Positions 1 through 55,212 of a stretch of DNA of 55,212 nucleotides are shown piece after piece. Location of the stretch: assembly GCA_903873715.1 (NCBI GenBank), contig CAIQPS010000018.1, positions 1 to 55,212 of the forward strand, read 5' to 3'. The stretch is from an uncultured Actinomycetes bacterium (GTDB lineage Bacteria > Actinomycetota > Thermoleophilia > RBG-16-64-13). Both the position numbers and the translations under genes were made by a program. The notes under the pieces are model-generated. The model did not search any database. It was not told where the DNA came from and saw only the letters and a list, made by a program, of their open reading frames with translations. Position 1 is the first letter of the stretch, and each line of letters opens with the position of its first letter.

Positions 1-2
1 GC

Positions 3-140
<138 letters not shown>

Positions 141-189
141 GGAGACCGGCAGGGCCTAGATCCGCAGACGGGTCGGGGGGACCGGCGCG

Positions 190-1068
190 ATGATCAGACG
201 CAGACGGGCGAGGTCCCGGCGCGGATGGCGCGCGTGGCTCAAGTTCGCGGCCGTCGTGGTCCTGGCGCTGTTCGCGGTCTTCTGCGGCTACTCGTTCGGA
301 GAGACGTACCGGATCGAGGTGACGGAGTATTCCTTCTCCAGCCCCGATCTGCCCGCGGCGTTCGATGGCACTCAGGTGGTGTTGCTCAACGACATCCACC
401 GGTCCCTCTTCTTCTCCCAGAAGCGGTTGGCGCACGTCGTCGACCAGGTCCAGGCCCTCGACCCCGATCTGATCGCGCTGGGCGGCGACTACGTCTGGGG
501 AGACCAAGACCTGGAAGGCCCGGTGTTCGCCGAACTGGGCCGCCTGAAAGCCCCGCTGGGGGTCTACGGGGTGCTCGGCAACCACGACTACACCGACCGC
601 GGAGACGGCGTCAAGGATCCGGCCCCGACCATCGAGGCGGCGGCCGCGGCAGGCATCCCGTTGCTCCACAACGCCGGGGCCTGGATACAGAAGTCGGGGC
701 AGCGCATCCGCTTGATAGGGGTCGCCGACCTGCAGGAGGGCCTGCCACTGATCGCCAACGGACTCGTGGGCATCGACGAGGGCGAATTCGTGATACTCCT
801 GTCCCACGAGCCCGACTACGCGGAGTACTTCCCCCGGAACACCGCCGCCCTCACCCTGTGCGGCCACACCCACGGCGGCCAGATCACCTTCTTCGGCCGG
901 TGGGCGCCGCTGGTGGCGAGCCACTACGGCCAGAAGTACCGCACCGGCATGGTGGACAACGGCGCCACCACAGTGGTCGTCTCCAACGGGGTGGGCTTCA
1001 TCCCGCCGCCGCTGCGGTTCTTCGCCAGGCCGCAGATCGTGGTGGTGACGCTGCACCGGGCACCGTAG
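190..1068 (+). CDS. Membrane-anchored metallophosphoesterase (YaeI/YkuE-like)
   Basis: 292 aa. An arginine-rich N-terminus and one hydrophobic helix (about residues 17-33) anchor the protein, with the catalytic domain predicted outside the membrane. The calcineurin-like metal site is complete and in order: NDIHRS (the first Asp and His), GGDYV, GNHDY, LSHEP and GHTHGGQ. These match the YaeI/YkuE group, whose studied members are phosphodiesterases or lipid-pyrophosphate hydrolases. The substrate here cannot be read from sequence. The ATG at 190 is preceded by a run of G at 175-180. It follows asd by 49 bp and may be co-transcribed with it. Confidence 0.85.
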   Translation: MIRRRRARSRRGWRAWLKFAAVVVLALFAVFCGYSFGETYRIEVTEYSFSSPDLPAAFDGTQVVLLNDIHRSLFFSQKRLAHVVDQVQALDPDLIALGGDYVWGDQDLEGPVFAELGRLKAPLGVYGVLGNHDYTDRGDGVKDPAPTIEAAAAAGIPLLHNAGAWIQKSGQRIRLIGVADLQEGLPLIANGLVGIDEGEFVILLSHEPDYAEYFPRNTAALTLCGHTHGGQITFFGRWAPLVASHYGQKYRTGMVDNGATTVVVSNGVGFIPPPLRFFARPQIVVVTLHRAP

Positions 1069-1119
1069 GGGGCGCCCATCTCCAACCATGGGCCTATGGC
1101 CCCCGTCCGCCCGCTGGGC

Positions 1120-1125
1120 TACGCT
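1120..1125 (+). promoter_or_regulatory. Candidate -10 box of a leaderless promoter for the helicase
   Basis: TACGCT lies exactly 6 nt before the ATG at 1132, so transcription would start at or next to the start codon. No Shine-Dalgarno sequence is visible and no good -35 is seen. The same geometry recurs at 3532-3537. Confidence 0.45.
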
Positions 1126-1131
1126 GTCCCC

Positions 1132-3390
1132 ATGAGAGACAGACGCCCATTGTTCGACCTTCTCTCGGCCGAGAACTTCCCGCAGATCGAGCACGAGACG
1201 GTGCTTCCGGCACGGGACGGCAAGCGCGCCGAGTTGCCGCAGGGCATGCACCTCCACCTGGCCGACGCGCTGGCAGCCCAGGGCATCAAAAGCCTGTGGA
1301 CCCACCAGGCCGAGTGCTGGGCGGCGTCCCAGCGAGGCGAGGACTTCATGGTCACCACGGGGACGGCTTCGGGCAAGAGCCTCTGCTTCAACCTCCCGGT
1401 CCTGGACGGCCTGCTCCGCGACCCCAAGGGCCGGGCCATCTACCTCTACCCCACCAAGGCGCTGGCCCAAGACCAGTTGCGCCGCATCCGCATGCTCGCC
1501 GGCCGCCAGGTGGAGACCGCCGCCTACGACGGCGACACACCGGCGGCGGCGCGGCAGTTGGCCCGCCAGAAGGCCCGGGTGCTCCTCACCAACCCGGACA
1601 TGATCCACGTCAGCCTGCTCCCCCGGCACGACCGTTGGGCGGAGTTCTTCCACAACCTCCGCTACGTCGTCATAGACGAGGCGCACACATACCGCGGGGT
1701 GTTCGGCAGCAACGTGGCCAACGTCATGCGCCGCCTCCGCCGGGTAGCGGCGATCTACGAGGCGGAGCCGAAGTTCATCCTCGCGTCGGCCACCATCCGG
1801 AACGCTCGCGAGCACGCAGTCAACCTCACCGGGGTGGAGGTCACCCACATAAGCGGCGACGGGGCACCGGTCGGTGCGCGCAAGATCGCGTTCTGGGAGC
1901 CGCCGCTGGTCGAGGACGAGCTCAACGTCCGCCGCAGCACCACCACGGAGGCGGCCGGTCTGCTGGCGCAGCTGATGACGAACAAGGTCCGGACCATCTG
2001 CTTCACCAAGTCGCGCCGCACCGCCGAGATCATCTACCAGCTCACCGCGGACCGCCTCAAGGAGATGGACCGGCCGCTGGCCGACCGCCTGTCACCCTAC
2101 CGGGCCGGCTACACCCCCGAGCAGCGCCGGGGTATCGAGGCGAAGCTGTTCAGCGGGGACCTTCTGGGCGTGGTCAGCACCAGCGCGCTCGAGCTGGGCA
2201 TAGACATCGGGGCCATCGACGCGGTGATCACCGTCGGATACCCGGGCACCATGGCCAGCCTGTGGCAGCAGTTCGGCCGGGCCGGCCGGGGCAAGGGCGA
2301 GAGCCTCGGTATCTTCATCGCGGGTAACGACGCGCTGGAACAGTTCTTCATCTGCCACCCGGACCTCATGCTCAACCGCGAGGTGGAGGCGGCCACAGTC
2401 GATTTCGCCAACCCGTACATCCATGTCGACCATCTGGCGGCGGCGGCCTACGAAGCCCCGCTGGACTTCGACGACATGCGGTTCTTCGGGCCAGGCCTGC
2501 CTGCGGCGCTCGAGAGGGCCGAGGAGGATGGCCTGCTCCGGCGCAAGCGGGACAGCTGGTACTTCACCGGGCCCGGGTTCCCCGCGGGGCGCATCGGCCT
2601 ACGCTCCACGGCGGGCGAGCAGTTCACCATCGTCGATGGGGAGACCGGCGACATCGTCGGCACCGAGGGCGCGGAGACGGCGTTCTCGGCGCTGCACCCG
2701 GGAGCCGTCTACCTGCACATGGGCGACAACTACCTGGTGACCGAGCTGGACATCGACGAGAGGGTGGCGCTGGTACGGCCGTTCTGGGACAGCTACCACA
2801 CGCTGCCGCGGCGCGAGGCCGACACCCGCATCATCAGCGACGACCTGCGGACCACCCACGGCCCCCTGACCCTGCACCTCGGCCGCATCGGGGTCACCAG
2901 CAAGGTCGTCGCGTTCCAGAAGCGCAAGACCGGCAGCAACGAAGTGCTCGGCACCGAGGAGTTGGACCTTCCCTCCCAGGAGTTCGTCACCGAGGCGATG
3001 TGGTTCACCATCCCCCCGGAGCTCTTCCCCACCGAGACAGAACTGGTGAAGCTGCCCGGGGCCATCCACGCGGTGGAGCACTCCCTGATCGCGCTTCTGC
3101 CGCTCTTCGCCATGTGCGACCGCTGGGACATCGGCGGGCTCTCCACACCCGTCCACTCCCAGACCGAGGAGCCGACCATCTTCATCTACGACGGCCATCC
3201 AGGAGGCGTCGGCATCTCCAGGCAGGGGTTCGAGCGGTTCGGCGAGTGGGCGGAGGCATCCTACCGGCTGGTGAGAGACTGCGCCTGCGACACCGGGTGC
3301 CCTTCATGCGTCCAGTCGCCGAAGTGCGGCAACTGGAACGAGCCGCTCGACAAGGAGCAGGCGTTGCGGTTGCTCGGAGCGATGCGGTGA
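1132..3390 (+). CDS. DEAD/DEAH-box helicase with C-terminal DUF1998 zinc domain (MrfA/YprA-like)
   Basis: 752 aa from ATG 1132. An in-frame ATG at 1096 would add 12 residues, but the TACGCT box 6 nt upstream favours 1132. Superfamily 2 motifs are in order: TGTASGKS (Walker A), VIDEAHTYRG (DEAH), SATIRN (motif III) and QQFGRAGRG (motif VI). The C-terminal DUF1998 part carries a cysteine cluster, CACDTGCPSC followed by KCGN, which binds zinc in the MrfA family. MrfA is a 3'-5' DNA helicase that repairs mitomycin-type damage together with the nuclease MrfB. No MrfB-like gene is adjacent here. DNA repair is therefore the family expectation, not a demonstrated role. Confidence 0.88.
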   Translation: MRDRRPLFDLLSAENFPQIEHETVLPARDGKRAELPQGMHLHLADALAAQGIKSLWTHQAECWAASQRGEDFMVTTGTASGKSLCFNLPVLDGLLRDPKGRAIYLYPTKALAQDQLRRIRMLAGRQVETAAYDGDTPAAARQLARQKARVLLTNPDMIHVSLLPRHDRWAEFFHNLRYVVIDEAHTYRGVFGSNVANVMRRLRRVAAIYEAEPKFILASATIRNAREHAVNLTGVEVTHISGDGAPVGARKIAFWEPPLVEDELNVRRSTTTEAAGLLAQLMTNKVRTICFTKSRRTAEIIYQLTADRLKEMDRPLADRLSPYRAGYTPEQRRGIEAKLFSGDLLGVVSTSALELGIDIGAIDAVITVGYPGTMASLWQQFGRAGRGKGESLGIFIAGNDALEQFFICHPDLMLNREVEAATVDFANPYIHVDHLAAAAYEAPLDFDDMRFFGPGLPAALERAEEDGLLRRKRDSWYFTGPGFPAGRIGLRSTAGEQFTIVDGETGDIVGTEGAETAFSALHPGAVYLHMGDNYLVTELDIDERVALVRPFWDSYHTLPRREADTRIISDDLRTTHGPLTLHLGRIGVTSKVVAFQKRKTGSNEVLGTEELDLPSQEFVTEAMWFTIPPELFPTETELVKLPGAIHAVEHSLIALLPLFAMCDRWDIGGLSTPVHSQTEEPTIFIYDGHPGGVGISRQGFERFGEWAEASYRLVRDCACDTGCPSCVQSPKCGNWNEPLDKEQALRLLGAMR

Positions 3391-3531
3391 GCCGCACGCG
3401 GCCGGCAGGCACGCCGCGGCAGCGCAGAGCGGCCTGCGGACCGCGCCTGTGCGCCACGAGGGCCGGCGGCCGACGCCCACACGCAGAGCGCGGTCGGCGG
3501 CACCGACCGGGGCGCGGCCGGGACTCGGTGC

Positions 3532-3537
3532 TATCCT
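3532..3537 (+). promoter_or_regulatory. Candidate -10 box of a leaderless promoter for the envelope operon
   Basis: TATCCT lies exactly 6 nt before the ATG at 3544. There is no ribosome-binding site between them. This is the likely promoter of the 3544-10969 gene run. No convincing -35 is seen in the GC-rich sequence before it. Confidence 0.5.
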
Positions 3538-3543
3538 AGCCCG

Positions 3544-4032
3544 ATGGAACCGGAGTACATCTCGGTCATCGGCGGTGGCCAATGTGGCGCCGCCGAATAT
3601 GCCGCAGCCGTAGAAGTGGGACGTTTGGTGGCGGAGGCTGGAGCCACACTGGTCTGCGGAGGCCTTTCGGGGATCATGGAAGCAGCCGCCCGCGGAGCCA
3701 AGGAAGCCGGCGGTGCAACCATCGGCATCCTTCCCGGGCATGAGCGGTCGCTCGCGAACCCCTACATCGACCACGTCGTCACCACGGGGATGGGCCACGC
3801 CCGTAATCTGGCGGTCGTCAGCTCGGGCGACGCGGTCATCGCCATCGGCGGCAGTTTCGGGACGCTCTCCGAGATCGGCCTCGCCGGCCGGGTGGGGCGC
3901 CCCGTGGTCATCCTGTCGGGTTGGCGCCTGCAGAACGACCAGGGCACGGAAGGCATATGGTACGCATCGTCCCCGCGTGAGGCCATGGCACTCGTACGCC
4001 AGGCTCTCTCGGCCAAGGGGACACCCCGCTGA
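3544..4032 (+). CDS. TIGR00725/LOG-like nucleotide-binding protein
   Basis: 162 aa Rossmann-like protein of the TIGR00725 group, related to DprA/Smf and the lysine-decarboxylase-like LOG family. The sequence shows VCGGLSGIMEAAARGAKEAGG, a glycine-rich phosphate-binding loop, then IAIGGSFGTLSEIGLA in place of the PGGFGTxxE motif of LOG enzymes. LOG proteins release cytokinin-type bases from nucleotides. TIGR00725 proteins lack an agreed function, so only nucleotide or nucleotide-sugar binding is claimed. Its TGA overlaps the amidase ATG by one base (TGATG), so the two are translationally coupled. It is the first gene of the envelope operon. Confidence 0.75.
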   Translation: MEPEYISVIGGGQCGAAEYAAAVEVGRLVAEAGATLVCGGLSGIMEAAARGAKEAGGATIGILPGHERSLANPYIDHVVTTGMGHARNLAVVSSGDAVIAIGGSFGTLSEIGLAGRVGRPVVILSGWRLQNDQGTEGIWYASSPREAMALVRQALSAKGTPR

Positions 4033-4985
4033 TGGCCGCACCCCGCCGGCCCGAGACGAAAGAGCTCATCCGGACCCTGCACTCCAAGCGGCGCAGGCGG
4101 AGGGTCACCCGGCTCGCGCTCACAGGATCCGTGGCTGTGGCCGTTCTGGCCGCGGTGATCGCCGGGGCGGTGCTGGCCGCCGACCGGCTGGGCGGCACGA
4201 CGCAGACCACCGCGTCCGTGATGGCGGCAGTGTCCACCACCGTGCGGAGCACTACCACGAGCGAGGCGCCTCCCACCACGGCGACCACCCAGCAAGCGTC
4301 GACGACCACGCAGAGCACCCCGCCCACCACGTCGGAGAACGCCTGGTTGTCCGGCAAGGTGGTGGCGGTCGACCCCGGCCATCAGAGCAGGGCGGACTAC
4401 GAACTGGAGCCCATCGGCCCCGGTAGCTCCACCGAGAAGGCCCGGGTCAGCAGCGGCACGGCCAGCCCCACCACCGGCACGCCGGAGAGCGAGGTCACCC
4501 TGGCGGTCGGCCTCAAGCTGCGGGATGCGCTCGAAGCGCTCGGCATCGAGGTCGTCATGACCCGTACGACCCAGGACGTCGACGTCCCCAACAGCGAGCG
4601 GGCCAGGATCGCCAACGAAGCTAGCGCCGACCTCGCCGTCCGGCTGCACTGCGACGGCGCCACGGACGAATCCGTCCACGGCCTGTTCACGCTGTATCCG
4701 GCGTCCATCAAGGGGTGGACCGACGACATCGCGGCGGAATCGAAGAAGGCGGCCCAGATAGTGCAGGACGCGGTCATCGCCGCGACGGGTGCGAAAGACA
4801 GGGGAACGCAGGAGCGGAGCGACCTCACCGGCTTCAACTGGTCGGACGTCCCGGATATCCTCATCGAGATGGGCTTTATGACGAACGCCGCCGAGGATAA
4901 GCTTCTCGAGAGCGATCGCTATCAGGATAAGATCGTGCAGGGATTGGTCGACGGTATCGTCGAATATTTGAAGACAAAGTCATGA
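4032..4985 (+). CDS. N-acetylmuramoyl-L-alanine amidase (Amidase_3)
   Basis: 317 aa. A basic cytoplasmic head, a transmembrane helix (about residues 28-50) and a Thr/Ser-rich stalk (about 55-100) place the catalytic domain outside the membrane. The zinc and catalytic residues of the Amidase_3 family are present: His in VAVDPGHQ, Glu in GTPESEVTLAVG, His in AVRLHCDGA and the catalytic Glu in DILIEMGFMTN. The enzyme should cut the amide bond between N-acetylmuramic acid and the stem peptide. It is coupled to the upstream gene by a one-base overlap and is followed 22 bp later by the UDP-glucose dehydrogenase gene. Confidence 0.9.
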   Translation: MAAPRRPETKELIRTLHSKRRRRRVTRLALTGSVAVAVLAAVIAGAVLAADRLGGTTQTTASVMAAVSTTVRSTTTSEAPPTTATTQQASTTTQSTPPTTSENAWLSGKVVAVDPGHQSRADYELEPIGPGSSTEKARVSSGTASPTTGTPESEVTLAVGLKLRDALEALGIEVVMTRTTQDVDVPNSERARIANEASADLAVRLHCDGATDESVHGLFTLYPASIKGWTDDIAAESKKAAQIVQDAVIAATGAKDRGTQERSDLTGFNWSDVPDILIEMGFMTNAAEDKLLESDRYQDKIVQGLVDGIVEYLKTKS

Positions 4986-5007
4986 AACGAGTCGAAGGCT
5001 GGGTGCG

Positions 5008-6294
5008 ATGAGCCGTTTGGCGGTGATCGGGGCAGGGTACGTCGGGTTGGTCACGGCGGCCTGCATGGCACATATCGGACACGACGTGGTGGCGCTGGAC
5101 GTCAACCGGAGCAAGGTGGAGCTGCTCCAGGCGGGAGGCGTCCCCATCTACGAGCCCGGGCTCGCGGAGCTGATCGCCGCACATCGCGACCGCATCGCCT
5201 TCACCAGCGACCTGGGGTCGGCCTACGCGGGGGCGAAGTTCGTCTTTCTGTGCGTCGACACCCCGCCCACGTACTCGGGCGACGCCGATCTGTCCCGCAT
5301 CTGGCAGGCCCTCGACCGGCTCCCGGTGGACGAGGCCAGCCGCATCCTGGTGACGAAGTCGACGGTGCCGGTGGGGACCGGGGCCGCCATCCAGATGGAG
5401 CTCAAGAACCGTGGGCTCGACAACATCCACTACGCGTCCAACCCGGAGTTCCTCCGCGAGGGGTCGGCCATCGGGGACTTCATGCACGCGGACCGCGTGG
5501 TCGTGGGGGCCGACGAGCCCGGCATCGCCGAAGAGGTGGCCGAGCTCTACAAGGGCATCGACGCTCCGGTGCTGACCACGGGCGTCGCTTCGGCGGAGAT
5601 GATCAAGTACGCCTCCAACGCCTTCCTGGCCACCAAGATCAGCTTCATCAACGAGATCGCCAACGTCTGCGAGATGACCGGGGCGGACGTGTCCGTGGTC
5701 GCCCAGGGCATGGGGATGGACAAGCGCATCGGGCCGCACTTCCTGCAGGCGGGCATCGGCTACGGCGGCAGCTGCTTCCCCAAGGACGTGCTCGCTCTCA
5801 AGCAGATCGCCGGCAACTCGGGCTATCACTTCCAGCTGCTCAACGCGGTCATCGAGGTCAACGAGCTGCAGAAGCGCAAGGTCATCCACAAGCTCAAGAG
5901 CCATCTGGGCCCCGAGCTGCGCGGGTTCAAGATCGCCCTGCTCGGCCTGGCCTTCAAGCCCAACACCGACGACATCCGGCAGGCGTCCTCCATCGTGCTC
6001 GCCGAGCGGCTCATGGCCGAGGGCGTCAAGGTCGTGGGCTACGACCCGGTGGCCATGGACAACATCAAGGCCCTGCTACCGTCGTTCTGCTGCACCTCGT
6101 CGGCCATGGAGGCCCTGGACGGCGCCGACGCGTGCGTCCTCGTGACCGAGTGGCAGGAGTTCCTGGACCTCGATTGGGCGGCCGCCCTCGACACGATGGC
6201 CCGTCCCGTGGTCATCGACGGTAGGAACGCGCTCGACGGCGCCCGCCTGACCGACCTCGGGTTCACCTACGAAGGAGTAGGGAGAAAGTCGTAG
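5008..6294 (+). CDS. ugd: UDP-glucose 6-dehydrogenase
   Basis: 428 aa, normal length for the UDP-glucose/GDP-mannose dehydrogenase family. The N-terminal NAD fold has GAGYVGLV. The middle domain has SNPEFLREGSAIGDF and the catalytic cysteine in YGGSCFPKD (about Cys256). The C-terminal UDP-binding domain has GLAFKPNTDDIRQASS. The reaction oxidises UDP-glucose to UDP-glucuronate with two NAD, giving an acidic sugar for exopolysaccharide or cell-wall polymers. Nearby O-antigen-ligase-type proteins fit that role. GDP-mannose is a less likely substrate. Confidence 0.9.
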   Translation: MSRLAVIGAGYVGLVTAACMAHIGHDVVALDVNRSKVELLQAGGVPIYEPGLAELIAAHRDRIAFTSDLGSAYAGAKFVFLCVDTPPTYSGDADLSRIWQALDRLPVDEASRILVTKSTVPVGTGAAIQMELKNRGLDNIHYASNPEFLREGSAIGDFMHADRVVVGADEPGIAEEVAELYKGIDAPVLTTGVASAEMIKYASNAFLATKISFINEIANVCEMTGADVSVVAQGMGMDKRIGPHFLQAGIGYGGSCFPKDVLALKQIAGNSGYHFQLLNAVIEVNELQKRKVIHKLKSHLGPELRGFKIALLGLAFKPNTDDIRQASSIVLAERLMAEGVKVVGYDPVAMDNIKALLPSFCCTSSAMEALDGADACVLVTEWQEFLDLDWAAALDTMARPVVIDGRNALDGARLTDLGFTYEGVGRKS

Positions 6295-6305
6295 CGGCAG
6301 GTCTC

Positions 6306-7796
6306 ATGTCCCGGCGCTCGCCGGGAGCCCGTATACGGTGCTGGTTGGTCGCCGGTGCGGCGGGATTGCTCGTCGTGGCGGCAGTGCCCGCGGTCCGGGA
6401 CGCCTGGCAGGTGAACCAGGCGGGCATCGTGCTCAACCGGGCCATCGTGGAGAGCGGCGCGTCCATCCGGGCGGCATCGGCCCGGGTCGCGACCGCACCC
6501 GAGACGGGCGACGAGCCCGTCATCCTGGCGACCAGCGGAGACTACCAACTCACCCCCGAGGCCAAGGCCCTCCTCGAGCGGTCCCTGGCGCTCATGGAAG
6601 ACGCGGCGGACCGCGGGCCACACACCGCGTCGCGGGAGGTGCCCATCTGGCGCACGTACGGGGCGGCCGCCCGCATGCTGCCCTCGGACCACGCCTTCGA
6701 GCTCCTGTCCCGCTCGCGCAACGCGGGGCGGCTCGATTGGTACGGGCAACTATGGTTCGGTGAGGTCGCCTCCGCCACGGGCCGCTGGAGCGAAGCCGCG
6801 GACGCGTACCGAAGGGTGGACGTGAGCAACCTGCTCGTCTACCGGGCGGAAGCGCACATCAAGGCCGGTGAGAAGGAACTCGCGCTGAGGGAGCTGACGC
6901 TCGCCAAGATGAGCCTCGACGCCCTCGTCGACCGGGAACGAGCGAGACTGCTGCTGCTCGACCGGACAGGCAACCAGCCGTCCGCCATGACCGGCATGCT
7001 CACCCGCCCGGCCGAGCGGGCCACGACGCTCTACCGCATCGGGCACGCCTTGCTGTCGCTCGGCCTGCCCTCGGACGCGAGGCCGATCCTGGAGGAAGGC
7101 CTGGCGGCCGCGGAGACCTCTTCGCCGGGCGCCGGCACCGAGGTGAACCTCCGGTTCGACCTGGCCGCGGCGCTGGCGGCGACCCTTCCCGAGGGCCCAC
7201 CGGGGACCGGCGACAGAGCCTACTCGTACTACACGGCACCCGGGGAATTGGACCGTCTGACGGGGGTCATCCACATCAGGGCACTGCTCCATCAGGCGCT
7301 CGCGCTCGATGCGTCCGCCAGGTCGTATACGCGGGCCGGCACCATCCTCATGACCATCGGGGACGAGAGGCTCGGCCTCAGCATGCTGGACAGGGCCATC
7401 CAGGCCGACCCCCGTTCGCCCGATGCCTACATCGGGCTGGGCGACTACTACGACCGGCACCTGATGGGCTACGTGGCCCGCACTCTCTACCAGCACGCCG
7501 CCGAGCTCATGCCGGATGAGCCGGCGATCATCTCCGCGCTGGCGGTCAGCACGTTCAAGACGTCCTCCCACGCCGACGCGCTCCCGCTGCTGGAGCGGGC
7601 GGCCGGCATGGGGACCACCAACCCGTACGTGTTCGCCTTCCTCGGCGACTGCTACTCGGAACTCGGCCGGACCGCCGATGCGGCCGGCGCCTGGAACAAG
7701 GGCCTCGAGCGCTTCCCCGACGACCCGGCGCTCAAGACCCGGCTCGACGCGCTGCCAGGCGCCACACCCCCGGCACAGACGGGGGCCGGCTCGTGA
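6306..7796 (+). CDS. TPR-repeat protein with N-terminal membrane anchor
   Basis: 496 aa. It starts with a basic head and one hydrophobic helix (about residues 13-32). Helical repeats follow: the last third has clear TPR signatures such as AIQADPRSPDAYIGLGDYYD and PYVFAFLGDCYSELGRTADAAGAWNKGLE. Such proteins act as scaffolds and often sit beside polysaccharide polymerases or ligases. The gene starts 11 bp after ugd, and its TGA overlaps the next GTG start by 4 bp. A scaffold role in envelope polymer assembly is inferred from position only. Confidence 0.75.
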   Translation: MSRRSPGARIRCWLVAGAAGLLVVAAVPAVRDAWQVNQAGIVLNRAIVESGASIRAASARVATAPETGDEPVILATSGDYQLTPEAKALLERSLALMEDAADRGPHTASREVPIWRTYGAAARMLPSDHAFELLSRSRNAGRLDWYGQLWFGEVASATGRWSEAADAYRRVDVSNLLVYRAEAHIKAGEKELALRELTLAKMSLDALVDRERARLLLLDRTGNQPSAMTGMLTRPAERATTLYRIGHALLSLGLPSDARPILEEGLAAAETSSPGAGTEVNLRFDLAAALAATLPEGPPGTGDRAYSYYTAPGELDRLTGVIHIRALLHQALALDASARSYTRAGTILMTIGDERLGLSMLDRAIQADPRSPDAYIGLGDYYDRHLMGYVARTLYQHAAELMPDEPAIISALAVSTFKTSSHADALPLLERAAGMGTTNPYVFAFLGDCYSELGRTADAAGAWNKGLERFPDDPALKTRLDALPGATPPAQTGAGS

Positions 7797-8923
7797 TCCG
7801 GGGCCGGTCCATCGGGGTCGTCCTCATCCAAGCCGGGGCTGCACTGATGGGCGTCGCGGTCCTCTTCGCCTGGTGGGCCTCGCCCGACCGGCTGGCGAGC
7901 CTACCCTCGTCGGTCATCGCCCTCGTGGGGTGCGCCCTGGTGCTCGTCGTGACCGGGCCGGCCCTGCGCCCGCTCGCCCGGAAGCTCAAGCCGGGGCACC
8001 TGGCCTGGTTCTTCATAGTGGCAGGGGTCCTCGCGCTGCTGACGGCCTTCTTCACCAGCCGCTGGCCGGGGTACAAGCTGGGGTGGCTCGACACCGTCTA
8101 TTCCGCGCTCCCGTCGATCCGCTCGTTCTCCTGGGGAAAGGCGGGGCTACAACCGAACCAGACCGGCGGGTTCCTCGCCGTATGCACAGCGTTCGCCGCC
8201 GGCGTCGCGGCCACCCCGAAGGCTCCGCGGCCGTGGCGCCGCGCTTGTCTCATCCTGGCCGTGCCCGGGTCGATCGTGGTGGTGATGACCGGTTCCCGGG
8301 CCGCACTGGCCGGCCTGCTGCTGGTCTATTTCGCCATCCTGGTGATCCGAAGTCGGCGCCTACTCTGGGCCTGGGCGGCCGGCGTGGTCGTGGTGGGCGC
8401 CGGGTTGTTCGCATCCGGGCAGACGTCCAGGTTCTTCGGCTTCTTCCTGGCCGACGAGAGCCTCGACACGAAGCTGGCGTCGCGGCTGGACATCTGGTCT
8501 TCGGCACTCAGGGGCATCCAGGACCACTTCTTCACCGGGATCGGCCTAGGAGTCTTCAACCACGTGATCCCGGCCCGATATCCCTACCACGTGGTGGGTC
8601 TGTCGTATCAGGTCTCACAAGCGCACAACCTCTTCCTCGACGTGACCCTGAGCATCGGTTTCCCGGGACTCGTCGGGCTCGTCCTGCTGCTTGCCGGGAG
8701 CATCATCCTGGCCGTGAAGTGGATAAGGACCGAAGGCAGGAGCGCACCCATCGCGTTGGGGATACTGGCATCGTTCGTCGTATACCTGGTGTTCGGTATC
8801 ACCGACTCCATCAGCCTGTCGGTGCCCACCAGCTTCATACTCTGGTTGTGGCCGGCCGCGCTGGTCCTGCTCCATGCCCAGCAAGGATGGGAGACCTCTG
8901 GGAATGGCAAAGACGGATGGTAG
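7793..8923 (+). CDS. O-antigen ligase/polymerase-type membrane protein (Wzy_C)
   Basis: 376 aa with about ten predicted membrane helices. It starts at a GTG that overlaps the upstream stop (GTGA). The family signature region is visible: TGSRAALAGLLLVYF in one helix, then the large loop RLDIWSSALRGIQDHFFTGIGLG and HNLFLDVTLSIGFPGL. WaaL and Wzy proteins of this clan transfer or polymerise undecaprenyl-linked glycans at the outer face of the membrane. In a monoderm-type cell the acceptor could be a wall polymer or a glycoprotein. No glycosyltransferase is adjacent, so the glycan must be made elsewhere. Confidence 0.8.
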   Translation: MIRGRSIGVVLIQAGAALMGVAVLFAWWASPDRLASLPSSVIALVGCALVLVVTGPALRPLARKLKPGHLAWFFIVAGVLALLTAFFTSRWPGYKLGWLDTVYSALPSIRSFSWGKAGLQPNQTGGFLAVCTAFAAGVAATPKAPRPWRRACLILAVPGSIVVVMTGSRAALAGLLLVYFAILVIRSRRLLWAWAAGVVVVGAGLFASGQTSRFFGFFLADESLDTKLASRLDIWSSALRGIQDHFFTGIGLGVFNHVIPARYPYHVVGLSYQVSQAHNLFLDVTLSIGFPGLVGLVLLLAGSIILAVKWIRTEGRSAPIALGILASFVVYLVFGITDSISLSVPTSFILWLWPAALVLLHAQQGWETSGNGKDGW

Positions 8924-8956
8924 TATTCGACCCAAGAAGCCTCCTGCGAAGAGATC

Positions 8957-10969
8957 ATGGGCGAGTCCCCGGTGGGGGACCGGGCAAGGGGGAGAATGCC
9001 GGCAGACCGGTCTGGGATCGAGGATAGCGCGGCTTCCGGCACGCGCACGGCAGCGCTCTGGGCGCTGCCGGTCCTGTTCCTGACCGCGCTCTGGCTGTGG
9101 CTCGCGTTCGCCTCGGGGGGTCTCGCCACCGGCGACTGGACCTTCCCGGCGGTTGCCTGCGGCGTCATCGGGCTGGGCGTGGCGGTCTACGCTTCCTATC
9201 CTCGGAGACCGCGGCAACTGTCTCTCGTGGTGCTCACCGTGCTGGCGGGCTACACGGTCTGGGTGCTGCTGTCTGCGTCCTGGTCCGGATCGGCGGATGC
9301 CAGCATCGAGGCCGCCGGAAGGACCTTCTTATACCTGCTGATCTTCACCCTCGCCTTGGCCTTCTTCACCTCCAAGGAGGCCCGCGCGGCTTTCAGGTAC
9401 CTCGTCATCGCGGCCGCCCTGGCCCTGCTCGCGGTGTGCATCGCCCGGCTGTGGACCACCGGATCGCCGGTGGCACTCTTCTCCGAAGGGCAGTTCGTGT
9501 TCCCCACGGGCCGGGCCGACAGCGCCGCGGCCATCTTCCTGATCCCGCTCTGGCCGCTCCTCTGGCTCGCTTCCGGCCCCGAGGAGCGGGCGCCGGTGCG
9601 CGGGGTGGCCATCGGGACTGCCACCGGCCTGGTGGGGCTGGCCCTCATGACCCAGTCGCGAAGCGCCGTGTGGAGCCTGGCGATAGCGCTGGTGCTGCTG
9701 TTCGCGCTCTCTCCGGGGCGTGTCCGCCTGCTGTTCTACATCGTCATCCCCGGGCTCCTCATGGTCTACGCGTTCCCGATCATCGACAGCTACCGCCAGC
9801 AGTGGCCGGCCATGGCGAGCGGGGGCACCGCAGCTCGGACGCTGACGGTGGCGGTACTGGCATCGGGGTTCATAGGGATGATCGTGGCGCTGCTCGAGAA
9901 GTGGATACGGGTGACCGGCCGCATGAAGGCGATCTTCGGGATAGTGGTGCTGGCCGGCTGCGCGGCGGGCCTGGTGTACGGCGCAATGACTCTCACGCGG
10001 GACACGGGTGGGCCGATAGCGTGGGTCCAGGACCAATGGGAGCAGTTGGCCGGCGAGCCGGCCGTGGACGGCGCCACGGCCGGGATCCCAGCCGGCGGAG
10101 AGGCGCAGACAGAGAACGGCGCGACACCGGCCACCCGGGCGGCCGCCTGGAACGCCAGCCTGAGTATGGTGCGCACGGGATCGCTCGTGGGGACCGGCGC
10201 GGACTCATCCTCCCCGAGTACGGTCGCAGCCCCGGCCGGCGCCACCGGCCGGCCGCTCGCCGGTTCGCTCGTGCTGCGAGTGCTCTCGGAGACGGGCATC
10301 GTCGGAGGCGCGCTGCTGTTCGCTGCCATGGCCTTCGCCGTCGGCGGGATCATGTGGCCGCGCACCGCGGCGGGCTGGCGAGCCACCAAGAGCGCTCTCG
10401 GGGTCAGGAAGGACCGGCGCCGCAGACACGCGTCCGCCGCCCAGGAGACCGTCGCGCCCGAGCGCCCCGTCGACCGTTACACCGCGACCCGCTGGGGCCG
10501 CAGACCGGTGGCTTACGGCTGGGAGATGGCACTGCTAGCCGGCATCGTCTACTGGTTCGCTCAGGCCAACCTGGACCCGCTCTGGCAGATGACCGGCGCG
10601 ACCGCACCGGCGCTGCTCATGCTGGCGGCCGCCCTTGCCGCCACCGACGCCCGGGCCCGCACGATGTGGCCGCGCCTGGGAAGGCGGTTGCGCCGCAGGC
10701 CCGCAGCCGCGACGCAGCCCACAGCTGTGGAGAAGGCCCCACCCACCACGGGGCCCACCGACGACACGTGGGAACTCGTGGCTCCGGCGGTACTCCGCCG
10801 GTACATCGCCCACCCGTCGCGGTCCCGTCGGCTCCGGGCTCTCCTGCCGAAGCACCGCCGCCTCCAGCCGCCCGGGCGCCTTTCGGCGATCTTCCGCTAC
10901 TGCCTGATGGTCCTGTCCGTCGCCGTGGTCGCCCTCGCCGTGGCGGCCTACGTCCTCGTTTCCGGGTAG
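8957..10969 (+). CDS. Second O-antigen ligase-like polytopic membrane protein
   Basis: 670 aa with many membrane helices. It resembles the preceding gene in plan: TQSRSAVWSLAIALVLLFAL matches the GSRAAL-type helix, and SETGIVGGALLFAAM resembles the SxxGxxG end of the ligase loop. The protein is much longer, with a Gly/Ala-rich extracytoplasmic segment (about 350-420) and basic cytoplasmic regions around residues 470-500 and 555-640. The exact reaction is unknown; glycan ligase or polymerase is an inference. Its 3' end overlaps the convergent malQ gene by 22 bp, leaving no room for a terminator. Confidence 0.65.
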   Translation: MGESPVGDRARGRMPADRSGIEDSAASGTRTAALWALPVLFLTALWLWLAFASGGLATGDWTFPAVACGVIGLGVAVYASYPRRPRQLSLVVLTVLAGYTVWVLLSASWSGSADASIEAAGRTFLYLLIFTLALAFFTSKEARAAFRYLVIAAALALLAVCIARLWTTGSPVALFSEGQFVFPTGRADSAAAIFLIPLWPLLWLASGPEERAPVRGVAIGTATGLVGLALMTQSRSAVWSLAIALVLLFALSPGRVRLLFYIVIPGLLMVYAFPIIDSYRQQWPAMASGGTAARTLTVAVLASGFIGMIVALLEKWIRVTGRMKAIFGIVVLAGCAAGLVYGAMTLTRDTGGPIAWVQDQWEQLAGEPAVDGATAGIPAGGEAQTENGATPATRAAAWNASLSMVRTGSLVGTGADSSSPSTVAAPAGATGRPLAGSLVLRVLSETGIVGGALLFAAMAFAVGGIMWPRTAAGWRATKSALGVRKDRRRRHASAAQETVAPERPVDRYTATRWGRRPVAYGWEMALLAGIVYWFAQANLDPLWQMTGATAPALLMLAAALAATDARARTMWPRLGRRLRRRPAAATQPTAVEKAPPTTGPTDDTWELVAPAVLRRYIAHPSRSRRLRALLPKHRRLQPPGRLSAIFRYCLMVLSVAVVALAVAAYVLVSG

Positions 10970-13056
10970 CGCGGCAGATCCTCCACCGGCACTGCGATCT
11001 TGCGGCGCCAGTTGGGCATCTCCGCGCCGGTGCCCGGGACGTTCTGAGGGCGCCGCTCCAACAACAGGTCCTCGAGGTTCACCATGACCACCCGGGCCGC
11101 GCTCCTCGCCATGGCGGCCAGACAGCCGGTCAGCACCGCCGGGGCGGCAGAACCGGGATCGTCCGCGGTGGCGCCGAAGGCGGCGGCCAGGCGGCGGACA
11201 AGGCGGCGGCGCGCCGCGGAATCGCTGCGCGCCCGGTCCCTGTCGAGTTGGCCGGTCTCCACACGTATCTCGATGTCGTCACCGTGGAGGAAGCCGGCCA
11301 GCGGCACCATGTCGTGCGTCTCCAGAGTCACGACCGACCCCTCTGGGATCTCCGGCATCAGAGCGGGGCCCCGCCGCTTGAGCCCGCCCAGGACGACCGC
11401 GGTGCGCGCCACCCCGTGGCGGCGCATGTCCGCCCTTACACCCGGAGGTACCGTCCCCAGATCCTCGCCCACCACCGCCGTCCCGGTCCGCTGCGACTCG
11501 CAGCACAGCAGCGCGTAGAGCTCCTCGGCGGGATAGGTGACGTAGACGCCGTCCTTCGGGTCCGCGCCCTCCGGTATCCAGAAGAGCCGATGGAACGACA
11601 TCATGTGGTCGATCCTGACCACGGCCGCGTGACGCATCAGGGTGCGCAGGCAGGCCGAGAGGTACCGGTATCCCCCGGCCCGGTCGGCGAACGGTTGGAG
11701 GGGAGGGGTGCACCAGTCCTGCCCGGCCGCGAAGAAGGGGTCCGGTGGAGCGCCGGTCGACATCCCGGACGCGAACAGCTCCGGCCAGGTCCGAGCGTCG
11801 AACCCCAGTGGATGGACGCCCAAGGGTAGGTCGAAGAGCAGCCCCGGCCGCCCGCCGTCGCACAACCCGGCCAGTTGCCGGTCCATCTGCCATTGGCAGT
11901 AGAGGTGGTAGCGGACGGCCTCGTCCGGCGTCAGGGCCGGCCCACCGGAGAGGTCCTCGGCGCCGCGGGCGGCCGCCCGGAAGGCGGCGTACTGCCGCGC
12001 GTGCGGATAGACCGCGAGGAACTCCTCGAAGTCCCGCCGCCGGTCAGCGTCCGCACTCTCGAAGAAACAGCGGGAGAGTCCGGCCAGCACCGGCTGCTTG
12101 AGCGCCATCACGCCGGCGTGATCGACGAGATCGAGCGCCCGGAGGGCCTCCTGGCGGCGAAGCCAGCCTTCAGCCTGCCACTCCGGATGCAGCGGCGCGC
12201 AACGGCTCCACTCCGCCGTCTGCTCGGGCGCCAGGAAGGACTCGTTCCAGAAGAGCCGGGACACCGGGCGGTAGGGCGAGGGGTCGGCGTCGTCGGCGAA
12301 GGACGACGCGAGCAAAGGCAGAGTGGCCACAAGCGAGCCTCCGGCCTCATCCGTCCAGCGCGCGAGTGCGGCCAGGTCGGCCAAGTCGCCGGCCCCCCGA
12401 TCACGCCGGCTCCTCAGTGCATACACGGGCGCGAAGACGCCCCACGGCTTGTCTCCCAGGGCGGCCAAGGCCCCACGAACGACGGACTCGGGCTCTGCCC
12501 CTGGCAGCACCGGGACCGTCCGCGATCCCGGAGCGGCCGCGGTCGCGGAGCCGCCCAGCCGGTCGGCGAGCGTGCAGCAACGCCGCGGCGCGGAGATGAC
12601 CCAGGCTTCGCCGGCCCTACCTCCCGCCTCGGCCCTCAGACGGTGCCGCCCCCACGGGATACGCCCGGAAGATCGCTCGAACGCAGGGCCAACCCGTCCG
12701 GCATCGGCCGCGAGCACCGTACCGTCTTCGAGCGTAAAAGTGAGCCGGACAGGCACCCCTTCCCGTCCGCCCGGCAGCCGCAGACCGAGGCGAGGCAACT
12801 CGCCATCCCAGGCGACCACCACAGGCTCGACCAGCCGGCCGGCGGCCTCGGCTTCCCGCTCCCTCAAAGCGCCTTGAAGCCCTCCCATTCCGTCCACGTC
12901 CGCGCCGAGCGCGCGCAGCGCCGCGAGCAGGCTCTCCCGGGACGGTTCCCGGACCCGGCCGAGGGCATCCCGGTAGCCGAGCTGCACCCCATACGACCCG
13001 GCAAGCCGGGCCAACACCCCACCCGGGGTCCGGTCCGCTGTGTTCTCGGTTACCAT
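10948..13056 (-). CDS. malQ: 4-alpha-glucanotransferase
   Basis: 702 aa from ATG 13056 (an upstream in-frame start at 13107 would run into the glgP gene and the shared promoter). It is a GH77 amylomaltase of the long form with an N-terminal extra domain (about residues 1-180). GH77 motifs: DPSPYRPVSRLFWNESFL, LLFDLPLGVHPLGFD, the nucleophile Asp in VVRIDHM, the acid/base Glu in VVGEDLG, and ETHDMVPLAGF where the stabilising Asp lies. Near the C-terminus NVPGT precedes EMPNWRRK. It transfers alpha-1,4-glucan segments and works with GlgP encoded divergently, so the pair handles glycogen or maltodextrin. Confidence 0.92.
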   Translation of the reverse strand: MVTENTADRTPGGVLARLAGSYGVQLGYRDALGRVREPSRESLLAALRALGADVDGMGGLQGALREREAEAAGRLVEPVVVAWDGELPRLGLRLPGGREGVPVRLTFTLEDGTVLAADAGRVGPAFERSSGRIPWGRHRLRAEAGGRAGEAWVISAPRRCCTLADRLGGSATAAAPGSRTVPVLPGAEPESVVRGALAALGDKPWGVFAPVYALRSRRDRGAGDLADLAALARWTDEAGGSLVATLPLLASSFADDADPSPYRPVSRLFWNESFLAPEQTAEWSRCAPLHPEWQAEGWLRRQEALRALDLVDHAGVMALKQPVLAGLSRCFFESADADRRRDFEEFLAVYPHARQYAAFRAAARGAEDLSGGPALTPDEAVRYHLYCQWQMDRQLAGLCDGGRPGLLFDLPLGVHPLGFDARTWPELFASGMSTGAPPDPFFAAGQDWCTPPLQPFADRAGGYRYLSACLRTLMRHAAVVRIDHMMSFHRLFWIPEGADPKDGVYVTYPAEELYALLCCESQRTGTAVVGEDLGTVPPGVRADMRRHGVARTAVVLGGLKRRGPALMPEIPEGSVVTLETHDMVPLAGFLHGDDIEIRVETGQLDRDRARSDSAARRRLVRRLAAAFGATADDPGSAAPAVLTGCLAAMARSAARVVMVNLEDLLLERRPQNVPGTGAEMPNWRRKIAVPVEDLPRYPETRT

Positions 13057-13061
13057 GAAGA

Positions 13062-13069
13062 TAAGCTTA
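13062..13069. promoter_or_regulatory. Symmetric TAAGCTTA: shared -10 of the malQ/glgP divergent promoters
   Basis: The 8-bp palindrome TAAGCTTA reads as TAAGCT on both strands. Leftwards it lies 7 nt from the malQ ATG (13056), so malQ would be leaderless. Rightwards it predicts a start near 13075 and a leader of about 23 nt with the ribosome-binding site AAGGAAGGG before the glgP ATG (13098). Neither direction has a good -35. Confidence 0.5.
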
Positions 13070-13097
13070 CCCGACCGCACGTCCAAGGAAGGGTGTG

Positions 13098-15611
13098 ATG
13101 AACCCATCCCCCGCTCCCATACTTCCTTCGGTCCCGGAGCCGCTCCAGGGTCTCGTAGAACTCGCGCTCGATGTCCGCTGGGCCTGGAGCCATTCGGCCG
13201 ACGTCATCTGGGCTCGACTGTCTCCCGAACTGTGGGAGCGCACCCACAGCCCGTGGCACATCCTGCAGACCGTGGGCCGCGACCGGTTGGAGGAGTCCGC
13301 CCAGGATGCGGACTTCGTCGCCCTGGTCGAGCGGCACGTTGCGGACCGCGCCCGTCTTCTGGCCGCACGCTCCTGGTTCGCGCAGACGCACCAGGACCCC
13401 GCCGCCGGCCCCGAGGCCACCCCGCTCCTCGGCGAGATCGCCTACTTCAGCATGGAGTTCGGGCTCACGGAGGCTCTTCCCATCTACAGCGGCGGCCTCG
13501 GGATGCTGGCCGGCGACTACCTCAAGGCGGCCGGCGACCTCGGCGTCCCGGCAGTGGGTATCGGCATCCTCTGGCAGCAGGGGTACTTCCGCCAGGCGCT
13601 CAACGCGAACGGCGAGCAGATCGAGTTCTATCCGTTCAACGACCCCGGCCAACTGCCCATCGCCCCGCTGCGCGACAGCCACGGGGAGTGGGTGGGGGTA
13701 GACCTGAGCTTCCCCCGGCGGACGGTCCACCTGCGGGTCTGGGAGGTGAAGGCCGGGCGGGTGCGGCTCTACCTGCTCGACGCCAACGACCTGCTCAACA
13801 GCGCCGCCGACCGGGGCATCACCAGCGAGCTGTACGGCGGCGGGCCGGAGATGCGGCTGCAACAGGAGATGATCCTCGGAATCGGCGGATGGAAGGTCCT
13901 GCGGGCGCTCGGCATAGAGGCCGAGATCTGCCACCTCAACGAGGGCCACGCGGCATTCGCGGCCGTCGAGAGGGCCCGCTGTCACGCGGTAGACCACGGG
14001 ATCGACTTCGAAGAGGCGCTCATCGCCACCCGCGCGGGCAACATCTTCACCACCCACACCGCGGTGGATGCCGGTTTCGACCGTTTCCCCACCGAGCTGG
14101 TGCGCGAGTATCTCGGGGGCTACGCCCAGGAGTCGGGCATCAGCATCGAGCGGCTCCTCGGACTCGGCGCCGACGGTTCGGCCGGCATGTTCAACATGGC
14201 CTATCTGGCCATCCGCGTCAGCGGAGGAGTCAACGCGGTCAGCAGGCTGCACGGTGAGGTCAGCCGCCGCCTCTTCCAGCCGCTGTTCCCGCGCCGTCCG
14301 CAGGAGGAGGTGCCGGTGGGGCACGTGACCAACGGCGTGCACGTCCCGTCGTGGGACTCACCGGAGTCCGACGAGCTCTGGACCAGACTCTGCGGCAAGG
14401 AGCGCTGGCTCGGGGATCCCCGGGGGCTGGGCGAGCTCATACGCAGCGCCGGCGACGAGGAACTCTGGGCGTTCCGGGATACCTCCAGGCGGAAGCTCAT
14501 CGCGATGGCCCGCGACCACCTGCGCCGCCAGGGACCCATCGCCGGCAGTCTGGAAGCCCTGGGCTCGGACATCAACTGCCTCTGCGACCCGGGCGTCTTC
14601 ACCATAGGCTTCGCGCGCCGCTTCGCCACGTACAAGCGCGTGGACCTGCTCCTGCACGACCCTGCCCGCCTGGAACGAATCCTCTGCGGGCCTCAAAGCA
14701 GGGCCCAACTCATCCTGGCCGGCAAAGCCCACCCGGCCGACGGCACCGGCAAGGCGATGCTCAAGGAGTGGACCGACTTCATCGCGCGCTGCAACGTCCG
14801 GCCGCACGTCATATTCCTCGTCGACTACGACATGGACCTGGCGGAGCATCTCGTCCACGGCATCGACCTGTGGCTCAACACCCCGCGCCGTCCCTGGGAG
14901 GCGAGCGGCACGAGCGGCATGAAGGTGCTCGTGAACGGCGGGCTCAACCTATCGGAACTGGATGGGTGGTGGGCCGAGGCCTACGCGCCCGAAGTGGGCT
15001 GGGCGCTGGGAGACGGGTTGGAGCATGACGACGACCCCGCCGTGGACGCCGCGGAGGCGGAGCGCCTCTACGACCTGCTCGAGAACGAGATCATCCCCGA
15101 GTTCTACGACCGGGATGAGGCGGGGATGCCGCGCCGGTGGATATCCCGGGTGCGCGAGAGCATGGCCAGGCTCACTCCCGAGTTCTCGACCAACCGGATG
15201 CTCGACGACTACCTCACCCGCTACTACCTGCCGGCCGCCGCGGCCTACCGGGCCCGGGCGGAAGGCGACCACGTCCACTCCCTGCGGGCCTGGCTCGACG
15301 CCCTGGACGCTCACTGGGGCGACCTCGCTTTCGCAGGCTATGACGTGCGGACCACCAGTGCCGCCCACGAGTTCGAAGTGAAGGTGAGAGCGGGCCGGGT
15401 GCCGGCCGACGGCTTCCGGGTGGAGGTCTACGCGCAACCGGGTGAGGTCCACCTGCTGGAGCGGGACGGCGGCGACAAACAGGGCGTCTTCGTGTACCGG
15501 GGGTCCATCCCGGCCATCCGGCCCGCCGAGGACTACACGCCCCGGGTGGTGCCGTGGCACAAGGGCGCGAACGTACCGCTGGAGTGCGACCACATCCTCT
15601 GGTACCGGTAG
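13098..15611 (+). CDS. glgP: Alpha-glucan (glycogen/maltodextrin) phosphorylase, short GT35 form with DUF3417
   Basis: 837 aa from ATG 13098; a GTG at 13095 is directly adjacent. The AAGGAAGGG at 13085-13093 supports this start. The N-terminal DUF3417 (about 1-110) and catalytic core match the TIGR02094 alpha-glucan phosphorylase group. Motifs: EIAYFSMEFGLTEALPIYSGGLG near residue 115, HLNEGHAAFA, ARRFATYKR, and EASGTSGMKVLVNGG, which holds the pyridoxal-phosphate lysine. It releases glucose 1-phosphate from glucan non-reducing ends. The divergent partner malQ supplies transferase activity. Confidence 0.92.
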   Translation: MNPSPAPILPSVPEPLQGLVELALDVRWAWSHSADVIWARLSPELWERTHSPWHILQTVGRDRLEESAQDADFVALVERHVADRARLLAARSWFAQTHQDPAAGPEATPLLGEIAYFSMEFGLTEALPIYSGGLGMLAGDYLKAAGDLGVPAVGIGILWQQGYFRQALNANGEQIEFYPFNDPGQLPIAPLRDSHGEWVGVDLSFPRRTVHLRVWEVKAGRVRLYLLDANDLLNSAADRGITSELYGGGPEMRLQQEMILGIGGWKVLRALGIEAEICHLNEGHAAFAAVERARCHAVDHGIDFEEALIATRAGNIFTTHTAVDAGFDRFPTELVREYLGGYAQESGISIERLLGLGADGSAGMFNMAYLAIRVSGGVNAVSRLHGEVSRRLFQPLFPRRPQEEVPVGHVTNGVHVPSWDSPESDELWTRLCGKERWLGDPRGLGELIRSAGDEELWAFRDTSRRKLIAMARDHLRRQGPIAGSLEALGSDINCLCDPGVFTIGFARRFATYKRVDLLLHDPARLERILCGPQSRAQLILAGKAHPADGTGKAMLKEWTDFIARCNVRPHVIFLVDYDMDLAEHLVHGIDLWLNTPRRPWEASGTSGMKVLVNGGLNLSELDGWWAEAYAPEVGWALGDGLEHDDDPAVDAAEAERLYDLLENEIIPEFYDRDEAGMPRRWISRVRESMARLTPEFSTNRMLDDYLTRYYLPAAAAYRARAEGDHVHSLRAWLDALDAHWGDLAFAGYDVRTTSAAHEFEVKVRAGRVPADGFRVEVYAQPGEVHLLERDGGDKQGVFVYRGSIPAIRPAEDYTPRVVPWHKGANVPLECDHILWYR

Positions 15612-15645
15612 CGGTGCGACAGGAGGACGGCGGCTCCCGCTGAAC

Positions 15646-15660
15646 GCCGCTCAGAGCGGC
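15646..15660. terminator. GC-rich hairpin between convergent glgP and the sensor kinase gene
   Basis: GCCGCT and AGCGGC form a perfect 6-bp stem with loop CAG in the 98-bp gap between converging genes. There is no T-tract on either strand, so it is only a weak terminator candidate. Confidence 0.3.
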
Positions 15661-15709
15661 CGGCCCACGGCCGCGATGCCCCGCGCCGGCCGCCCTCGCC
15701 GTGGACCTT

Positions 15710-17095
15710 CTAGACCGCGGCCGGGAGCCTCACCTTGAAACGGGCGCCGGACCGGCCGGAATCCACCTCGACATCCCCGGACGCGGCCCGCGCCAGACGG
15801 CGGGCCAGTGACAGGCCCAACCCGGCCCCACGCACGGCGTTCCGCTCACCGGCGGCCGCGGTGCCCCGCACGCCCGGTTCGAAGATGCGCTCGCGTTCGT
15901 CCTCCGCCACGCCCGGACCGTCGTCCTCGACGAGGAAATAGACCTCTTTGCCGTTCCTGCCGGCCCCGAGAAGCACCTCGGCCTGAGCGAACCGGCAGGC
16001 GTTCTCCACCACCGGCTGCAGGATCTGGACGGCGATGGCCCTCTCCACTCCCACCCGCAGATCGCGGGCCGGAGGCTGCACGCGCACTTCCACGCCGTTC
16101 TCTTCGGCCAGGACCCCTATCGAGCTGATCACGTCTGCGAGCACCTGCCAGACGTCGGCCTTGCCGCGAGCCAGGCTGCCTTCATCCTGGGCGGCGGCCA
16201 ACAGAGCCTCGACGGTGCGCGCCATCTGGTCGGCGCTGTAGAGGACCGAGCCCAAGGCCTCCTGGTAGTACTCGGGATCGCGCGGGCGGCGGAGGGCCAG
16301 TTCGGCCTCGGCTTTGATCTTGGCCACGGGCGTCCGCAACTGGTGCGACACCTCGGCCGAGAAGCGCTGCTCACGGCGCAGGCTGGCCGCCAGCCGGTCG
16401 AGCAGGCCGTCGAGGGTGTGCGCCAACTGCGTGACCTCGTCGTGCGGCTCCCCGAGGTCGAAGCGGCGGTCGAGGTCCGCGGTGCTCCAGTCCTCCGCCT
16501 CGACGGTCATCTGCGATACCGGGCGGAAGGCGGCTCCGAGCGCCCAGCGGCCGGCGAAGCCCACGATGATGAGGAGCAGCGCGGTGAAGGCCGCCGTGGC
16601 GACCAGCGTGACCCTCTGGGTGCGGTAGATGGGGGCCATCGACACCCCGGTGACGATGGTGCCTATCGCGTTGTCGTTGTAGAAGAGACCGGTGGAGAAC
16701 AGACGGACGTCATGTCCGGGAACGTCCACGTACTTTCCCATCGTGCCGACGAGCGACTGCACGGCCGCCGCGATGTCGGGGTCCACAGTGGGACCGCTGA
16801 CCGTCTGGCCCTTCACGGACACCCACACCTGGGTGCCCCCGTCGGTCATGACACCGGTGGACTGCGGCACGCTCACCCCGTCCCCGCTCACGGCCACCAG
16901 CTTCGCCTCGTCCTGGCCCAGCTTCTGCAGCCGGGCGTTGGCATCCCGCGTCAGGGTGGTGGTGAGGACGAGGTTGAAGACCACCGTCATGGTCACCAGC
17001 GCGACGGCGACGGTCGCCAGCACGGCGAGCAGCAGGCGGTCGCGGACTCCCATCCGGGCGAAGGGGCGGCGTATCGTGCGCAGCACCGTTCCCAT
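15710..17095 (-). CDS. Sensor histidine kinase (HAMP, HisKA, HATPase_c)
   Basis: 461 aa. TM1 (about residues 20-45), an extracytoplasmic sensor region (about 45-155), TM2 (about 160-180), HAMP (about 180-235), dimerisation domain with the phospho-acceptor His near residue 250 in EVSHQLRTPVAKI, then a kinase domain with NACRFAQAEV (N box), DDGPGVAEDE (G1) and GAGLGLSLARRLA (G2). It lies 14 bp after the response regulator gene and forms one operon with it. The signal is unknown; the sensor region has no recognisable fold. Confidence 0.93.
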   Translation of the reverse strand: MGTVLRTIRRPFARMGVRDRLLLAVLATVAVALVTMTVVFNLVLTTTLTRDANARLQKLGQDEAKLVAVSGDGVSVPQSTGVMTDGGTQVWVSVKGQTVSGPTVDPDIAAAVQSLVGTMGKYVDVPGHDVRLFSTGLFYNDNAIGTIVTGVSMAPIYRTQRVTLVATAAFTALLLIIVGFAGRWALGAAFRPVSQMTVEAEDWSTADLDRRFDLGEPHDEVTQLAHTLDGLLDRLAASLRREQRFSAEVSHQLRTPVAKIKAEAELALRRPRDPEYYQEALGSVLYSADQMARTVEALLAAAQDEGSLARGKADVWQVLADVISSIGVLAEENGVEVRVQPPARDLRVGVERAIAVQILQPVVENACRFAQAEVLLGAGRNGKEVYFLVEDDGPGVAEDERERIFEPGVRGTAAAGERNAVRGAGLGLSLARRLARAASGDVEVDSGRSGARFKVRLPAAV

Positions 17096-17109
17096 CCGTC
17101 AGGACCGCC

Positions 17110-17778
17110 TCAGCGGAGCGAGTACCCGACCCCGCGGACCGTGGCTATCTCGGGAGCGCCGGGCAGCGTGCCTATCTTCCGGCGCAGCCTGGCGATGTAC
17201 GCGTCGAGGGTATTGTCGTAGACGATCGCGCCGTGCGCCCAGGCCGTCTCGATGAGCACCTTCCGCCTGATGGCCTCGCCCGGCGATGCCGCCAACTTGG
17301 CCAGCAACCGGAACTCGGTGGGCGTGAGGGGCACCGTCACCCCTCCGGCTGACACGGCATGCTTGGCGGGATCGAGCACCAGGCCACCGACCTCCACGCC
17401 GCGCTCGGTGCCGCTGCGGCGGATGAGAGCCTCGAGCCGGGCGAGCAGCTCGGCGAAGGCGAAGGGCTTGGTGAGATAGTCGTCGCCGCCCACGTGGAAA
17501 CCGGAAAGACGATCGGAGAGAGCGTCGCGCGCGGTGAGGAAGAGCACGGGCGAGTTGATGCCCTGAGCCCGCAGCGCCTGGCAGACGTCGCGCCCGTCGG
17601 TGTCCGGCAGACCGATGTCGATGACGAACAGATCCGGCACCGCTTCGGCGACTCTGCGCAGCACTTCGGCACCCGTCGCGTAACCCTGGGCCTGGTAACC
17701 CTCTTCGCGAAGGCCCCGCACAAGCAGGGACCGCATCTGCGGGTCGTCTTCGAGCACGAAGATCTGTGGCTCCATCAT
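17110..17778 (-). CDS. Response regulator, OmpR/PhoB family
   Basis: 222 aa. The receiver has the acidic pocket EDD at residues 10-12, phospho-acceptor Asp54 in VIDIGLP, Thr82 and Lys104 in YLTKP. The C-terminal winged helix includes LTPTEFRLLAKLA and YIARLRRKIG, followed by the family-typical VRGVGYSLR end. ATG codons lie at 17778 and 17775. It is the first gene of the two-component operon. A tandem 11-bp repeat of the kind bound by this family lies about 300 bp upstream at 18068-18089, suggesting autoregulation. Confidence 0.93.
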   Translation of the reverse strand: MMEPQIFVLEDDPQMRSLLVRGLREEGYQAQGYATGAEVLRRVAEAVPDLFVIDIGLPDTDGRDVCQALRAQGINSPVLFLTARDALSDRLSGFHVGGDDYLTKPFAFAELLARLEALIRRSGTERGVEVGGLVLDPAKHAVSAGGVTVPLTPTEFRLLAKLAASPGEAIRRKVLIETAWAHGAIVYDNTLDAYIARLRRKIGTLPGAPEIATVRGVGYSLR

Positions 17779-17787
17779 GGTCTCAGT

Positions 17788-17793
17788 AGTATC
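17788..17793 (-). promoter_or_regulatory. Candidate proximal -10 of the two-component operon
   Basis: GATACT on the minus strand lies 9 nt before the ATG at 17778 (12 nt before the second ATG). It predicts a transcript with almost no leader. No ribosome-binding site is visible before the start codon, which fits. Confidence 0.35.
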
Positions 17794-17886
17794 ACCCGCG
17801 CAGCAGCCAGGGACAAGGCGGTGGGCGAGCAGGCCGTCAGAAAGACGAGGCGGAAAAGCCGGAGGGAGGAGGGCTTAGTGAGGATT

Positions 17887-18038
17887 CACACGGCGGGCGC
17901 GGCGTCCGGATGTCCCGGACGCCGCAAACGCCGTCTCCGCCGTGTGGGCGTGGTGGTGTCTCGCCCCGGTCTGGGTCCGACAGCCACCGGACAGGGTTGG
18001 GGCCACAGCTCAGGAGGGGGGTTGAGCAATGCTGTGTG
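17887..18038 (-). ncRNA. Candidate structured leader or small RNA between the two-component operon and the GGDEF-EAL gene
   Basis: This gene-free stretch contains three consecutive inverted-repeat units. The first is nested: CACACGGCGG (17887-17896) pairs perfectly with CCGCCGTGTG (17937-17946), and inside it GCGGCGTCCG (17899-17908) pairs perfectly with CGGACGCCGC (17916-17925). The second has GCCCC (17963-17967) with GGGGC (17999-18003) and an inner GTCCG/CGGAC. The third has CACAGC near 18004 with GCTGTG near 18031. A TATACT box at 18054-18049 would drive leftward transcription through all of it towards the regulator gene. It matches no riboswitch consensus I know. The strand is inferred from the promoter. 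Confidence 0.4.
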
Positions 18039-18048
18039 ACTCCATGCG

Positions 18049-18056
18049 AGTATATT
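18049..18056. promoter_or_regulatory. Overlapping -10 boxes: TATACT (-) and TATATT (+)
   Basis: AGTATATT gives TATACT on the minus strand (18054-18049) and TATATT on the plus strand (18051-18056). Leftwards the tandem repeat at 18068-18089 occupies the place of a -35, about 13 nt upstream, as in PhoB-type activated promoters. Rightwards the leader to the GGDEF-EAL start would be about 120 nt. Confidence 0.45.
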
Positions 18057-18067
18057 GGCACCCCTTT

Positions 18068-18089
18068 CCTGAAATCATCCTGAAAGCAT
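18068..18089. promoter_or_regulatory. Tandem 11-bp direct repeat, probable OmpR/PhoB-family operator
   Basis: CCTGAAATCAT is followed immediately by CCTGAAAGCAT, 10 of 11 bases identical. Head-to-tail sites with an 11-bp period are what OmpR/PhoB-family dimers bind. It lies between the OmpR-type operon and the GGDEF-EAL gene. The link to this particular regulator is inference. Confidence 0.5.
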
Positions 18090-18182
18090 TTCCCGCATTT
18101 TCCGGCCTCTCCGGGGCGTCTCGGCGCCCGATACTTCAGTCTTCGACACCTAATGCCGAAAAGACAGGTAGAGAGGACACAT

Positions 18183-20591
18183 TTGAACATCGACTACACA
18201 CCATCGGTCTGGTTCCTGGTGGGCGGGTTGCCCTTGGCGGCCTACCTGCTGTGGAGTGGATGGAGGCACCGGGGCAAACCCGGCGCCGTGCCTTTCCTCG
18301 TGCTGATCTCCCTGTCGACGGCATGGGTCGTCGGTTCGATACTCGAGCTCCTGTCCGCCAGCCTGCCTGTCAAGGTGCTCTGGGCCGACTTCCAGTACCT
18401 GCCCATCTGCTTCGTCCCGGTCACGTGGGTGGCGCTGGCCTTGGACTACACCGGCCATCGCGCGCTGCTCACCCGCCGCAACGCGGTCCTGATGTGCCTG
18501 CTGCCGCTCATCATGCTCGGTCTGCAATGGACCAACGTGCACCACCACCTGATGCGGGCTAGCGTGTGGCTCGACACCTCCAGCAGCCACCCGGTCATCG
18601 GCAGGACGTTCGGTCCCATGTTCTGGATCCACGTCGCATACAGCTACGTCCTGATCGTCGTCGCCATGGCCCTCCTGCTCCACTTCGTGCTCAGCCGGCC
18701 GCCGATGTTCCGCAAGCAGCCCGCCCTGCTGTTCGTGGGGTTCGCGGTGCCCTACATCTGGAACGTGATGTTCGTCCTCATCCGGCCCAGTTGGATGCCG
18801 GCGTTCGACTACACGCCCGCTCTCTTCGCGGTCGGGGAGATGTTCGTGGCTTATTCGCTGTTCAGGCTGCACATGTTCGATCTCGTGAACGTGGCCCGCG
18901 ATTCGATCATGGAGAACATGACGGACGGCTTCCTGGTCCTGGACCACCAGGGTGTCGTGCTGGACATCAACGAGGCCGCCCGCAGCATCATCGCCCGGCC
19001 TGTGCACGACATCCTGGGAGAGCCCATCGCCGATTCGTGGCTGGCGTGGGACGAGGTGGCCCGGTCGTTCGACACGGAAGACGGGACCGCCATGATAAGC
19101 CTCACCTTGGACGGGAGACGCCGGGACTTCGAGATCGGATGCTCCCATCTGGCCGGCAGTCCGGACGTGAGCGGCCGGGTGCTCGTCATGCACGACGTCA
19201 CCGAACGGTCGGCCCTGGAGGACAGTCTGCGGCTCCAGGCCCTCACCGACGGCCTGACCGGCCTGCCGAACCGGACGCTTTTCATGGCCAAACTGGGGGA
19301 CGCCGTCCACGTCTCCCGACGGTACGCCAACAAGCTGTTCGCGGTCATGGTCATCGACGTCGACCGGTTCAAGTTCATCAACGACACCATCGGCCATCCG
19401 GCAGGTGACGCCGTCCTGGAGACGGTGTCCCTGCGCTTGAAGCGGTGCGTGCGCGAAGCCGATACCGTCGCTCGCCTGGGCGGCGACGAATTCCTGGTGC
19501 TACTCAGCGAGATCAGCGACGTACGCGACGTGGTCGTGGTGTCGGAGCGCATCCAGGACGAGATGCGGGCGCCCATGTACGTGCGCCAGCAGCAGATGTT
19601 GGTGAGTGTGAGCGTGGGCGTTGTCATCTGGGACACCTCGTACCGGGACGCAGAGGACCTGCTCCATGCCGCCGACACGGCCATGTACCAAGCGAAAGCC
19701 GCCGGTGGGGGTTGCTACCGCATCTTCGACGAGCGCATGCACAGGGCCATGCTCGAGTCCATCCAGGCGGAGGCGGAACTGAGGGAAGCGGTCGAGAAGG
19801 AAGACTTCCAGCTGGAGTACCAGCCGGTGATAGACCTCGCCACCCAGGAGATAGTCTCTCTCGAAGCGCTCGTCCGCTGGCAACACCCCAACCGGGGGGT
19901 AATACCGCCCAACTCGTTCATCGGCATCGCCGAGACCAGTGGCTTGATAGTGCCCCTCGGGGACATGATCATCGACCAGCTCTGCCGGCAGCTCAGCCAG
20001 TGGCGCTCCCGCACCTGCCCGGCGTTCGGCCTGCCCGTGAGCCTGAACATCTCGCCCCGGCAACTCACCGACACCGACTTCGTGGGCACCATCCTCAACC
20101 GCATGACCGAGTGGCACCTCTCGCCCGGCAGTCTGATGTTCGAGATAACCGAGGCGGCGCTCAACCGCGATGCGGTCCGGGCCAAGAACGCCATCAAGGA
20201 GCTGTGCACCCTGGGCATGCGGGTCTGCCTGGACGACTTCGGCACCGGGCCTTCGTCCCTCCACCACCTCATGACCTTCCCCGGCCAGGAGATCAAGCTC
20301 GACTGCGCACTGATCTCGCGCCTCAAGGACGAGTCCGCCGAGCTGGCGCTGGCCCGCGCGATCACCGACCTCGCCCACGCGCTGCAACTCGTGGTGATCG
20401 CCGAAGGCGTCGAATCCGAGCGGGACTGGGGGCTCCTGAAGGAGCTGGGTTGCGACCGGGCCCAAGGCTTCTACAGCGGGGAGCCGATGCGGCCCGACCT
20501 TCTCCTCGACTATCTAGCGGAGCGGCGGCCACCAGGAGGGAACGTCGAGGTCCTCAGACGGAGGACTCGGCGCCCGCGGCCCAGCGCCTAG
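18183..20591 (+). CDS. Membrane-bound diguanylate cyclase/phosphodiesterase (7TM-PAS-GGDEF-EAL)
   Basis: 802 aa from TTG 18183. GAGAGG at 18171-18176 sits 6 nt before it; the ATG at 18153 has no ribosome-binding site. Domains: an N-terminal membrane region resembling the histidine-kinase 7TM domain (about 1-225), PAS (about 235-340), GGDEF with intact RLGGDEF near residue 432, and EAL with intact SLEALVRWQHP near residue 560. Other EAL residues are kept (LNISPRQL, EITEAAL, CLDDFGTG, AEGVES), though GYSSL is GPSSL and the loop-region Lys-Ile-Asp is KLD. Both synthesis and breakdown of cyclic di-GMP are possible. The 3' end overlaps the convergent gene by 4 bp. Confidence 0.9.
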   Translation: MNIDYTPSVWFLVGGLPLAAYLLWSGWRHRGKPGAVPFLVLISLSTAWVVGSILELLSASLPVKVLWADFQYLPICFVPVTWVALALDYTGHRALLTRRNAVLMCLLPLIMLGLQWTNVHHHLMRASVWLDTSSSHPVIGRTFGPMFWIHVAYSYVLIVVAMALLLHFVLSRPPMFRKQPALLFVGFAVPYIWNVMFVLIRPSWMPAFDYTPALFAVGEMFVAYSLFRLHMFDLVNVARDSIMENMTDGFLVLDHQGVVLDINEAARSIIARPVHDILGEPIADSWLAWDEVARSFDTEDGTAMISLTLDGRRRDFEIGCSHLAGSPDVSGRVLVMHDVTERSALEDSLRLQALTDGLTGLPNRTLFMAKLGDAVHVSRRYANKLFAVMVIDVDRFKFINDTIGHPAGDAVLETVSLRLKRCVREADTVARLGGDEFLVLLSEISDVRDVVVVSERIQDEMRAPMYVRQQQMLVSVSVGVVIWDTSYRDAEDLLHAADTAMYQAKAAGGGCYRIFDERMHRAMLESIQAEAELREAVEKEDFQLEYQPVIDLATQEIVSLEALVRWQHPNRGVIPPNSFIGIAETSGLIVPLGDMIIDQLCRQLSQWRSRTCPAFGLPVSLNISPRQLTDTDFVGTILNRMTEWHLSPGSLMFEITEAALNRDAVRAKNAIKELCTLGMRVCLDDFGTGPSSLHHLMTFPGQEIKLDCALISRLKDESAELALARAITDLAHALQLVVIAEGVESERDWGLLKELGCDRAQGFYSGEPMRPDLLLDYLAERRPPGGNVEVLRRRTRRPRPSA

Positions 20592-21469
20592 CTGCGCCGC
20601 AGTCCCAGCCGGCCGCCCTGCTCGACCTCGCGCGGGGCGTTCGTCACCTGCAGCAACCCCTTCTCGTCGACACGCACGGTGGTGTTCGCGCAACCGCCGG
20701 CCTCGTGACTCTGATAGTTGATCGTCACGGCCTCGGGAACCACGGCGGCACCGCTCTCGCCGACACCCGCCAGGTCGGTCCACCTGACGGCCACCGAGGG
20801 GGCGTCGCAGTCGGCGAAGACCTCCGACCACACCATGGGACGCGCGAGATAGCCGGCGGAAGGGCCGCGGCGCCCGGGGGCCGCGCCCGGACGCATCAGG
20901 TCGCGGAGCACGGTGGTCTCACCCGTCGCGAGGTCGGCCACCTCCACCCGCCAGCCTCCGGGGGCGTCGGGCGAGCGGTGGACCCGGAACCGGTAGGGCC
21001 GTCCCGGCCGCCAAGGGAAGGCCATGGTGTTGGGGTCGCCGGGGAAGGTGAAGAGGTCCGGTGTCGTCCCGGGCAGGACGGCGCCGCCCAGGGCCTGAGA
21101 GGCATAGCCGCCCCAGTTGGCCGCGGTACCGCCCGGGAAGCGGCTGTTCCACTGCAGACCGGTGTGTCCGCCGCCCCACGACCGGCCGTCCTCATCCGCG
21201 AAGTCGACCTGCAACGCCCAGAAGTACAGCGAACGGACCCTCGGCGGCTCGACGATCTCGAGCGTGGCCGACACTTCGACCAAGGAGCCCGCCTCCTGAG
21301 TGCGGGGAAGCTGCCAGAACAGGTGGAAGGACGAAGCGCCGTTGCCGGAACGGGGCGGGCCCGCTACGCGGGGCCCGCGGCCGAGAGCCGCGCCGGCGGC
21401 CGCCGGCGCCCCGGGCGGAGCGCTGACAGCCCCCCAGAGAGCGCGCAGCGTATCGCGGAAGCCCGGCAT
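20588..21469 (-). CDS. Unrecognised protein, possible beta-sandwich carbohydrate-binding fold
   Basis: 293 aa, no signal peptide or membrane helix evident. The first 50 residues are Ala/Gly/Pro-rich; the rest is dense in Trp, aromatic residues and alternating beta-like segments (LYFWALQVDFADEDG, YRFRVHRSPDAPGGWRVEVAD). The pattern of a Trp-Gly-Tyr strand, a Trp-containing strand and a later Ser-Glu-Val-Phe strand loosely recalls DUF3472 proteins, but I would not assign it. It converges on the GGDEF-EAL gene with a 4-bp overlap and is divergent from the nucleotidase. Its codon usage resembles its neighbours, supporting a real gene. Confidence 0.6.
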   Translation of the reverse strand: MPGFRDTLRALWGAVSAPPGAPAAAGAALGRGPRVAGPPRSGNGASSFHLFWQLPRTQEAGSLVEVSATLEIVEPPRVRSLYFWALQVDFADEDGRSWGGGHTGLQWNSRFPGGTAANWGGYASQALGGAVLPGTTPDLFTFPGDPNTMAFPWRPGRPYRFRVHRSPDAPGGWRVEVADLATGETTVLRDLMRPGAAPGRRGPSAGYLARPMVWSEVFADCDAPSVAVRWTDLAGVGESGAAVVPEAVTINYQSHEAGGCANTTVRVDEKGLLQVTNAPREVEQGGRLGLRRS

Positions 21470-21630
21470 CAGACAGGCCCCCGCGCATTCCAGCGGCGAG
21501 GCGTCACTGGTACGATTTCCAGGAGGAGGTCGCGAGGCGCGCGGGGCGCGGCGCGGGTGGGCGCCGCCGCGGCAGCTGCGGCGCGGCCGTTCCCGGCTTG
21601 GCGTGACTCCGACATATGACGGGAGAGACC

Positions 21631-23100
21631 ATGGGCGAGACTCGCAAGTTCACCATCCTCCACTCCAACGACATGCACGGCGACTTCTTCGCCGAACAGG
21701 CGGCGGGCGGAGGTGAGCTCATCGGCGGGCTGCCGCTCCTCTCCGGCCACATCAACAAGGTGCGCGCGGAGGAGGAGAACGTCCTCTTCGTGATCTCCGG
21801 TGACATGGTGCAGGGGTCGATCATCGACTCGGACTTCAAAGGCACCTCGACCATGCAGATCATGAACTACCTGGCCCCCGACGTGGTGGCGCTGGGCAAC
21901 CATGAGGTCGACTACGGCCTGCCTCATCTGCTGTTCCTCGAGAAGATCGCCAACTTCCCCATTGTCAACGCGAACCTCTACATCAAGCCGTTCGAGAAGC
22001 GGATGATGCGACCGTACCACATCATCAACAAGGCCGGTTTCGACATCATGTTCACCGGCATCCTCACCGAGAAGGTGATGGATTCCATAAATCTCGACGA
22101 GCTCATCGGCACCTTCGTCACCCTGGAAGAGGCAAGCACCGAGGTCGGCAAGATCTGCGACGCCTTCAAGAACGATGACATCGACCTCACCATCCTCCTC
22201 ACCCACATAGGGTTCGAATCGGACAAGCAGCTCGCCACCATGCTGCGCCCTGAGTGGGGTGTGGACCTCATCATCGGCGGGCACAGCCATACGGTCCTGT
22301 CCCAACCGGCAGAGGTCAACAACGTACTCATCGTGCAGGCGGGTACCGGCACCAACCAGATCGGCCGCTTCGACATCGTGGTGGACGACGACACCAACGC
22401 CATCGTCGAGTGGAAGTGGCAGCTCATCCCCATCGACGAGCACATCGCCGAGCCCGACCTGCGCATGGCCGAGTTCATCGAGTCGTTCAAGGACGTGGTG
22501 GACCGCAAGTACAGCGTGATCGTCACAAAGTTCGCGGAACAACTCACGCATCCGCGCCGGGAGGTCGAGACCTCGCTCGGCAACCTCATCGCCGACGCCA
22601 TCGCCGACACCACCGGCGCGGACGTGGTGTTCCTCGGCGCGGGATCCGTGCGGGTCAAGGAGCTGGGACCGGCAGTCAGCCTCATGGACCTGTTGGGCTG
22701 CTTCCCCTACGACGACTCGCTCACCCGCTTCAACGTGAGCGGGGCGGCGCTCAAGAAGGCCTTCGCCCGCTGGATGCGGCCGGAGAACCGCGACGGCGAG
22801 GGTGAGTGCTACCAGGTGAACCGTGCGGTGCGCGCCACCTACTCCGACTCGGAGAAACGGCTGGTGTCGCTGGAAGTCAACGGCAAGCCTGTGGATGACG
22901 GGGCGGCGTACGGGCTCATCCTCCAGGGCTATCACGCAAAGAACGCCAAGCCCTACCTGGACCTCGACCCTGAGGAGCTCACGTCCGCGGGCCCCAGCCA
23001 CGTGTCCGCCACCTCCGCACAGACGGTCATTCGGGAGTGGCTTGCCCTCCACCAGAACGCGGTGAGCAAGGTGGAGGGGCGGCTGACGTACCAGGCCTAG
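21631..23100 (+). CDS. 5'-nucleotidase/2',3'-cyclic phosphodiesterase family protein (UshA-like)
   Basis: 489 aa from ATG 21631, preceded by GGGAGAG at 21621-21627; an upstream ATG at 21616 has no such site. The metal site is complete: HSNDMHGDFF, ISGDMVQG, GNHEVDYG, LLTHIG and GGHSHT. The C-terminal nucleotide-binding domain is recognisable (NLIADAIADTTGADVVFLGAGSVR; the FPYDDSLTRFNVSG segment). Unlike UshA there is no signal peptide, so it probably acts in the cytoplasm on nucleotides or related phosphoesters. The exact substrate is not readable from sequence. Confidence 0.88.
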   Translation: MGETRKFTILHSNDMHGDFFAEQAAGGGELIGGLPLLSGHINKVRAEEENVLFVISGDMVQGSIIDSDFKGTSTMQIMNYLAPDVVALGNHEVDYGLPHLLFLEKIANFPIVNANLYIKPFEKRMMRPYHIINKAGFDIMFTGILTEKVMDSINLDELIGTFVTLEEASTEVGKICDAFKNDDIDLTILLTHIGFESDKQLATMLRPEWGVDLIIGGHSHTVLSQPAEVNNVLIVQAGTGTNQIGRFDIVVDDDTNAIVEWKWQLIPIDEHIAEPDLRMAEFIESFKDVVDRKYSVIVTKFAEQLTHPRREVETSLGNLIADAIADTTGADVVFLGAGSVRVKELGPAVSLMDLLGCFPYDDSLTRFNVSGAALKKAFARWMRPENRDGEGECYQVNRAVRATYSDSEKRLVSLEVNGKPVDDGAAYGLILQGYHAKNAKPYLDLDPEELTSAGPSHVSATSAQTVIREWLALHQNAVSKVEGRLTYQA

Positions 23101-23161
23101 AGCGCGGCCACGCGACTCGCCGCCGGCTGCCCAAACAGCGCGGCCACGCGGCCCGCCGCCG
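23101..23161. repeat. Two-copy 25-bp direct repeat, 36-bp period
   Basis: 23101-23125 and 23137-23161 agree at 23 of 25 positions, beginning AGCGCGGCCACGCG, separated by 11 bp. They fill the 68-bp gap between convergent genes. They could form part of a termination structure or be a remnant duplication. Confidence 0.7.
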
Positions 23162-23168
23162 AGCCTCT

Positions 23169-24557
23169 CTACTGCCCCGCGGTGGTGGTGGTCTCGCCGA
23201 TCTTCAGCCAGGCCGGCTGGATATAGCCGGGCAGCGCGAACGCATCCACGCCGGAGAAGGCCAGCTTGCCGTCGCCCTTGTACTGGGCGTACGCGATGGG
23301 GAAGGCCGGACCGGCCTTGACCATCTGTTCCGGGTTGTTGAAGTCGTAGGTGCCGAGCAGGCCCTTGTATGGGTTGTTCTTGATGTACTCGGCGATGTCG
23401 GCGTACTTGGTGGAGTCACCCACGGCCTTGGCGGCGGCCGCCCACAACATCACCGAATCGTAGGCGGACGGCGGGCTGGTGAGCGGCACGTCCTCCCCAT
23501 AGGCGTCCTTGTAGCGCTGCTTCCAGGCGTCGCCCTCGGTGCTCGGCGGGACGTAGGCGCTCACGTATCCTGTCAGCCCCTTCAGCTTGTCGCCCAGCGC
23601 GTCCTGCATCTCCGGGAGCGTCACCAGATAGGAGATGTCGAGCAGCGACGGGGTCGGCTTCTCCATGAACTTCTCGACGAAAGAGGCCATCCCGTCGACG
23701 GACAGGAACGAGGTGAGTATCGCCGCCGGCTGCTCCGTCTGGATCTTGGCCAGGAGGGGGCTCCAGTCGGTGGTGTCGTAGCTCACCTGCTCGTTGAGGA
23801 CGACCTGCCAGCCGGCCTTCTCGGCGGCCGCGGCGGCCGCAGCCGCGTACTTCTGGTCCCAGTCCTGGTCGCCGTAGAAGATGGCGACCTTCTTGTTGGG
23901 GTAGACGTACGTGTCTTCGAACTGGACCGCGGCCTGGAACGCCCGCGTCCCGTAGTCCGCCTCCACCGGGGAGACCTGGAACATGTTGCCGTACTTGCCG
24001 GGGTCGCTCTTGACCAGGGCGGCGGCAGCGCTGGAGCCGCTCGCGTGCAGGAAGGGCACGTCACTGCCGGCCCCGAAGGCTTCGTAGTCGGGGCCGTAGC
24101 CCCCGTAGCCTTCGATTATGACGTCGCACTTCATCTGGTCGAGGAGGTAGGCCTTGGCGGCGTCGAGGCTGTCGGAGGACAGGTCCTCGATGTCGTACAC
24201 CCGCAACTCCACCGGCCGGCCAAGGAGACCGCCGGCGTCGTTGATCTCGTCCACGGCCATCTGCAGGCCGGTCTGCATATCCTGGCCGTCACCGGCGTAG
24301 ACGCCACTCAGCGGGAGCGGTGCGCCGATGCGGATGGTGTTCGCGTCCACCTGCTCCGTCGTGGGGACGTCGGCCTCGGTGGTGGTCGTCGGCTCCTCGG
24401 TGGTGGTCACGCCGGCCGTCGTGGCGGTGGTGGAACTGGGCGCCGCACCGCCGCCACACCCGAGGGCGAACATGGCGACCAGCACCACGGCGATGGCGAG
24501 CGCGAGCGGGGCCAGCGCGCTGGCTGCGTCTTGGATCGTGCCGGGCCTCGTTCTCAC
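23169..24557 (-). CDS. Branched-chain-amino-acid-type ABC transporter substrate-binding lipoprotein (second copy)
   Basis: 462 aa from GTG 24557, with AGGGGG 7 nt upstream; longer in-frame starts lack a site. The N-terminus is a lipoprotein signal ending MFALGC, then a Thr/Ser/Val stalk (about 40-75). The periplasmic-binding-protein type I fold (LivK-like) begins IRIGAPLPLSGVYAGDG. It is plainly paralogous to the protein at 28874-30223: shared blocks include GGLLGRPVEL, EGYGGYGPD and PYKGLLGTYDFNNPEQ. It is the last gene of the operon, set off from tetR by a hairpin. The ligand is unknown; an amino acid or similar polar compound is likely. Confidence 0.9.
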   Translation of the reverse strand: MRTRPGTIQDAASALAPLALAIAVVLVAMFALGCGGGAAPSSTTATTAGVTTTEEPTTTTEADVPTTEQVDANTIRIGAPLPLSGVYAGDGQDMQTGLQMAVDEINDAGGLLGRPVELRVYDIEDLSSDSLDAAKAYLLDQMKCDVIIEGYGGYGPDYEAFGAGSDVPFLHASGSSAAAALVKSDPGKYGNMFQVSPVEADYGTRAFQAAVQFEDTYVYPNKKVAIFYGDQDWDQKYAAAAAAAAEKAGWQVVLNEQVSYDTTDWSPLLAKIQTEQPAAILTSFLSVDGMASFVEKFMEKPTPSLLDISYLVTLPEMQDALGDKLKGLTGYVSAYVPPSTEGDAWKQRYKDAYGEDVPLTSPPSAYDSVMLWAAAAKAVGDSTKYADIAEYIKNNPYKGLLGTYDFNNPEQMVKAGPAFPIAYAQYKGDGKLAFSGVDAFALPGYIQPAWLKIGETTTTAGQ

Positions 24558-24609
24558 GTCCGTACCCCCTCGTAGCGGGCTCTGCAAAGCGTACTCCCTC
24601 CTTTTACCA

Positions 24610-24628
24610 CACCGGGACGGTCCCGGTG
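24610..24628 (-). promoter_or_regulatory. Intercistronic hairpin between tetR and the second binding-protein gene
   Basis: CACCGGGA and TCCCGGTG form a perfect 8-bp stem with a 3-nt loop directly after the tetR stop codon. There is no T-tract. It may shield the upstream message end or tune expression of the last gene. Confidence 0.45.
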
Positions 24629-24633
24629 CCGTA

Positions 24634-25290
24634 TCAGACGGAGGGATCGTCGAGGGAAGCGAGGAAGCCGTCTAGACCGTTCTTGAGGAAGTACTCGAGG
24701 GCGGCGAAGGACTTCTCCAGATCGAAGCCCTTGGGCCGCAGAGCCGCTTGCAGCGCCAAGCCGTCGACGGCGGCCACCATCAGGGAGACGAAGCCCAGGT
24801 AGCGGTCGCGGTTCTGCGGAGTCACCCTGTCGGCCAGGCCCAGCCACTCCACGTTCATCTTGTAGTACCACTCGTAGAGCGCCGCGACCCTCCCGCGCAG
24901 CCGCTCGTCGCGGATGACGTAGGGGAGCAGGTCGAAGAACACCAGGAAACCGTCGGCATCCGCGGCCAGCCTGGTCTGGCCGGCCACGTAGCGCTGCAAC
25001 CGTTCCTCGCCCGCGGTGCCGCGCAAGTTGTCGGCCAGGGTCAGACAGTCCTGGTAGTCGAGCGAATCGACGATGGCCAGTATCAGCCCGTCCTTGTTGC
25101 CGAAGTAGTACTTGATGGACGCCTTGTTCTTGCCCGATTCCGCGGCGATCGCATCGAGAGTGAGAGCGTCGAACCCCCCGGCCAGGAGCAGCCGGCGGCC
25201 GGCTTCCACCAGCTTCTGCGCCGTCTCCGGTAGAGAGAGCGCGGGGTCCTCGACGGGGAACCCTAGAGGCTCGGGGCTCTGGGCGCTCAT
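24634..25290 (-). CDS. TetR/AcrR-family transcriptional regulator
   Basis: 218 aa. The N-terminal helix-turn-helix is typical: AGRRLLLAGGFDALTLDAIAAESGKNKASIKYYFGNKDGLI (about residues 28-68). The C-terminal ligand domain is divergent. It starts 2 bp after the livM stop codon, so it is inside the transport operon. A palindrome of TetR type at 33043-33062 next to the operon promoter is its most likely operator, implying repression relieved by the transported compound or a breakdown product. That link is inferred. Confidence 0.9.
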   Translation of the reverse strand: MSAQSPEPLGFPVEDPALSLPETAQKLVEAGRRLLLAGGFDALTLDAIAAESGKNKASIKYYFGNKDGLILAIVDSLDYQDCLTLADNLRGTAGEERLQRYVAGQTRLAADADGFLVFFDLLPYVIRDERLRGRVAALYEWYYKMNVEWLGLADRVTPQNRDRYLGFVSLMVAAVDGLALQAALRPKGFDLEKSFAALEYFLKNGLDGFLASLDDPSV

Positions 25291-25292
25291 CG

Positions 25293-26360
25293 TCAGGGCT
25301 TCGGCCCGTCCGTCTCGGCCGCGGGCGCCTCGGCGGCCGCATGCCGCCCGCGCCGGTGATGGACGAAGCCCTGGACCGAATCGAGGGCGCCCATGAGCCC
25401 CCGTGGCGCCAGCATCACCAGGGCGACGACCAGGGCACCGAAGATGAGCAGCCGGAAGTTCTCGAACGCGCGCAGCCAGTCGCTCACGAAGATGACCACG
25501 AAAGCGCCGATGGCGGGGCCGGGGAACTTGCCCACGCCTCCCAGAAGCACCATGACCACGAGATAGATGAACACCTCAAGGCCCAGGATCCTGGGCGATA
25601 CCACCCCTGTGTAATGCGCGTAGAAAGCTCCCATCAGGCCGGTCAGAGTACCTGAGATCGCGACTATGAGCAATGAGACCTTGTACCGAGAGATCCCCAG
25701 GCTCTGCGCGAACTGCTCCGAGTCGTGCAGAGCTATGAAGCTCGCGCCGAACCGCGAGTTGATGGCGAAGTAGCAGACCACCAGGCACAGGACGAACAAC
25801 CCGAGCGCCAGATAGAACCACGGGACCTGGTTGCCGCTGCTCAGGGTGTGGCCGCCGATGCTGTAGGGCTCTATGGGCGAGATACCCCGCTTCCCCCCGG
25901 TCCCCACCGCCTGGCCCACCGTGAGGAGCGGGCCGAGGACCTCGTAGAAAGCCAGCGTCAGCAGGGCGATGTAGATGCCCGCCATCCGCAGGCTGGGCAG
26001 CCCGAGGAGTACCGCCAGCACGGCCCCCACCGCGGCGCCGGCGAGCAGGCCCCACCACGGGTTCAGCCCGGCGTTCTGGGAGAGCATGGCGGACGCATAG
26101 GCGCCCAGGGCGAAGAAGCCTATCTGGCCGAGGTTGAAGATGCCGGCATATCCAAGCAGGAGGTCCCACGCGACCGCCACGCCGCCCCAGATCATGGAGA
26201 CGATGAGGAGCCGCATGGTGTAGGTGCTGTCGCCGAGCGCCAGGGGCAGCAAGGCCAGGATCACGACCAGCCCGAGAGTGATGCCGTTCTGGCGGTTGAA
26301 CCTGAGGGCTTTCGGCCGGTCGCCCGGGAGAGCCGCTACTGGGGTGCGGTCGCGCTTCAC
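25293..26360 (-). CDS. livM: Branched-chain-amino-acid-type ABC transporter permease
   Basis: 355 aa, about nine membrane helices, GTG start at 26360. It shows the LivM pattern: WDLLLGYAGIFNLGQIGFFALGAYASAML, then GLPSLRMAGIYIALLTLAFYEVLGPLL, with the cytoplasmic coupling region around LHDSEQFAQSLGISRYKVSLL. The basic, Ala-rich C-terminus (about 325-355) is longer than usual. It forms the membrane channel with LivH, begins 4 bp after livH and is followed by tetR. Confidence 0.92.
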   Translation of the reverse strand: MKRDRTPVAALPGDRPKALRFNRQNGITLGLVVILALLPLALGDSTYTMRLLIVSMIWGGVAVAWDLLLGYAGIFNLGQIGFFALGAYASAMLSQNAGLNPWWGLLAGAAVGAVLAVLLGLPSLRMAGIYIALLTLAFYEVLGPLLTVGQAVGTGGKRGISPIEPYSIGGHTLSSGNQVPWFYLALGLFVLCLVVCYFAINSRFGASFIALHDSEQFAQSLGISRYKVSLLIVAISGTLTGLMGAFYAHYTGVVSPRILGLEVFIYLVVMVLLGGVGKFPGPAIGAFVVIFVSDWLRAFENFRLLIFGALVVALVMLAPRGLMGALDSVQGFVHHRRGRHAAAEAPAAETDGPKP

Positions 26361-26364
26361 AGCC

Positions 26365-27243
26365 TCACCCCTTCCGCGCAGTCGCGCCGAACAGTCCGGC
26401 CGGCTTGACGAGCAGCACCAGGAACAGCACCAGGAACCAGAAGGGCATCACCCAGAGCAATCCCAGCTTCCAGCCGACGATGGCCTCGATGATGCCCAGC
26501 ATGAACGACGCGTACAGCGTGCCCCGCAGGCTGCCGAGACCGCCGGCGATGACGATGATCAGGGCCTTCACCAGGAAGGTCCACCCGCCGGTGGGCGTCA
26601 TGAAGAACCGCGGCGCCAGCAGGATGCCGCCCGCCCCGCAGAGCAGCGTGGAGATGCCGAAGGTGACGGCGAACACCCGGAACAGCGGGATGCCGACGAT
26701 CCTGGCCCCGGTCGGGTCCTGGGCCACCGCCCGCATGCTCATCCCGGTACGGGTCCTGGCCATGAAGACGAAGAGCACCACGGCCACCACGAGGGCGAAT
26801 ATGAACATGGCTATCAGCTGCCAGCTGATGGTGAACCCACCGAGCTTCACGCTGCCGGTGAGGAACTCGGGCAAAGACTTTGTGCGCGCCCCGAAGATGA
26901 CGAGCACCAGGTTGTCGAGGAACACAGCCAGCCCCAGGGTCACCAGGATCACGCTGAAGTCGAACTCGGGCCGCTTGCGGAGCGGGCGGATGAGCACCTG
27001 GTCCACCGCCACACCCAGGAAGAACATGATGGGCAGCACGATGACGAACACCAGGACGTAGTTGAGCTTGCTGTAGCCCACCGCCAGCACCCAGGCCAGG
27101 TAAGCGCCCCAGGTGAAGAAGGACCCGTAGCTGTAGTTGAGCACCCGCCCCACGCCGTAGCAGAGGGTGAACCCGACGGCCACCAGGAAGTAGACGATCC
27201 CGATGGTGATGCCGGTGATGAGGACTTCTATGAACTCGCGCAC
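26365..27243 (-). CDS. livH: Branched-chain-amino-acid-type ABC transporter permease
   Basis: 292 aa, about eight membrane helices. LivH hallmarks: ITGITIGIVYFLVAVGFTLCYGVGRVLNYSYGSFFTWGAYLAW at the N-terminus and the coupling segment MSMRAVAQDPTGARIVGIPLFRVFAVTFGIS. Partner of LivM. It lies 12 bp after livF in the same operon. Confidence 0.92.
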   Translation of the reverse strand: MREFIEVLITGITIGIVYFLVAVGFTLCYGVGRVLNYSYGSFFTWGAYLAWVLAVGYSKLNYVLVFVIVLPIMFFLGVAVDQVLIRPLRKRPEFDFSVILVTLGLAVFLDNLVLVIFGARTKSLPEFLTGSVKLGGFTISWQLIAMFIFALVVAVVLFVFMARTRTGMSMRAVAQDPTGARIVGIPLFRVFAVTFGISTLLCGAGGILLAPRFFMTPTGGWTFLVKALIIVIAGGLGSLRGTLYASFMLGIIEAIVGWKLGLLWVMPFWFLVLFLVLLVKPAGLFGATARKG

Positions 27244-27255
27244 GGCCTCTCCTGC

Positions 27256-27963
27256 CTACGTGATCCCGAGGAAGACTTTGCGGACGGCGTCGTCATGGAG
27301 CGCCTGGTCGGTGCTGCCCGAGAAGGCGATGCGCCCGTCTTCGAGCAGGTAGATGTAGTCGGACATCTCGGCGATGTCCCCCGTGGTCTGTTCCACCAGC
27401 AGGATGCTGAGGCCCCGGTCACGGAGGGCGACGATCTGCTCGAAGACCTGCACCCGCAGGATGGGTGCCAGGCCGAACGACGGCTCGTCCACGGCCAGGA
27501 ATTTGGCGTTGGACATCAGCCCCCGGCCGATGGCCAGCATGCGCGCCTCGCCGCCGCTCAGGCTGAGCGCCCGCTTCTTCGCCAGGGTCTTGAGCTTGGG
27601 GAACATGGTGAAGACGAACTCGAGGTTCTCGGATTCCTTCTTGCGGGCCGGCTTGGCGTACGCGCCCAGCCGCAGGTTCTCCATGACCGTCATCTCCGGG
27701 AACAGATGGCGCTCCTCGGAGATCAGCACTATGCCCATCTCCACCAGCTTGTGCGAAGGCAGCCCCTGGATCTCGTGCCCGTCGAAGCGGATGACGCCGC
27801 TCGCCGGCTTCATCAGACCGCAGATGGTCTTGAGGAGGGTGCTCTTGCCGTGCCCGTTGGGCCCGAAGATGGAGACGAGCTGGCCCTCGGCGACTTTCAG
27901 GGAGATGTCGTGGATCGCCTGGTACTCGCCGTAGAAGGCGTTGATGTTCTCGACCTCAAGCAC
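27256..27963 (-). CDS. livF: Branched-chain-amino-acid-type ABC transporter ATP-binding protein
   Basis: 235 aa. Walker A is GPNGHGKST, with His where most family members have Ala. The signature is LSGGEARMLAIGRGLM and Walker B is FLAVDEPSFGLAP, followed by the switch His region in the family position. MVEMGIVLISEERHLFPEMTVMENL is the usual LivF Q-loop area. It energises the LivHM channel and overlaps livG by 8 bp. Confidence 0.93.
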   Translation of the reverse strand: MLEVENINAFYGEYQAIHDISLKVAEGQLVSIFGPNGHGKSTLLKTICGLMKPASGVIRFDGHEIQGLPSHKLVEMGIVLISEERHLFPEMTVMENLRLGAYAKPARKKESENLEFVFTMFPKLKTLAKKRALSLSGGEARMLAIGRGLMSNAKFLAVDEPSFGLAPILRVQVFEQIVALRDRGLSILLVEQTTGDIAEMSDYIYLLEDGRIAFSGSTDQALHDDAVRKVFLGIT

Positions 27964-28693
27964 GTTTGCCTCCCACCAGGCACTCGATGACCGCCGGGTC
28001 CTCGACGACGGCGCGTGGTTCCCCCAGACGGAGGGCTTCGCCGTTGTTCAGGATCAGGAGCCGGTCGCAGGAGCGGGTGAGGGCGCTCATCAGATGCTCG
28101 ATCATGATGACCGTCAGACCCCATTCCTTGTTGAGACGCTGGAGCAGCGCCAGGCTGAGCTCCGCCTCCACGGCGCTGAGGCCGCCGAGGGCTTCGTCGA
28201 GCATCACCAGGCGGGGCCGGGTCGCCAGCGCCGAGGCGAGCACCGTCAGTTTCTTGTCGTAGAGTTTGAGCGACGATACCGGGCGGTCCTCTTTGCCCTG
28301 CAGACCCACGAACTCGATGAGTCCCGACAGGTCCTTCCAGGGCGCCCGGCGGGCTCCGTCCGCGGTGCGGCCCTGGGAGCCGTAGTACTCGCCGATGCGC
28401 AGGTTCTGCACCACCGTCATGGACTGGAACGGCTGCGGGATCTGGAACGTGCGCGCGATGCCGAGATGCGTGACCCGGTGAGGCGGCAGCCCGTCGATGC
28501 GCTTGCCGTCGAGCAGGATGCGGCCGGAACCATGCAGAAAGCCGGAGATGAGGTTGAAGACCGTGGTCTTGCCGGCACCGTTCGGTCCCGCGATGCCGAA
28601 CACCTCGCCCTCCTCCAGTTCGAAGGAGAGGTCGTTGACCGCGGCGAGCGCGCCGAATCGCTGGGTAACATGTTCGAGCGTCAACAGGGCCAT
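27956..28693 (-). CDS. livG: Branched-chain-amino-acid-type ABC transporter ATP-binding protein with atypical signature motif
   Basis: 245 aa. Walker A is normal (GPNGAGKTT) and the Q-loop region reads GIARTFQIPQPFQSMTVVQNL. The ABC signature is not LSGGQ: the segment is SSLKLYDKKLTVLASALA. Walker B reads LVMLDEALGGLSAVE, with Ala after the catalytic Glu instead of Pro. Some Liv/Urt-type ATPases carry similarly relaxed signatures, so activity is not excluded. It pairs with LivF. The gap to the upstream binding-protein gene contains two strong hairpins. Confidence 0.88.
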   Translation of the reverse strand: MALLTLEHVTQRFGALAAVNDLSFELEEGEVFGIAGPNGAGKTTVFNLISGFLHGSGRILLDGKRIDGLPPHRVTHLGIARTFQIPQPFQSMTVVQNLRIGEYYGSQGRTADGARRAPWKDLSGLIEFVGLQGKEDRPVSSLKLYDKKLTVLASALATRPRLVMLDEALGGLSAVEAELSLALLQRLNKEWGLTVIMIEHLMSALTRSCDRLLILNNGEALRLGEPRAVVEDPAVIECLVGGKRA

Positions 28694-28764
28694 GCAGCGT
28701 CTCTCAGTCCGTCTTGGTCTCGCATCCTGGGTCCCGGTCCATCACATGCCACGGCGTCCCCGTG

Positions 28765-28783
28765 CGCGCCGGTCGCCGGCGCG
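28765..28783 (-). promoter_or_regulatory. Intercistronic hairpin upstream of livG
   Basis: CGCGCCGG and CCGGCGCG form a perfect 8-bp stem with a TCG loop. It is the second of two hairpins in the 180-bp gap between the first binding-protein gene and livG. Confidence 0.45.
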
Positions 28784-28794
28784 GGCTTGGGTGT

Positions 28795-28825
28795 GACCGG
28801 GGCCGGCCTGCGGCCGGCCCCGGTC
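28795..28825 (-). promoter_or_regulatory. Long perfect hairpin after the first binding-protein gene
   Basis: GACCGGGGCCGGCC (28795-28808) pairs perfectly with 28812-28825 around a 3-nt loop: 14 bp of nearly pure G/C. No T-tract follows on the minus strand. Its place just 3' of a binding-protein gene fits an mRNA-stabilising or partial-termination hairpin that lets the binding protein exceed the permeases. Confidence 0.6.
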
Positions 28826-28873
28826 TTCGTGTGACTTGGTGACACTACTTTCGGATCTCCGCCGGCCTTCAGC

Positions 28874-30223
28874 CTACTTGGTCGCCCACGCCGGCGTGAT
28901 GTACGGCGGGAAGATGAACGGGTCGGTCCCGAAGAAGGCCAGCTTGCCGTCGCCCAGGTACTGGGAGTAGGCGATCTGGAACTCCGGTCCCGGCTTGATG
29001 GTCTGCTCCGGGTTGTTGAAGTCGTACGTCCCCAGCAGGCCCTTGTACGGGTGCGTGCGGATGTAGTCCTCGATCTCCTTGTACTTGGTCGGGTCGCCGA
29101 CGGCCTTGACCGCTTCCGCCCAGATCATCACCGAGTCGTAGGTGGACGGCGGAGTGGTGAGCGGGACGTCCATGTTGAACATCTGCTTGAAGCGCGCCTT
29201 CCAGGCGTCGTGCTCCGCGCTGGGCGTCACGTAGCTCGTGACGTAGCCCATGACACCGGTGAGGGCGTTGCCGACCGCGTCCTGGGTCTCCTTGAACACC
29301 ACCATGTAGGAGATGTCGAGGAGGGACGGGGTCGGGTTCTCCATGAACTGCTTCACGAACGAGGAGATGTCCGCCACGGAGAGCACCGAGCACACGATGG
29401 CCGCGGGCTGTTCGGCGCGGATCTTGGTGAGGATCGAGCCCCAGTCGGTGGTGCCGTAGGGGAAGGTCTCGTTCAGGACGACGGTCCAGCCGGCTGCCTG
29501 CGCTTCAGCGGCGACGGCGGCCGTGTAGTTGAGGTCCCATTCCAGGTCGCCGTGGAGGATGGCGATCTTCTTGTTGGGATAGGTGTACTTGTCCTCGAAC
29601 TGGACCATGCCCTGCCAGGCCCGTTTGCCGTATTCGGCTTCGACCGGGAACACCTGGAACATGTTGCCGTATTTGGCGGGGTCGGTCTTGACCATGTCGG
29701 CGGCGCGGACCGAGCCGCTACCGTGAATGAACGGGACGTCGCTGTTGGCGCCGTAGGCTTCGAAGTCGGGGCCGTAGCCGCCGTAGCCTTCCACCACAAC
29801 GTCGACCTTCTCCTTGTCGAGGAGGCTGGCCGCGGAGGCCGCCACGGTCTCGGGCAGCAGTTCCTCGATGTCGAAGACCTTCAGTTCCACCGGACGGCCG
29901 AGAAGGCCACCGGCGGCGTTGAGGTCGGCGACGGCCATCTTGAGGCCGTACTGCATGTGCTCGCCGTCGGCCGCGTAGGCGCCGGTCAGCGGAAGCGGTG
30001 CCCCGATCTTGATCGGCTCGCCGCTGGGTGCGGCTGCAGCCGTCGTGTCGGTGCCGGCGGGTGCCGTAGTCGAGCTGCCTGCCGGCGCCGTGGTCGTGCT
30101 GCCGGGCGGCGCCGCTGTGGTCGTGGTCTCTTCCCCGCCGCCGCACGCCGCAGCGAACGCCGCGAGCGCCAGGACCAGGACGACCACCAGAGAGACGATC
30201 AGTATCGGTTTCCGTGTGCGCAT
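28874..30223 (-). CDS. livK: Branched-chain-amino-acid-type ABC transporter substrate-binding lipoprotein (first copy)
   Basis: 449 aa from ATG 30223, preceded by TAGAGGA; upstream in-frame codons would overlap the aldehyde dehydrogenase gene. A basic head, hydrophobic core and AAFAAACGGG lipobox mark a lipoprotein, followed by a Thr/Pro/Ala stalk (about 28-65). The type I binding fold starts IKIGAPLPLTGAYAADG. It is closely paralogous to the protein at 23169-24557. It starts 16 bp after the aldehyde dehydrogenase gene, tying uptake to catabolism. Confidence 0.92.
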   Translation of the reverse strand: MRTRKPILIVSLVVVLVLALAAFAAACGGGEETTTTAAPPGSTTTAPAGSSTTAPAGTDTTAAAAPSGEPIKIGAPLPLTGAYAADGEHMQYGLKMAVADLNAAGGLLGRPVELKVFDIEELLPETVAASAASLLDKEKVDVVVEGYGGYGPDFEAYGANSDVPFIHGSGSVRAADMVKTDPAKYGNMFQVFPVEAEYGKRAWQGMVQFEDKYTYPNKKIAILHGDLEWDLNYTAAVAAEAQAAGWTVVLNETFPYGTTDWGSILTKIRAEQPAAIVCSVLSVADISSFVKQFMENPTPSLLDISYMVVFKETQDAVGNALTGVMGYVTSYVTPSAEHDAWKARFKQMFNMDVPLTTPPSTYDSVMIWAEAVKAVGDPTKYKEIEDYIRTHPYKGLLGTYDFNNPEQTIKPGPEFQIAYSQYLGDGKLAFFGTDPFIFPPYITPAWATK

Positions 30224-30239
30224 TCCTCTACCCCCTGCC

Positions 30240-31742
30240 CTAGAGTGTCTTCTCGATGTCGATGGCCACCGTCTTGAGGTGGGTGACATCGTCCAGTGTG
30301 TAGCGGCCCCCTAGCCGCCCGTGCCCACTCCTCGTGCCCCCGCCTCCCCCGAAGGGCTCGTGGGCTTCCCAGTAGTCGGTGCTGTCGTTGAAGACCACGT
30401 TCCCGGTGCGCAGTTTGTCCGCGTACCAGAAGCAGCGCTTTATCGACGAGGTGAAGACCGCCATCTGCAGGCCGTAGCCGGTCATGTTGGCTATCTCGAC
30501 CGCTTCCTCGTCCGTGGCGAACGTGATGACGGGGGCCACCGGACCGAAGGTCTCCTCCATGTTGAGGAGCATGTCCTTGGTGACGCCGTCTATGACGGTG
30601 GCCGGGAAGTACAGCCCCGTGGGCTTGCCCGTCTCCCGCGCCCCGCCGAGCAGGATCTTCGCGCCTTTCGCCCGGGCGTCGTCCAGATGCAGTTCGGTCT
30701 TCAGAGCGGTCGGCTCATTGTTGAGCGGGCCCATCGTGGCGCCGTCCGCGAACGGGTCGCCGGTCACGTAGCCCTTGGCCTCCTCCACAAGCAACCTGAC
30801 GAACTCGTCGTGCACGGTGGCGTCCACCAGGATGCGCTCGGTGGCGCAGCAGACCTGCCCTGCATTGTAGAAGCACCCGAACGCAGCCGCCTTGGCAGCC
30901 TCCGCCAGGTTGGCGTCGCCACAGACGATCACCGGCCCGTTGCCGCCCAACTCCATCAAGGTCATCTTGATGCCGGCCCGCGAACAGATGGCCTCGCCGG
31001 TCACCGTCTCCCCGGTGAAACCTATGAGCGCCACGTCGGGGTGCGCCACCAGGTAGTCGCCCACGGCTGCGCCCGGCCCGGTGATCAAGTTGAACACCCC
31101 TGCCGGCAGTCCGGCCTCGTCCAGGGCCTGCTGGATACAGCGCCCGGCGAGGATCATCGACAGCGGCGTCGTGGACGCCGGTTTCATCACGATGGTATTG
31201 CCGGCGGCCAGCCCCGGGCCCAGATACTCCGAAGGGATGACGGTCGGGAAGTTCCACGGCGTTATGACCGCCATGACACCGTACGGCTCCCGGAACGTCA
31301 GCACCCGTTTGGCGGGGTCGCGCATAGGGATGATGGGCGTCTCCATGCGCACCACGTCTTCGGCGGCCAGTTGGAAGTTGAGGGCGGTCTCCAAGACTTC
31401 CGGAAGGCCCTCCCCCTCGTACGGCTTGCCCTGCTCCACGCACAGCACCTGGGCGATGGTCTCGGCGCTCTCGCGCAGCAACTCAGCCATCCGCAGGACC
31501 ACCTCCGCCCGCTTGAACACGGGCGTGGCCTTCCAAACAGGCCAGGCCGCCTTCGCCGCGGCGACGGCGGCGTCCACATCGGCCGGGCCGCACTTCGGCA
31601 CCTCGGCCAGCACGGCGCCGGTCACCGGGCTCTTGACGGCGAACGTCTCTCCGGAGACGGCGTTCACCCACCGCCCGGCGATGAGATTGCTCTTGTCGCG
31701 CAGTACCTCAGGTATCTGCACGTCACCACTCGCTCGCACCAT
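30240..31742 (-). CDS. NAD(P)-dependent aldehyde dehydrogenase
   Basis: 500 aa, normal length. Family residues: TPWNFPTVIPSEYLGPGLAAGNTIVMKPAS (cofactor and Asn), ELGGNGPVIV (general base Glu), and the catalytic cysteine in YNAGQVCCATERI, followed by NMEETFGPVAPV. It resembles succinate-semialdehyde or amino-aldehyde dehydrogenases. In an operon with a saccharopine/lysine-dehydrogenase-like enzyme, oxidation of aminoadipate semialdehyde to aminoadipate is a reasonable guess, not a certainty. It lies 59 bp after that gene. Confidence 0.85.
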   Translation of the reverse strand: MVRASGDVQIPEVLRDKSNLIAGRWVNAVSGETFAVKSPVTGAVLAEVPKCGPADVDAAVAAAKAAWPVWKATPVFKRAEVVLRMAELLRESAETIAQVLCVEQGKPYEGEGLPEVLETALNFQLAAEDVVRMETPIIPMRDPAKRVLTFREPYGVMAVITPWNFPTVIPSEYLGPGLAAGNTIVMKPASTTPLSMILAGRCIQQALDEAGLPAGVFNLITGPGAAVGDYLVAHPDVALIGFTGETVTGEAICSRAGIKMTLMELGGNGPVIVCGDANLAEAAKAAAFGCFYNAGQVCCATERILVDATVHDEFVRLLVEEAKGYVTGDPFADGATMGPLNNEPTALKTELHLDDARAKGAKILLGGARETGKPTGLYFPATVIDGVTKDMLLNMEETFGPVAPVITFATDEEAVEIANMTGYGLQMAVFTSSIKRCFWYADKLRTGNVVFNDSTDYWEAHEPFGGGGGTRSGHGRLGGRYTLDDVTHLKTVAIDIEKTL

Positions 31743-31801
31743 AGGCCCCCCTAGCTACGCTGTCGTGTGGTCGTATGACGGTGGCTTCTTTCAGTCTGTG
31801 G

Positions 31802-33025
31802 TCACAGCCACCGGGTACTGCGCCGCGCTATCCGCAGACCGGCGCGCTTCAGATCCTCCACGTATTTCAGCCTCACCGCCCTGGTGAGCGCCTCGGGCGG
31901 GAGCACTCCACGCTGGTCCACGGTGCCGTCGAGCAGATAGCCCGCGTAGATGGCGGCCGGGGTGGATGTGCCGTACGAGATCCGGTTGGCGCCGGGGATG
32001 AGTTTCGTCACCTGCTGGATGTTGGGCGGGAAGACCCAGAAGGTCTCGGTGGCGGGCTCGTTCTCGTTCGCGTAGAGGTCGATCATGTAGGCGCCCTCGT
32101 CGACGATACGACCCTCTGCCGCCAACTTGGCGATCTCCTCTTTGGGGGCCGACGCCGGGAGACAGTCCACCAGCACGTCGATGGGGCGGACCTTCTGACC
32201 GCGTATGTCCCGGGCCAGCGGGCTGGCCAGCCCGGTCTCCACAAGGATCTTGGCCTTCTTCATGCCTTCCTCGCCGCCCGCCAGCTTGAAGTCCATGTGC
32301 TTCAGCCCCTTCTCTCCCAGTTTAGGCAGGAAACGGGGCAATGTGGAGCACTCTTCATGTTCGTGCAGCACCGCGGCCAACTTGCCCACCGGCGGCGGGA
32401 ACTCGACGTACTCCCAACCATCGAACGGTGCGGCCCTGTGGAACTCGCCGTCCTGGAAATACAGGGTCGGCGTCTGCGAATCGATGTAGTAGGTCTCCTG
32501 CGACCACACCTGGACGGGCACCTCGGACTTGAAGTATCCGCCGGCCCGGATGCGGACCGCTTCACAACGGTCCATCTCCTCGTACCCGATGGCTGCCAGC
32601 GTGTTCGTGACGCCGGGGGTCATCCCGGTGTGGATGAGGGCGGTCCGGCCGATGGCCTTGAAATCGTCGTCGAGGGCGATCTGCAGGAGATAGCCGTCGT
32701 CGATGGTGCCGTTCTCGACGCGCGTCGCCATGTCCAGGTAGTGGGTCTTGGCCTTGAGAGCGGCCTTCATGAGCGGGTCGTCCCACTCGGGGATGACGGC
32801 GTTGATGAGCAGATCGGCACCTTGGGCCAACCCGGCGACGAGGTCCACGTCCCGGGCGTCGACCTTGACCGCTGTGGTCTTCCCGGCTCCCCATGCTGCC
32901 TTGACCTCTTCGGCGCGGGCGAGGTCCCAGTCGCCGATGACGATCTCGCTGACTGCCGGGTGTTGGGCGAGATTCCAGGTGAGGACGTAGCCCTGCTCGC
33001 CTGCGCCTATGATCACGACTTTCAT
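31802..33025 (-). CDS. Saccharopine dehydrogenase family protein (lysine 6-dehydrogenase-like)
   Basis: 407 aa. The NAD(P) fold begins MKVVIIGAGEQGYVLTWNLA. The segment LINAVIPEWDDPLMKAALKAKTHYLDMA and then HTGMTPGVTNTLAAIGYEEM are typical of the saccharopine dehydrogenase/lysine 6-dehydrogenase superfamily. Lysine 6-dehydrogenase makes aminoadipate semialdehyde from lysine, and the next gene could oxidise that product. Other members act on carboxynorspermidine or saccharopine. It is the first gene of the operon that runs to 23169, preceded by GGGGGGAG as ribosome-binding site. Confidence 0.75.
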   Translation of the reverse strand: MKVVIIGAGEQGYVLTWNLAQHPAVSEIVIGDWDLARAEEVKAAWGAGKTTAVKVDARDVDLVAGLAQGADLLINAVIPEWDDPLMKAALKAKTHYLDMATRVENGTIDDGYLLQIALDDDFKAIGRTALIHTGMTPGVTNTLAAIGYEEMDRCEAVRIRAGGYFKSEVPVQVWSQETYYIDSQTPTLYFQDGEFHRAAPFDGWEYVEFPPPVGKLAAVLHEHEECSTLPRFLPKLGEKGLKHMDFKLAGGEEGMKKAKILVETGLASPLARDIRGQKVRPIDVLVDCLPASAPKEEIAKLAAEGRIVDEGAYMIDLYANENEPATETFWVFPPNIQQVTKLIPGANRISYGTSTPAAIYAGYLLDGTVDQRGVLPPEALTRAVRLKYVEDLKRAGLRIARRSTRWL

Positions 33026-33042
33026 GGGCTCCCCCCCGCGGA

Positions 33043-33062
33043 TAAACCAACCAGTCGGTTAA
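33043..33062. promoter_or_regulatory. TetR-type operator at the catabolic operon promoter
   Basis: The imperfect palindrome AACCAACCAGTCGGTT (33045-33060, outer T/A at 33043/33062) has AACC/GGTT arms, the common shape of TetR-family sites. It lies just after the predicted transcription start (about 33065), where a bound protein would block transcription. The operon's own tetR is the obvious candidate. Confidence 0.55.
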
Positions 33063-33071
33063 GCTGCGCCC

Positions 33072-33100
33072 ACTATATTCCTCCCCGGTCCAAGACGCAA
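33072..33100 (-). promoter_or_regulatory. Promoter of the 33025-23169 operon
   Basis: On the minus strand TTGCGT (33100-33095) is followed after 17 nt by TATAGT (33077-33072). The start would fall near 33065, giving a leader of about 40 nt before the ATG at 33025. The -10 is near-consensus; the -35 matches in its first three bases. Confidence 0.55.
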
Positions 33101-33128
33101 TAGGCTCGTGCGGAGCGTTCGTGCCCCG

Positions 33129-33172
33129 AAAAAGGCTGCCGCCCGGCCTCTCGGGGTCGAGGTCGGGCGGCA
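33129..33172 (-). terminator. Intrinsic terminator of the MacAB-like operon
   Basis: On the minus strand a 9-bp perfect stem (TGCCGCCCG at 33137-33145 with CGGGCGGCA at 33164-33172) with a smaller internal stem is followed by GCC and five T residues (33133-33129). It lies 74 bp after the last gene. A second GC-rich hairpin, 33175-33201, precedes it. Confidence 0.75.
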
Positions 33173-33245
33173 TGGCCCGGCGGAGCGGGTACCCGCCGGG
33201 CAAAGGGGATGTCTTGCTGTGTCGGGCCCTCGGGCGGCCCCGTTC

Positions 33246-33782
33246 CTACTTGGCTGCCGTGGTGGCGGTGGAACCGGAGTCGCCCGGCCCTCCAGCCGGC
33301 GGGGCACCGCCGTCGACGGGCGGCGGGCCGCCGGCACCAGTGGTGCTGAGGGTCGCACCGACCTGAACCCGGGTGGCCGTGACGGTCCCGTCGCCGTTGG
33401 TGGTGCCCGTGACGATGACGTTCTGGCCGTTGGTGAGGTCGGCGAGGGTGCCGTCAGACACCTTGTTCACCGTGGTGTTGCTGGACAGCAGGACGATCTT
33501 GGTGCTTCCGTCCGAGGTCTTCACCGTGATGGAACTCGCGTCCGCGGCAATGATGCTGCCGGAGACGGCGCCGCCGCGGCGGGCCGCGCCGTTGGCGCCG
33601 GGGAACCCGGTGCCGTTAGCGCCGTTGGCACCGTTGCCGTTCTGGAACTGCGTCTGCAGGACTTGCATCGCTTCCTGGACGGTCGGCGTCTTGCTCCCCA
33701 CCGATGCGCGGCCGCCGAAGAAGCAGCCGACGCCCACGGCGACGACCACGACGACGACCACTGGGATCATCCACTTCTTCAC
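33246..33782 (-). CDS. Membrane-anchored DUF5666-like protein
   Basis: 178 aa. One N-terminal hydrophobic helix (about residues 5-25), an Asn/Gly-rich linker (NGNGANGANGTGFPGANG, about 46-63), a small beta domain (about 70-140: SGSIIAADASSITVKTSDGST, NGQNVIVTGTTNGDGTVTATRVQVG) of DUF5666 or OB-like type, and a Gly/Pro/Ala tail. It is the last gene of the export operon, 25 bp after the permease, and is followed by a strong terminator. Function unknown; an extracytoplasmic accessory part is likely. Confidence 0.65.
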   Translation of the reverse strand: MKKWMIPVVVVVVVAVGVGCFFGGRASVGSKTPTVQEAMQVLQTQFQNGNGANGANGTGFPGANGAARRGGAVSGSIIAADASSITVKTSDGSTKIVLLSSNTTVNKVSDGTLADLTNGQNVIVTGTTNGDGTVTATRVQVGATLSTTGAGGPPPVDGGAPPAGGPGDSGSTATTAAK

Positions 33783-33807
33783 CCGAATCCTCCTCGAAAA
33801 CCCCGTT

Positions 33808-35037
33808 TTACTCGTATCTCAAAGCCTGGATGGGATTGAGACCGGACGCTCTGCGCGCCGGATAGAACCCGAACACGATGCCTATGAGGGCCGACAGCCC
33901 GAAGGCGATGACCACCCACTGGACGGTGATGACCGAGTTGAGCCCGCCGAAGTGGTTGATGCCCATGGAGGCGAGCCACCCGACGACCACGCCGATGATG
34001 CCGCTCAGGAAGGTCATGATGACCGCTTCCACCAGGAATTGGATGCTGATGTCGCGCCGCTTGGCGCCGATGGCCTTGCGAAGCCCGATCTCCCGGGTAC
34101 GCTCGGTGACGGTGGTCAGCATCATGTTCATGATCCCGATGCCGCCCACCAACAGGGATATCCCGGCGATGGCCGCGAGCAGCAGGGTGAGCGTCCGGCT
34201 GGTGGAGGTCATGGTGGAGGCCAGGTCGGCCTGGTTCATCACCCGGAAGTCCGCGGAGGTCGAGTCGCTTATCTTGTGGCGGGTCAGCAGCAGGTCGGTG
34301 ATGTCGGTCTGCAGCTGGTCCATGCTCTTCTGGTCGACCGCGGTGATGCTCAGCGTCGACAGGTAGGTCGTCTCTCCCGCCAGGAACCGCATGCCGGTGC
34401 TGAGCGGGACGTAGATGGCGTTGTCTGCGTTGTCGGGGCCGAAGCCGCCCTTGGCCGCAGTGACCCCGACGATGGTGAACTTGGTGCTCTTGATGCGGAT
34501 GGTCTGCCCGATGGGGTCGGTGCCGCCGGCGGCCGGGTCGCCGAAGAGGTCGGTGGCGATGGTCGACCCGAGCACCGCCACCTTGGAGTAGCTGCTGGTG
34601 TCCGAATCCGTGATGAACGTGCCGCCGCTCATGGTGACGTTGCGGACGGTCTCGTAGGCCGCCGTCGTGGCGATCACGTTGGCGTTGCTGTTGCCGGCGG
34701 TGGCTATGACCTGGTATCGGCCCGTCACCTGCGGGGCGATGGCCTTCACCAGAGACAGTTCAGAGATGGCCTCCGCGTCGGTGAGCAGCAGCGTCTTGGC
34801 CCCGCCGTACGCCCCGCGCACACCGCCGCTGGAGGAGGCGCCCGGCGACACGGTCAGCAGGTTCGAGCCGGCCGACTCGATGGCCGACGTGATGGACGCC
34901 TGGCTGCCCTGGCCGATGGCCGTGAGAGCGATGACCGAGGCGATGCCGATGACGATCCCGAGCACCGTGAGCCCGGAACGCACCTTGTTGGCGCCGATCG
35001 CGATGACCGATTCTTCCAGGATGTCGCTCAGCTTCAC
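33808..35037 (-). CDS. MacB-type ABC transporter permease (FtsX domain)
   Basis: 409 aa. The GTG start at 35037 overlaps the ATPase stop (GTGA), preceded by GGAGGTGG. Topology is MacB-like: one helix near residues 20-40, a large extracytoplasmic MacB_PCD domain (about 45-270), then three helices (about 280-400) with the FtsX signatures LLVGGIGIMNMMLTTVTERTREIGLRKAIGAKRRDI and GFYPARRASGLNPIQALRYE. It works by mechanotransmission with the ATPase and adaptor next to it. Confidence 0.92.
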   Translation of the reverse strand: MKLSDILEESVIAIGANKVRSGLTVLGIVIGIASVIALTAIGQGSQASITSAIESAGSNLLTVSPGASSSGGVRGAYGGAKTLLLTDAEAISELSLVKAIAPQVTGRYQVIATAGNSNANVIATTAAYETVRNVTMSGGTFITDSDTSSYSKVAVLGSTIATDLFGDPAAGGTDPIGQTIRIKSTKFTIVGVTAAKGGFGPDNADNAIYVPLSTGMRFLAGETTYLSTLSITAVDQKSMDQLQTDITDLLLTRHKISDSTSADFRVMNQADLASTMTSTSRTLTLLLAAIAGISLLVGGIGIMNMMLTTVTERTREIGLRKAIGAKRRDISIQFLVEAVIMTFLSGIIGVVVGWLASMGINHFGGLNSVITVQWVVIAFGLSALIGIVFGFYPARRASGLNPIQALRYE

Positions 35038-35888
35038 GAGACCACCTCCGTCTCTCCCGCCGCGGCAGCCGTCTCGGCCGGCGCGGCCGCATCCACGGGC
35101 GCCGGCGCCGCAACGGCAGCCGCCCGGTGATGCCCGTTCCGCTGGTCGCTGACGATCAGCCCGTCCATGATCCGGATGGTGCGGCGGGCCCGCTCGGCCA
35201 CTGCCGATTCGTGGGTGATGAGCACGATGGTGTGCCCCTTGTCGTTCAACTCGTTGAAGGTCTCGAGGATGATGTCCCCGGTCTTGGTGTCGAGGTTCCC
35301 GGTGGGCTCGTCCGCCAGGATGAGCGCCGGGTCGTTGATGAGCGCCCGGGCGATGGCCACCCTCTGGATCTGGCCGCCGGACAGCTGGTTCGACAGGTGA
35401 GTCCAGTGCGACTCTTCGAGGCCGGCCTTGCGCAGCGCGGCCTCCGCCTTCTCCTCACGCTCCCCCCGGGGGATGCCCGAGTAGACGAGCGGCAGGACCA
35501 CGTTGCGGAGCACGGTGGCCCGGGGCAGCAGGTTGAACTGCTGGAACACGAAGCCGATCCGCAGGCGCCTCATGTCGGCCAGTTCGTCGTCCGAGAACTC
35601 GGATATCTCCTGGCCCTCGAAGTAGTACTCGCCGCTGGTGGGATTATCGAGCGCTCCGAGGATGTGCATCAGAGTGGACTTGCCGGATCCCGACGGACCC
35701 ATGATGGCAACGTACTCGCCTGGGTCGATCGTCAGGCTGACTCCGCACAGCGCGTGGGTCTCCTGGTCGCCCGATAGGTACACCTTGGTCAGGTCGCGGC
35801 ACTCGATCATGTGGCCGCTGCTCGGCGCTTCGTTGACGGTGGGCATGTCGCGTTCTCTCGTCGTCTCGTCCGCTGAGGCTTTCATCAC
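35034..35888 (-). CDS. MacB-type ABC transporter ATP-binding protein
   Basis: 284 aa. GTG 35888 or ATG 35885 both overlap the adaptor stop codon. It has Walker A GPSGSGKST, Q-loop VFQQFNLLPRATVLRNV, signature LSGGQIQRVAIARALI, Walker B ALILADEPTGNLDTKTGD and the switch His in ITHE. The last 40 residues are Ala-rich and beyond the normal family length. It powers the FtsX-type permease encoded next. Confidence 0.93.
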   Translation of the reverse strand: MMKASADETTRERDMPTVNEAPSSGHMIECRDLTKVYLSGDQETHALCGVSLTIDPGEYVAIMGPSGSGKSTLMHILGALDNPTSGEYYFEGQEISEFSDDELADMRRLRIGFVFQQFNLLPRATVLRNVVLPLVYSGIPRGEREEKAEAALRKAGLEESHWTHLSNQLSGGQIQRVAIARALINDPALILADEPTGNLDTKTGDIILETFNELNDKGHTIVLITHESAVAERARRTIRIMDGLIVSDQRNGHHRAAAVAAPAPVDAAAPAETAAAAGETEVVS

Positions 35889-37123
35889 TGTCCGGGGGGC
35901 GGACCGAAGTTGCCGCCGCCGGCGCCGCCACCCTGGATGAAACCTCCGGCCCCCTGCATGATGCCGGCGCCGCTGCGGCCGGTCGTGGTGCTGGTGGTGC
36001 CGCTCTTGCTGGTGGTCGTGCTGGACACGATGATCGACTCGCCCTCGGTGAGGCCGCTGGTTATCTCGGTGTAGGACTCGCCGACCAGCCCGGTCTCCAC
36101 GGTGACTTCAGCGGGCACGCCGTTCTGCAGGATCTGCACGTACTGGCTGCCGGTGGTGCCTTTGACGGCCGTGCTCGGGACGGCGAGTACGTCCGCCGCG
36201 GTCTCCGTGATGATGTTGGCGGTGGTGGTCATGCCGCTCTTGACGGAGTCGTTCATGACGTCGGGGGTTATGACCGCCGAGTAGGAGACCACGCCGGAGG
36301 AGTTGGTGCCCACGGTGTCCACCCGGGTGACCTTGCCCGTGAGGGTGAGGTCGGTGAGGGCGTCGAAGGAGAGGGTGGCCCTTTGCCCGACTTTGACGGA
36401 GCTGATGTCGGTTTCTGCGATGGTGACCGTCGCCTCGTACTGGCTCGGGTCGGTGATGACCACCGGCGCGGAGTTGGCGGCGGAGCCTCCGCTCAGTTCG
36501 TCGCCGTCCTCGATGGAGAGCGTGGTGATCACGCCGTCCATGGTGGCGGTCACGGTGCGGGCGGCCGCGTTGTCTTCAGCGTCCTGAAGGGCGATTTCGG
36601 CCGACTTCACCGCGGTCTCAGCCGCGGAGACGGCCAGCGTGGCCTGGGTCACTGCCGCCGTCGCCTGCTGCCCGGACACGACAGCCGCAGTCGACCTGTA
36701 GGTGTTGGCCTGGCTGGTCTTGGCGGAGATGAGGCTGGTCTTGGCCTGGTCGACCGCCAGTACCGCCGTGTCATACGCGTTCTGGGCCGTGGCTACGGCG
36801 ATGTCCAGCTGCGGGTTGTGCAGGATGAAGAGGGTCTGGCCCTTCTTGACCGTGTCGCCCAGTTTCACCGCGAGATCCTGGACGGTCCCCGAGATGCTGG
36901 GATTGACCGAGGCGGTGTTGGGCAGGTCGATGTTCCCCGTGCCGGAGATGGATGACGTGAGGGTCATCTTCTGGACGGTCCCGGTGGTGTAGGTGACCGT
37001 GGCGGTGTCATCGCTGGAGACCGAGCGGTAGACGAAGAAGGCGACCACAGCGATGATCACGATACAGACGACGGCGAGGCTCGCCCGACTACGTCTGGTG
37101 CTGAAACGTTTCTTCTTTGCCAT
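35885..37123 (-). CDS. Periplasmic-adaptor-like membrane fusion protein (HlyD/MacA type)
   Basis: 412 aa, ATG 37123 with GGAGGTGTC before it. It has one N-terminal helix (about 14-33), a lipoyl-like half (GTVQDLAVKLGDTVKKGQTLFIL), a helical hairpin rich in Ala/Thr/Gln (about 110-180), the second lipoyl half (MDGVITTLSIEDGDEL), a beta-barrel, and a Gly/Ser/Thr-rich C-terminus ending in Pro/Gly repeats. In Gram-positive-type cells such adaptors join MacB-like pumps without an outer-membrane channel. The substrate may be a peptide, antibiotic or lipid. Confidence 0.88.
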   Translation of the reverse strand: MAKKKRFSTRRSRASLAVVCIVIIAVVAFFVYRSVSSDDTATVTYTTGTVQKMTLTSSISGTGNIDLPNTASVNPSISGTVQDLAVKLGDTVKKGQTLFILHNPQLDIAVATAQNAYDTAVLAVDQAKTSLISAKTSQANTYRSTAAVVSGQQATAAVTQATLAVSAAETAVKSAEIALQDAEDNAAARTVTATMDGVITTLSIEDGDELSGGSAANSAPVVITDPSQYEATVTIAETDISSVKVGQRATLSFDALTDLTLTGKVTRVDTVGTNSSGVVSYSAVITPDVMNDSVKSGMTTTANIITETAADVLAVPSTAVKGTTGSQYVQILQNGVPAEVTVETGLVGESYTEITSGLTEGESIIVSSTTTSKSGTTSTTTGRSGAGIMQGAGGFIQGGGAGGGNFGPPPGQ

Positions 37124-37172
37124 GACACCTCCAGGCCATACAGCAGGGATCGGCGATCGGTACGTCCGTGGA

Positions 37173-37209
37173 TAAGGCTAAGGGTCGGACCATAAAGAAG
37201 GCGTAAGGC
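37173..37209. promoter_or_regulatory. AAGGC-type short repeats upstream of the export operon
   Basis: TAAGGC occurs at 37173-37178 and 37204-37209 with GAAGGC at 37197-37202, 7 bp before the last copy. They lie 50-85 bp upstream of the adaptor gene, in the position of an operator. This is a weak pattern in GC-rich DNA. Confidence 0.25.
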
Positions 37210-37311
37210 GGGAGGCGCTGGGCGGCCGTCATGGACGCGCGCGTGCTCGGCCGGCAGCGCCGCCAGGCAGGGTCAGAAGTGCCGCGGCCGGAGCCACGGC
37301 TGAGCGCGGGC

Positions 37312-37908
37312 CTACAGCAGGATGTCGCTCAACGGGTAGCGCCACTTGGGCTTGGGCTCATCGGCCGCATAGCCGACGGCGACCAGGAGCACCGGCTTGA
37401 CTGCGTCCGGCAGCCCGAGGACGCGGGAGAACTCCGCAGGCGGGAAGTGGGTCATGGGGCAGGCGTCGAGGCCCAGCGCTTCCGCACCCAGCAATCCGTA
37501 GGTGGCAGCCATGTAGACATTGCCCACGATCCAGGCATACAGCTCGTCTTCAGGCTCAGTGGCCATCTCGGCGGCGATGCCCATCACGATCCCCCAGATC
37601 TTGTCGGGGACGGTCTTCTCCTTCATGGTGCGCCCGAGCTTCTGGGTCTGGGCCTCCCAATCGGTGTGGGCGCAGAAGACGAGGAGGTGCGAGCAGCCGC
37701 CGATCTGTGGTTCGTCGGGCGCCAGGGCGAGGAGCTCGGCCTTGGTGGCGCGGTCGGCCACCACCTTGATGCGCCAGGGCTGGATGTTCAGCCCGGACGG
37801 CGCCAGCCTGATCATCTCGAGCAGTTCCTGGATGGTCTCTTCTGGGATGGTCCGGTCCTGGAAGGCCTTGGCGGCGTAACGGTCGGTCAGCAAGTCCTTG
37901 AAATCCAT
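37312..37908 (-). CDS. Nitroreductase-family FMN oxidoreductase
   Basis: 198 aa from ATG 37908, preceded by GAGGAGAGGGAG; a longer open frame to 38028 is not supported. Nitroreductase features: RYAAKAF (FMN phosphate contact) at the start, RLAPSGLNIQPWRIKVV, GNVYMAATYGLLGAEALGLDACPM, and the C-terminal LLVAVGYAADEPKPKWRYPLSDIL. It binds FMN as a dimer and uses NAD(P)H to reduce quinones, nitro groups or similar. It lies 142 bp after ackA, with a hairpin between, so it may be a separate transcript. Confidence 0.9.
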   Translation of the reverse strand: MDFKDLLTDRYAAKAFQDRTIPEETIQELLEMIRLAPSGLNIQPWRIKVVADRATKAELLALAPDEPQIGGCSHLLVFCAHTDWEAQTQKLGRTMKEKTVPDKIWGIVMGIAAEMATEPEDELYAWIVGNVYMAATYGLLGAEALGLDACPMTHFPPAEFSRVLGLPDAVKPVLLVAVGYAADEPKPKWRYPLSDILL

Positions 37909-38003
37909 GAGCTCCCTCTCCTCAAGAGAACGAACATCCACCACCCTGTGGCGATAGTAGCATGAGCCACTTTTTTGACCGGGCCGGCGAGTGACTGCAG
38001 GGG

Positions 38004-38033
38004 CCGGCGTGCCCGTCCGGGCGCCCACGCCGG
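38004..38033 (-). terminator. Hairpin after ackA
   Basis: CCGGCGTG (38004-38011) and CACGCCGG (38026-38033) form a strong stem with a small inner GCCC/GGGC pair, 17 bp past the ackA stop. There is no T-tract, so termination would need help or be partial. Confidence 0.4.
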
Positions 38034-38050
38034 GAGGCGAAGAGGCCTGC

Positions 38051-39205
38051 CTAGCGGCTGCGCGCGACCACCGCGACCGTCTCCTCGGCGATCACCCGCT
38101 CCTCGTCGGTGGCCACCACGAGCACCCGCACATCCGCCCCGACGGCCGCTATGTCCGCGTCGGCGCCGCACGCCCTCGTGTTGGCTTCGCCGTCCAGCTC
38201 GATGCCCAGGAATCCAAGCCCTTCGCACACCTTGGCACGCACCGCGGGGCTGTTCTCGCCGACACCCGCCGTGAAGACCAGGAGGTCGAGCCCGCCGAGA
38301 GCCGCGGCGTACGCCCCGATGTACTTCCTGAGCCGGTAGCAGTAGACGTCCAGGGCCAGTCCGGCCCGCTCGTCGCCGGCGGTCGCCGCTTCCAGGATGT
38401 CGCGCATGTCGTTGCTCGCGCCGGAGAGGCCCAACAGGCCGCTCTCCTTGTTCAGCACCTGGTCCATCTGGGCGGCGTCCAGCCCGAGCTCGCGCATCAT
38501 GTAGAGAAGGGCGCCGGGATCCACATCACCCGGCCGGGTCCCCATCACCAGCCCCTCCAGCGGCGTCAGCCCCATGCTGGTGTCCACCGAGCGGCCTCCG
38601 GCCAGCGCTGTGATGCTCGCTCCGTTGCCCAGGTGAGCCACCACCGCCTTCATCTCCGCGAGCCCGCCCCCGAGCGTCGCGTCCGCCTTGCGGGTCACCG
38701 ACTGGAGCGAGATGCCGTGGAAGCCGTACCGTCTCACCCCGTACCGCTCGTGATACTCGTAGGGCAGCGCGTAGACGTGGGCCTCAGCCGGGATGGTGGC
38801 GTGGAACGCGGTGTCGAACACCGCGACCTGGGGGATGGCGGGCAGGACCTTGAGAGCCTCACGGATGCCGAGTAGGGCCGGCGGGTTGTGCAGCGGGGCA
38901 AGCGGTGCGCACTCCTCGATCCTCCGGATGACGTCCGGCGTGAGCAACGCCGGACCGGTGAAGTGGCTACCGCCGTGCACCACCCGGTGCCCGACGGCGT
39001 CCACCTCCGACAGGTCCGCGAGCGGGCCGCCGGCCTCCGCGCGCAAGGCGCGCAGCACCGAGCCCAACGCACTGCCGTGGTCGGGGAGCCCGCCGGCCTC
39101 GCCGATGCGGCCGATCTCCCCGGCTGCCAGCGCCGTCCCGGTGTCCGGATCGCGCAATTCGTACTTGATGGACGAACTGCCCGAGTTGAGTACGAGCACC
39201 TTCAT
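38051..39205 (-). CDS. ackA: Acetate kinase
   Basis: 384 aa. N-terminal LVLNSGSSSIKYEL (phosphate loop), HRVVHGG, HNPPALLGI, FDTAFH, YALPYEYHERYGVRRYGFHG, AHLGNGASITAL, DTSMGLTPLEGLVMGTRPGDVDPG and FTAGVGENSPAVR cover the whole acetate kinase signature. It interconverts acetate plus ATP and acetyl phosphate. No phosphotransacetylase is adjacent; the gene instead follows a PhlG-like hydrolase by 36 bp. That suggests acetate released by that enzyme is activated here. Confidence 0.95.
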   Translation of the reverse strand: MKVLVLNSGSSSIKYELRDPDTGTALAAGEIGRIGEAGGLPDHGSALGSVLRALRAEAGGPLADLSEVDAVGHRVVHGGSHFTGPALLTPDVIRRIEECAPLAPLHNPPALLGIREALKVLPAIPQVAVFDTAFHATIPAEAHVYALPYEYHERYGVRRYGFHGISLQSVTRKADATLGGGLAEMKAVVAHLGNGASITALAGGRSVDTSMGLTPLEGLVMGTRPGDVDPGALLYMMRELGLDAAQMDQVLNKESGLLGLSGASNDMRDILEAATAGDERAGLALDVYCYRLRKYIGAYAAALGGLDLLVFTAGVGENSPAVRAKVCEGLGFLGIELDGEANTRACGADADIAAVGADVRVLVVATDEERVIAEETVAVVARSR

Positions 39206-39241
39206 GAGCGGGGAAGGCCCCGGCAGAGGCGGCGCCCCCGC

Positions 39242-40078
39242 CTAGGCGACCTCTCCATTCATCTCGGCGTAGATCTCGGGCAGCAACACCCGCAGGTTGG
39301 AGTACTCGAGGATGCAGTGTTCGAACAGCCCGGAGGGTACCGCCGCGGGCACCTTGAGGCCGGGCGCAAGGGTGAACTGGGGCTTCTTGTCGACGATCTG
39401 CCAACCCATCCAGAACCGGGTGCGGAACTCCACGCCGCCGCCCTGCGGCAGGTCGCGGACGAAGTGGCACATGGCCACCGGCATCATGGGGGCCCCTTCA
39501 GGCGCACCCGCCGCTTTGATGAGCACATTTGCGGCCACCAGCGTCGCCACGTTCGGGGTGTGCCACCGGTCCATGTCGAAGCCGAAGTCCTCGGGGGTCA
39601 TGAAGCTGATCCACAGGTCGTCGGCGCCACCGCCGATGTCCTCGTAGACGTGATGGGTGATGCCCTGGAACTTCAGGAGCAGCGGACGGTCGGGGTCGAG
39701 CACCTTGGCCCGATCCTCGTCGGTCATGTCCACGGCGTAGTGGTCCTGGGGCGACCAGAGCATGTAGCGCAGCGACTCCAGACCGTGCCAGGCGAACCAC
39801 CAGTTGACCATGTCCGCCGTCACGCCGGGCATCGGATGGCGGACCGCCACGTACGCGCCGCCGTTCGGCAGGGTGCAATAGCCGGTCTCACCGGGCAGAT
39901 AGCCGGGCTTGAGCAGGTCGCTCATCTCCTCGATGGGCTGAGCCTGACCTGGGTCCATGGGCTTGTGGTCTTTGAGTATCTGGGCGAGTTCCGGAGAGGC
40001 TCCGGCGTGGGGGCGGAAGTAGTACTTGGAATACGGCTTCGCCTTCTCTTCCACTGTGAGCTCTCTCATGCCGCCCAT
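39242..40078 (-). CDS. PhlG-like C-acyl aromatic hydrolase (DAPG hydrolase family)
   Basis: 278 aa, ATG 40078 with GGGAGGT 6 nt upstream. The region MVNWWFAWHGLESLRYMLWSPQDHYAV, followed by GITHHVYEDIGG, CHFVRDLPQGGG and FEHCILEYSNL, resembles the zinc-dependent hydrolases PhlG (2,4-diacetylphloroglucinol) and phloretin hydrolase. These cut the C-C bond between a phenolic ring and an acyl group; PhlG releases acetate. The His and Glu residues in these segments are the likely metal ligands. Recognition is by eye from motif memory, so the exact substrate is open. It heads an operon with acetate kinase. Confidence 0.68.
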   Translation of the reverse strand: MGGMRELTVEEKAKPYSKYYFRPHAGASPELAQILKDHKPMDPGQAQPIEEMSDLLKPGYLPGETGYCTLPNGGAYVAVRHPMPGVTADMVNWWFAWHGLESLRYMLWSPQDHYAVDMTDEDRAKVLDPDRPLLLKFQGITHHVYEDIGGGADDLWISFMTPEDFGFDMDRWHTPNVATLVAANVLIKAAGAPEGAPMMPVAMCHFVRDLPQGGGVEFRTRFWMGWQIVDKKPQFTLAPGLKVPAAVPSGLFEHCILEYSNLRVLLPEIYAEMNGEVA

Positions 40079-40189
40079 GCGGTGACCTCCCGAACGGTTT
40101 CTGTGGGCCTCTACCCTGCCTTTACTAAATCATAGGGGAAAACAGGTACACTGGAGCGCAAGTCACTATCCGAGTCGTGGAGAGCATCG

Positions 40190-40915
40190 ATGAGAGACGA
40201 CAGACGTCGGGAACTGACACCCCGCGAACTCCACCGCCAGCGCCGAAAAGAACAGGTCGCTCGCCGGCGGTTGGTCGCTGGGCTCGTCCTCCTGGGGATC
40301 ATCATCCTCATCATCGTCTTGGTCGCCACCTGCAACGGCGGCGACAACGGCACCACGACGACCAGCACTTCCAACGATTCCACGTCCACCACTCTCGGCG
40401 CCACGACGTTCACCGCCGAACTCACCGGCGAGGGCGACAACAGCACCGCCACGGGCACCCTGACCCTCACCTACGACCCGGACCTCGGGCTCTCCTACAC
40501 CCTCGAGGTGCAGGATCTGGACAAGCCGGATTCGGCCGGCATCTTCCGCTCCACCGACGATGGCTCTGAGGACGCCGTCTTCACCCTGTTCGCCGGACCG
40601 GCCGAGGACAGCGGCTATTCCGGCGTGCTCGCCCAGGGTGATATCAACGAGGCCGACCTCACCGGCTCACTCAACGGCGGCAGCATCCAGGACCTCATCG
40701 CGCTCATAGCCGACGGCAAGGCCTACGTGAGCGTCGGGACCACCGGCACGCCCACCAACGCCATCACCGGCGACATCACCGTGAGCGACGAGACCGGCAG
40801 CACCGACGAGACGGTCGACGAGAGCACCGACAGCACGGACGAGACGACCGGCGACACCACCGACTCGACCGACGGTTCGGACACCTCGGACACGACCGAC
40901 ACCACGGAAGGCTAG
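40190..40915 (+). CDS. Membrane-anchored CHRD-like protein with acidic Thr/Asp-rich tail
   Basis: 241 aa, with GGAG shortly before ATG 40190. A basic N-terminus (1-27), a transmembrane helix (about 28-45) and a Thr/Ser stalk lead to a beta-rich domain (about 65-200): TFTAELTGEGDNSTATGTLTLTYDPDLGLSYTLEV is like the CHRD fold first seen in chordin. The last 40 residues are almost only Thr, Asp, Ser, Glu and Gly, an acidic disordered tail. Function of bacterial CHRD proteins is unknown. It is divergent from the PhlG-like operon. Confidence 0.7.
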   Translation: MRDDRRRELTPRELHRQRRKEQVARRRLVAGLVLLGIIILIIVLVATCNGGDNGTTTTSTSNDSTSTTLGATTFTAELTGEGDNSTATGTLTLTYDPDLGLSYTLEVQDLDKPDSAGIFRSTDDGSEDAVFTLFAGPAEDSGYSGVLAQGDINEADLTGSLNGGSIQDLIALIADGKAYVSVGTTGTPTNAITGDITVSDETGSTDETVDESTDSTDETTGDTTDSTDGSDTSDTTDTTEG

Positions 40916-41015
40916 GCCCCGGGGGCTCCGCCCCTCCTGCAGCAAGCCGAAGGCCGCGCTGCCGCAAGACCAGATCTGCGGCCCCGCCTCAGGTCGCCCT
41001 CATGCCATGAAGAAC

Positions 41016-41042
41016 GGGCACGAAGCGAAGCCGTTCGTGCCC
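41016..41042. terminator. Hairpin between the CHRD gene and tadC
   Basis: GGGCACGAA (41016-41024) and TTCGTGCCC (41034-41042) form a perfect 9-bp stem. Other inverted repeats lie in the same 231-bp gap: GCCGCA with TGCGGC around 40961-40982, TGCGGC/GCCGCA at 41098-41117, and AGCGAA/TTCGCT near the tadC stop. Together they look like terminators for the two convergent transcripts, without T-tracts. Confidence 0.45.
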
Positions 41043-41146
41043 AGGCCATCCCAATGAGTGACAGGCGCCGAAGAGGCGTGCTGCCGTGAGTGAGCATTGC
41101 GGCGGTACTCTGCCGCAGAGCGAACGAGGGGCAGCGCGTCTCTTCG

Positions 41147-42073
41147 CTACCCTAGAAGTGCGTGGTAGATCTTGATTATCGCCGGCCCCAGCACCACGAC
41201 GAACATCGCCGGGAAGATGCAGACGATGAGCGGCACCAGCATCTTGACCGGCGCCTTCTGAGCCTCTTCCTCTATCCGCTGCTTCTGGACTGTCCGGATC
41301 TGCTCGGACTGCACCCGCAGCACCTGGCCCAGACTGATACCCAACTGCTGCGACTGTATGAGCGCGCTGACGAAGTTGGTGAGGTCGTCCACGTTGCAGC
41401 GCTCGGCGAACTCGCGCAGCGCCACAGGGCGGGACTTGCCCATGCGGATCTCGTGGAGGGTGATAAGGATCTCCTCCCGCAGCGGACCGCGCAGGCGCTC
41501 GGAGATCTTGGAGAGTGCGGAGTCCAAGCCGAGACCCGCTTCCACGGTCACCGTGAGCAGATCGAGCAGATCGGGGAGCGCGCGGGAGATCTGCTCCTTA
41601 CGGCTGCCGGTAGCCTGCGCGAGCACGATGTCCGGGATGTAGTAGGTGAAGACCACTACGAACACCGCGAGGACGATGAACCAGATGAGAGGGATGACCT
41701 GGAGCGCGGCGAGCACGGCCAGGATGATGATCCCCACCAGGAGCGACACGAGCTTGAGGACCAGGAGCGTGTTGACCGTCATGTTCCACGGGCGCCCGGC
41801 CGCTTCGAGCTTGCGCTCCAGCCGGCGGATGCGCTTGGTGGGTGTGATCGCCCTGGCTACGCCCGAGAAAACCTTGACGGCCGGGCCCAGCCACCTCTCC
41901 GACGCGGGCTGCGCCAGTTCGGCCCGCCGGAAGCTCTGCGAGTCGTAGGCTTGCAGCTTCTCCAGCGAGGACAGCGACTGGGTGCCGGGGCCGGTCTTGC
42001 GGGTACCCCAGGCGACGACCCCGACGATGCCGAGGAAGAGGATGAAGACCGCTACATAGATGACGTACTGCAT
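41147..42073 (-). CDS. tadC: Tad pilus inner-membrane platform protein TadC (T2SSF domain)
   Basis: 308 aa, GGAGGGCC before the ATG. One helix at the N-terminus, two near residues 105-150, one near the C-terminus. The T2SSF domain (about 165-290) contains SRALPDLLDLLTVTVEAGLGLDSALSKISE and SALIQSQQLGISLGQVLRVQSEQIR. With TadB it forms the platform on which the TadA ATPase acts. It is the last gene of the tad operon, 13 bp after tadB. Confidence 0.92.
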   Translation of the reverse strand: MQYVIYVAVFILFLGIVGVVAWGTRKTGPGTQSLSSLEKLQAYDSQSFRRAELAQPASERWLGPAVKVFSGVARAITPTKRIRRLERKLEAAGRPWNMTVNTLLVLKLVSLLVGIIILAVLAALQVIPLIWFIVLAVFVVVFTYYIPDIVLAQATGSRKEQISRALPDLLDLLTVTVEAGLGLDSALSKISERLRGPLREEILITLHEIRMGKSRPVALREFAERCNVDDLTNFVSALIQSQQLGISLGQVLRVQSEQIRTVQKQRIEEEAQKAPVKMLVPLIVCIFPAMFVVVLGPAIIKIYHALLG

Positions 42074-42086
42074 CAGCCGGCCCTCC

Positions 42087-44129
42087 TCACTTCTTGTCCA
42101 GTTGGATGATCTTCCGCATCCAGATGACCCCGACGATCATCAGGACGGCCGCGACGAGCAACATGGCGATGCCCATGCGCTCCTGGAACAGCGGCCCGAG
42201 GTAGCCCCTGTTGACGATGAGGATCATGATCCCCACCAGGAACGGGAGGGCGATGAGGATGATGGCGCTGAGGCGCCCCTCGGCGGTCAGCGTCTTGATG
42301 GTGCGGCGCAGCTTGGCCCGTTCGCGCAGCGTGAAGGCCGTGGAGTCGTAGATCTCGGCGAGGTTGCCGCCCACCTGGCGCTGGATGATGGTGCTCATGA
42401 CCGCCCAGTCGAAGGCCTCCGACCGCATGTGGTCGGCGACGCTGCGCAGCGCGTCCTCCGGAGGCACGCCGAGGCGCAATTGGGCCAGGACCCGCTGGAA
42501 CTCTGACGCGGTCGGTTCCGGGGCCTCGCGGGCCACGACGTTGAGGGCCTGCTCGAAACCCTGGCCCGCCTTGAGGGAGCCGGAAAGCAGGGTCAGCGTG
42601 TTGGGCACCTGTTCGTTGAAGGCGTTGCGCCTGGCCGTGCCCTTGGTGCTCAACCAGAGGACCGGCAGCACCATCACGACGATGACGACGATGACCGTGA
42701 CGACGACCGGCGCGCTCAAGGCCACGCAGATGACCGCGAGCACGACGATGGCGATCAGATGCATGATGGCGAACTCGGACGCTTTCACCTTCATGGCCGC
42801 GTCGTCGATCATGCGCTGCAGCGCGTCCCCGTAGCCATGGATGGCGACGAGACGCTTGCCCATCTGGTCGAGCGCCCCGGGCCTGCCGGAGTCCTCATCG
42901 AGGTCGAGGGGCGACAGCGCTGCCTTCCTGTCGATCAGGCCGCCGTACTCGGCGAGCACGTCCCTCCTGGGGAAGATCACGCCGGAGAGGGCCCATAGCA
43001 TGGCCAGCAGAAGGATGAACACGAGGGCCCCGAGGATGAACACGCTGGGACCCCAGCGGAGGAACTTGTGGACCGCGCTCTCCTCGGCCACCTGGCCCGC
43101 CGGAGCAAGGGTGGTTACCGTCTCACCGGTGGTGACCACGGTCTGGGCGGTGGTCGTGGTGGTGGTGGGGAAGAAGAAGCCGCGCTCAGCCTGAGCGGTC
43201 TGCCCGCCGGCGGACACTTTGATGACCAGGTCGCCGATCGCCCCCGATGAAGCAGTGGCCGCGGGGAGCGTGAGGCTGATCTTGAACTGGTTGTGGAGTT
43301 CTTTGGAGAGCGTCTGATACAGCGAGGTGAGGGCCTTCGGGTCGGGCGTCTCCAGGTAGCGGCCGCCGGACGCCTCCGCGATGCTCGTGAGCGGGGCCGA
43401 GTCGAACTCCTTCGTCTTGAGCCCGACGGCGAAGATGGGGATGCGGTTGGACCGCGCCGTCGCGAGGAGAGCCTCGAGCGTCGTGGTGCTGATGGTGTCG
43501 CCGCCGTCTGACAGCAGGATCACGTAACGGGCGGTGCCTGAGGACGCGGTCCCGAAGGACGCGACCGCCTTGGCCAGCGCGTCGTAGAGCGCCGTCTCGT
43601 TGGCAGGGGCCAGCCCGGTGAGCGACTTCTTGAGCGCATCCTTGTCCGAGGTGAAGGCCTGCAGCGTCGCGAACCCGTCGTTGAAGGCCTGCACCGAAGC
43701 GGTGTCGCCCTCGCGCATGGCGTCGATGAAACTGGTGGCGGCCGCGGCCGCGGCCGTGATGGCGTCACCCTTCATGCTGCCCGACTGGTCTATGAGCAGC
43801 ACGGTCTGCACCGGAAGGGCCACCCCGGCCCCGGCGGCCTCGACCGAGTCGATGGTGACGTCGGCGCCGTCGACCTGGGCGGTGACAGCATCCTTGCTGA
43901 GCGACTGCAGATCGGAGGAGGCCTGGCCACCCAGTTGCACCACCACCGATGCCTGCGGATAGCCCTCCGTGTCCAGCGAGCTGATGGCGACCGTGAGGTC
44001 CCCGGCGGCGCTCGCCATGGCGCCGCCCGCCAGGAGGCAGAGGAGCAGGACCGCCAGGCCGAGGCCGGAGCGCCTGAGCAGCCTGTACGTCCCGCCCGTC
44101 GGCCGGCGTCTAGAGGACCGCTGTGTCAT
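42087..44129 (-). CDS. tadB: Von Willebrand A domain fused to TadB (T2SSF) platform protein
   Basis: 680 aa, about twice a normal TadB. A signal peptide or anchor (about 17-42) precedes an extracytoplasmic beta region and a vWA domain (about 105-285) with a complete metal-ion site start, LLIDQSGSMKG, and VILLSDGGDT later. A Thr-rich stalk (about 325-345) leads to a transmembrane helix (about 357-382), then a TadB-like half with two helices (about 450-490) and a T2SSF domain (about 500-650, including TLLSGSLKAGQGFEQALNVVA). The vWA part faces outside and the T2SSF part inside. The gene overlaps tadA by 20 bp. Confidence 0.9.
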   Translation of the reverse strand: MTQRSSRRRPTGGTYRLLRRSGLGLAVLLLCLLAGGAMASAAGDLTVAISSLDTEGYPQASVVVQLGGQASSDLQSLSKDAVTAQVDGADVTIDSVEAAGAGVALPVQTVLLIDQSGSMKGDAITAAAAAATSFIDAMREGDTASVQAFNDGFATLQAFTSDKDALKKSLTGLAPANETALYDALAKAVASFGTASSGTARYVILLSDGGDTISTTTLEALLATARSNRIPIFAVGLKTKEFDSAPLTSIAEASGGRYLETPDPKALTSLYQTLSKELHNQFKISLTLPAATASSGAIGDLVIKVSAGGQTAQAERGFFFPTTTTTTAQTVVTTGETVTTLAPAGQVAEESAVHKFLRWGPSVFILGALVFILLLAMLWALSGVIFPRRDVLAEYGGLIDRKAALSPLDLDEDSGRPGALDQMGKRLVAIHGYGDALQRMIDDAAMKVKASEFAIMHLIAIVVLAVICVALSAPVVVTVIVVIVVMVLPVLWLSTKGTARRNAFNEQVPNTLTLLSGSLKAGQGFEQALNVVAREAPEPTASEFQRVLAQLRLGVPPEDALRSVADHMRSEAFDWAVMSTIIQRQVGGNLAEIYDSTAFTLRERAKLRRTIKTLTAEGRLSAIILIALPFLVGIMILIVNRGYLGPLFQERMGIAMLLVAAVLMIVGVIWMRKIIQLDKK

Positions 44130-45507
44130 AGGTCTCGAAGGCGAAGACGTCGTCGCCGATGGTCACGCCGTTGTTCTTCAGCAGTCCCAGGAAGGCCGGG
44201 CGGATACCCGTGCTCTTGAGCCGGCCCATGTGGTTGCCGTCCTTGTCCAGTCCCGCGGAGAAATCGTAGACGAAGAGGTTCTGGAGGGTGATCACATCCC
44301 CCTCCATGCCCTGGATCTCGGTGATGTGGGTGATGCGGCGCGATCCGTCGGGCAGACGGCCCTGATGCACGATGAGGTGGATGGCCCGCGACACCTGCTC
44401 GCGGATGGCCCGCACCGGCAGGTCCATGCCCGCCATCAGCACCATGGTCTCCACTCTGGAGAGCACGTCGCGCGGGGAGTTGGCATGCACCGTGGACAGC
44501 GAACCGTCGTGACCGGTGTTCATGGCCTGGAGCATGTCGAGCGCCTCGCCGCCCCTGATCTCGCCCACGATGATGCGGTCGGGGCGCATGCGCAGGGCGT
44601 TGCGCACCAGGTCGCGGATGGTGACCTCGCCTTTGCCCTCGATGTTCGGGGGCCTGTGTTCGAGGCTCACCAGATGTTCGTGCCAGAGCTTGAGTTCGGC
44701 CGCATCCTCGATGGTGACGATGCGCTCGTCCTTGGGGATGTAGTTGGAGATCACGTTGAGCGTGGTCGTCTTACCGGTACCGGTACCGCCGCTCACCAGG
44801 ATGTTCAAGCGGCCACGGACGCAGGCCTCGAGGAAATCGCTGGCCCGCCGGGTGAGGGTGTGGAACCCGATGAGGTCTTCGGCGGTGAACGGCTCGGTGG
44901 AGAACTTGCGGATGGTCAGAGCGGCGCCGCGGACCGCCACCGGCGGCAGGATCACGTTAACGCGGGAACCGTCGGGCAGACGGGCGTCCACGTAGGGCGA
45001 CGATTCGTCCACGCGCCGGCCCACCTGGCCGACTATCTTCTGGATGATCCGGTTGAAGTGGCCGTCGTCCCGGAAGCGCTTGTCGGTCTTGTAGAGCTTG
45101 CCGCCGCGCTCGATGTAGATGTCGCGGTAGCCGTTGACCATGACCTCGGTGATGCTCGGGTCGCGCAGGAACTCCTCGATGGGACCGTAGCCCAGGACCT
45201 CCGCCATGAGCTCGTCGACCATCTCCTGGCGCTCCGTACGCGCCATGGGAGTGTTCTCGTGGATGAGGGCTTCCTCGATCTTCTGCCGGACGATGCGGCG
45301 CAGTTCGATCTCGGGGACCGACTGGTTGTAGAGCCGGGGCCCGAGTTCCTGGATGAGCTGCGAGTGGATGACGCCTTTGAGTTCGCTCTGACGGTCGAAG
45401 GCCGCATCGAGGCGGTCCTTGGGCAGACTGGGCGAGACGGTGGGCACGCCGGCCGGCGGCCTGGCGTCTCCGCCGCTCTGGCCGTTGATGCGATCGTTGA
45501 GGCCCAT
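44110..45507 (-). CDS. tadA: Tad pilus assembly ATPase TadA/CpaF
   Basis: 465 aa secretion ATPase of the CpaF family. Walker [13 protein letters not shown] (about 238-249), the Asp and His boxes ([56 protein letters not shown]) and [21 protein letters not shown]. It hydrolyses ATP to drive pilin insertion. It starts 15 bp after cpaE. Confidence 0.95.
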
Positions 45508-45522
45508 CAGCGCTCCCTTCTC

Positions 45523-46737
45523 CTACCGTCCGCGGAAAAGGCCGCGGCCTCCCCCGGTCTCACCGAGCTTGACGGCGGGCGCCGGCCCGTCGCCGCTGAT
45601 GAAGGACTTCACCAGGGCCGACATCTCGTGCGAGACCTTGGTGTTGGGCTTGGCAAGGATGAGGATCTCGCCGGCGTTGAGCGCCCGCGGGACCTCGACG
45701 GAACTGGAGATGGTGGTCTTGACCCGCCGTCCCAGATGCCGCTCCACCTCGGCCACGTCCAGACCCACCTTCGAGTCGGCCCGGTTCATGACTATGAAGA
45801 GCTTCTCCTCCGGATAGGCCATGAGACCCATGGTCCGGAAGACCGTCTTGAGGTGCTTCACGCTCGGGATGTCCAACCCCGCGACGAGCAGCACGTTGTC
45901 GGCCCAGTCCAGGGCGACGAGGATGCGCTCCTCGAAGAACGGCGGGGTGTCGATGACGACGTAGTCGTAGCCGGTCTGGATGACCTCGAGCACGCGCTGC
46001 ACGTCCTCGACGGTGATCTTCTCGGACTCGTCCGGATAGAGCGGGGCGGGCAGGACGCTCAGCCCCGAGGAATGTCGCACCATGAACTCTTCGAGCAGCG
46101 TCACGTCGAACTCGGCGTAGCTCTGGACCAGGTCGTAGATGGTCCGCTGGGGCACCAGCCCCAGCGCGATGGCCGCGTCGCCGAACTGGAGGTCCAGGTC
46201 GACCAGAGCCACGCGCTTGCCCTGCGCCGCCAGGCCGGCGGCCAGGTTGGTGGAGACGAAGGTCTTCCCGGTGCCGCCCTTGGTGCTGAACACCACGATG
46301 CGTTTGGCGATCTTGGGCGTCTTCTGGTTCACGATCTGCGCGGCGATGCCCTGGAGCGCGTTGCGCTTGCCCCGGCTGATCTCCGCGGCGCTCTCCAACG
46401 CCCCGATGAGGTCCTTGCGGTTGACCGGGATCTCCAGCAGGTCCCGGGCCCCCACCTGGAGGGCGCGCCGGAAGTCCGCCGGAGCGGGGTTCACCGCTAT
46501 CAGGACGGCGCTGACACCCGGCACCCGGCCTATTATCTTGCGCACGGTCTCGAAGCCGTCGTCGGGCTGGAGGTCCGTCGCCATGAGGACGACGTCGGGG
46601 TTGAGCTCCTCGGCCTCTCGGATGGCGGTGTCGGAATCGCCGCACTCATACACGGCTTCGACATGGTCGAGGCCCTGCAACTCGCGCATGAGCGCGGAGC
46701 GCACGGGTTCGTTCCCCATGGCGATGAGTAACTTCAT
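45523..46737 (-). CDS. cpaE: CpaE/TadZ-like pilus localisation ATPase with degenerate receiver domain
   Basis: 404 aa from ATG 46737; AGGTGA overlapping the cpaB stop is the ribosome-binding site, and a GTG at 46746 is less likely. The N-terminal receiver-like domain (about 1-120) reads DVVLMATDLQPDDG, with Ala where the phosphorylated Asp should be. The MinD/ParA-like ATPase (about 135-390) has FSTKGGTGKTFVSTNLAAGLA, VDLDLQFGDAAIALG and VIDTPP. TadZ/CpaE marks the pole or assembly site. The deviant Walker lysine is intact, so ATP binding is expected. Confidence 0.9.
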   Translation of the reverse strand: MKLLIAMGNEPVRSALMRELQGLDHVEAVYECGDSDTAIREAEELNPDVVLMATDLQPDDGFETVRKIIGRVPGVSAVLIAVNPAPADFRRALQVGARDLLEIPVNRKDLIGALESAAEISRGKRNALQGIAAQIVNQKTPKIAKRIVVFSTKGGTGKTFVSTNLAAGLAAQGKRVALVDLDLQFGDAAIALGLVPQRTIYDLVQSYAEFDVTLLEEFMVRHSSGLSVLPAPLYPDESEKITVEDVQRVLEVIQTGYDYVVIDTPPFFEERILVALDWADNVLLVAGLDIPSVKHLKTVFRTMGLMAYPEEKLFIVMNRADSKVGLDVAEVERHLGRRVKTTISSSVEVPRALNAGEILILAKPNTKVSHEMSALVKSFISGDGPAPAVKLGETGGGRGLFRGR

Positions 46738-46742
46738 TCGGC

Positions 46743-47660
46743 TCACCTGAAGAGGTTGGGCAGGGCGCGGCCGGTGGTGTCAGCCTTGACCGTGTCTTCG
46801 GCGGGCACCAGCGTGAAGGTGATCTTCCCGAACTCCTGCGCGTACACGAGCTTCTCGGCGTCGGCCGGGCTGACCTCCAGAGTGATAACCGGCATGTCCG
46901 GGACTTCCTGCGTGCTGGTCTGCGTCCCGCCGCTCAGGACCCCACCACTGCCCTGCTGGGTGGTGATGGGCAGCAGGTTGTCAACGCTCAGCACGGTGAC
47001 CTGCTGCATCAGCGTGATGCTGACGTTGGACACGGTCTTCGACAGATCGAGACCGGTCAACTGCTTGATGCGGTCGATCTCCGCCGAAGAGAGGACCATC
47101 CCCAGGTTCATCGGGGTGCCGGAAGGAGCGGTGGTGGGCTGGGTGGTGATGCCGGTGGGGACGGTGGTGGCGGTGTCGGCCATCTGCACGGCGTTGAACT
47201 GCTCGGCCGTGAACGTGACGATCACATCGACCCGGTCGCCTTCCTTGATCTGCCCGCCGACAGCGTTCTTGCGGTCCACCGAGATGGTCAAGGCGCGCAT
47301 CCCCACTTTGATCCTGTAGGAGAGACTCTGCTTCTCTGGTGCGCCCAACTGCGTGGAGAGGATCTGCTGGCCTTTGGCCACGGGCACCGTGAGGACCACG
47401 CCCTGCAGGTCGGCGGCGCTGGTCACCGCGCCGGGAGCGACCGAGCTGGCCACGACCTTCTTCTCCTCCACCAGCTTGTTGGCGATTATGGCCTCTCCGC
47501 TCGTGCGGACGGGGATGTCCTGCGTCGCGACAAGGACGGTCTGCGTGGGCTCCGCCACCTGCTTCTCGCCTCGCAGCGAGGACACATACCAGACGACCAG
47601 GCCCGCAGCCACGAGCGCCAAGACGACAGCAACGATTATTGCGATGGTCCTGCGTCGCAC
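46743..47660 (-). CDS. cpaB: Flp pilus assembly protein CpaB/RcpC (SAF domain)
   Basis: 305 aa from GTG 47660, preceded by GGGGAG; a longer frame to 47717 lacks a site. An N-terminal helix (about 4-28), an SAF domain (VLVATQDIPVRTSGEAIIANKLVEEKKVV, about 40-110) and the RcpC-like part (RKNAVGGQIKEGDRVDVIVTF, VITLEVSPADAEKLVYAQEFGKITFTLVP) are clear. In Gram-negative Tad systems RcpC helps the secretin; without an outer membrane it may act at the cell wall. A GCCGATAA motif lies 45 nt upstream. Confidence 0.92.
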   Translation of the reverse strand: MRRRTIAIIVAVVLALVAAGLVVWYVSSLRGEKQVAEPTQTVLVATQDIPVRTSGEAIIANKLVEEKKVVASSVAPGAVTSAADLQGVVLTVPVAKGQQILSTQLGAPEKQSLSYRIKVGMRALTISVDRKNAVGGQIKEGDRVDVIVTFTAEQFNAVQMADTATTVPTGITTQPTTAPSGTPMNLGMVLSSAEIDRIKQLTGLDLSKTVSNVSITLMQQVTVLSVDNLLPITTQQGSGGVLSGGTQTSTQEVPDMPVITLEVSPADAEKLVYAQEFGKITFTLVPAEDTVKADTTGRALPNLFR

Positions 47661-47704
47661 GAGTCTCCCCTTTCCTTTACTGTCGCTAGGCACACCCACA
47701 CACG

Positions 47705-47712
47705 TTATCGGC
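47705..47712 (-). promoter_or_regulatory. GCCGATAA motif upstream of cpaB
   Basis: GCCGATAA on the minus strand equals the -10 consensus of sigma-28 (FliA/WhiG-type) promoters. The same 8-mer, same strand, lies upstream of flp at 50239-50246. The expected TAAA -35 fifteen bases upstream is absent at both. Confidence 0.35.
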
Positions 47713-47732
47713 CGCACGGGGCGGTCGCGTGA

Positions 47733-47745
47733 GGATAGCCTATCC
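47733..47745. promoter_or_regulatory. Perfect 13-bp palindrome between tadG and cpaB
   Basis: GGATAG-C-CTATCC is a perfect inverted repeat, 12 bp past the tadG stop. It also contains TATCCT on the minus strand, a possible -10 for cpaB. Its role is unknown. Confidence 0.35.
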
Positions 47746-47757
47746 CGGCACTTCGAC

Positions 47758-49449
47758 CTATTCGGTCAGTACAGCAGTCTCAACGTAGACGGGACCGCTG
47801 GGCGTATCGCTCCACTGGTCCCCCGACGTCACATCCTCGATGAATTCGCCGATGATGTCCGTCTTCCCGCTGGAGAAGTCGGACGGCGAGTTCATTATGT
47901 GGAACATCGCGAACATCCTGATGGTGTAGTGGTCGCTCGAGCCGGACAGATCCGGCTTGTAGTCGACCAGAGGCACCACGACGTCGCGCCAAGCCTCCGG
48001 GTCGCCCATGGCGGCCGCGGCTGCGATGCGGTCGAGAAGACCGTGGTTGACGGTCCCGGCCGCGTTACCGGTCTGGGGGTCGAGGATCCCGCCGATGACC
48101 AACGGATGGTTGGGCGTCCACGTGGAGATGATGGACGGGTCCATGGTGCCGATCTCATCCCTGGTCTGCACGGGCGCCTTGTATATATCGACGATATGGT
48201 GGTTGCCCGAGTAGAGCCCCGCGCCGCTCGCCGACCCGAGTTTCAACGTGAACTGCTCGCCGAAGGCGGGCAGGTGGACCATCACCTGGGGCTGCGGGGA
48301 GGTGCCCTCGGCGCGCTTGCGGGAGTAGCCCGAGTAGAACGAGTTCTCCATCATCACGTAGGTGATGGGCACGTCCGGGTTGAAGTTCAGGTACCGGCCG
48401 CAGGTGATGTCGGCCTTCTTCCAGGTGGTCGTCTTGGGGATGTGCACGAGCAGGCCGTTGACCGCATAGCCCTCGTTCGAAGTCCCTGTGGGAGCCGCGA
48501 CGGTCCCCCGGTACTCGCTCGCGCCGATCTTGCTCAGGGTGCCACCGTTGCCACCCAGGCTGAAAGATAGTGCCTGGCTGCCCAGTTCGGCCGCCAGGTC
48601 CGGAGCCAGCTGCAACTGCACTGTCACCGTGCTGCCGCCCGGCGCATGGCTCATGCCGACCCGGTAGATCATCTGGGCATCGGTGGCGTTGGCCGGCGTG
48701 GGAGACGTGGGGTCGGACACCCAGTAGATACCGACGCCGGGCAGGGTGAGCGCGATCGTATCGACGCCGCTGACGGTGCTGATGGCCTCCATGGTCACGG
48801 AGTAGCTGCCCGAAGACAGGCTGCCGGCGCCGGGGAAGGAGGCGACCACCTCACCCGACCCGCCGAACGTCCCGTCCTTGTTGCCGTCGGTGATATCGAC
48901 GTGGCCGACCTCGGTGTTGCCGCGCAAGAACACGAACCGGAACTTGTCGGGGTTCATGATGACCACGGCGAAGGGCGCGAGCGCGTTCACGCCGGTGAGG
49001 TACTTGATCTCCGCCTTGGCGTGGGCCTTCACCGTGCCCTCGTACTGCCCCATGACGCGGGCCAGCGTGAACATCACGTGGCTCTCAGTGAGGTCGACGG
49101 TGCACGACTTCTCGCTGCTCGTGAACAGCGGGACCACGTCCAGCCGGGTCAGATTCCCGTACTTCACGCTGGAGTTCGGCGAGCTGTTGGCCGAGATGTA
49201 CTGGAGGCCGGAGGTCGTCGCGGCGCTGATGCTGCCTGCCGTGTAGATGAGTTCCTGTGCGCCGGCCAGAGCGCCGGCATCGGCGGCAGCCTGCAACTCC
49301 CGGTCGTGATCGTAGAGCGCGCCCAGATCGAGAACGAGCGCGCCGCAGATGAGGAGCACCAGGAGGAAGAGCGCGACGATGACTGCTACGGCGCCGCGTT
49401 CCTCGCTCAGCCGAGCCCTGCGAGCCAGCCGGTGAAAGAGTCTATTCAC
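47758..49449 (-). CDS. tadG: TadG-like pilus-associated protein
   Basis: 563 aa, GTG 49449 overlapping the tadE stop by 8 bp. The N-terminus is a TadG/TadE-type pseudopilin segment: EERGAVAVIVALFLLVLLICGALVLDLGALYDHDRELQAAADAGALAGAQ (about 17-66), which keeps the Gly cleavage-like site but lacks the Glu five residues after it. The long remainder is extracytoplasmic, Thr/Ser/Gly-rich and beta-like, with no domain I recognise. TadG-type proteins are membrane-anchored parts of the pilus machine; the large outer region may interact with the wall or a surface. Confidence 0.82.
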   Translation of the reverse strand: MNRLFHRLARRARLSEERGAVAVIVALFLLVLLICGALVLDLGALYDHDRELQAAADAGALAGAQELIYTAGSISAATTSGLQYISANSSPNSSVKYGNLTRLDVVPLFTSSEKSCTVDLTESHVMFTLARVMGQYEGTVKAHAKAEIKYLTGVNALAPFAVVIMNPDKFRFVFLRGNTEVGHVDITDGNKDGTFGGSGEVVASFPGAGSLSSGSYSVTMEAISTVSGVDTIALTLPGVGIYWVSDPTSPTPANATDAQMIYRVGMSHAPGGSTVTVQLQLAPDLAAELGSQALSFSLGGNGGTLSKIGASEYRGTVAAPTGTSNEGYAVNGLLVHIPKTTTWKKADITCGRYLNFNPDVPITYVMMENSFYSGYSRKRAEGTSPQPQVMVHLPAFGEQFTLKLGSASGAGLYSGNHHIVDIYKAPVQTRDEIGTMDPSIISTWTPNHPLVIGGILDPQTGNAAGTVNHGLLDRIAAAAAMGDPEAWRDVVVPLVDYKPDLSGSSDHYTIRMFAMFHIMNSPSDFSSGKTDIIGEFIEDVTSGDQWSDTPSGPVYVETAVLTE

Positions 49450-49840
49450 GCCGCATCTCGACCGAGGCCTTGATGCCCGCCGTCGATCCTATGCCGACGA
49501 AGTAGGGGAGCGGCGTCAAAAAAGTGTACGTCCCGTGCAGGACGATCTTGGATGGCTGGCCGCTGGTGGCCGGGACGATGGACTCGGAATCGATGACCGT
49601 CGACACCAGGTTGGCGCCGGAGATGGCGGCGCTCGCCTTGGACGTGTTCCCAACCGACAGATACCGGGCCGCATCGCGGGCGACGTGGGTCAACTGCAGG
49701 TCGTTGTAGTAATAAAGGCCGAAGTCGATTATGCCCAGGAGGAGGATGAGGAGCACGGGGAGGATGAGCGCGAACTCGACCGCGGCGGCGCCACGTTCGC
49801 GCCCGCCGGCGGGACGGACCCTGCTCACTCCTCTGGACAT
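49442..49840 (-). CDS. tadE: TadE-family pseudopilin
   Basis: 132 aa from ATG 49840; an upstream in-frame ATG at 49858 overlaps the likely -10. A prepilin-like segment RERGAAAVEFALILPVLLILLLGIIDFGLYYYNDLQLTHVARDAARYL has the Gly cleavage site and the Glu at mature position 5, so the A24 peptidase upstream should process it. The C-terminal part (about 65-132) is a small extracytoplasmic domain. It overlaps tadG by 8 bp. Confidence 0.9.
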   Translation of the reverse strand: MSRGVSRVRPAGGRERGAAAVEFALILPVLLILLLGIIDFGLYYYNDLQLTHVARDAARYLSVGNTSKASAAISGANLVSTVIDSESIVPATSGQPSKIVLHGTYTFLTPLPYFVGIGSTAGIKASVEMRRE

Positions 49841-49846
49841 ATGCTC

Positions 49847-49852
49847 AGTATG
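49847..49852 (-). promoter_or_regulatory. Candidate -10 of a leaderless tadE promoter
   Basis: CATACT on the minus strand lies 6 nt before the tadE ATG at 49840, and no ribosome-binding site is present. It would let tadE and the downstream assembly genes be transcribed apart from flp. Confidence 0.4.
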
Positions 49853-49904
49853 CCTCACCCTCGGCTATACGTACACTGACGGACCCTCGTGAAACTACGA
49901 TTAG

Positions 49905-49920
49905 ACCGGCCCGGGCCGGT
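49905..49920. repeat. Perfect 16-bp GC palindrome between flp and tadE
   Basis: ACCGGCCCGGGCCGGT is perfectly self-complementary. It lies between the flp stop and tadE. It may be a protein site or contribute to termination after flp. Confidence 0.4.
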
Positions 49921-49946
49921 TCCTGCCCGAGTCGGTCTGTTCGCCT

Positions 49947-49968
49947 GAAAATGAGACCCCGTGGGTCT
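49947..49968 (-). terminator. Terminator-like hairpin at the flp stop codon
   Basis: On the minus strand AGACCC and GGGTCT (plus-strand 49963-49968 and 49954-49959) form a 6-bp stem with a 3-nt loop, followed by CATTTTC. The stem begins within the flp stop codon. The T-run is only four, so termination is probably partial. Confidence 0.5.
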
Positions 49969-50140
49969 ACGGCATCTGGCTGGCAGCGCTGCTGAAGGTA
50001 CCTTTCAGACCCAGGCCCAGAGCAGTCACGGCACCGATGATGACGATCGCGATGAGGGCCACCATGATCCCGTACTCGACGGCCGTGGCGCCGCGCTCAC
50101 CGAGGAAAGCGTGCAGGTAGGTGCGAAGCATTGGCAACAT
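49967..50140 (-). CDS. flp: Flp/Fap-type major pilin precursor
   Basis: 57 aa. The ATG at 50140 follows GGGAGGTGA. The precursor has a 17-residue leader ending LGERG, then the type IVb pilin core ATAVEYGIMVALIAIVIIGA, with cleavage expected after Gly17 and the essential Glu at mature position 5 (Glu22) followed by Tyr. The mature pilin would be 40 residues, a single long hydrophobic helix plus GLGLKGTFSSAASQMP. This is the fibre subunit of the Tad pilus. It has a long upstream regulatory region and a terminator-like hairpin after it, fitting high separate expression. Confidence 0.95.
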   Translation of the reverse strand: MLPMLRTYLHAFLGERGATAVEYGIMVALIAIVIIGAVTALGLGLKGTFSSAASQMP

Positions 50141-50238
50141 TCCGAATCACCTCCCATGGAAGAGACACTTCTCAAGGACCGTTCCCGCTGAATGGACCGG
50201 CCCGGACTTTGCTGTTCACCAGAGATAGTTTATGCCAA

Positions 50239-50246
50239 TTATCGGC
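50239..50246 (-). promoter_or_regulatory. GCCGATAA motif upstream of flp
   Basis: Same 8-mer and strand as at 47705-47712. It overlaps the first bases of the palindrome at 50244-50261. AT-rich sequence follows in the direction of flp (TTGGCATAAACTATCTC, about 50240-50224), the likely promoter region. No -35 is assigned. Confidence 0.35.
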
Positions 50247-50261
50247 AGCGAACACGCTGCC
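50244..50261. promoter_or_regulatory. Perfect palindrome upstream of flp
   Basis: GGCAGCG and CGCTGCC form a perfect 7-bp inverted repeat around AACA. It ends 2 bp before the first GGTCCAGT repeat. It may be an operator of the adjacent NarL-type regulator or another factor. Confidence 0.45.
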
Positions 50262-50263
50262 AT

Positions 50264-50326
50264 GGTCCAGTCATGCGACAGGAATGGTCCAGTGTTGGCC
50301 TAAAGTACCCTAGCCAAAGGTCCAGT
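50264..50326. repeat. Three phased GGTCCAGT repeats upstream of flp
   Basis: Exact copies of GGTCCAGT start at 50264, 50286 and 50319. The spacings of 22 and 33 bp are two and three helical turns, so all copies face the same side of the DNA. They lie between the prepilin peptidase stop and the AT-rich flp promoter region. This is the layout of a multi-site activator or repressor. Confidence 0.65.
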
Positions 50327-50350
50327 TCTTCTTCTCAAGCGCTAATTGTT

Positions 50351-51016
50351 CTACTTTAGAGCGCCAATGTACGTATGCAGTAGCCACGGGCCGTACAGCA
50401 GCGCGAGCACCGAGCCGAGGGCCAGATAGGGCCCGAACGGGATGGCATCCTTGCGTGTCTTGCGCTTGGTGGCTATCAAGGCCAGCCCCACTATCGCCCC
50501 CAGGAAGAAGGCCAGGAAGAAGGCCACGATCACCACGGGGCCGAGGACGCCCCCCATGAAGAGCGCCAGCTTGACGTCTCCCATCCCCATCCCTCCGGGC
50601 CAGATGAGGGCCAGGACGAACAGGAACAGCGCCGAACCGACCGCCGCGACCAGGAACACCCACCAACGCCGGGGGTCGAGGGCGACGGACGCCGCCAGAC
50701 CTACGACCGCCGCCGGCAGGACGATCACGTTGGGGATGATCATGTGGTCCAGGTCGATGAACGCGATGGCGGCCATCACCAGGATCACGAAGGCGGCCAC
50801 CAGGAGATCCCAGGACAGCCCGAACCGCAGGAAGGCCAGAAGGAAGCCGATCGCGGCGACCGGCGGGACCGTCGCGAGATGGCGGGAATGTGGGCGATGC
50901 TCCGGGTCGCTCTCGTCGGGACCGAACCGGCCTATGGCGAGGGTGAGGGCCAGACCGGCGCCGCCGCCCACGGCGAGGGCGGCTACCGCCCCCCCAGCGA
51001 CAAGGGCCGGGCTCAA
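50351..51016 (-). CDS. A24-family prepilin peptidase (TadV/PilD-like)
   Basis: 221 aa. The probable TTG start at 51016 overlaps the regulator stop codon (TTGA). About six to seven membrane helices. The aspartyl-protease pair is present: FIDLDHMIIPN (first Asp) and GGMGMGDVKLA (GxGD motif). There is no N-methyltransferase domain, as in TadV. It should remove the leaders of Flp and TadE. Its place after the two-component genes and before flp ties pilin maturation to their control. Confidence 0.92.
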   Translation of the reverse strand: MSPALVAGGAVAALAVGGGAGLALTLAIGRFGPDESDPEHRPHSRHLATVPPVAAIGFLLAFLRFGLSWDLLVAAFVILVMAAIAFIDLDHMIIPNVIVLPAAVVGLAASVALDPRRWWVFLVAAVGSALFLFVLALIWPGGMGMGDVKLALFMGGVLGPVVIVAFFLAFFLGAIVGLALIATKRKTRKDAIPFGPYLALGSVLALLYGPWLLHTYIGALK

Positions 51017-51717
51017 CTCGGTTGGACCGCCGACGAACCGGGCTGGCCGTTGGTCACAAGCCGTTTGCCGAGGGCCAGGGCTGCGGCTTCCGTGCGGTTC
51101 TTGACGCCTAATTTGCTGAAGATCGTGGTCAGGTGGTACTTGACCGTCTTGGTGGTTATGAAGAGCGCCGCCGCGATCTCCGAGTTGCTCTTGCCCTGAG
51201 CGACGAGGGCGAGGACCTCGAGTTCCCGCTGGGTCAGACCGTACGCGGAATGACTGGACGGCGCCGGTCTCTCGGTGTTCCCGATGACCTCGGCCAGCCT
51301 GTTGCCTCCGACCAGTATGGACCCGCCGGCCACCTGCCGGACCAGGGCCCCCAGGTCGCTCGGGCGCACGAATTTCGGCACGTAAGCGGCCGCCCCCCTG
51401 CGTAGCACCTCCACGGCCACTTCAGGGTCCTCATCGACGGTGAGGATGATCACCGGCAGCTCGGGCCAACGCCGGCGCACGTTGTCCAGACATGTGAACC
51501 CGTCCATGCGCGGCATGTTGAGATCGAGCACCATGATGTCCACGGGCTCGCGTTCGAGCAGTTCCAGAGCGGCCACACCGTCGCCTGCCTCGCCCACCAC
51601 GCTGATGTCCTGGCTCTGGCTCAGGGCGTTACAAATCCCCGAGCGGACCAGCTCGTGATCGTCGACCACTGCGACGCGGATCATCGTGCCTGGGATGCGC
51701 GTCTCAGACCCAGACAT
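51013..51717 (-). CDS. NarL/FixJ-family response regulator
   Basis: 234 aa, ATG 51717 after GGGAGGCAAGG; it overlaps the kinase gene by 14 bp. The receiver has VVDDHELVRSG, the phospho-acceptor Asp in IMVLDLNMPRMDG and the Lys in AYVPKFVRPSDL. The LuxR-type helix-turn-helix (about 160-215) reads LTQRELEVLALVAQGKSNSEIAAALFITTKTVKYHLTTIFSKLGVKNRTEA. It forms a two-component system with the upstream kinase, and its likely targets include the tad genes it is linked to. Confidence 0.94.
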   Translation of the reverse strand: MSGSETRIPGTMIRVAVVDDHELVRSGICNALSQSQDISVVGEAGDGVAALELLEREPVDIMVLDLNMPRMDGFTCLDNVRRRWPELPVIILTVDEDPEVAVEVLRRGAAAYVPKFVRPSDLGALVRQVAGGSILVGGNRLAEVIGNTERPAPSSHSAYGLTQRELEVLALVAQGKSNSEIAAALFITTKTVKYHLTTIFSKLGVKNRTEAAALALGKRLVTNGQPGSSAVQPS

Positions 51718-52804
51718 CCTTGCCTCCCTGATAACGAGGAATATGAAGGATCACACTCGTGCCCGCACCGGGCGCGCTCTCTACTCTAACGCGCCCACCG
51801 AGATAGTGCGCGCGCTCGCGCATCCCGGGAAGCCCGAAGTGGTGCAAGGCATCGACCGGGGGCGGCAGTTTGGGATCGAAGCCCTTGCCGTTGTCCCGGA
51901 CTATCAGATCGACGGCCCCCTTGCCCGCCTTGGTCCATATCCGCACCTTGGTGGCGGCGGCGTGGCGCTCGACGTTGGCCAGCGCCTCCTGGGTGGTCCG
52001 GTACACGCAGGCCCGCATCGAATCGGTATAGGGACCGAAATCCCCCTCTACTTCGAGCTCCACCGGGATGCCCGTCCGGTTCCGGAACCCGTCGACCAGG
52101 TTGGAGAAGCTGGCGGTGAACTCGGCCGGGCCCAACGCCGGAGGCCGGAGTTGACCGACCATCTCGCGCGCCTCGGTGACGAGAGAGTCGAGCACCTGCT
52201 TCAGGCGTTCCGCCTGGGCGTTGACGGCCGGGTCGTCGATCGTCATGTCGGCGATGACCTGCGTCTCGATGTAGGCGGCCGCCGCGTACTGGGCGATGCC
52301 GTCGTGTATGTCCTGCCCGGTGCGCCGGCGCTCGATCTCGATGGCCCGCACGGCCTGGCCGCCCAAGCCCTGCGCAAGGCTCAGGCTGCCACCCCGCTCC
52401 GACACCCATCCGACCAGGAAGGCCATCGCGACGAGGAACACGGCCCAGACCGCCAGGATGGCGACGTTCTCGCCGGACGGTCCGCCGGTGGCCTGCAGGG
52501 AGTCCAAGCCCAACCATGCGGTGGGGAGCAGCACCGCGACGATCGCCAGCGCCGCCATGCACAGCCCGACGATGCGCCCCAGCACCACGGACACCACGGC
52601 GACCGGCAGGTAGAAGAAGAACAGATAGCTGGGATGACCGCCCTCGCGGACGTGCAGCAGGATGGTACCGACAGCTATCGCCAGTACCGTGACGGCGATA
52701 AGCAGACGAGGCCCGGCGTTGAACCTCCCGGGGCGATCGTCGAGCGCGGGCGCGTCCGGGGGTCGGGACGGACGTCGATGAGGCATGAGGCGGACCACGG
52801 TCAC
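51704..52804 (-). CDS. NarL-type sensor histidine kinase (HisKA_3)
   Basis: 366 aa from GTG 52804, which overlaps the stop of the preceding dehydrogenase gene (GTGA); ATG 52786 would give 360 aa. Neither start has a clear ribosome-binding site, so coupling is likely. About four membrane helices (residues 25-150) with no large outer domain. The HisKA_3 box is ERRRTGQDIHDGIAQYAAAAYIETQ, with the His in DIHDG. The kinase domain has TQEALANVERHA, DNGKGFDP and GLPGMRERAHYLGGRVRVES. Partner of the response regulator that follows. Confidence 0.9.
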   Translation of the reverse strand: MTVVRLMPHRRPSRPPDAPALDDRPGRFNAGPRLLIAVTVLAIAVGTILLHVREGGHPSYLFFFYLPVAVVSVVLGRIVGLCMAALAIVAVLLPTAWLGLDSLQATGGPSGENVAILAVWAVFLVAMAFLVGWVSERGGSLSLAQGLGGQAVRAIEIERRRTGQDIHDGIAQYAAAAYIETQVIADMTIDDPAVNAQAERLKQVLDSLVTEAREMVGQLRPPALGPAEFTASFSNLVDGFRNRTGIPVELEVEGDFGPYTDSMRACVYRTTQEALANVERHAAATKVRIWTKAGKGAVDLIVRDNGKGFDPKLPPPVDALHHFGLPGMRERAHYLGGRVRVESAPGAGTSVILHIPRYQGGKDVWV

Positions 52805-53781
52805 ACTGTACTGCCCGCGCGCAGGGCGAGCAACACCGCGGCCAGCGCCTCGTCCCGCTCGCGCTCGAGTTCGGCCAGGCTCCTGCCGGCGGCTTCCGCC
52901 TCCACCCCGGAGGCCAGGATGTCCGCCGCGTCGGCCGGGAAGGTGGTCCAGGTGGCGAGGTCGCGCAACATGCCTTCCTTGGTGCCGGTGAGATGCGCCA
53001 TGTGCCCGCGGAGGCCGTTCGCGCCCCCGCCGAGGTGATAGATGAGATGCGGCCCCATGACCGCCCAGCGCAGACCGGGCCCCTGGGAGACCGCCCTGTC
53101 GACGTCCTCCACAGTGGCCACCCCCGAGCGCACCAACTCTATGGCTTCGCGCCACAGCGCCGCCGACATGCGGTTGGCGATGTAGCCCGGGACGTCCCGC
53201 TTGACCACCACCACTTCCTTGCCGGCCGCCTCGTAGAGCGCGGCCGCCCGCTCGATGGTGCCGGGGCCGGTGAGGTCGCCCGCGGCGAGCTCCACAAGCG
53301 GCACCAGGTGGGGCGGGTTGTAGGGATGAGCGGCGAGCGTGCGGCCGGGCAGCCGCGCATCGCGCTGGATGGCGGTGATGGAGAGGCCCGACGAACTGGT
53401 GGCGATGAGAGCTTCGTCGGGCGCCCACCGGGAGATATCGGCGAAGACGGCCTGCTTCAGGCCGAGATCGTCCGGGATGCACTCCTGCACCAGGCCCACC
53501 CCGGCGACGGCCTCCTCGAGGGCGGCCACGGCCCGCAGCTCGGGGATACCTGCGGCTGCGAGATCCGCGTCCGCAAGGCCTTTGTCGACCAGGAACCCGG
53601 CCGCCGCCCGCGCGCGCAGCGCCGCCGCGGCCGCGGCCCCGTCCCGCGCGTCATAAAGGCGCACCGGATGGCCGTGGGCGGCGAACAGCCCCGCCCAACT
53701 CGCACCGGTGTTGCCCGCACCGACCACCGCGATAATCTGCCGGCCCGGCACAGCCCCTCCTTCACCTGAGTGCCCGCTCAT
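52801..53781 (-). CDS. 3-hydroxyacyl-CoA dehydrogenase-like NAD-dependent dehydrogenase
   Basis: 326 aa. Rossmann motif GAGNTGASWAGLFAAHGHPVRLYDA, then VQECIPDDLGLKQAVF, ATSSSGLSI, the catalytic His in AAHPYNPPHLVPLVEL and VKRDVPGYIANRM. The HPxNPPHLxPLVE form and the later GPGLRWAVMGPHLIYHL are like carnitine 3-dehydrogenase and L-gulonate 3-dehydrogenase more than fatty-acid enzymes. The substrate is open. Its stop overlaps the pilus kinase start by 4 bp, an odd metabolic gene at the head of the pilus cluster. Confidence 0.85.
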   Translation of the reverse strand: MSGHSGEGGAVPGRQIIAVVGAGNTGASWAGLFAAHGHPVRLYDARDGAAAAAALRARAAAGFLVDKGLADADLAAAGIPELRAVAALEEAVAGVGLVQECIPDDLGLKQAVFADISRWAPDEALIATSSSGLSITAIQRDARLPGRTLAAHPYNPPHLVPLVELAAGDLTGPGTIERAAALYEAAGKEVVVVKRDVPGYIANRMSAALWREAIELVRSGVATVEDVDRAVSQGPGLRWAVMGPHLIYHLGGGANGLRGHMAHLTGTKEGMLRDLATWTTFPADAADILASGVEAEAAGRSLAELERERDEALAAVLLALRAGSTV

Positions 53782-53798
53782 TACGCACGCTCTGACGC

Positions 53799-53805
53799 TA
53801 TTCTA
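53799..53805. promoter_or_regulatory. Overlapping divergent -10 boxes TATTCT (+) and TAGAAT (-)
   Basis: TATTCTA gives TATTCT on the plus strand (53799-53804) towards the cysteine hydrolase (start 53851) and TAGAAT on the minus strand (53805-53800) towards the dehydrogenase (start 53781, leader of about 10 nt). No good -35 for either. Confidence 0.45.
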
Positions 53806-53850
53806 TCGGCTGGATGGACGACCCCGAGAGCCCCGTCGAAAGGGACCGCG

Positions 53851-54570
53851 ATGGACATACAGGCAGCACGGAGCGCAGGCGTACGGATGGCGAGCCTTCC
53901 ATGTGCGCCCGGCCCCCTCACCATCGATCTGGACCGCACCGCGATCATCTGCATAGACATGCAGAACGCGTTCGTACGCGAGGGCGCGATGTTCGACCTT
54001 GCCGGCTGGCCGACGGCCGGTGCACGGGAGGTCATCGAGCCCGACCGGAGGATCATCGAAGCGGCCCGGGCGGCCGGCGTGAAGGTGGTCTTCGTGAAGA
54101 TGAGCTTCAACCCCGGGCTGACGAACGCCGGCGGTCCCGACTCCCCCAGCTACTACAAGGAGATCGGGATGATCCTCATGCGCGAGCATCCGGAATGGAT
54201 GGAAAAGGCCATCGTGCACGGCACCTGGGGCGAGCAGATCATCGACGAACTCAAGCCCCTCCCGGAGGAGCCGGTGGTGCGCAAACAGCGGTACAGCGGC
54301 TTCGTGGGCACTGACCTGGACCTGGTGCTCAAGACCCTGAACATCAAGTACTGCGCCTTCATCGGCGGGGCGACCAACGTGTGCGTGGGCAGCACCCTCA
54401 TGGACGCCTACTCGCACGACTACTTCCCCATCCTGGTGAAGGACGCCGTCTTCACCCAGTGCCCGCCCGTGACCGTCGAGGCGACGCTCTGGAACGTGGA
54501 GAACATCTTCGGCTGGGTCACCTCGACGGCGGACCTTGTGACGGTGCTCGGGGCACCCGCGATTCAATAA
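53851..54570 (+). CDS. Isochorismatase-like cysteine hydrolase (RutB/biuret hydrolase type)
   Basis: 239 aa from ATG 53851, preceded by AAAGGGA; a longer frame to 53770 is not supported. The catalytic triad of amidohydrolases in this family is visible: Asp in CIDMQNAF, Lys in VVRKQRYSGF and the nucleophile Cys in GGATNVCVGST. A cis-peptide segment precedes the cysteine, as usual. It resembles ureidoacrylate amidohydrolase RutB and biuret hydrolase in motifs, but the other rut genes are not adjacent. It should hydrolyse a small amide or ureido compound. Confidence 0.85.
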   Translation: MDIQAARSAGVRMASLPCAPGPLTIDLDRTAIICIDMQNAFVREGAMFDLAGWPTAGAREVIEPDRRIIEAARAAGVKVVFVKMSFNPGLTNAGGPDSPSYYKEIGMILMREHPEWMEKAIVHGTWGEQIIDELKPLPEEPVVRKQRYSGFVGTDLDLVLKTLNIKYCAFIGGATNVCVGSTLMDAYSHDYFPILVKDAVFTQCPPVTVEATLWNVENIFGWVTSTADLVTVLGAPAIQ

Positions 54571-54579
54571 GAATCGAGA

Positions 54580-54607
54580 TTCGCATTTGCTTTGATTCTG
54601 TTATAGT
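54580..54607 (+). promoter_or_regulatory. Candidate promoter for the UbiD-family gene
   Basis: TTCGCA (54580-54585) and TATAGT (54602-54607) are separated by 16 nt in an unusually AT-rich 104-bp gap. An inverted repeat GAATC-GA-GATTC (54571-54582) overlaps the -35 and may be an operator or part of a terminator for the gene before. Confidence 0.45.
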
Positions 54608-54674
54608 CATACCGATTTGTGAGTTCGTACGATGACGTACCCATGTTCCGCCCCGGGGGAGTGAGAAGATTCCG

Positions 54675-55212
54675 ATGGACAGCAGCCAGATAACCGATCT
54701 CCGCACCGCCCTCGAGTTCCTCGCCGAACACCCGGGCCAGCTGGTCTCCACCGACGTGGAGGTCGACCCCTATCTGGAGATCGCCGGCATCTACCGGCAA
54801 GTCGGTTCCGGCACCCCCACGGCTCCCCCCACCAAGATCGGCCCGGCCATGATGTTCAACAAGGTCAAGGGCTGCCCCGACTGGCGCGTGGTGGCCGGCA
54901 TCCTCGCCAGCCGCGAGCGCACAGCGCTCATGATGGGCTCTACCGGCAAGGACCTCATGCTCGACCTCTTCGGAGCCTTGGGCAAGACCGTGCTCCCCGT
55001 CACGGTGCCCGCCTCGCAGGCTCCCTGCCAGGAAGTGGTGGTCAAGCCCCCGTTCGACCTGCGCACCTACATCCCGCCCGTGCAGAGCACGCCCAAGGAT
55101 GCCGGTCCGTTCTTCAACCTGGGACTGCTTCGCGCCGAGGACCCGGAGACCGGCGTCTCCGACGTGACCATCCACCGGATGTGCGTCCAGGGGCCGGACC
55201 GCATCAGCGTGA
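54675..55212 (+). CDS. UbiD-family decarboxylase, N-terminal part (partial)
   Basis: 179 codons of a gene that runs off the window. The start ATG 54675 gives MDSSQITDLRTALEFLAEHPGQL. It continues with MMFNKVKGCPDWRVVAGILASRER, PPFDLRTYIPPVQSTPKDAGPFFNLGLLRAEDPETG and DVTIHRMCVQGPDRIS, the typical UbiD N-terminal sequence. UbiD enzymes use prenylated FMN to decarboxylate or carboxylate aromatic or unsaturated acids. The prFMN-binding Arg and Glu region lies outside. A UbiX partner is not in the window. Confidence 0.88.
   Translation, partial: MDSSQITDLRTALEFLAEHPGQLVSTDVEVDPYLEIAGIYRQVGSGTPTAPPTKIGPAMMFNKVKGCPDWRVVAGILASRERTALMMGSTGKDLMLDLFGALGKTVLPVTVPASQAPCQEVVVKPPFDLRTYIPPVQSTPKDAGPFFNLGLLRAEDPETGVSDVTIHRMCVQGPDRISV

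Follow-up and report, generated by a model that had tools for sequence, protein, structure and literature searches.

Does a promoter that points at a two-component operon necessarily serve that operon? In the window (the whole GC-rich, 55 kb stretch of DNA analysed here) this question arises at positions 18049 to 18089, where the initial annotation had described an activated promoter through which an OmpR-family regulator very likely activates its own operon. The reading that we favour, with a probability of about three in four, is that the regulator activates a three-hairpin small RNA from a TTCAGG box, with the operon transcribed from a promoter of its own and the circuit linked to glycogen.

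A tandem repeat in place of a -35 element

Re-reading of the sequence upheld the annotated coordinates and spacing. On the minus strand from 18089, an 11-bp repeat ATGCTTTCAGG (18089-18079; core TTCAGG 18084-18079) is directly joined to a second one, ATGATTTCAGG (18078-18068; core TTCAGG 18073-18068), and 13 nt (18067-18055) separate the pair from the -10 hexamer TATACT (18049-18054, minus strand). A sigma-70 promoter scan gave no -35/-10 pair at the site, as expected if the -35 element is missing, and the 11-bp direct repeats that take its place before the -10 are the arrangement found in activated promoters of the OmpR/PhoB type. The next gene leftwards is, as annotated, that of an OmpR-family response regulator (RR; 17110-17778, minus strand), with Response_reg and Trans_reg_C domains (Pfam PF00072 and PF00486, above cut-off); a sensor histidine kinase with HisKA, HATPase_c and weak HAMP domains is encoded at 15710-17095 on the same strand. 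Tandem 11-mers are not rare alone, the window holding 25 matches with up to two mismatches compared with 6-34 in first-order shuffles. The repeats are therefore unremarkable by rarity and the weight of evidence falls on their conservation. Defined as TTCAGG-N5-TTCAGG, the exact box has a single occurrence in the whole genome to which the window belongs, namely the present site.

The box accompanies orthologues of the regulator

Five relatives (G017, G015, G010, G008 and G001) each have a close RR orthologue, with 82-86% identity, and four of these are also available as MAG contigs (JAAYJE010000062.1, MELN01000007.1, JAJFUK010000085.1 and CAKZRW010000120.1; MELN01000007.1 is Actinobacteria bacterium RBG_16_64_13). 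The box is kept in all five, where GTTCAGG/ATTCAGG repeats and a -10-like hexamer occur in the same register; the -10 column of the alignment is occupied by CATAC-, CATGC- or CATAT-like hexamers in relatives and paralogues. The initial annotation had also proposed a search for the repeat upstream of orthologues. Allowing one mismatch and up to 900 nt upstream, we observed the box at 10 of 14 distinct close RR orthologues, which span 52-100% identity, and at none of 24 other RR loci. Box-positive orthologues include those of 70%, 59%, 55% and 55% identity, from other families and from Planotetraspora, and among the four without a box nearby is that of G020, where two exact copies lie no more than 8 kb from the RR gene. 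The comparison draws on draft assemblies, of which several are MAGs, and copies related by descent do not count as independent tests. Because of the contrast between close orthologues and other RR loci, comparison identifies the TTCAGG box as very probably the site of the adjacent RR. The RNA described below occurs in seven family genomes, in which the exact box is present 19 times and the reversed pattern twice.

The box shares the 11-bp plan of PhoB/PhoP-type boxes, and G016, one of these seven genomes, carries it together with three copies of the RNA although no close RR orthologue was found there. Both points would suit the binding site of another regulator, for example of the Pho type, lying beside the two-component system by accident. 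We regard this as improbable: in several families the box occurs specifically close to members of this orthologous group of RRs, and no phosphate gene was seen behind any of the 19 exact boxes. The missing RR in G016 may reflect an assembly gap or loss; its assembly is fragmented, and a close copy of the glycogen phosphorylase gene (glgP) linked to the two-component system was not found there either. We retain the adjacent RR as the protein that would recognise the box.

A predicted, conserved and structured RNA between the box and the regulator gene

The block of 157 nt between the box and the RR gene (17887-18043, minus strand) is a predicted small RNA, judged by its conservation and fold, with a start at about 18043-18041. 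Its identity is 83-99% in each of the fifteen pairings of the six genomes, against 71-82% for the RR coding DNA and 22-54% for fourfold sites in the same genomes. It also folds much better than shuffled sequences, with z = -3.8 in the window and -2.1 to -4.9 across the six orthologues. Indels of 1 nt between genomes within the block argue against a coding sequence, and we take the block to be noncoding.

Three hairpins are predicted on the minus strand. Hairpin 1 (18002-18040) has the stems GUCACA/UGUGGC and GCUCA/UGAGC and the loop ACCCCCCUCC (18022-18013), containing CCCCCCUCC, the sole C-rich loop among the hairpins of the block. Hairpin 2 (17952-17988) pairs GGUGG(C)UGUC with GACACCACC and corresponds to the terminal hairpin of the stand-alone copies described below. 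Hairpin 3 (17887-17946) runs CACACGGCGG...CCGCCGUGUG with an inner GCGGCGUCCGG stem and is likely the 3' end and terminator; we infer termination here, since no U tract follows the hairpin, nor does one in the orthologous RNA. Searching the intergenic region against Rfam returned no family and chance matches only. In the window region no match to the 6C family appeared even at E values as high as 5, and at the paralogue loci none reached gathering score. The block is thus, on sequence evidence, a predicted small RNA gene, previously uncatalogued and strongly conserved.

The two-component operon probably has a promoter of its own

The RR gene is preceded by a -35 element, TTGTCC (17811-17816), and a -10 element, GATACT (17788-17793), both on the minus strand. 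The pattern TTGTNN-N17-SATACT is found in 6/6 close orthologues, with 9 nt between its -10 hexamer and the ATG, and GATACT or CATACT just before the start recurs in orthologues of 59-70% identity (L028-L031). Since this pattern is conserved before the RR start codon, the predicted route is that the two-component operon is most likely transcribed from the RR gene's own promoter, leaderless or nearly so. Read-through from the small RNA promoter into the RR gene is possible, given the missing U tract.

The claim that the regulator activates its own operon therefore stands in part. An OmpR-family site, very probably that of the adjacent regulator, does replace the -35 of a leftward promoter; the operon as its main product was not upheld, as the transcript would start with the 157-nt structured RNA and a separate conserved promoter precedes the RR gene. 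A promoter can face a regulator gene without serving it. The annotated scheme, in its simplest form, would be a single long RR-kinase transcript in which the block is a cis-acting leader, either an attenuator or a riboswitch. The position of the block, 5' of the RR gene and on the same strand in 6/6 close orthologues, fits a leader, as does the end of hairpin 3 without a U tract, but the RR's own conserved promoter does not, nor does the distance from block to RR gene, which varies greatly among genomes; six diverged copies, moreover, terminate in strong hairpins and are not followed by an RR gene. We consider a leader rather unlikely, and a separate small RNA gene the better account.

Diverged stand-alone copies of the RNA

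A DNA search detected pieces of the block in G016, all with one layout: 13-14 nt separate TTCAGG-N5-TTCAGG from a -10-like hexamer, and a C-rich hairpin is followed by a terminal one. Altogether six diverged stand-alone copies were recognised, three in G016 and one each in G010 (contig C190), G017 (C161, in which the 5' hairpin differs) and G001 (C24, in which the second half-site is TTCATG), and all retain the promoter plan and hairpin 2. They are intergenic, the next genes being convergent or distant. Across 12 copies, hairpin 2 has two-sided changes at 9/9 pairs and 107 of 108 pairs are standard, figures that are counts on arms paired by hand and not a blind test. The RNA has its own promoter, a conserved structure and no coding sequence, and occurs apart from a cis gene, all of which are properties of trans-acting small RNAs.

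Using a sequence model of the RNA (R1) at E <1e-11, members were detected in only seven genomes of 199 relatives, namely the six with a close RR orthologue and G016. No convincing further member was found in 396 phylum-wide genomes; weak R1 matches (E about 1e-3 and above; those in G134 and G136 were inspected) were not accepted as members. Dispersal of several copies in G016 might also suggest repetitive DNA of the REP or mobile type with no RNA function. This is very unlikely indeed, as the diverged copies preserve both pairing, through two-sided changes, and promoter register, and the window's own genome has the RNA in single copy. The RNA copies are a predicted family of small RNA genes.

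Two further features were noted in G010 and G016. A c-di-GMP-I-GGC riboswitch (RF03167, above gathering score) is located at 1926-2007 of L118 (G010, C190), some 1.3 kb upstream of a second small RNA copy. In G016, the contig ends at L113 2893-2912 (C25) and L162 1-17 (C19) overlap by 17 nt inside a box, and a gene with MscS-like transmembrane helices lies downstream of that box.

Genes behind the box point to glycogen

Of the 19 exact boxes counted across the seven genomes, 11 drive RNA copies and 5 precede a gene for a conserved 90-aa protein, whose ATG is a constant 67-68 nt from the box in all five cases. This protein (MRVSQTANALEHDYLRALYELAG...; L117 3105-3374 in G010, and L110, L114, L116 and L107) had no Pfam or NCBIfam match and is possibly a small winged-helix protein. 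In 4/5 cases its gene is followed by a second alpha-glucan (glycogen) phosphorylase gene (glgP2), the fifth being a contig end. Another alpha-glucan (glycogen) phosphorylase gene (13095-15611, plus strand) lies beside the two-component genes in the window; four relatives share this synteny, and in G001 the two-component genes adjoin that of 4-alpha-glucanotransferase. The box before the glgP2 operon, together with the position of the two-component genes beside glgP or 4-alpha-glucanotransferase, ties the circuit to alpha-glucan metabolism, and we infer that it probably serves alpha-glucan (glycogen) use. No box was found at the glgP paralogues of the window's own genome, where only the small RNA copy retains the exact form.

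The genes that the box drives differ in other families, an example being that of a membrane protein in G021, which we take to be COG4705-like. The window's own genome also has two box-like sites with one mismatch, the first beside a moeA-like gene and the second before a TetR-like gene, which we set aside as weak; the second (L213 2624-2640, C146, minus strand) has a third weak repeat before the TetR-family gene. An exact box also occurs in G022, of the same class, at about 1910 of L130, directly before TATAAT and an apparent tmRNA gene, which may be chance.

Proposed mechanism and candidate targets

In the proposed circuit, the phosphorylated RR would occupy the two half-sites as a head-to-tail dimer, stand in for the missing -35 element and recruit RNA polymerase to TATACT. 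Transcription would start leftwards at about 18042 and yield the three-hairpin RNA of ~157 nt. Hairpin 1 would expose ACCCCCCUCC for pairing with G-rich Shine-Dalgarno regions, most likely repressing translation of the target mRNAs. In relatives, the same box would drive the extra small RNA copies and the operon of the 90-aa protein and second glycogen phosphorylase.

The loop sequence CCCCCCUCC is similar to CCUCC, the anti-Shine-Dalgarno sequence of 16S rRNA, and could mask ribosome-binding sites that are rich in G. The loop's 11-mer complement was found at no start site in the window's own genome, and a search with the exact loop complement matched mostly the RNA gene itself, with one start-site match, in G008. 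This is the near-perfect complement CAGGAGGGGGGGTTG (L185 1500; G008 C1:373321-373331, minus strand), located where a gene begins that its sequence identifies as encoding a 2-oxoacid:ferredoxin oxidoreductase subunit, and we keep it as a lead, the best single target candidate. Duplex energies at start codons in the window were mostly background; malQ, whose start codon is uncertain, fell in the 1% tail. Overall, target prediction yielded a few weak leads and no convincing target.

Comparison with known systems

A close parallel is with the csRNAs of streptococci, which are controlled by CiaR through a TTTAAG-N5-TTTAAG box and are complementary to the Shine-Dalgarno sequence and AUG (PMC3091779, PMC8186281). 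As in that system, an OmpR-type regulator is paired with a hexamer-N5-hexamer direct repeat upstream of a -10 element, and several small RNA copies per genome occur together with protein genes; complementarity to the Shine-Dalgarno sequence, established for the csRNAs, is here predicted. Unlike the CiaR system, the box is TTCAGG-N5-TTCAGG rather than TTTAAG-N5-TTTAAG, the distance to the -10 is 13 instead of 10 nt, and the C-rich RNA has another sequence and structure and belongs to an unrelated phylum.

The C-rich loops of mycobacterial 6C/B11 repress eccB4 via its ribosome-binding site (PMC10470900). The present RNA is likewise actinobacterial with a C-rich hairpin loop that, as B11 does, may pair with G-rich ribosome-binding sites, but in contrast to the two C-rich loops of B11, and to the two-hairpin form of 6C, its C-rich loop is in hairpin 1 only. 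To our knowledge, no OmpR-type box is known for B11. Mcr7 of Mycobacterium tuberculosis is a noncoding RNA that depends on PhoP (PMC4038636). Here too an actinobacterial OmpR-family regulator is combined with a noncoding RNA, although regulator and RNA both differ. Mcr7 is a single RNA and is not known to adjoin the regulator gene. Class II promoters of the OmpR/PhoB type, such as the pho box, also have 11-bp direct repeats replacing the -35, but differ in recognition sequence and regulon content.

A literature search found no report of the TTCAGG-N5-TTCAGG box or of the RNA. With odds somewhat better than even, we propose an undescribed small RNA family of an uncultured actinobacterial lineage, under a dedicated two-component system via a csRNA-like box. 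This would be an independent counterpart of CiaRH and the csRNAs, in which the RNA beside the regulator gene is under stronger constraint than that gene itself and glycogen phosphorylase shares a regulon with anti-Shine-Dalgarno small RNAs. A two-component system from a lineage that has seen hardly any experimental work would thereby gain a defined binding motif, a regulon and a new RNA family, and the comparison suggests that an OmpR-type regulator with a set of anti-Shine-Dalgarno small RNAs arose separately in Firmicutes and Actinobacteria.

The divergent GGDEF-EAL gene

On the other side of the site lies the divergent gene of a 7TM-PAS-GGDEF-EAL protein (18153-20591, plus strand; alternative start TTG at 18184 with AGAGAGGA). 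Joint control of this gene had been suggested from a plus-strand TATATT, linking the two-component signal to cyclic di-GMP. The hexamer is present (18051-18056) but is not conserved. In 2/6 genomes, those of the window and G015, the gene is the immediate divergent neighbour; in G017, G010 and G001 it is in the neighbourhood, ~2 kb or more away, with an ABC-transporter gene intervening in G010, and around the G008 locus it was not detected. Control of this gene from the site is accordingly doubtful, with long odds against it, and with its position so variable among the six genomes the cyclic di-GMP link is possible but not supported. A plus-strand GATACT (18130-18135), nearer the start of the GGDEF-EAL gene, offers an alternative -10.
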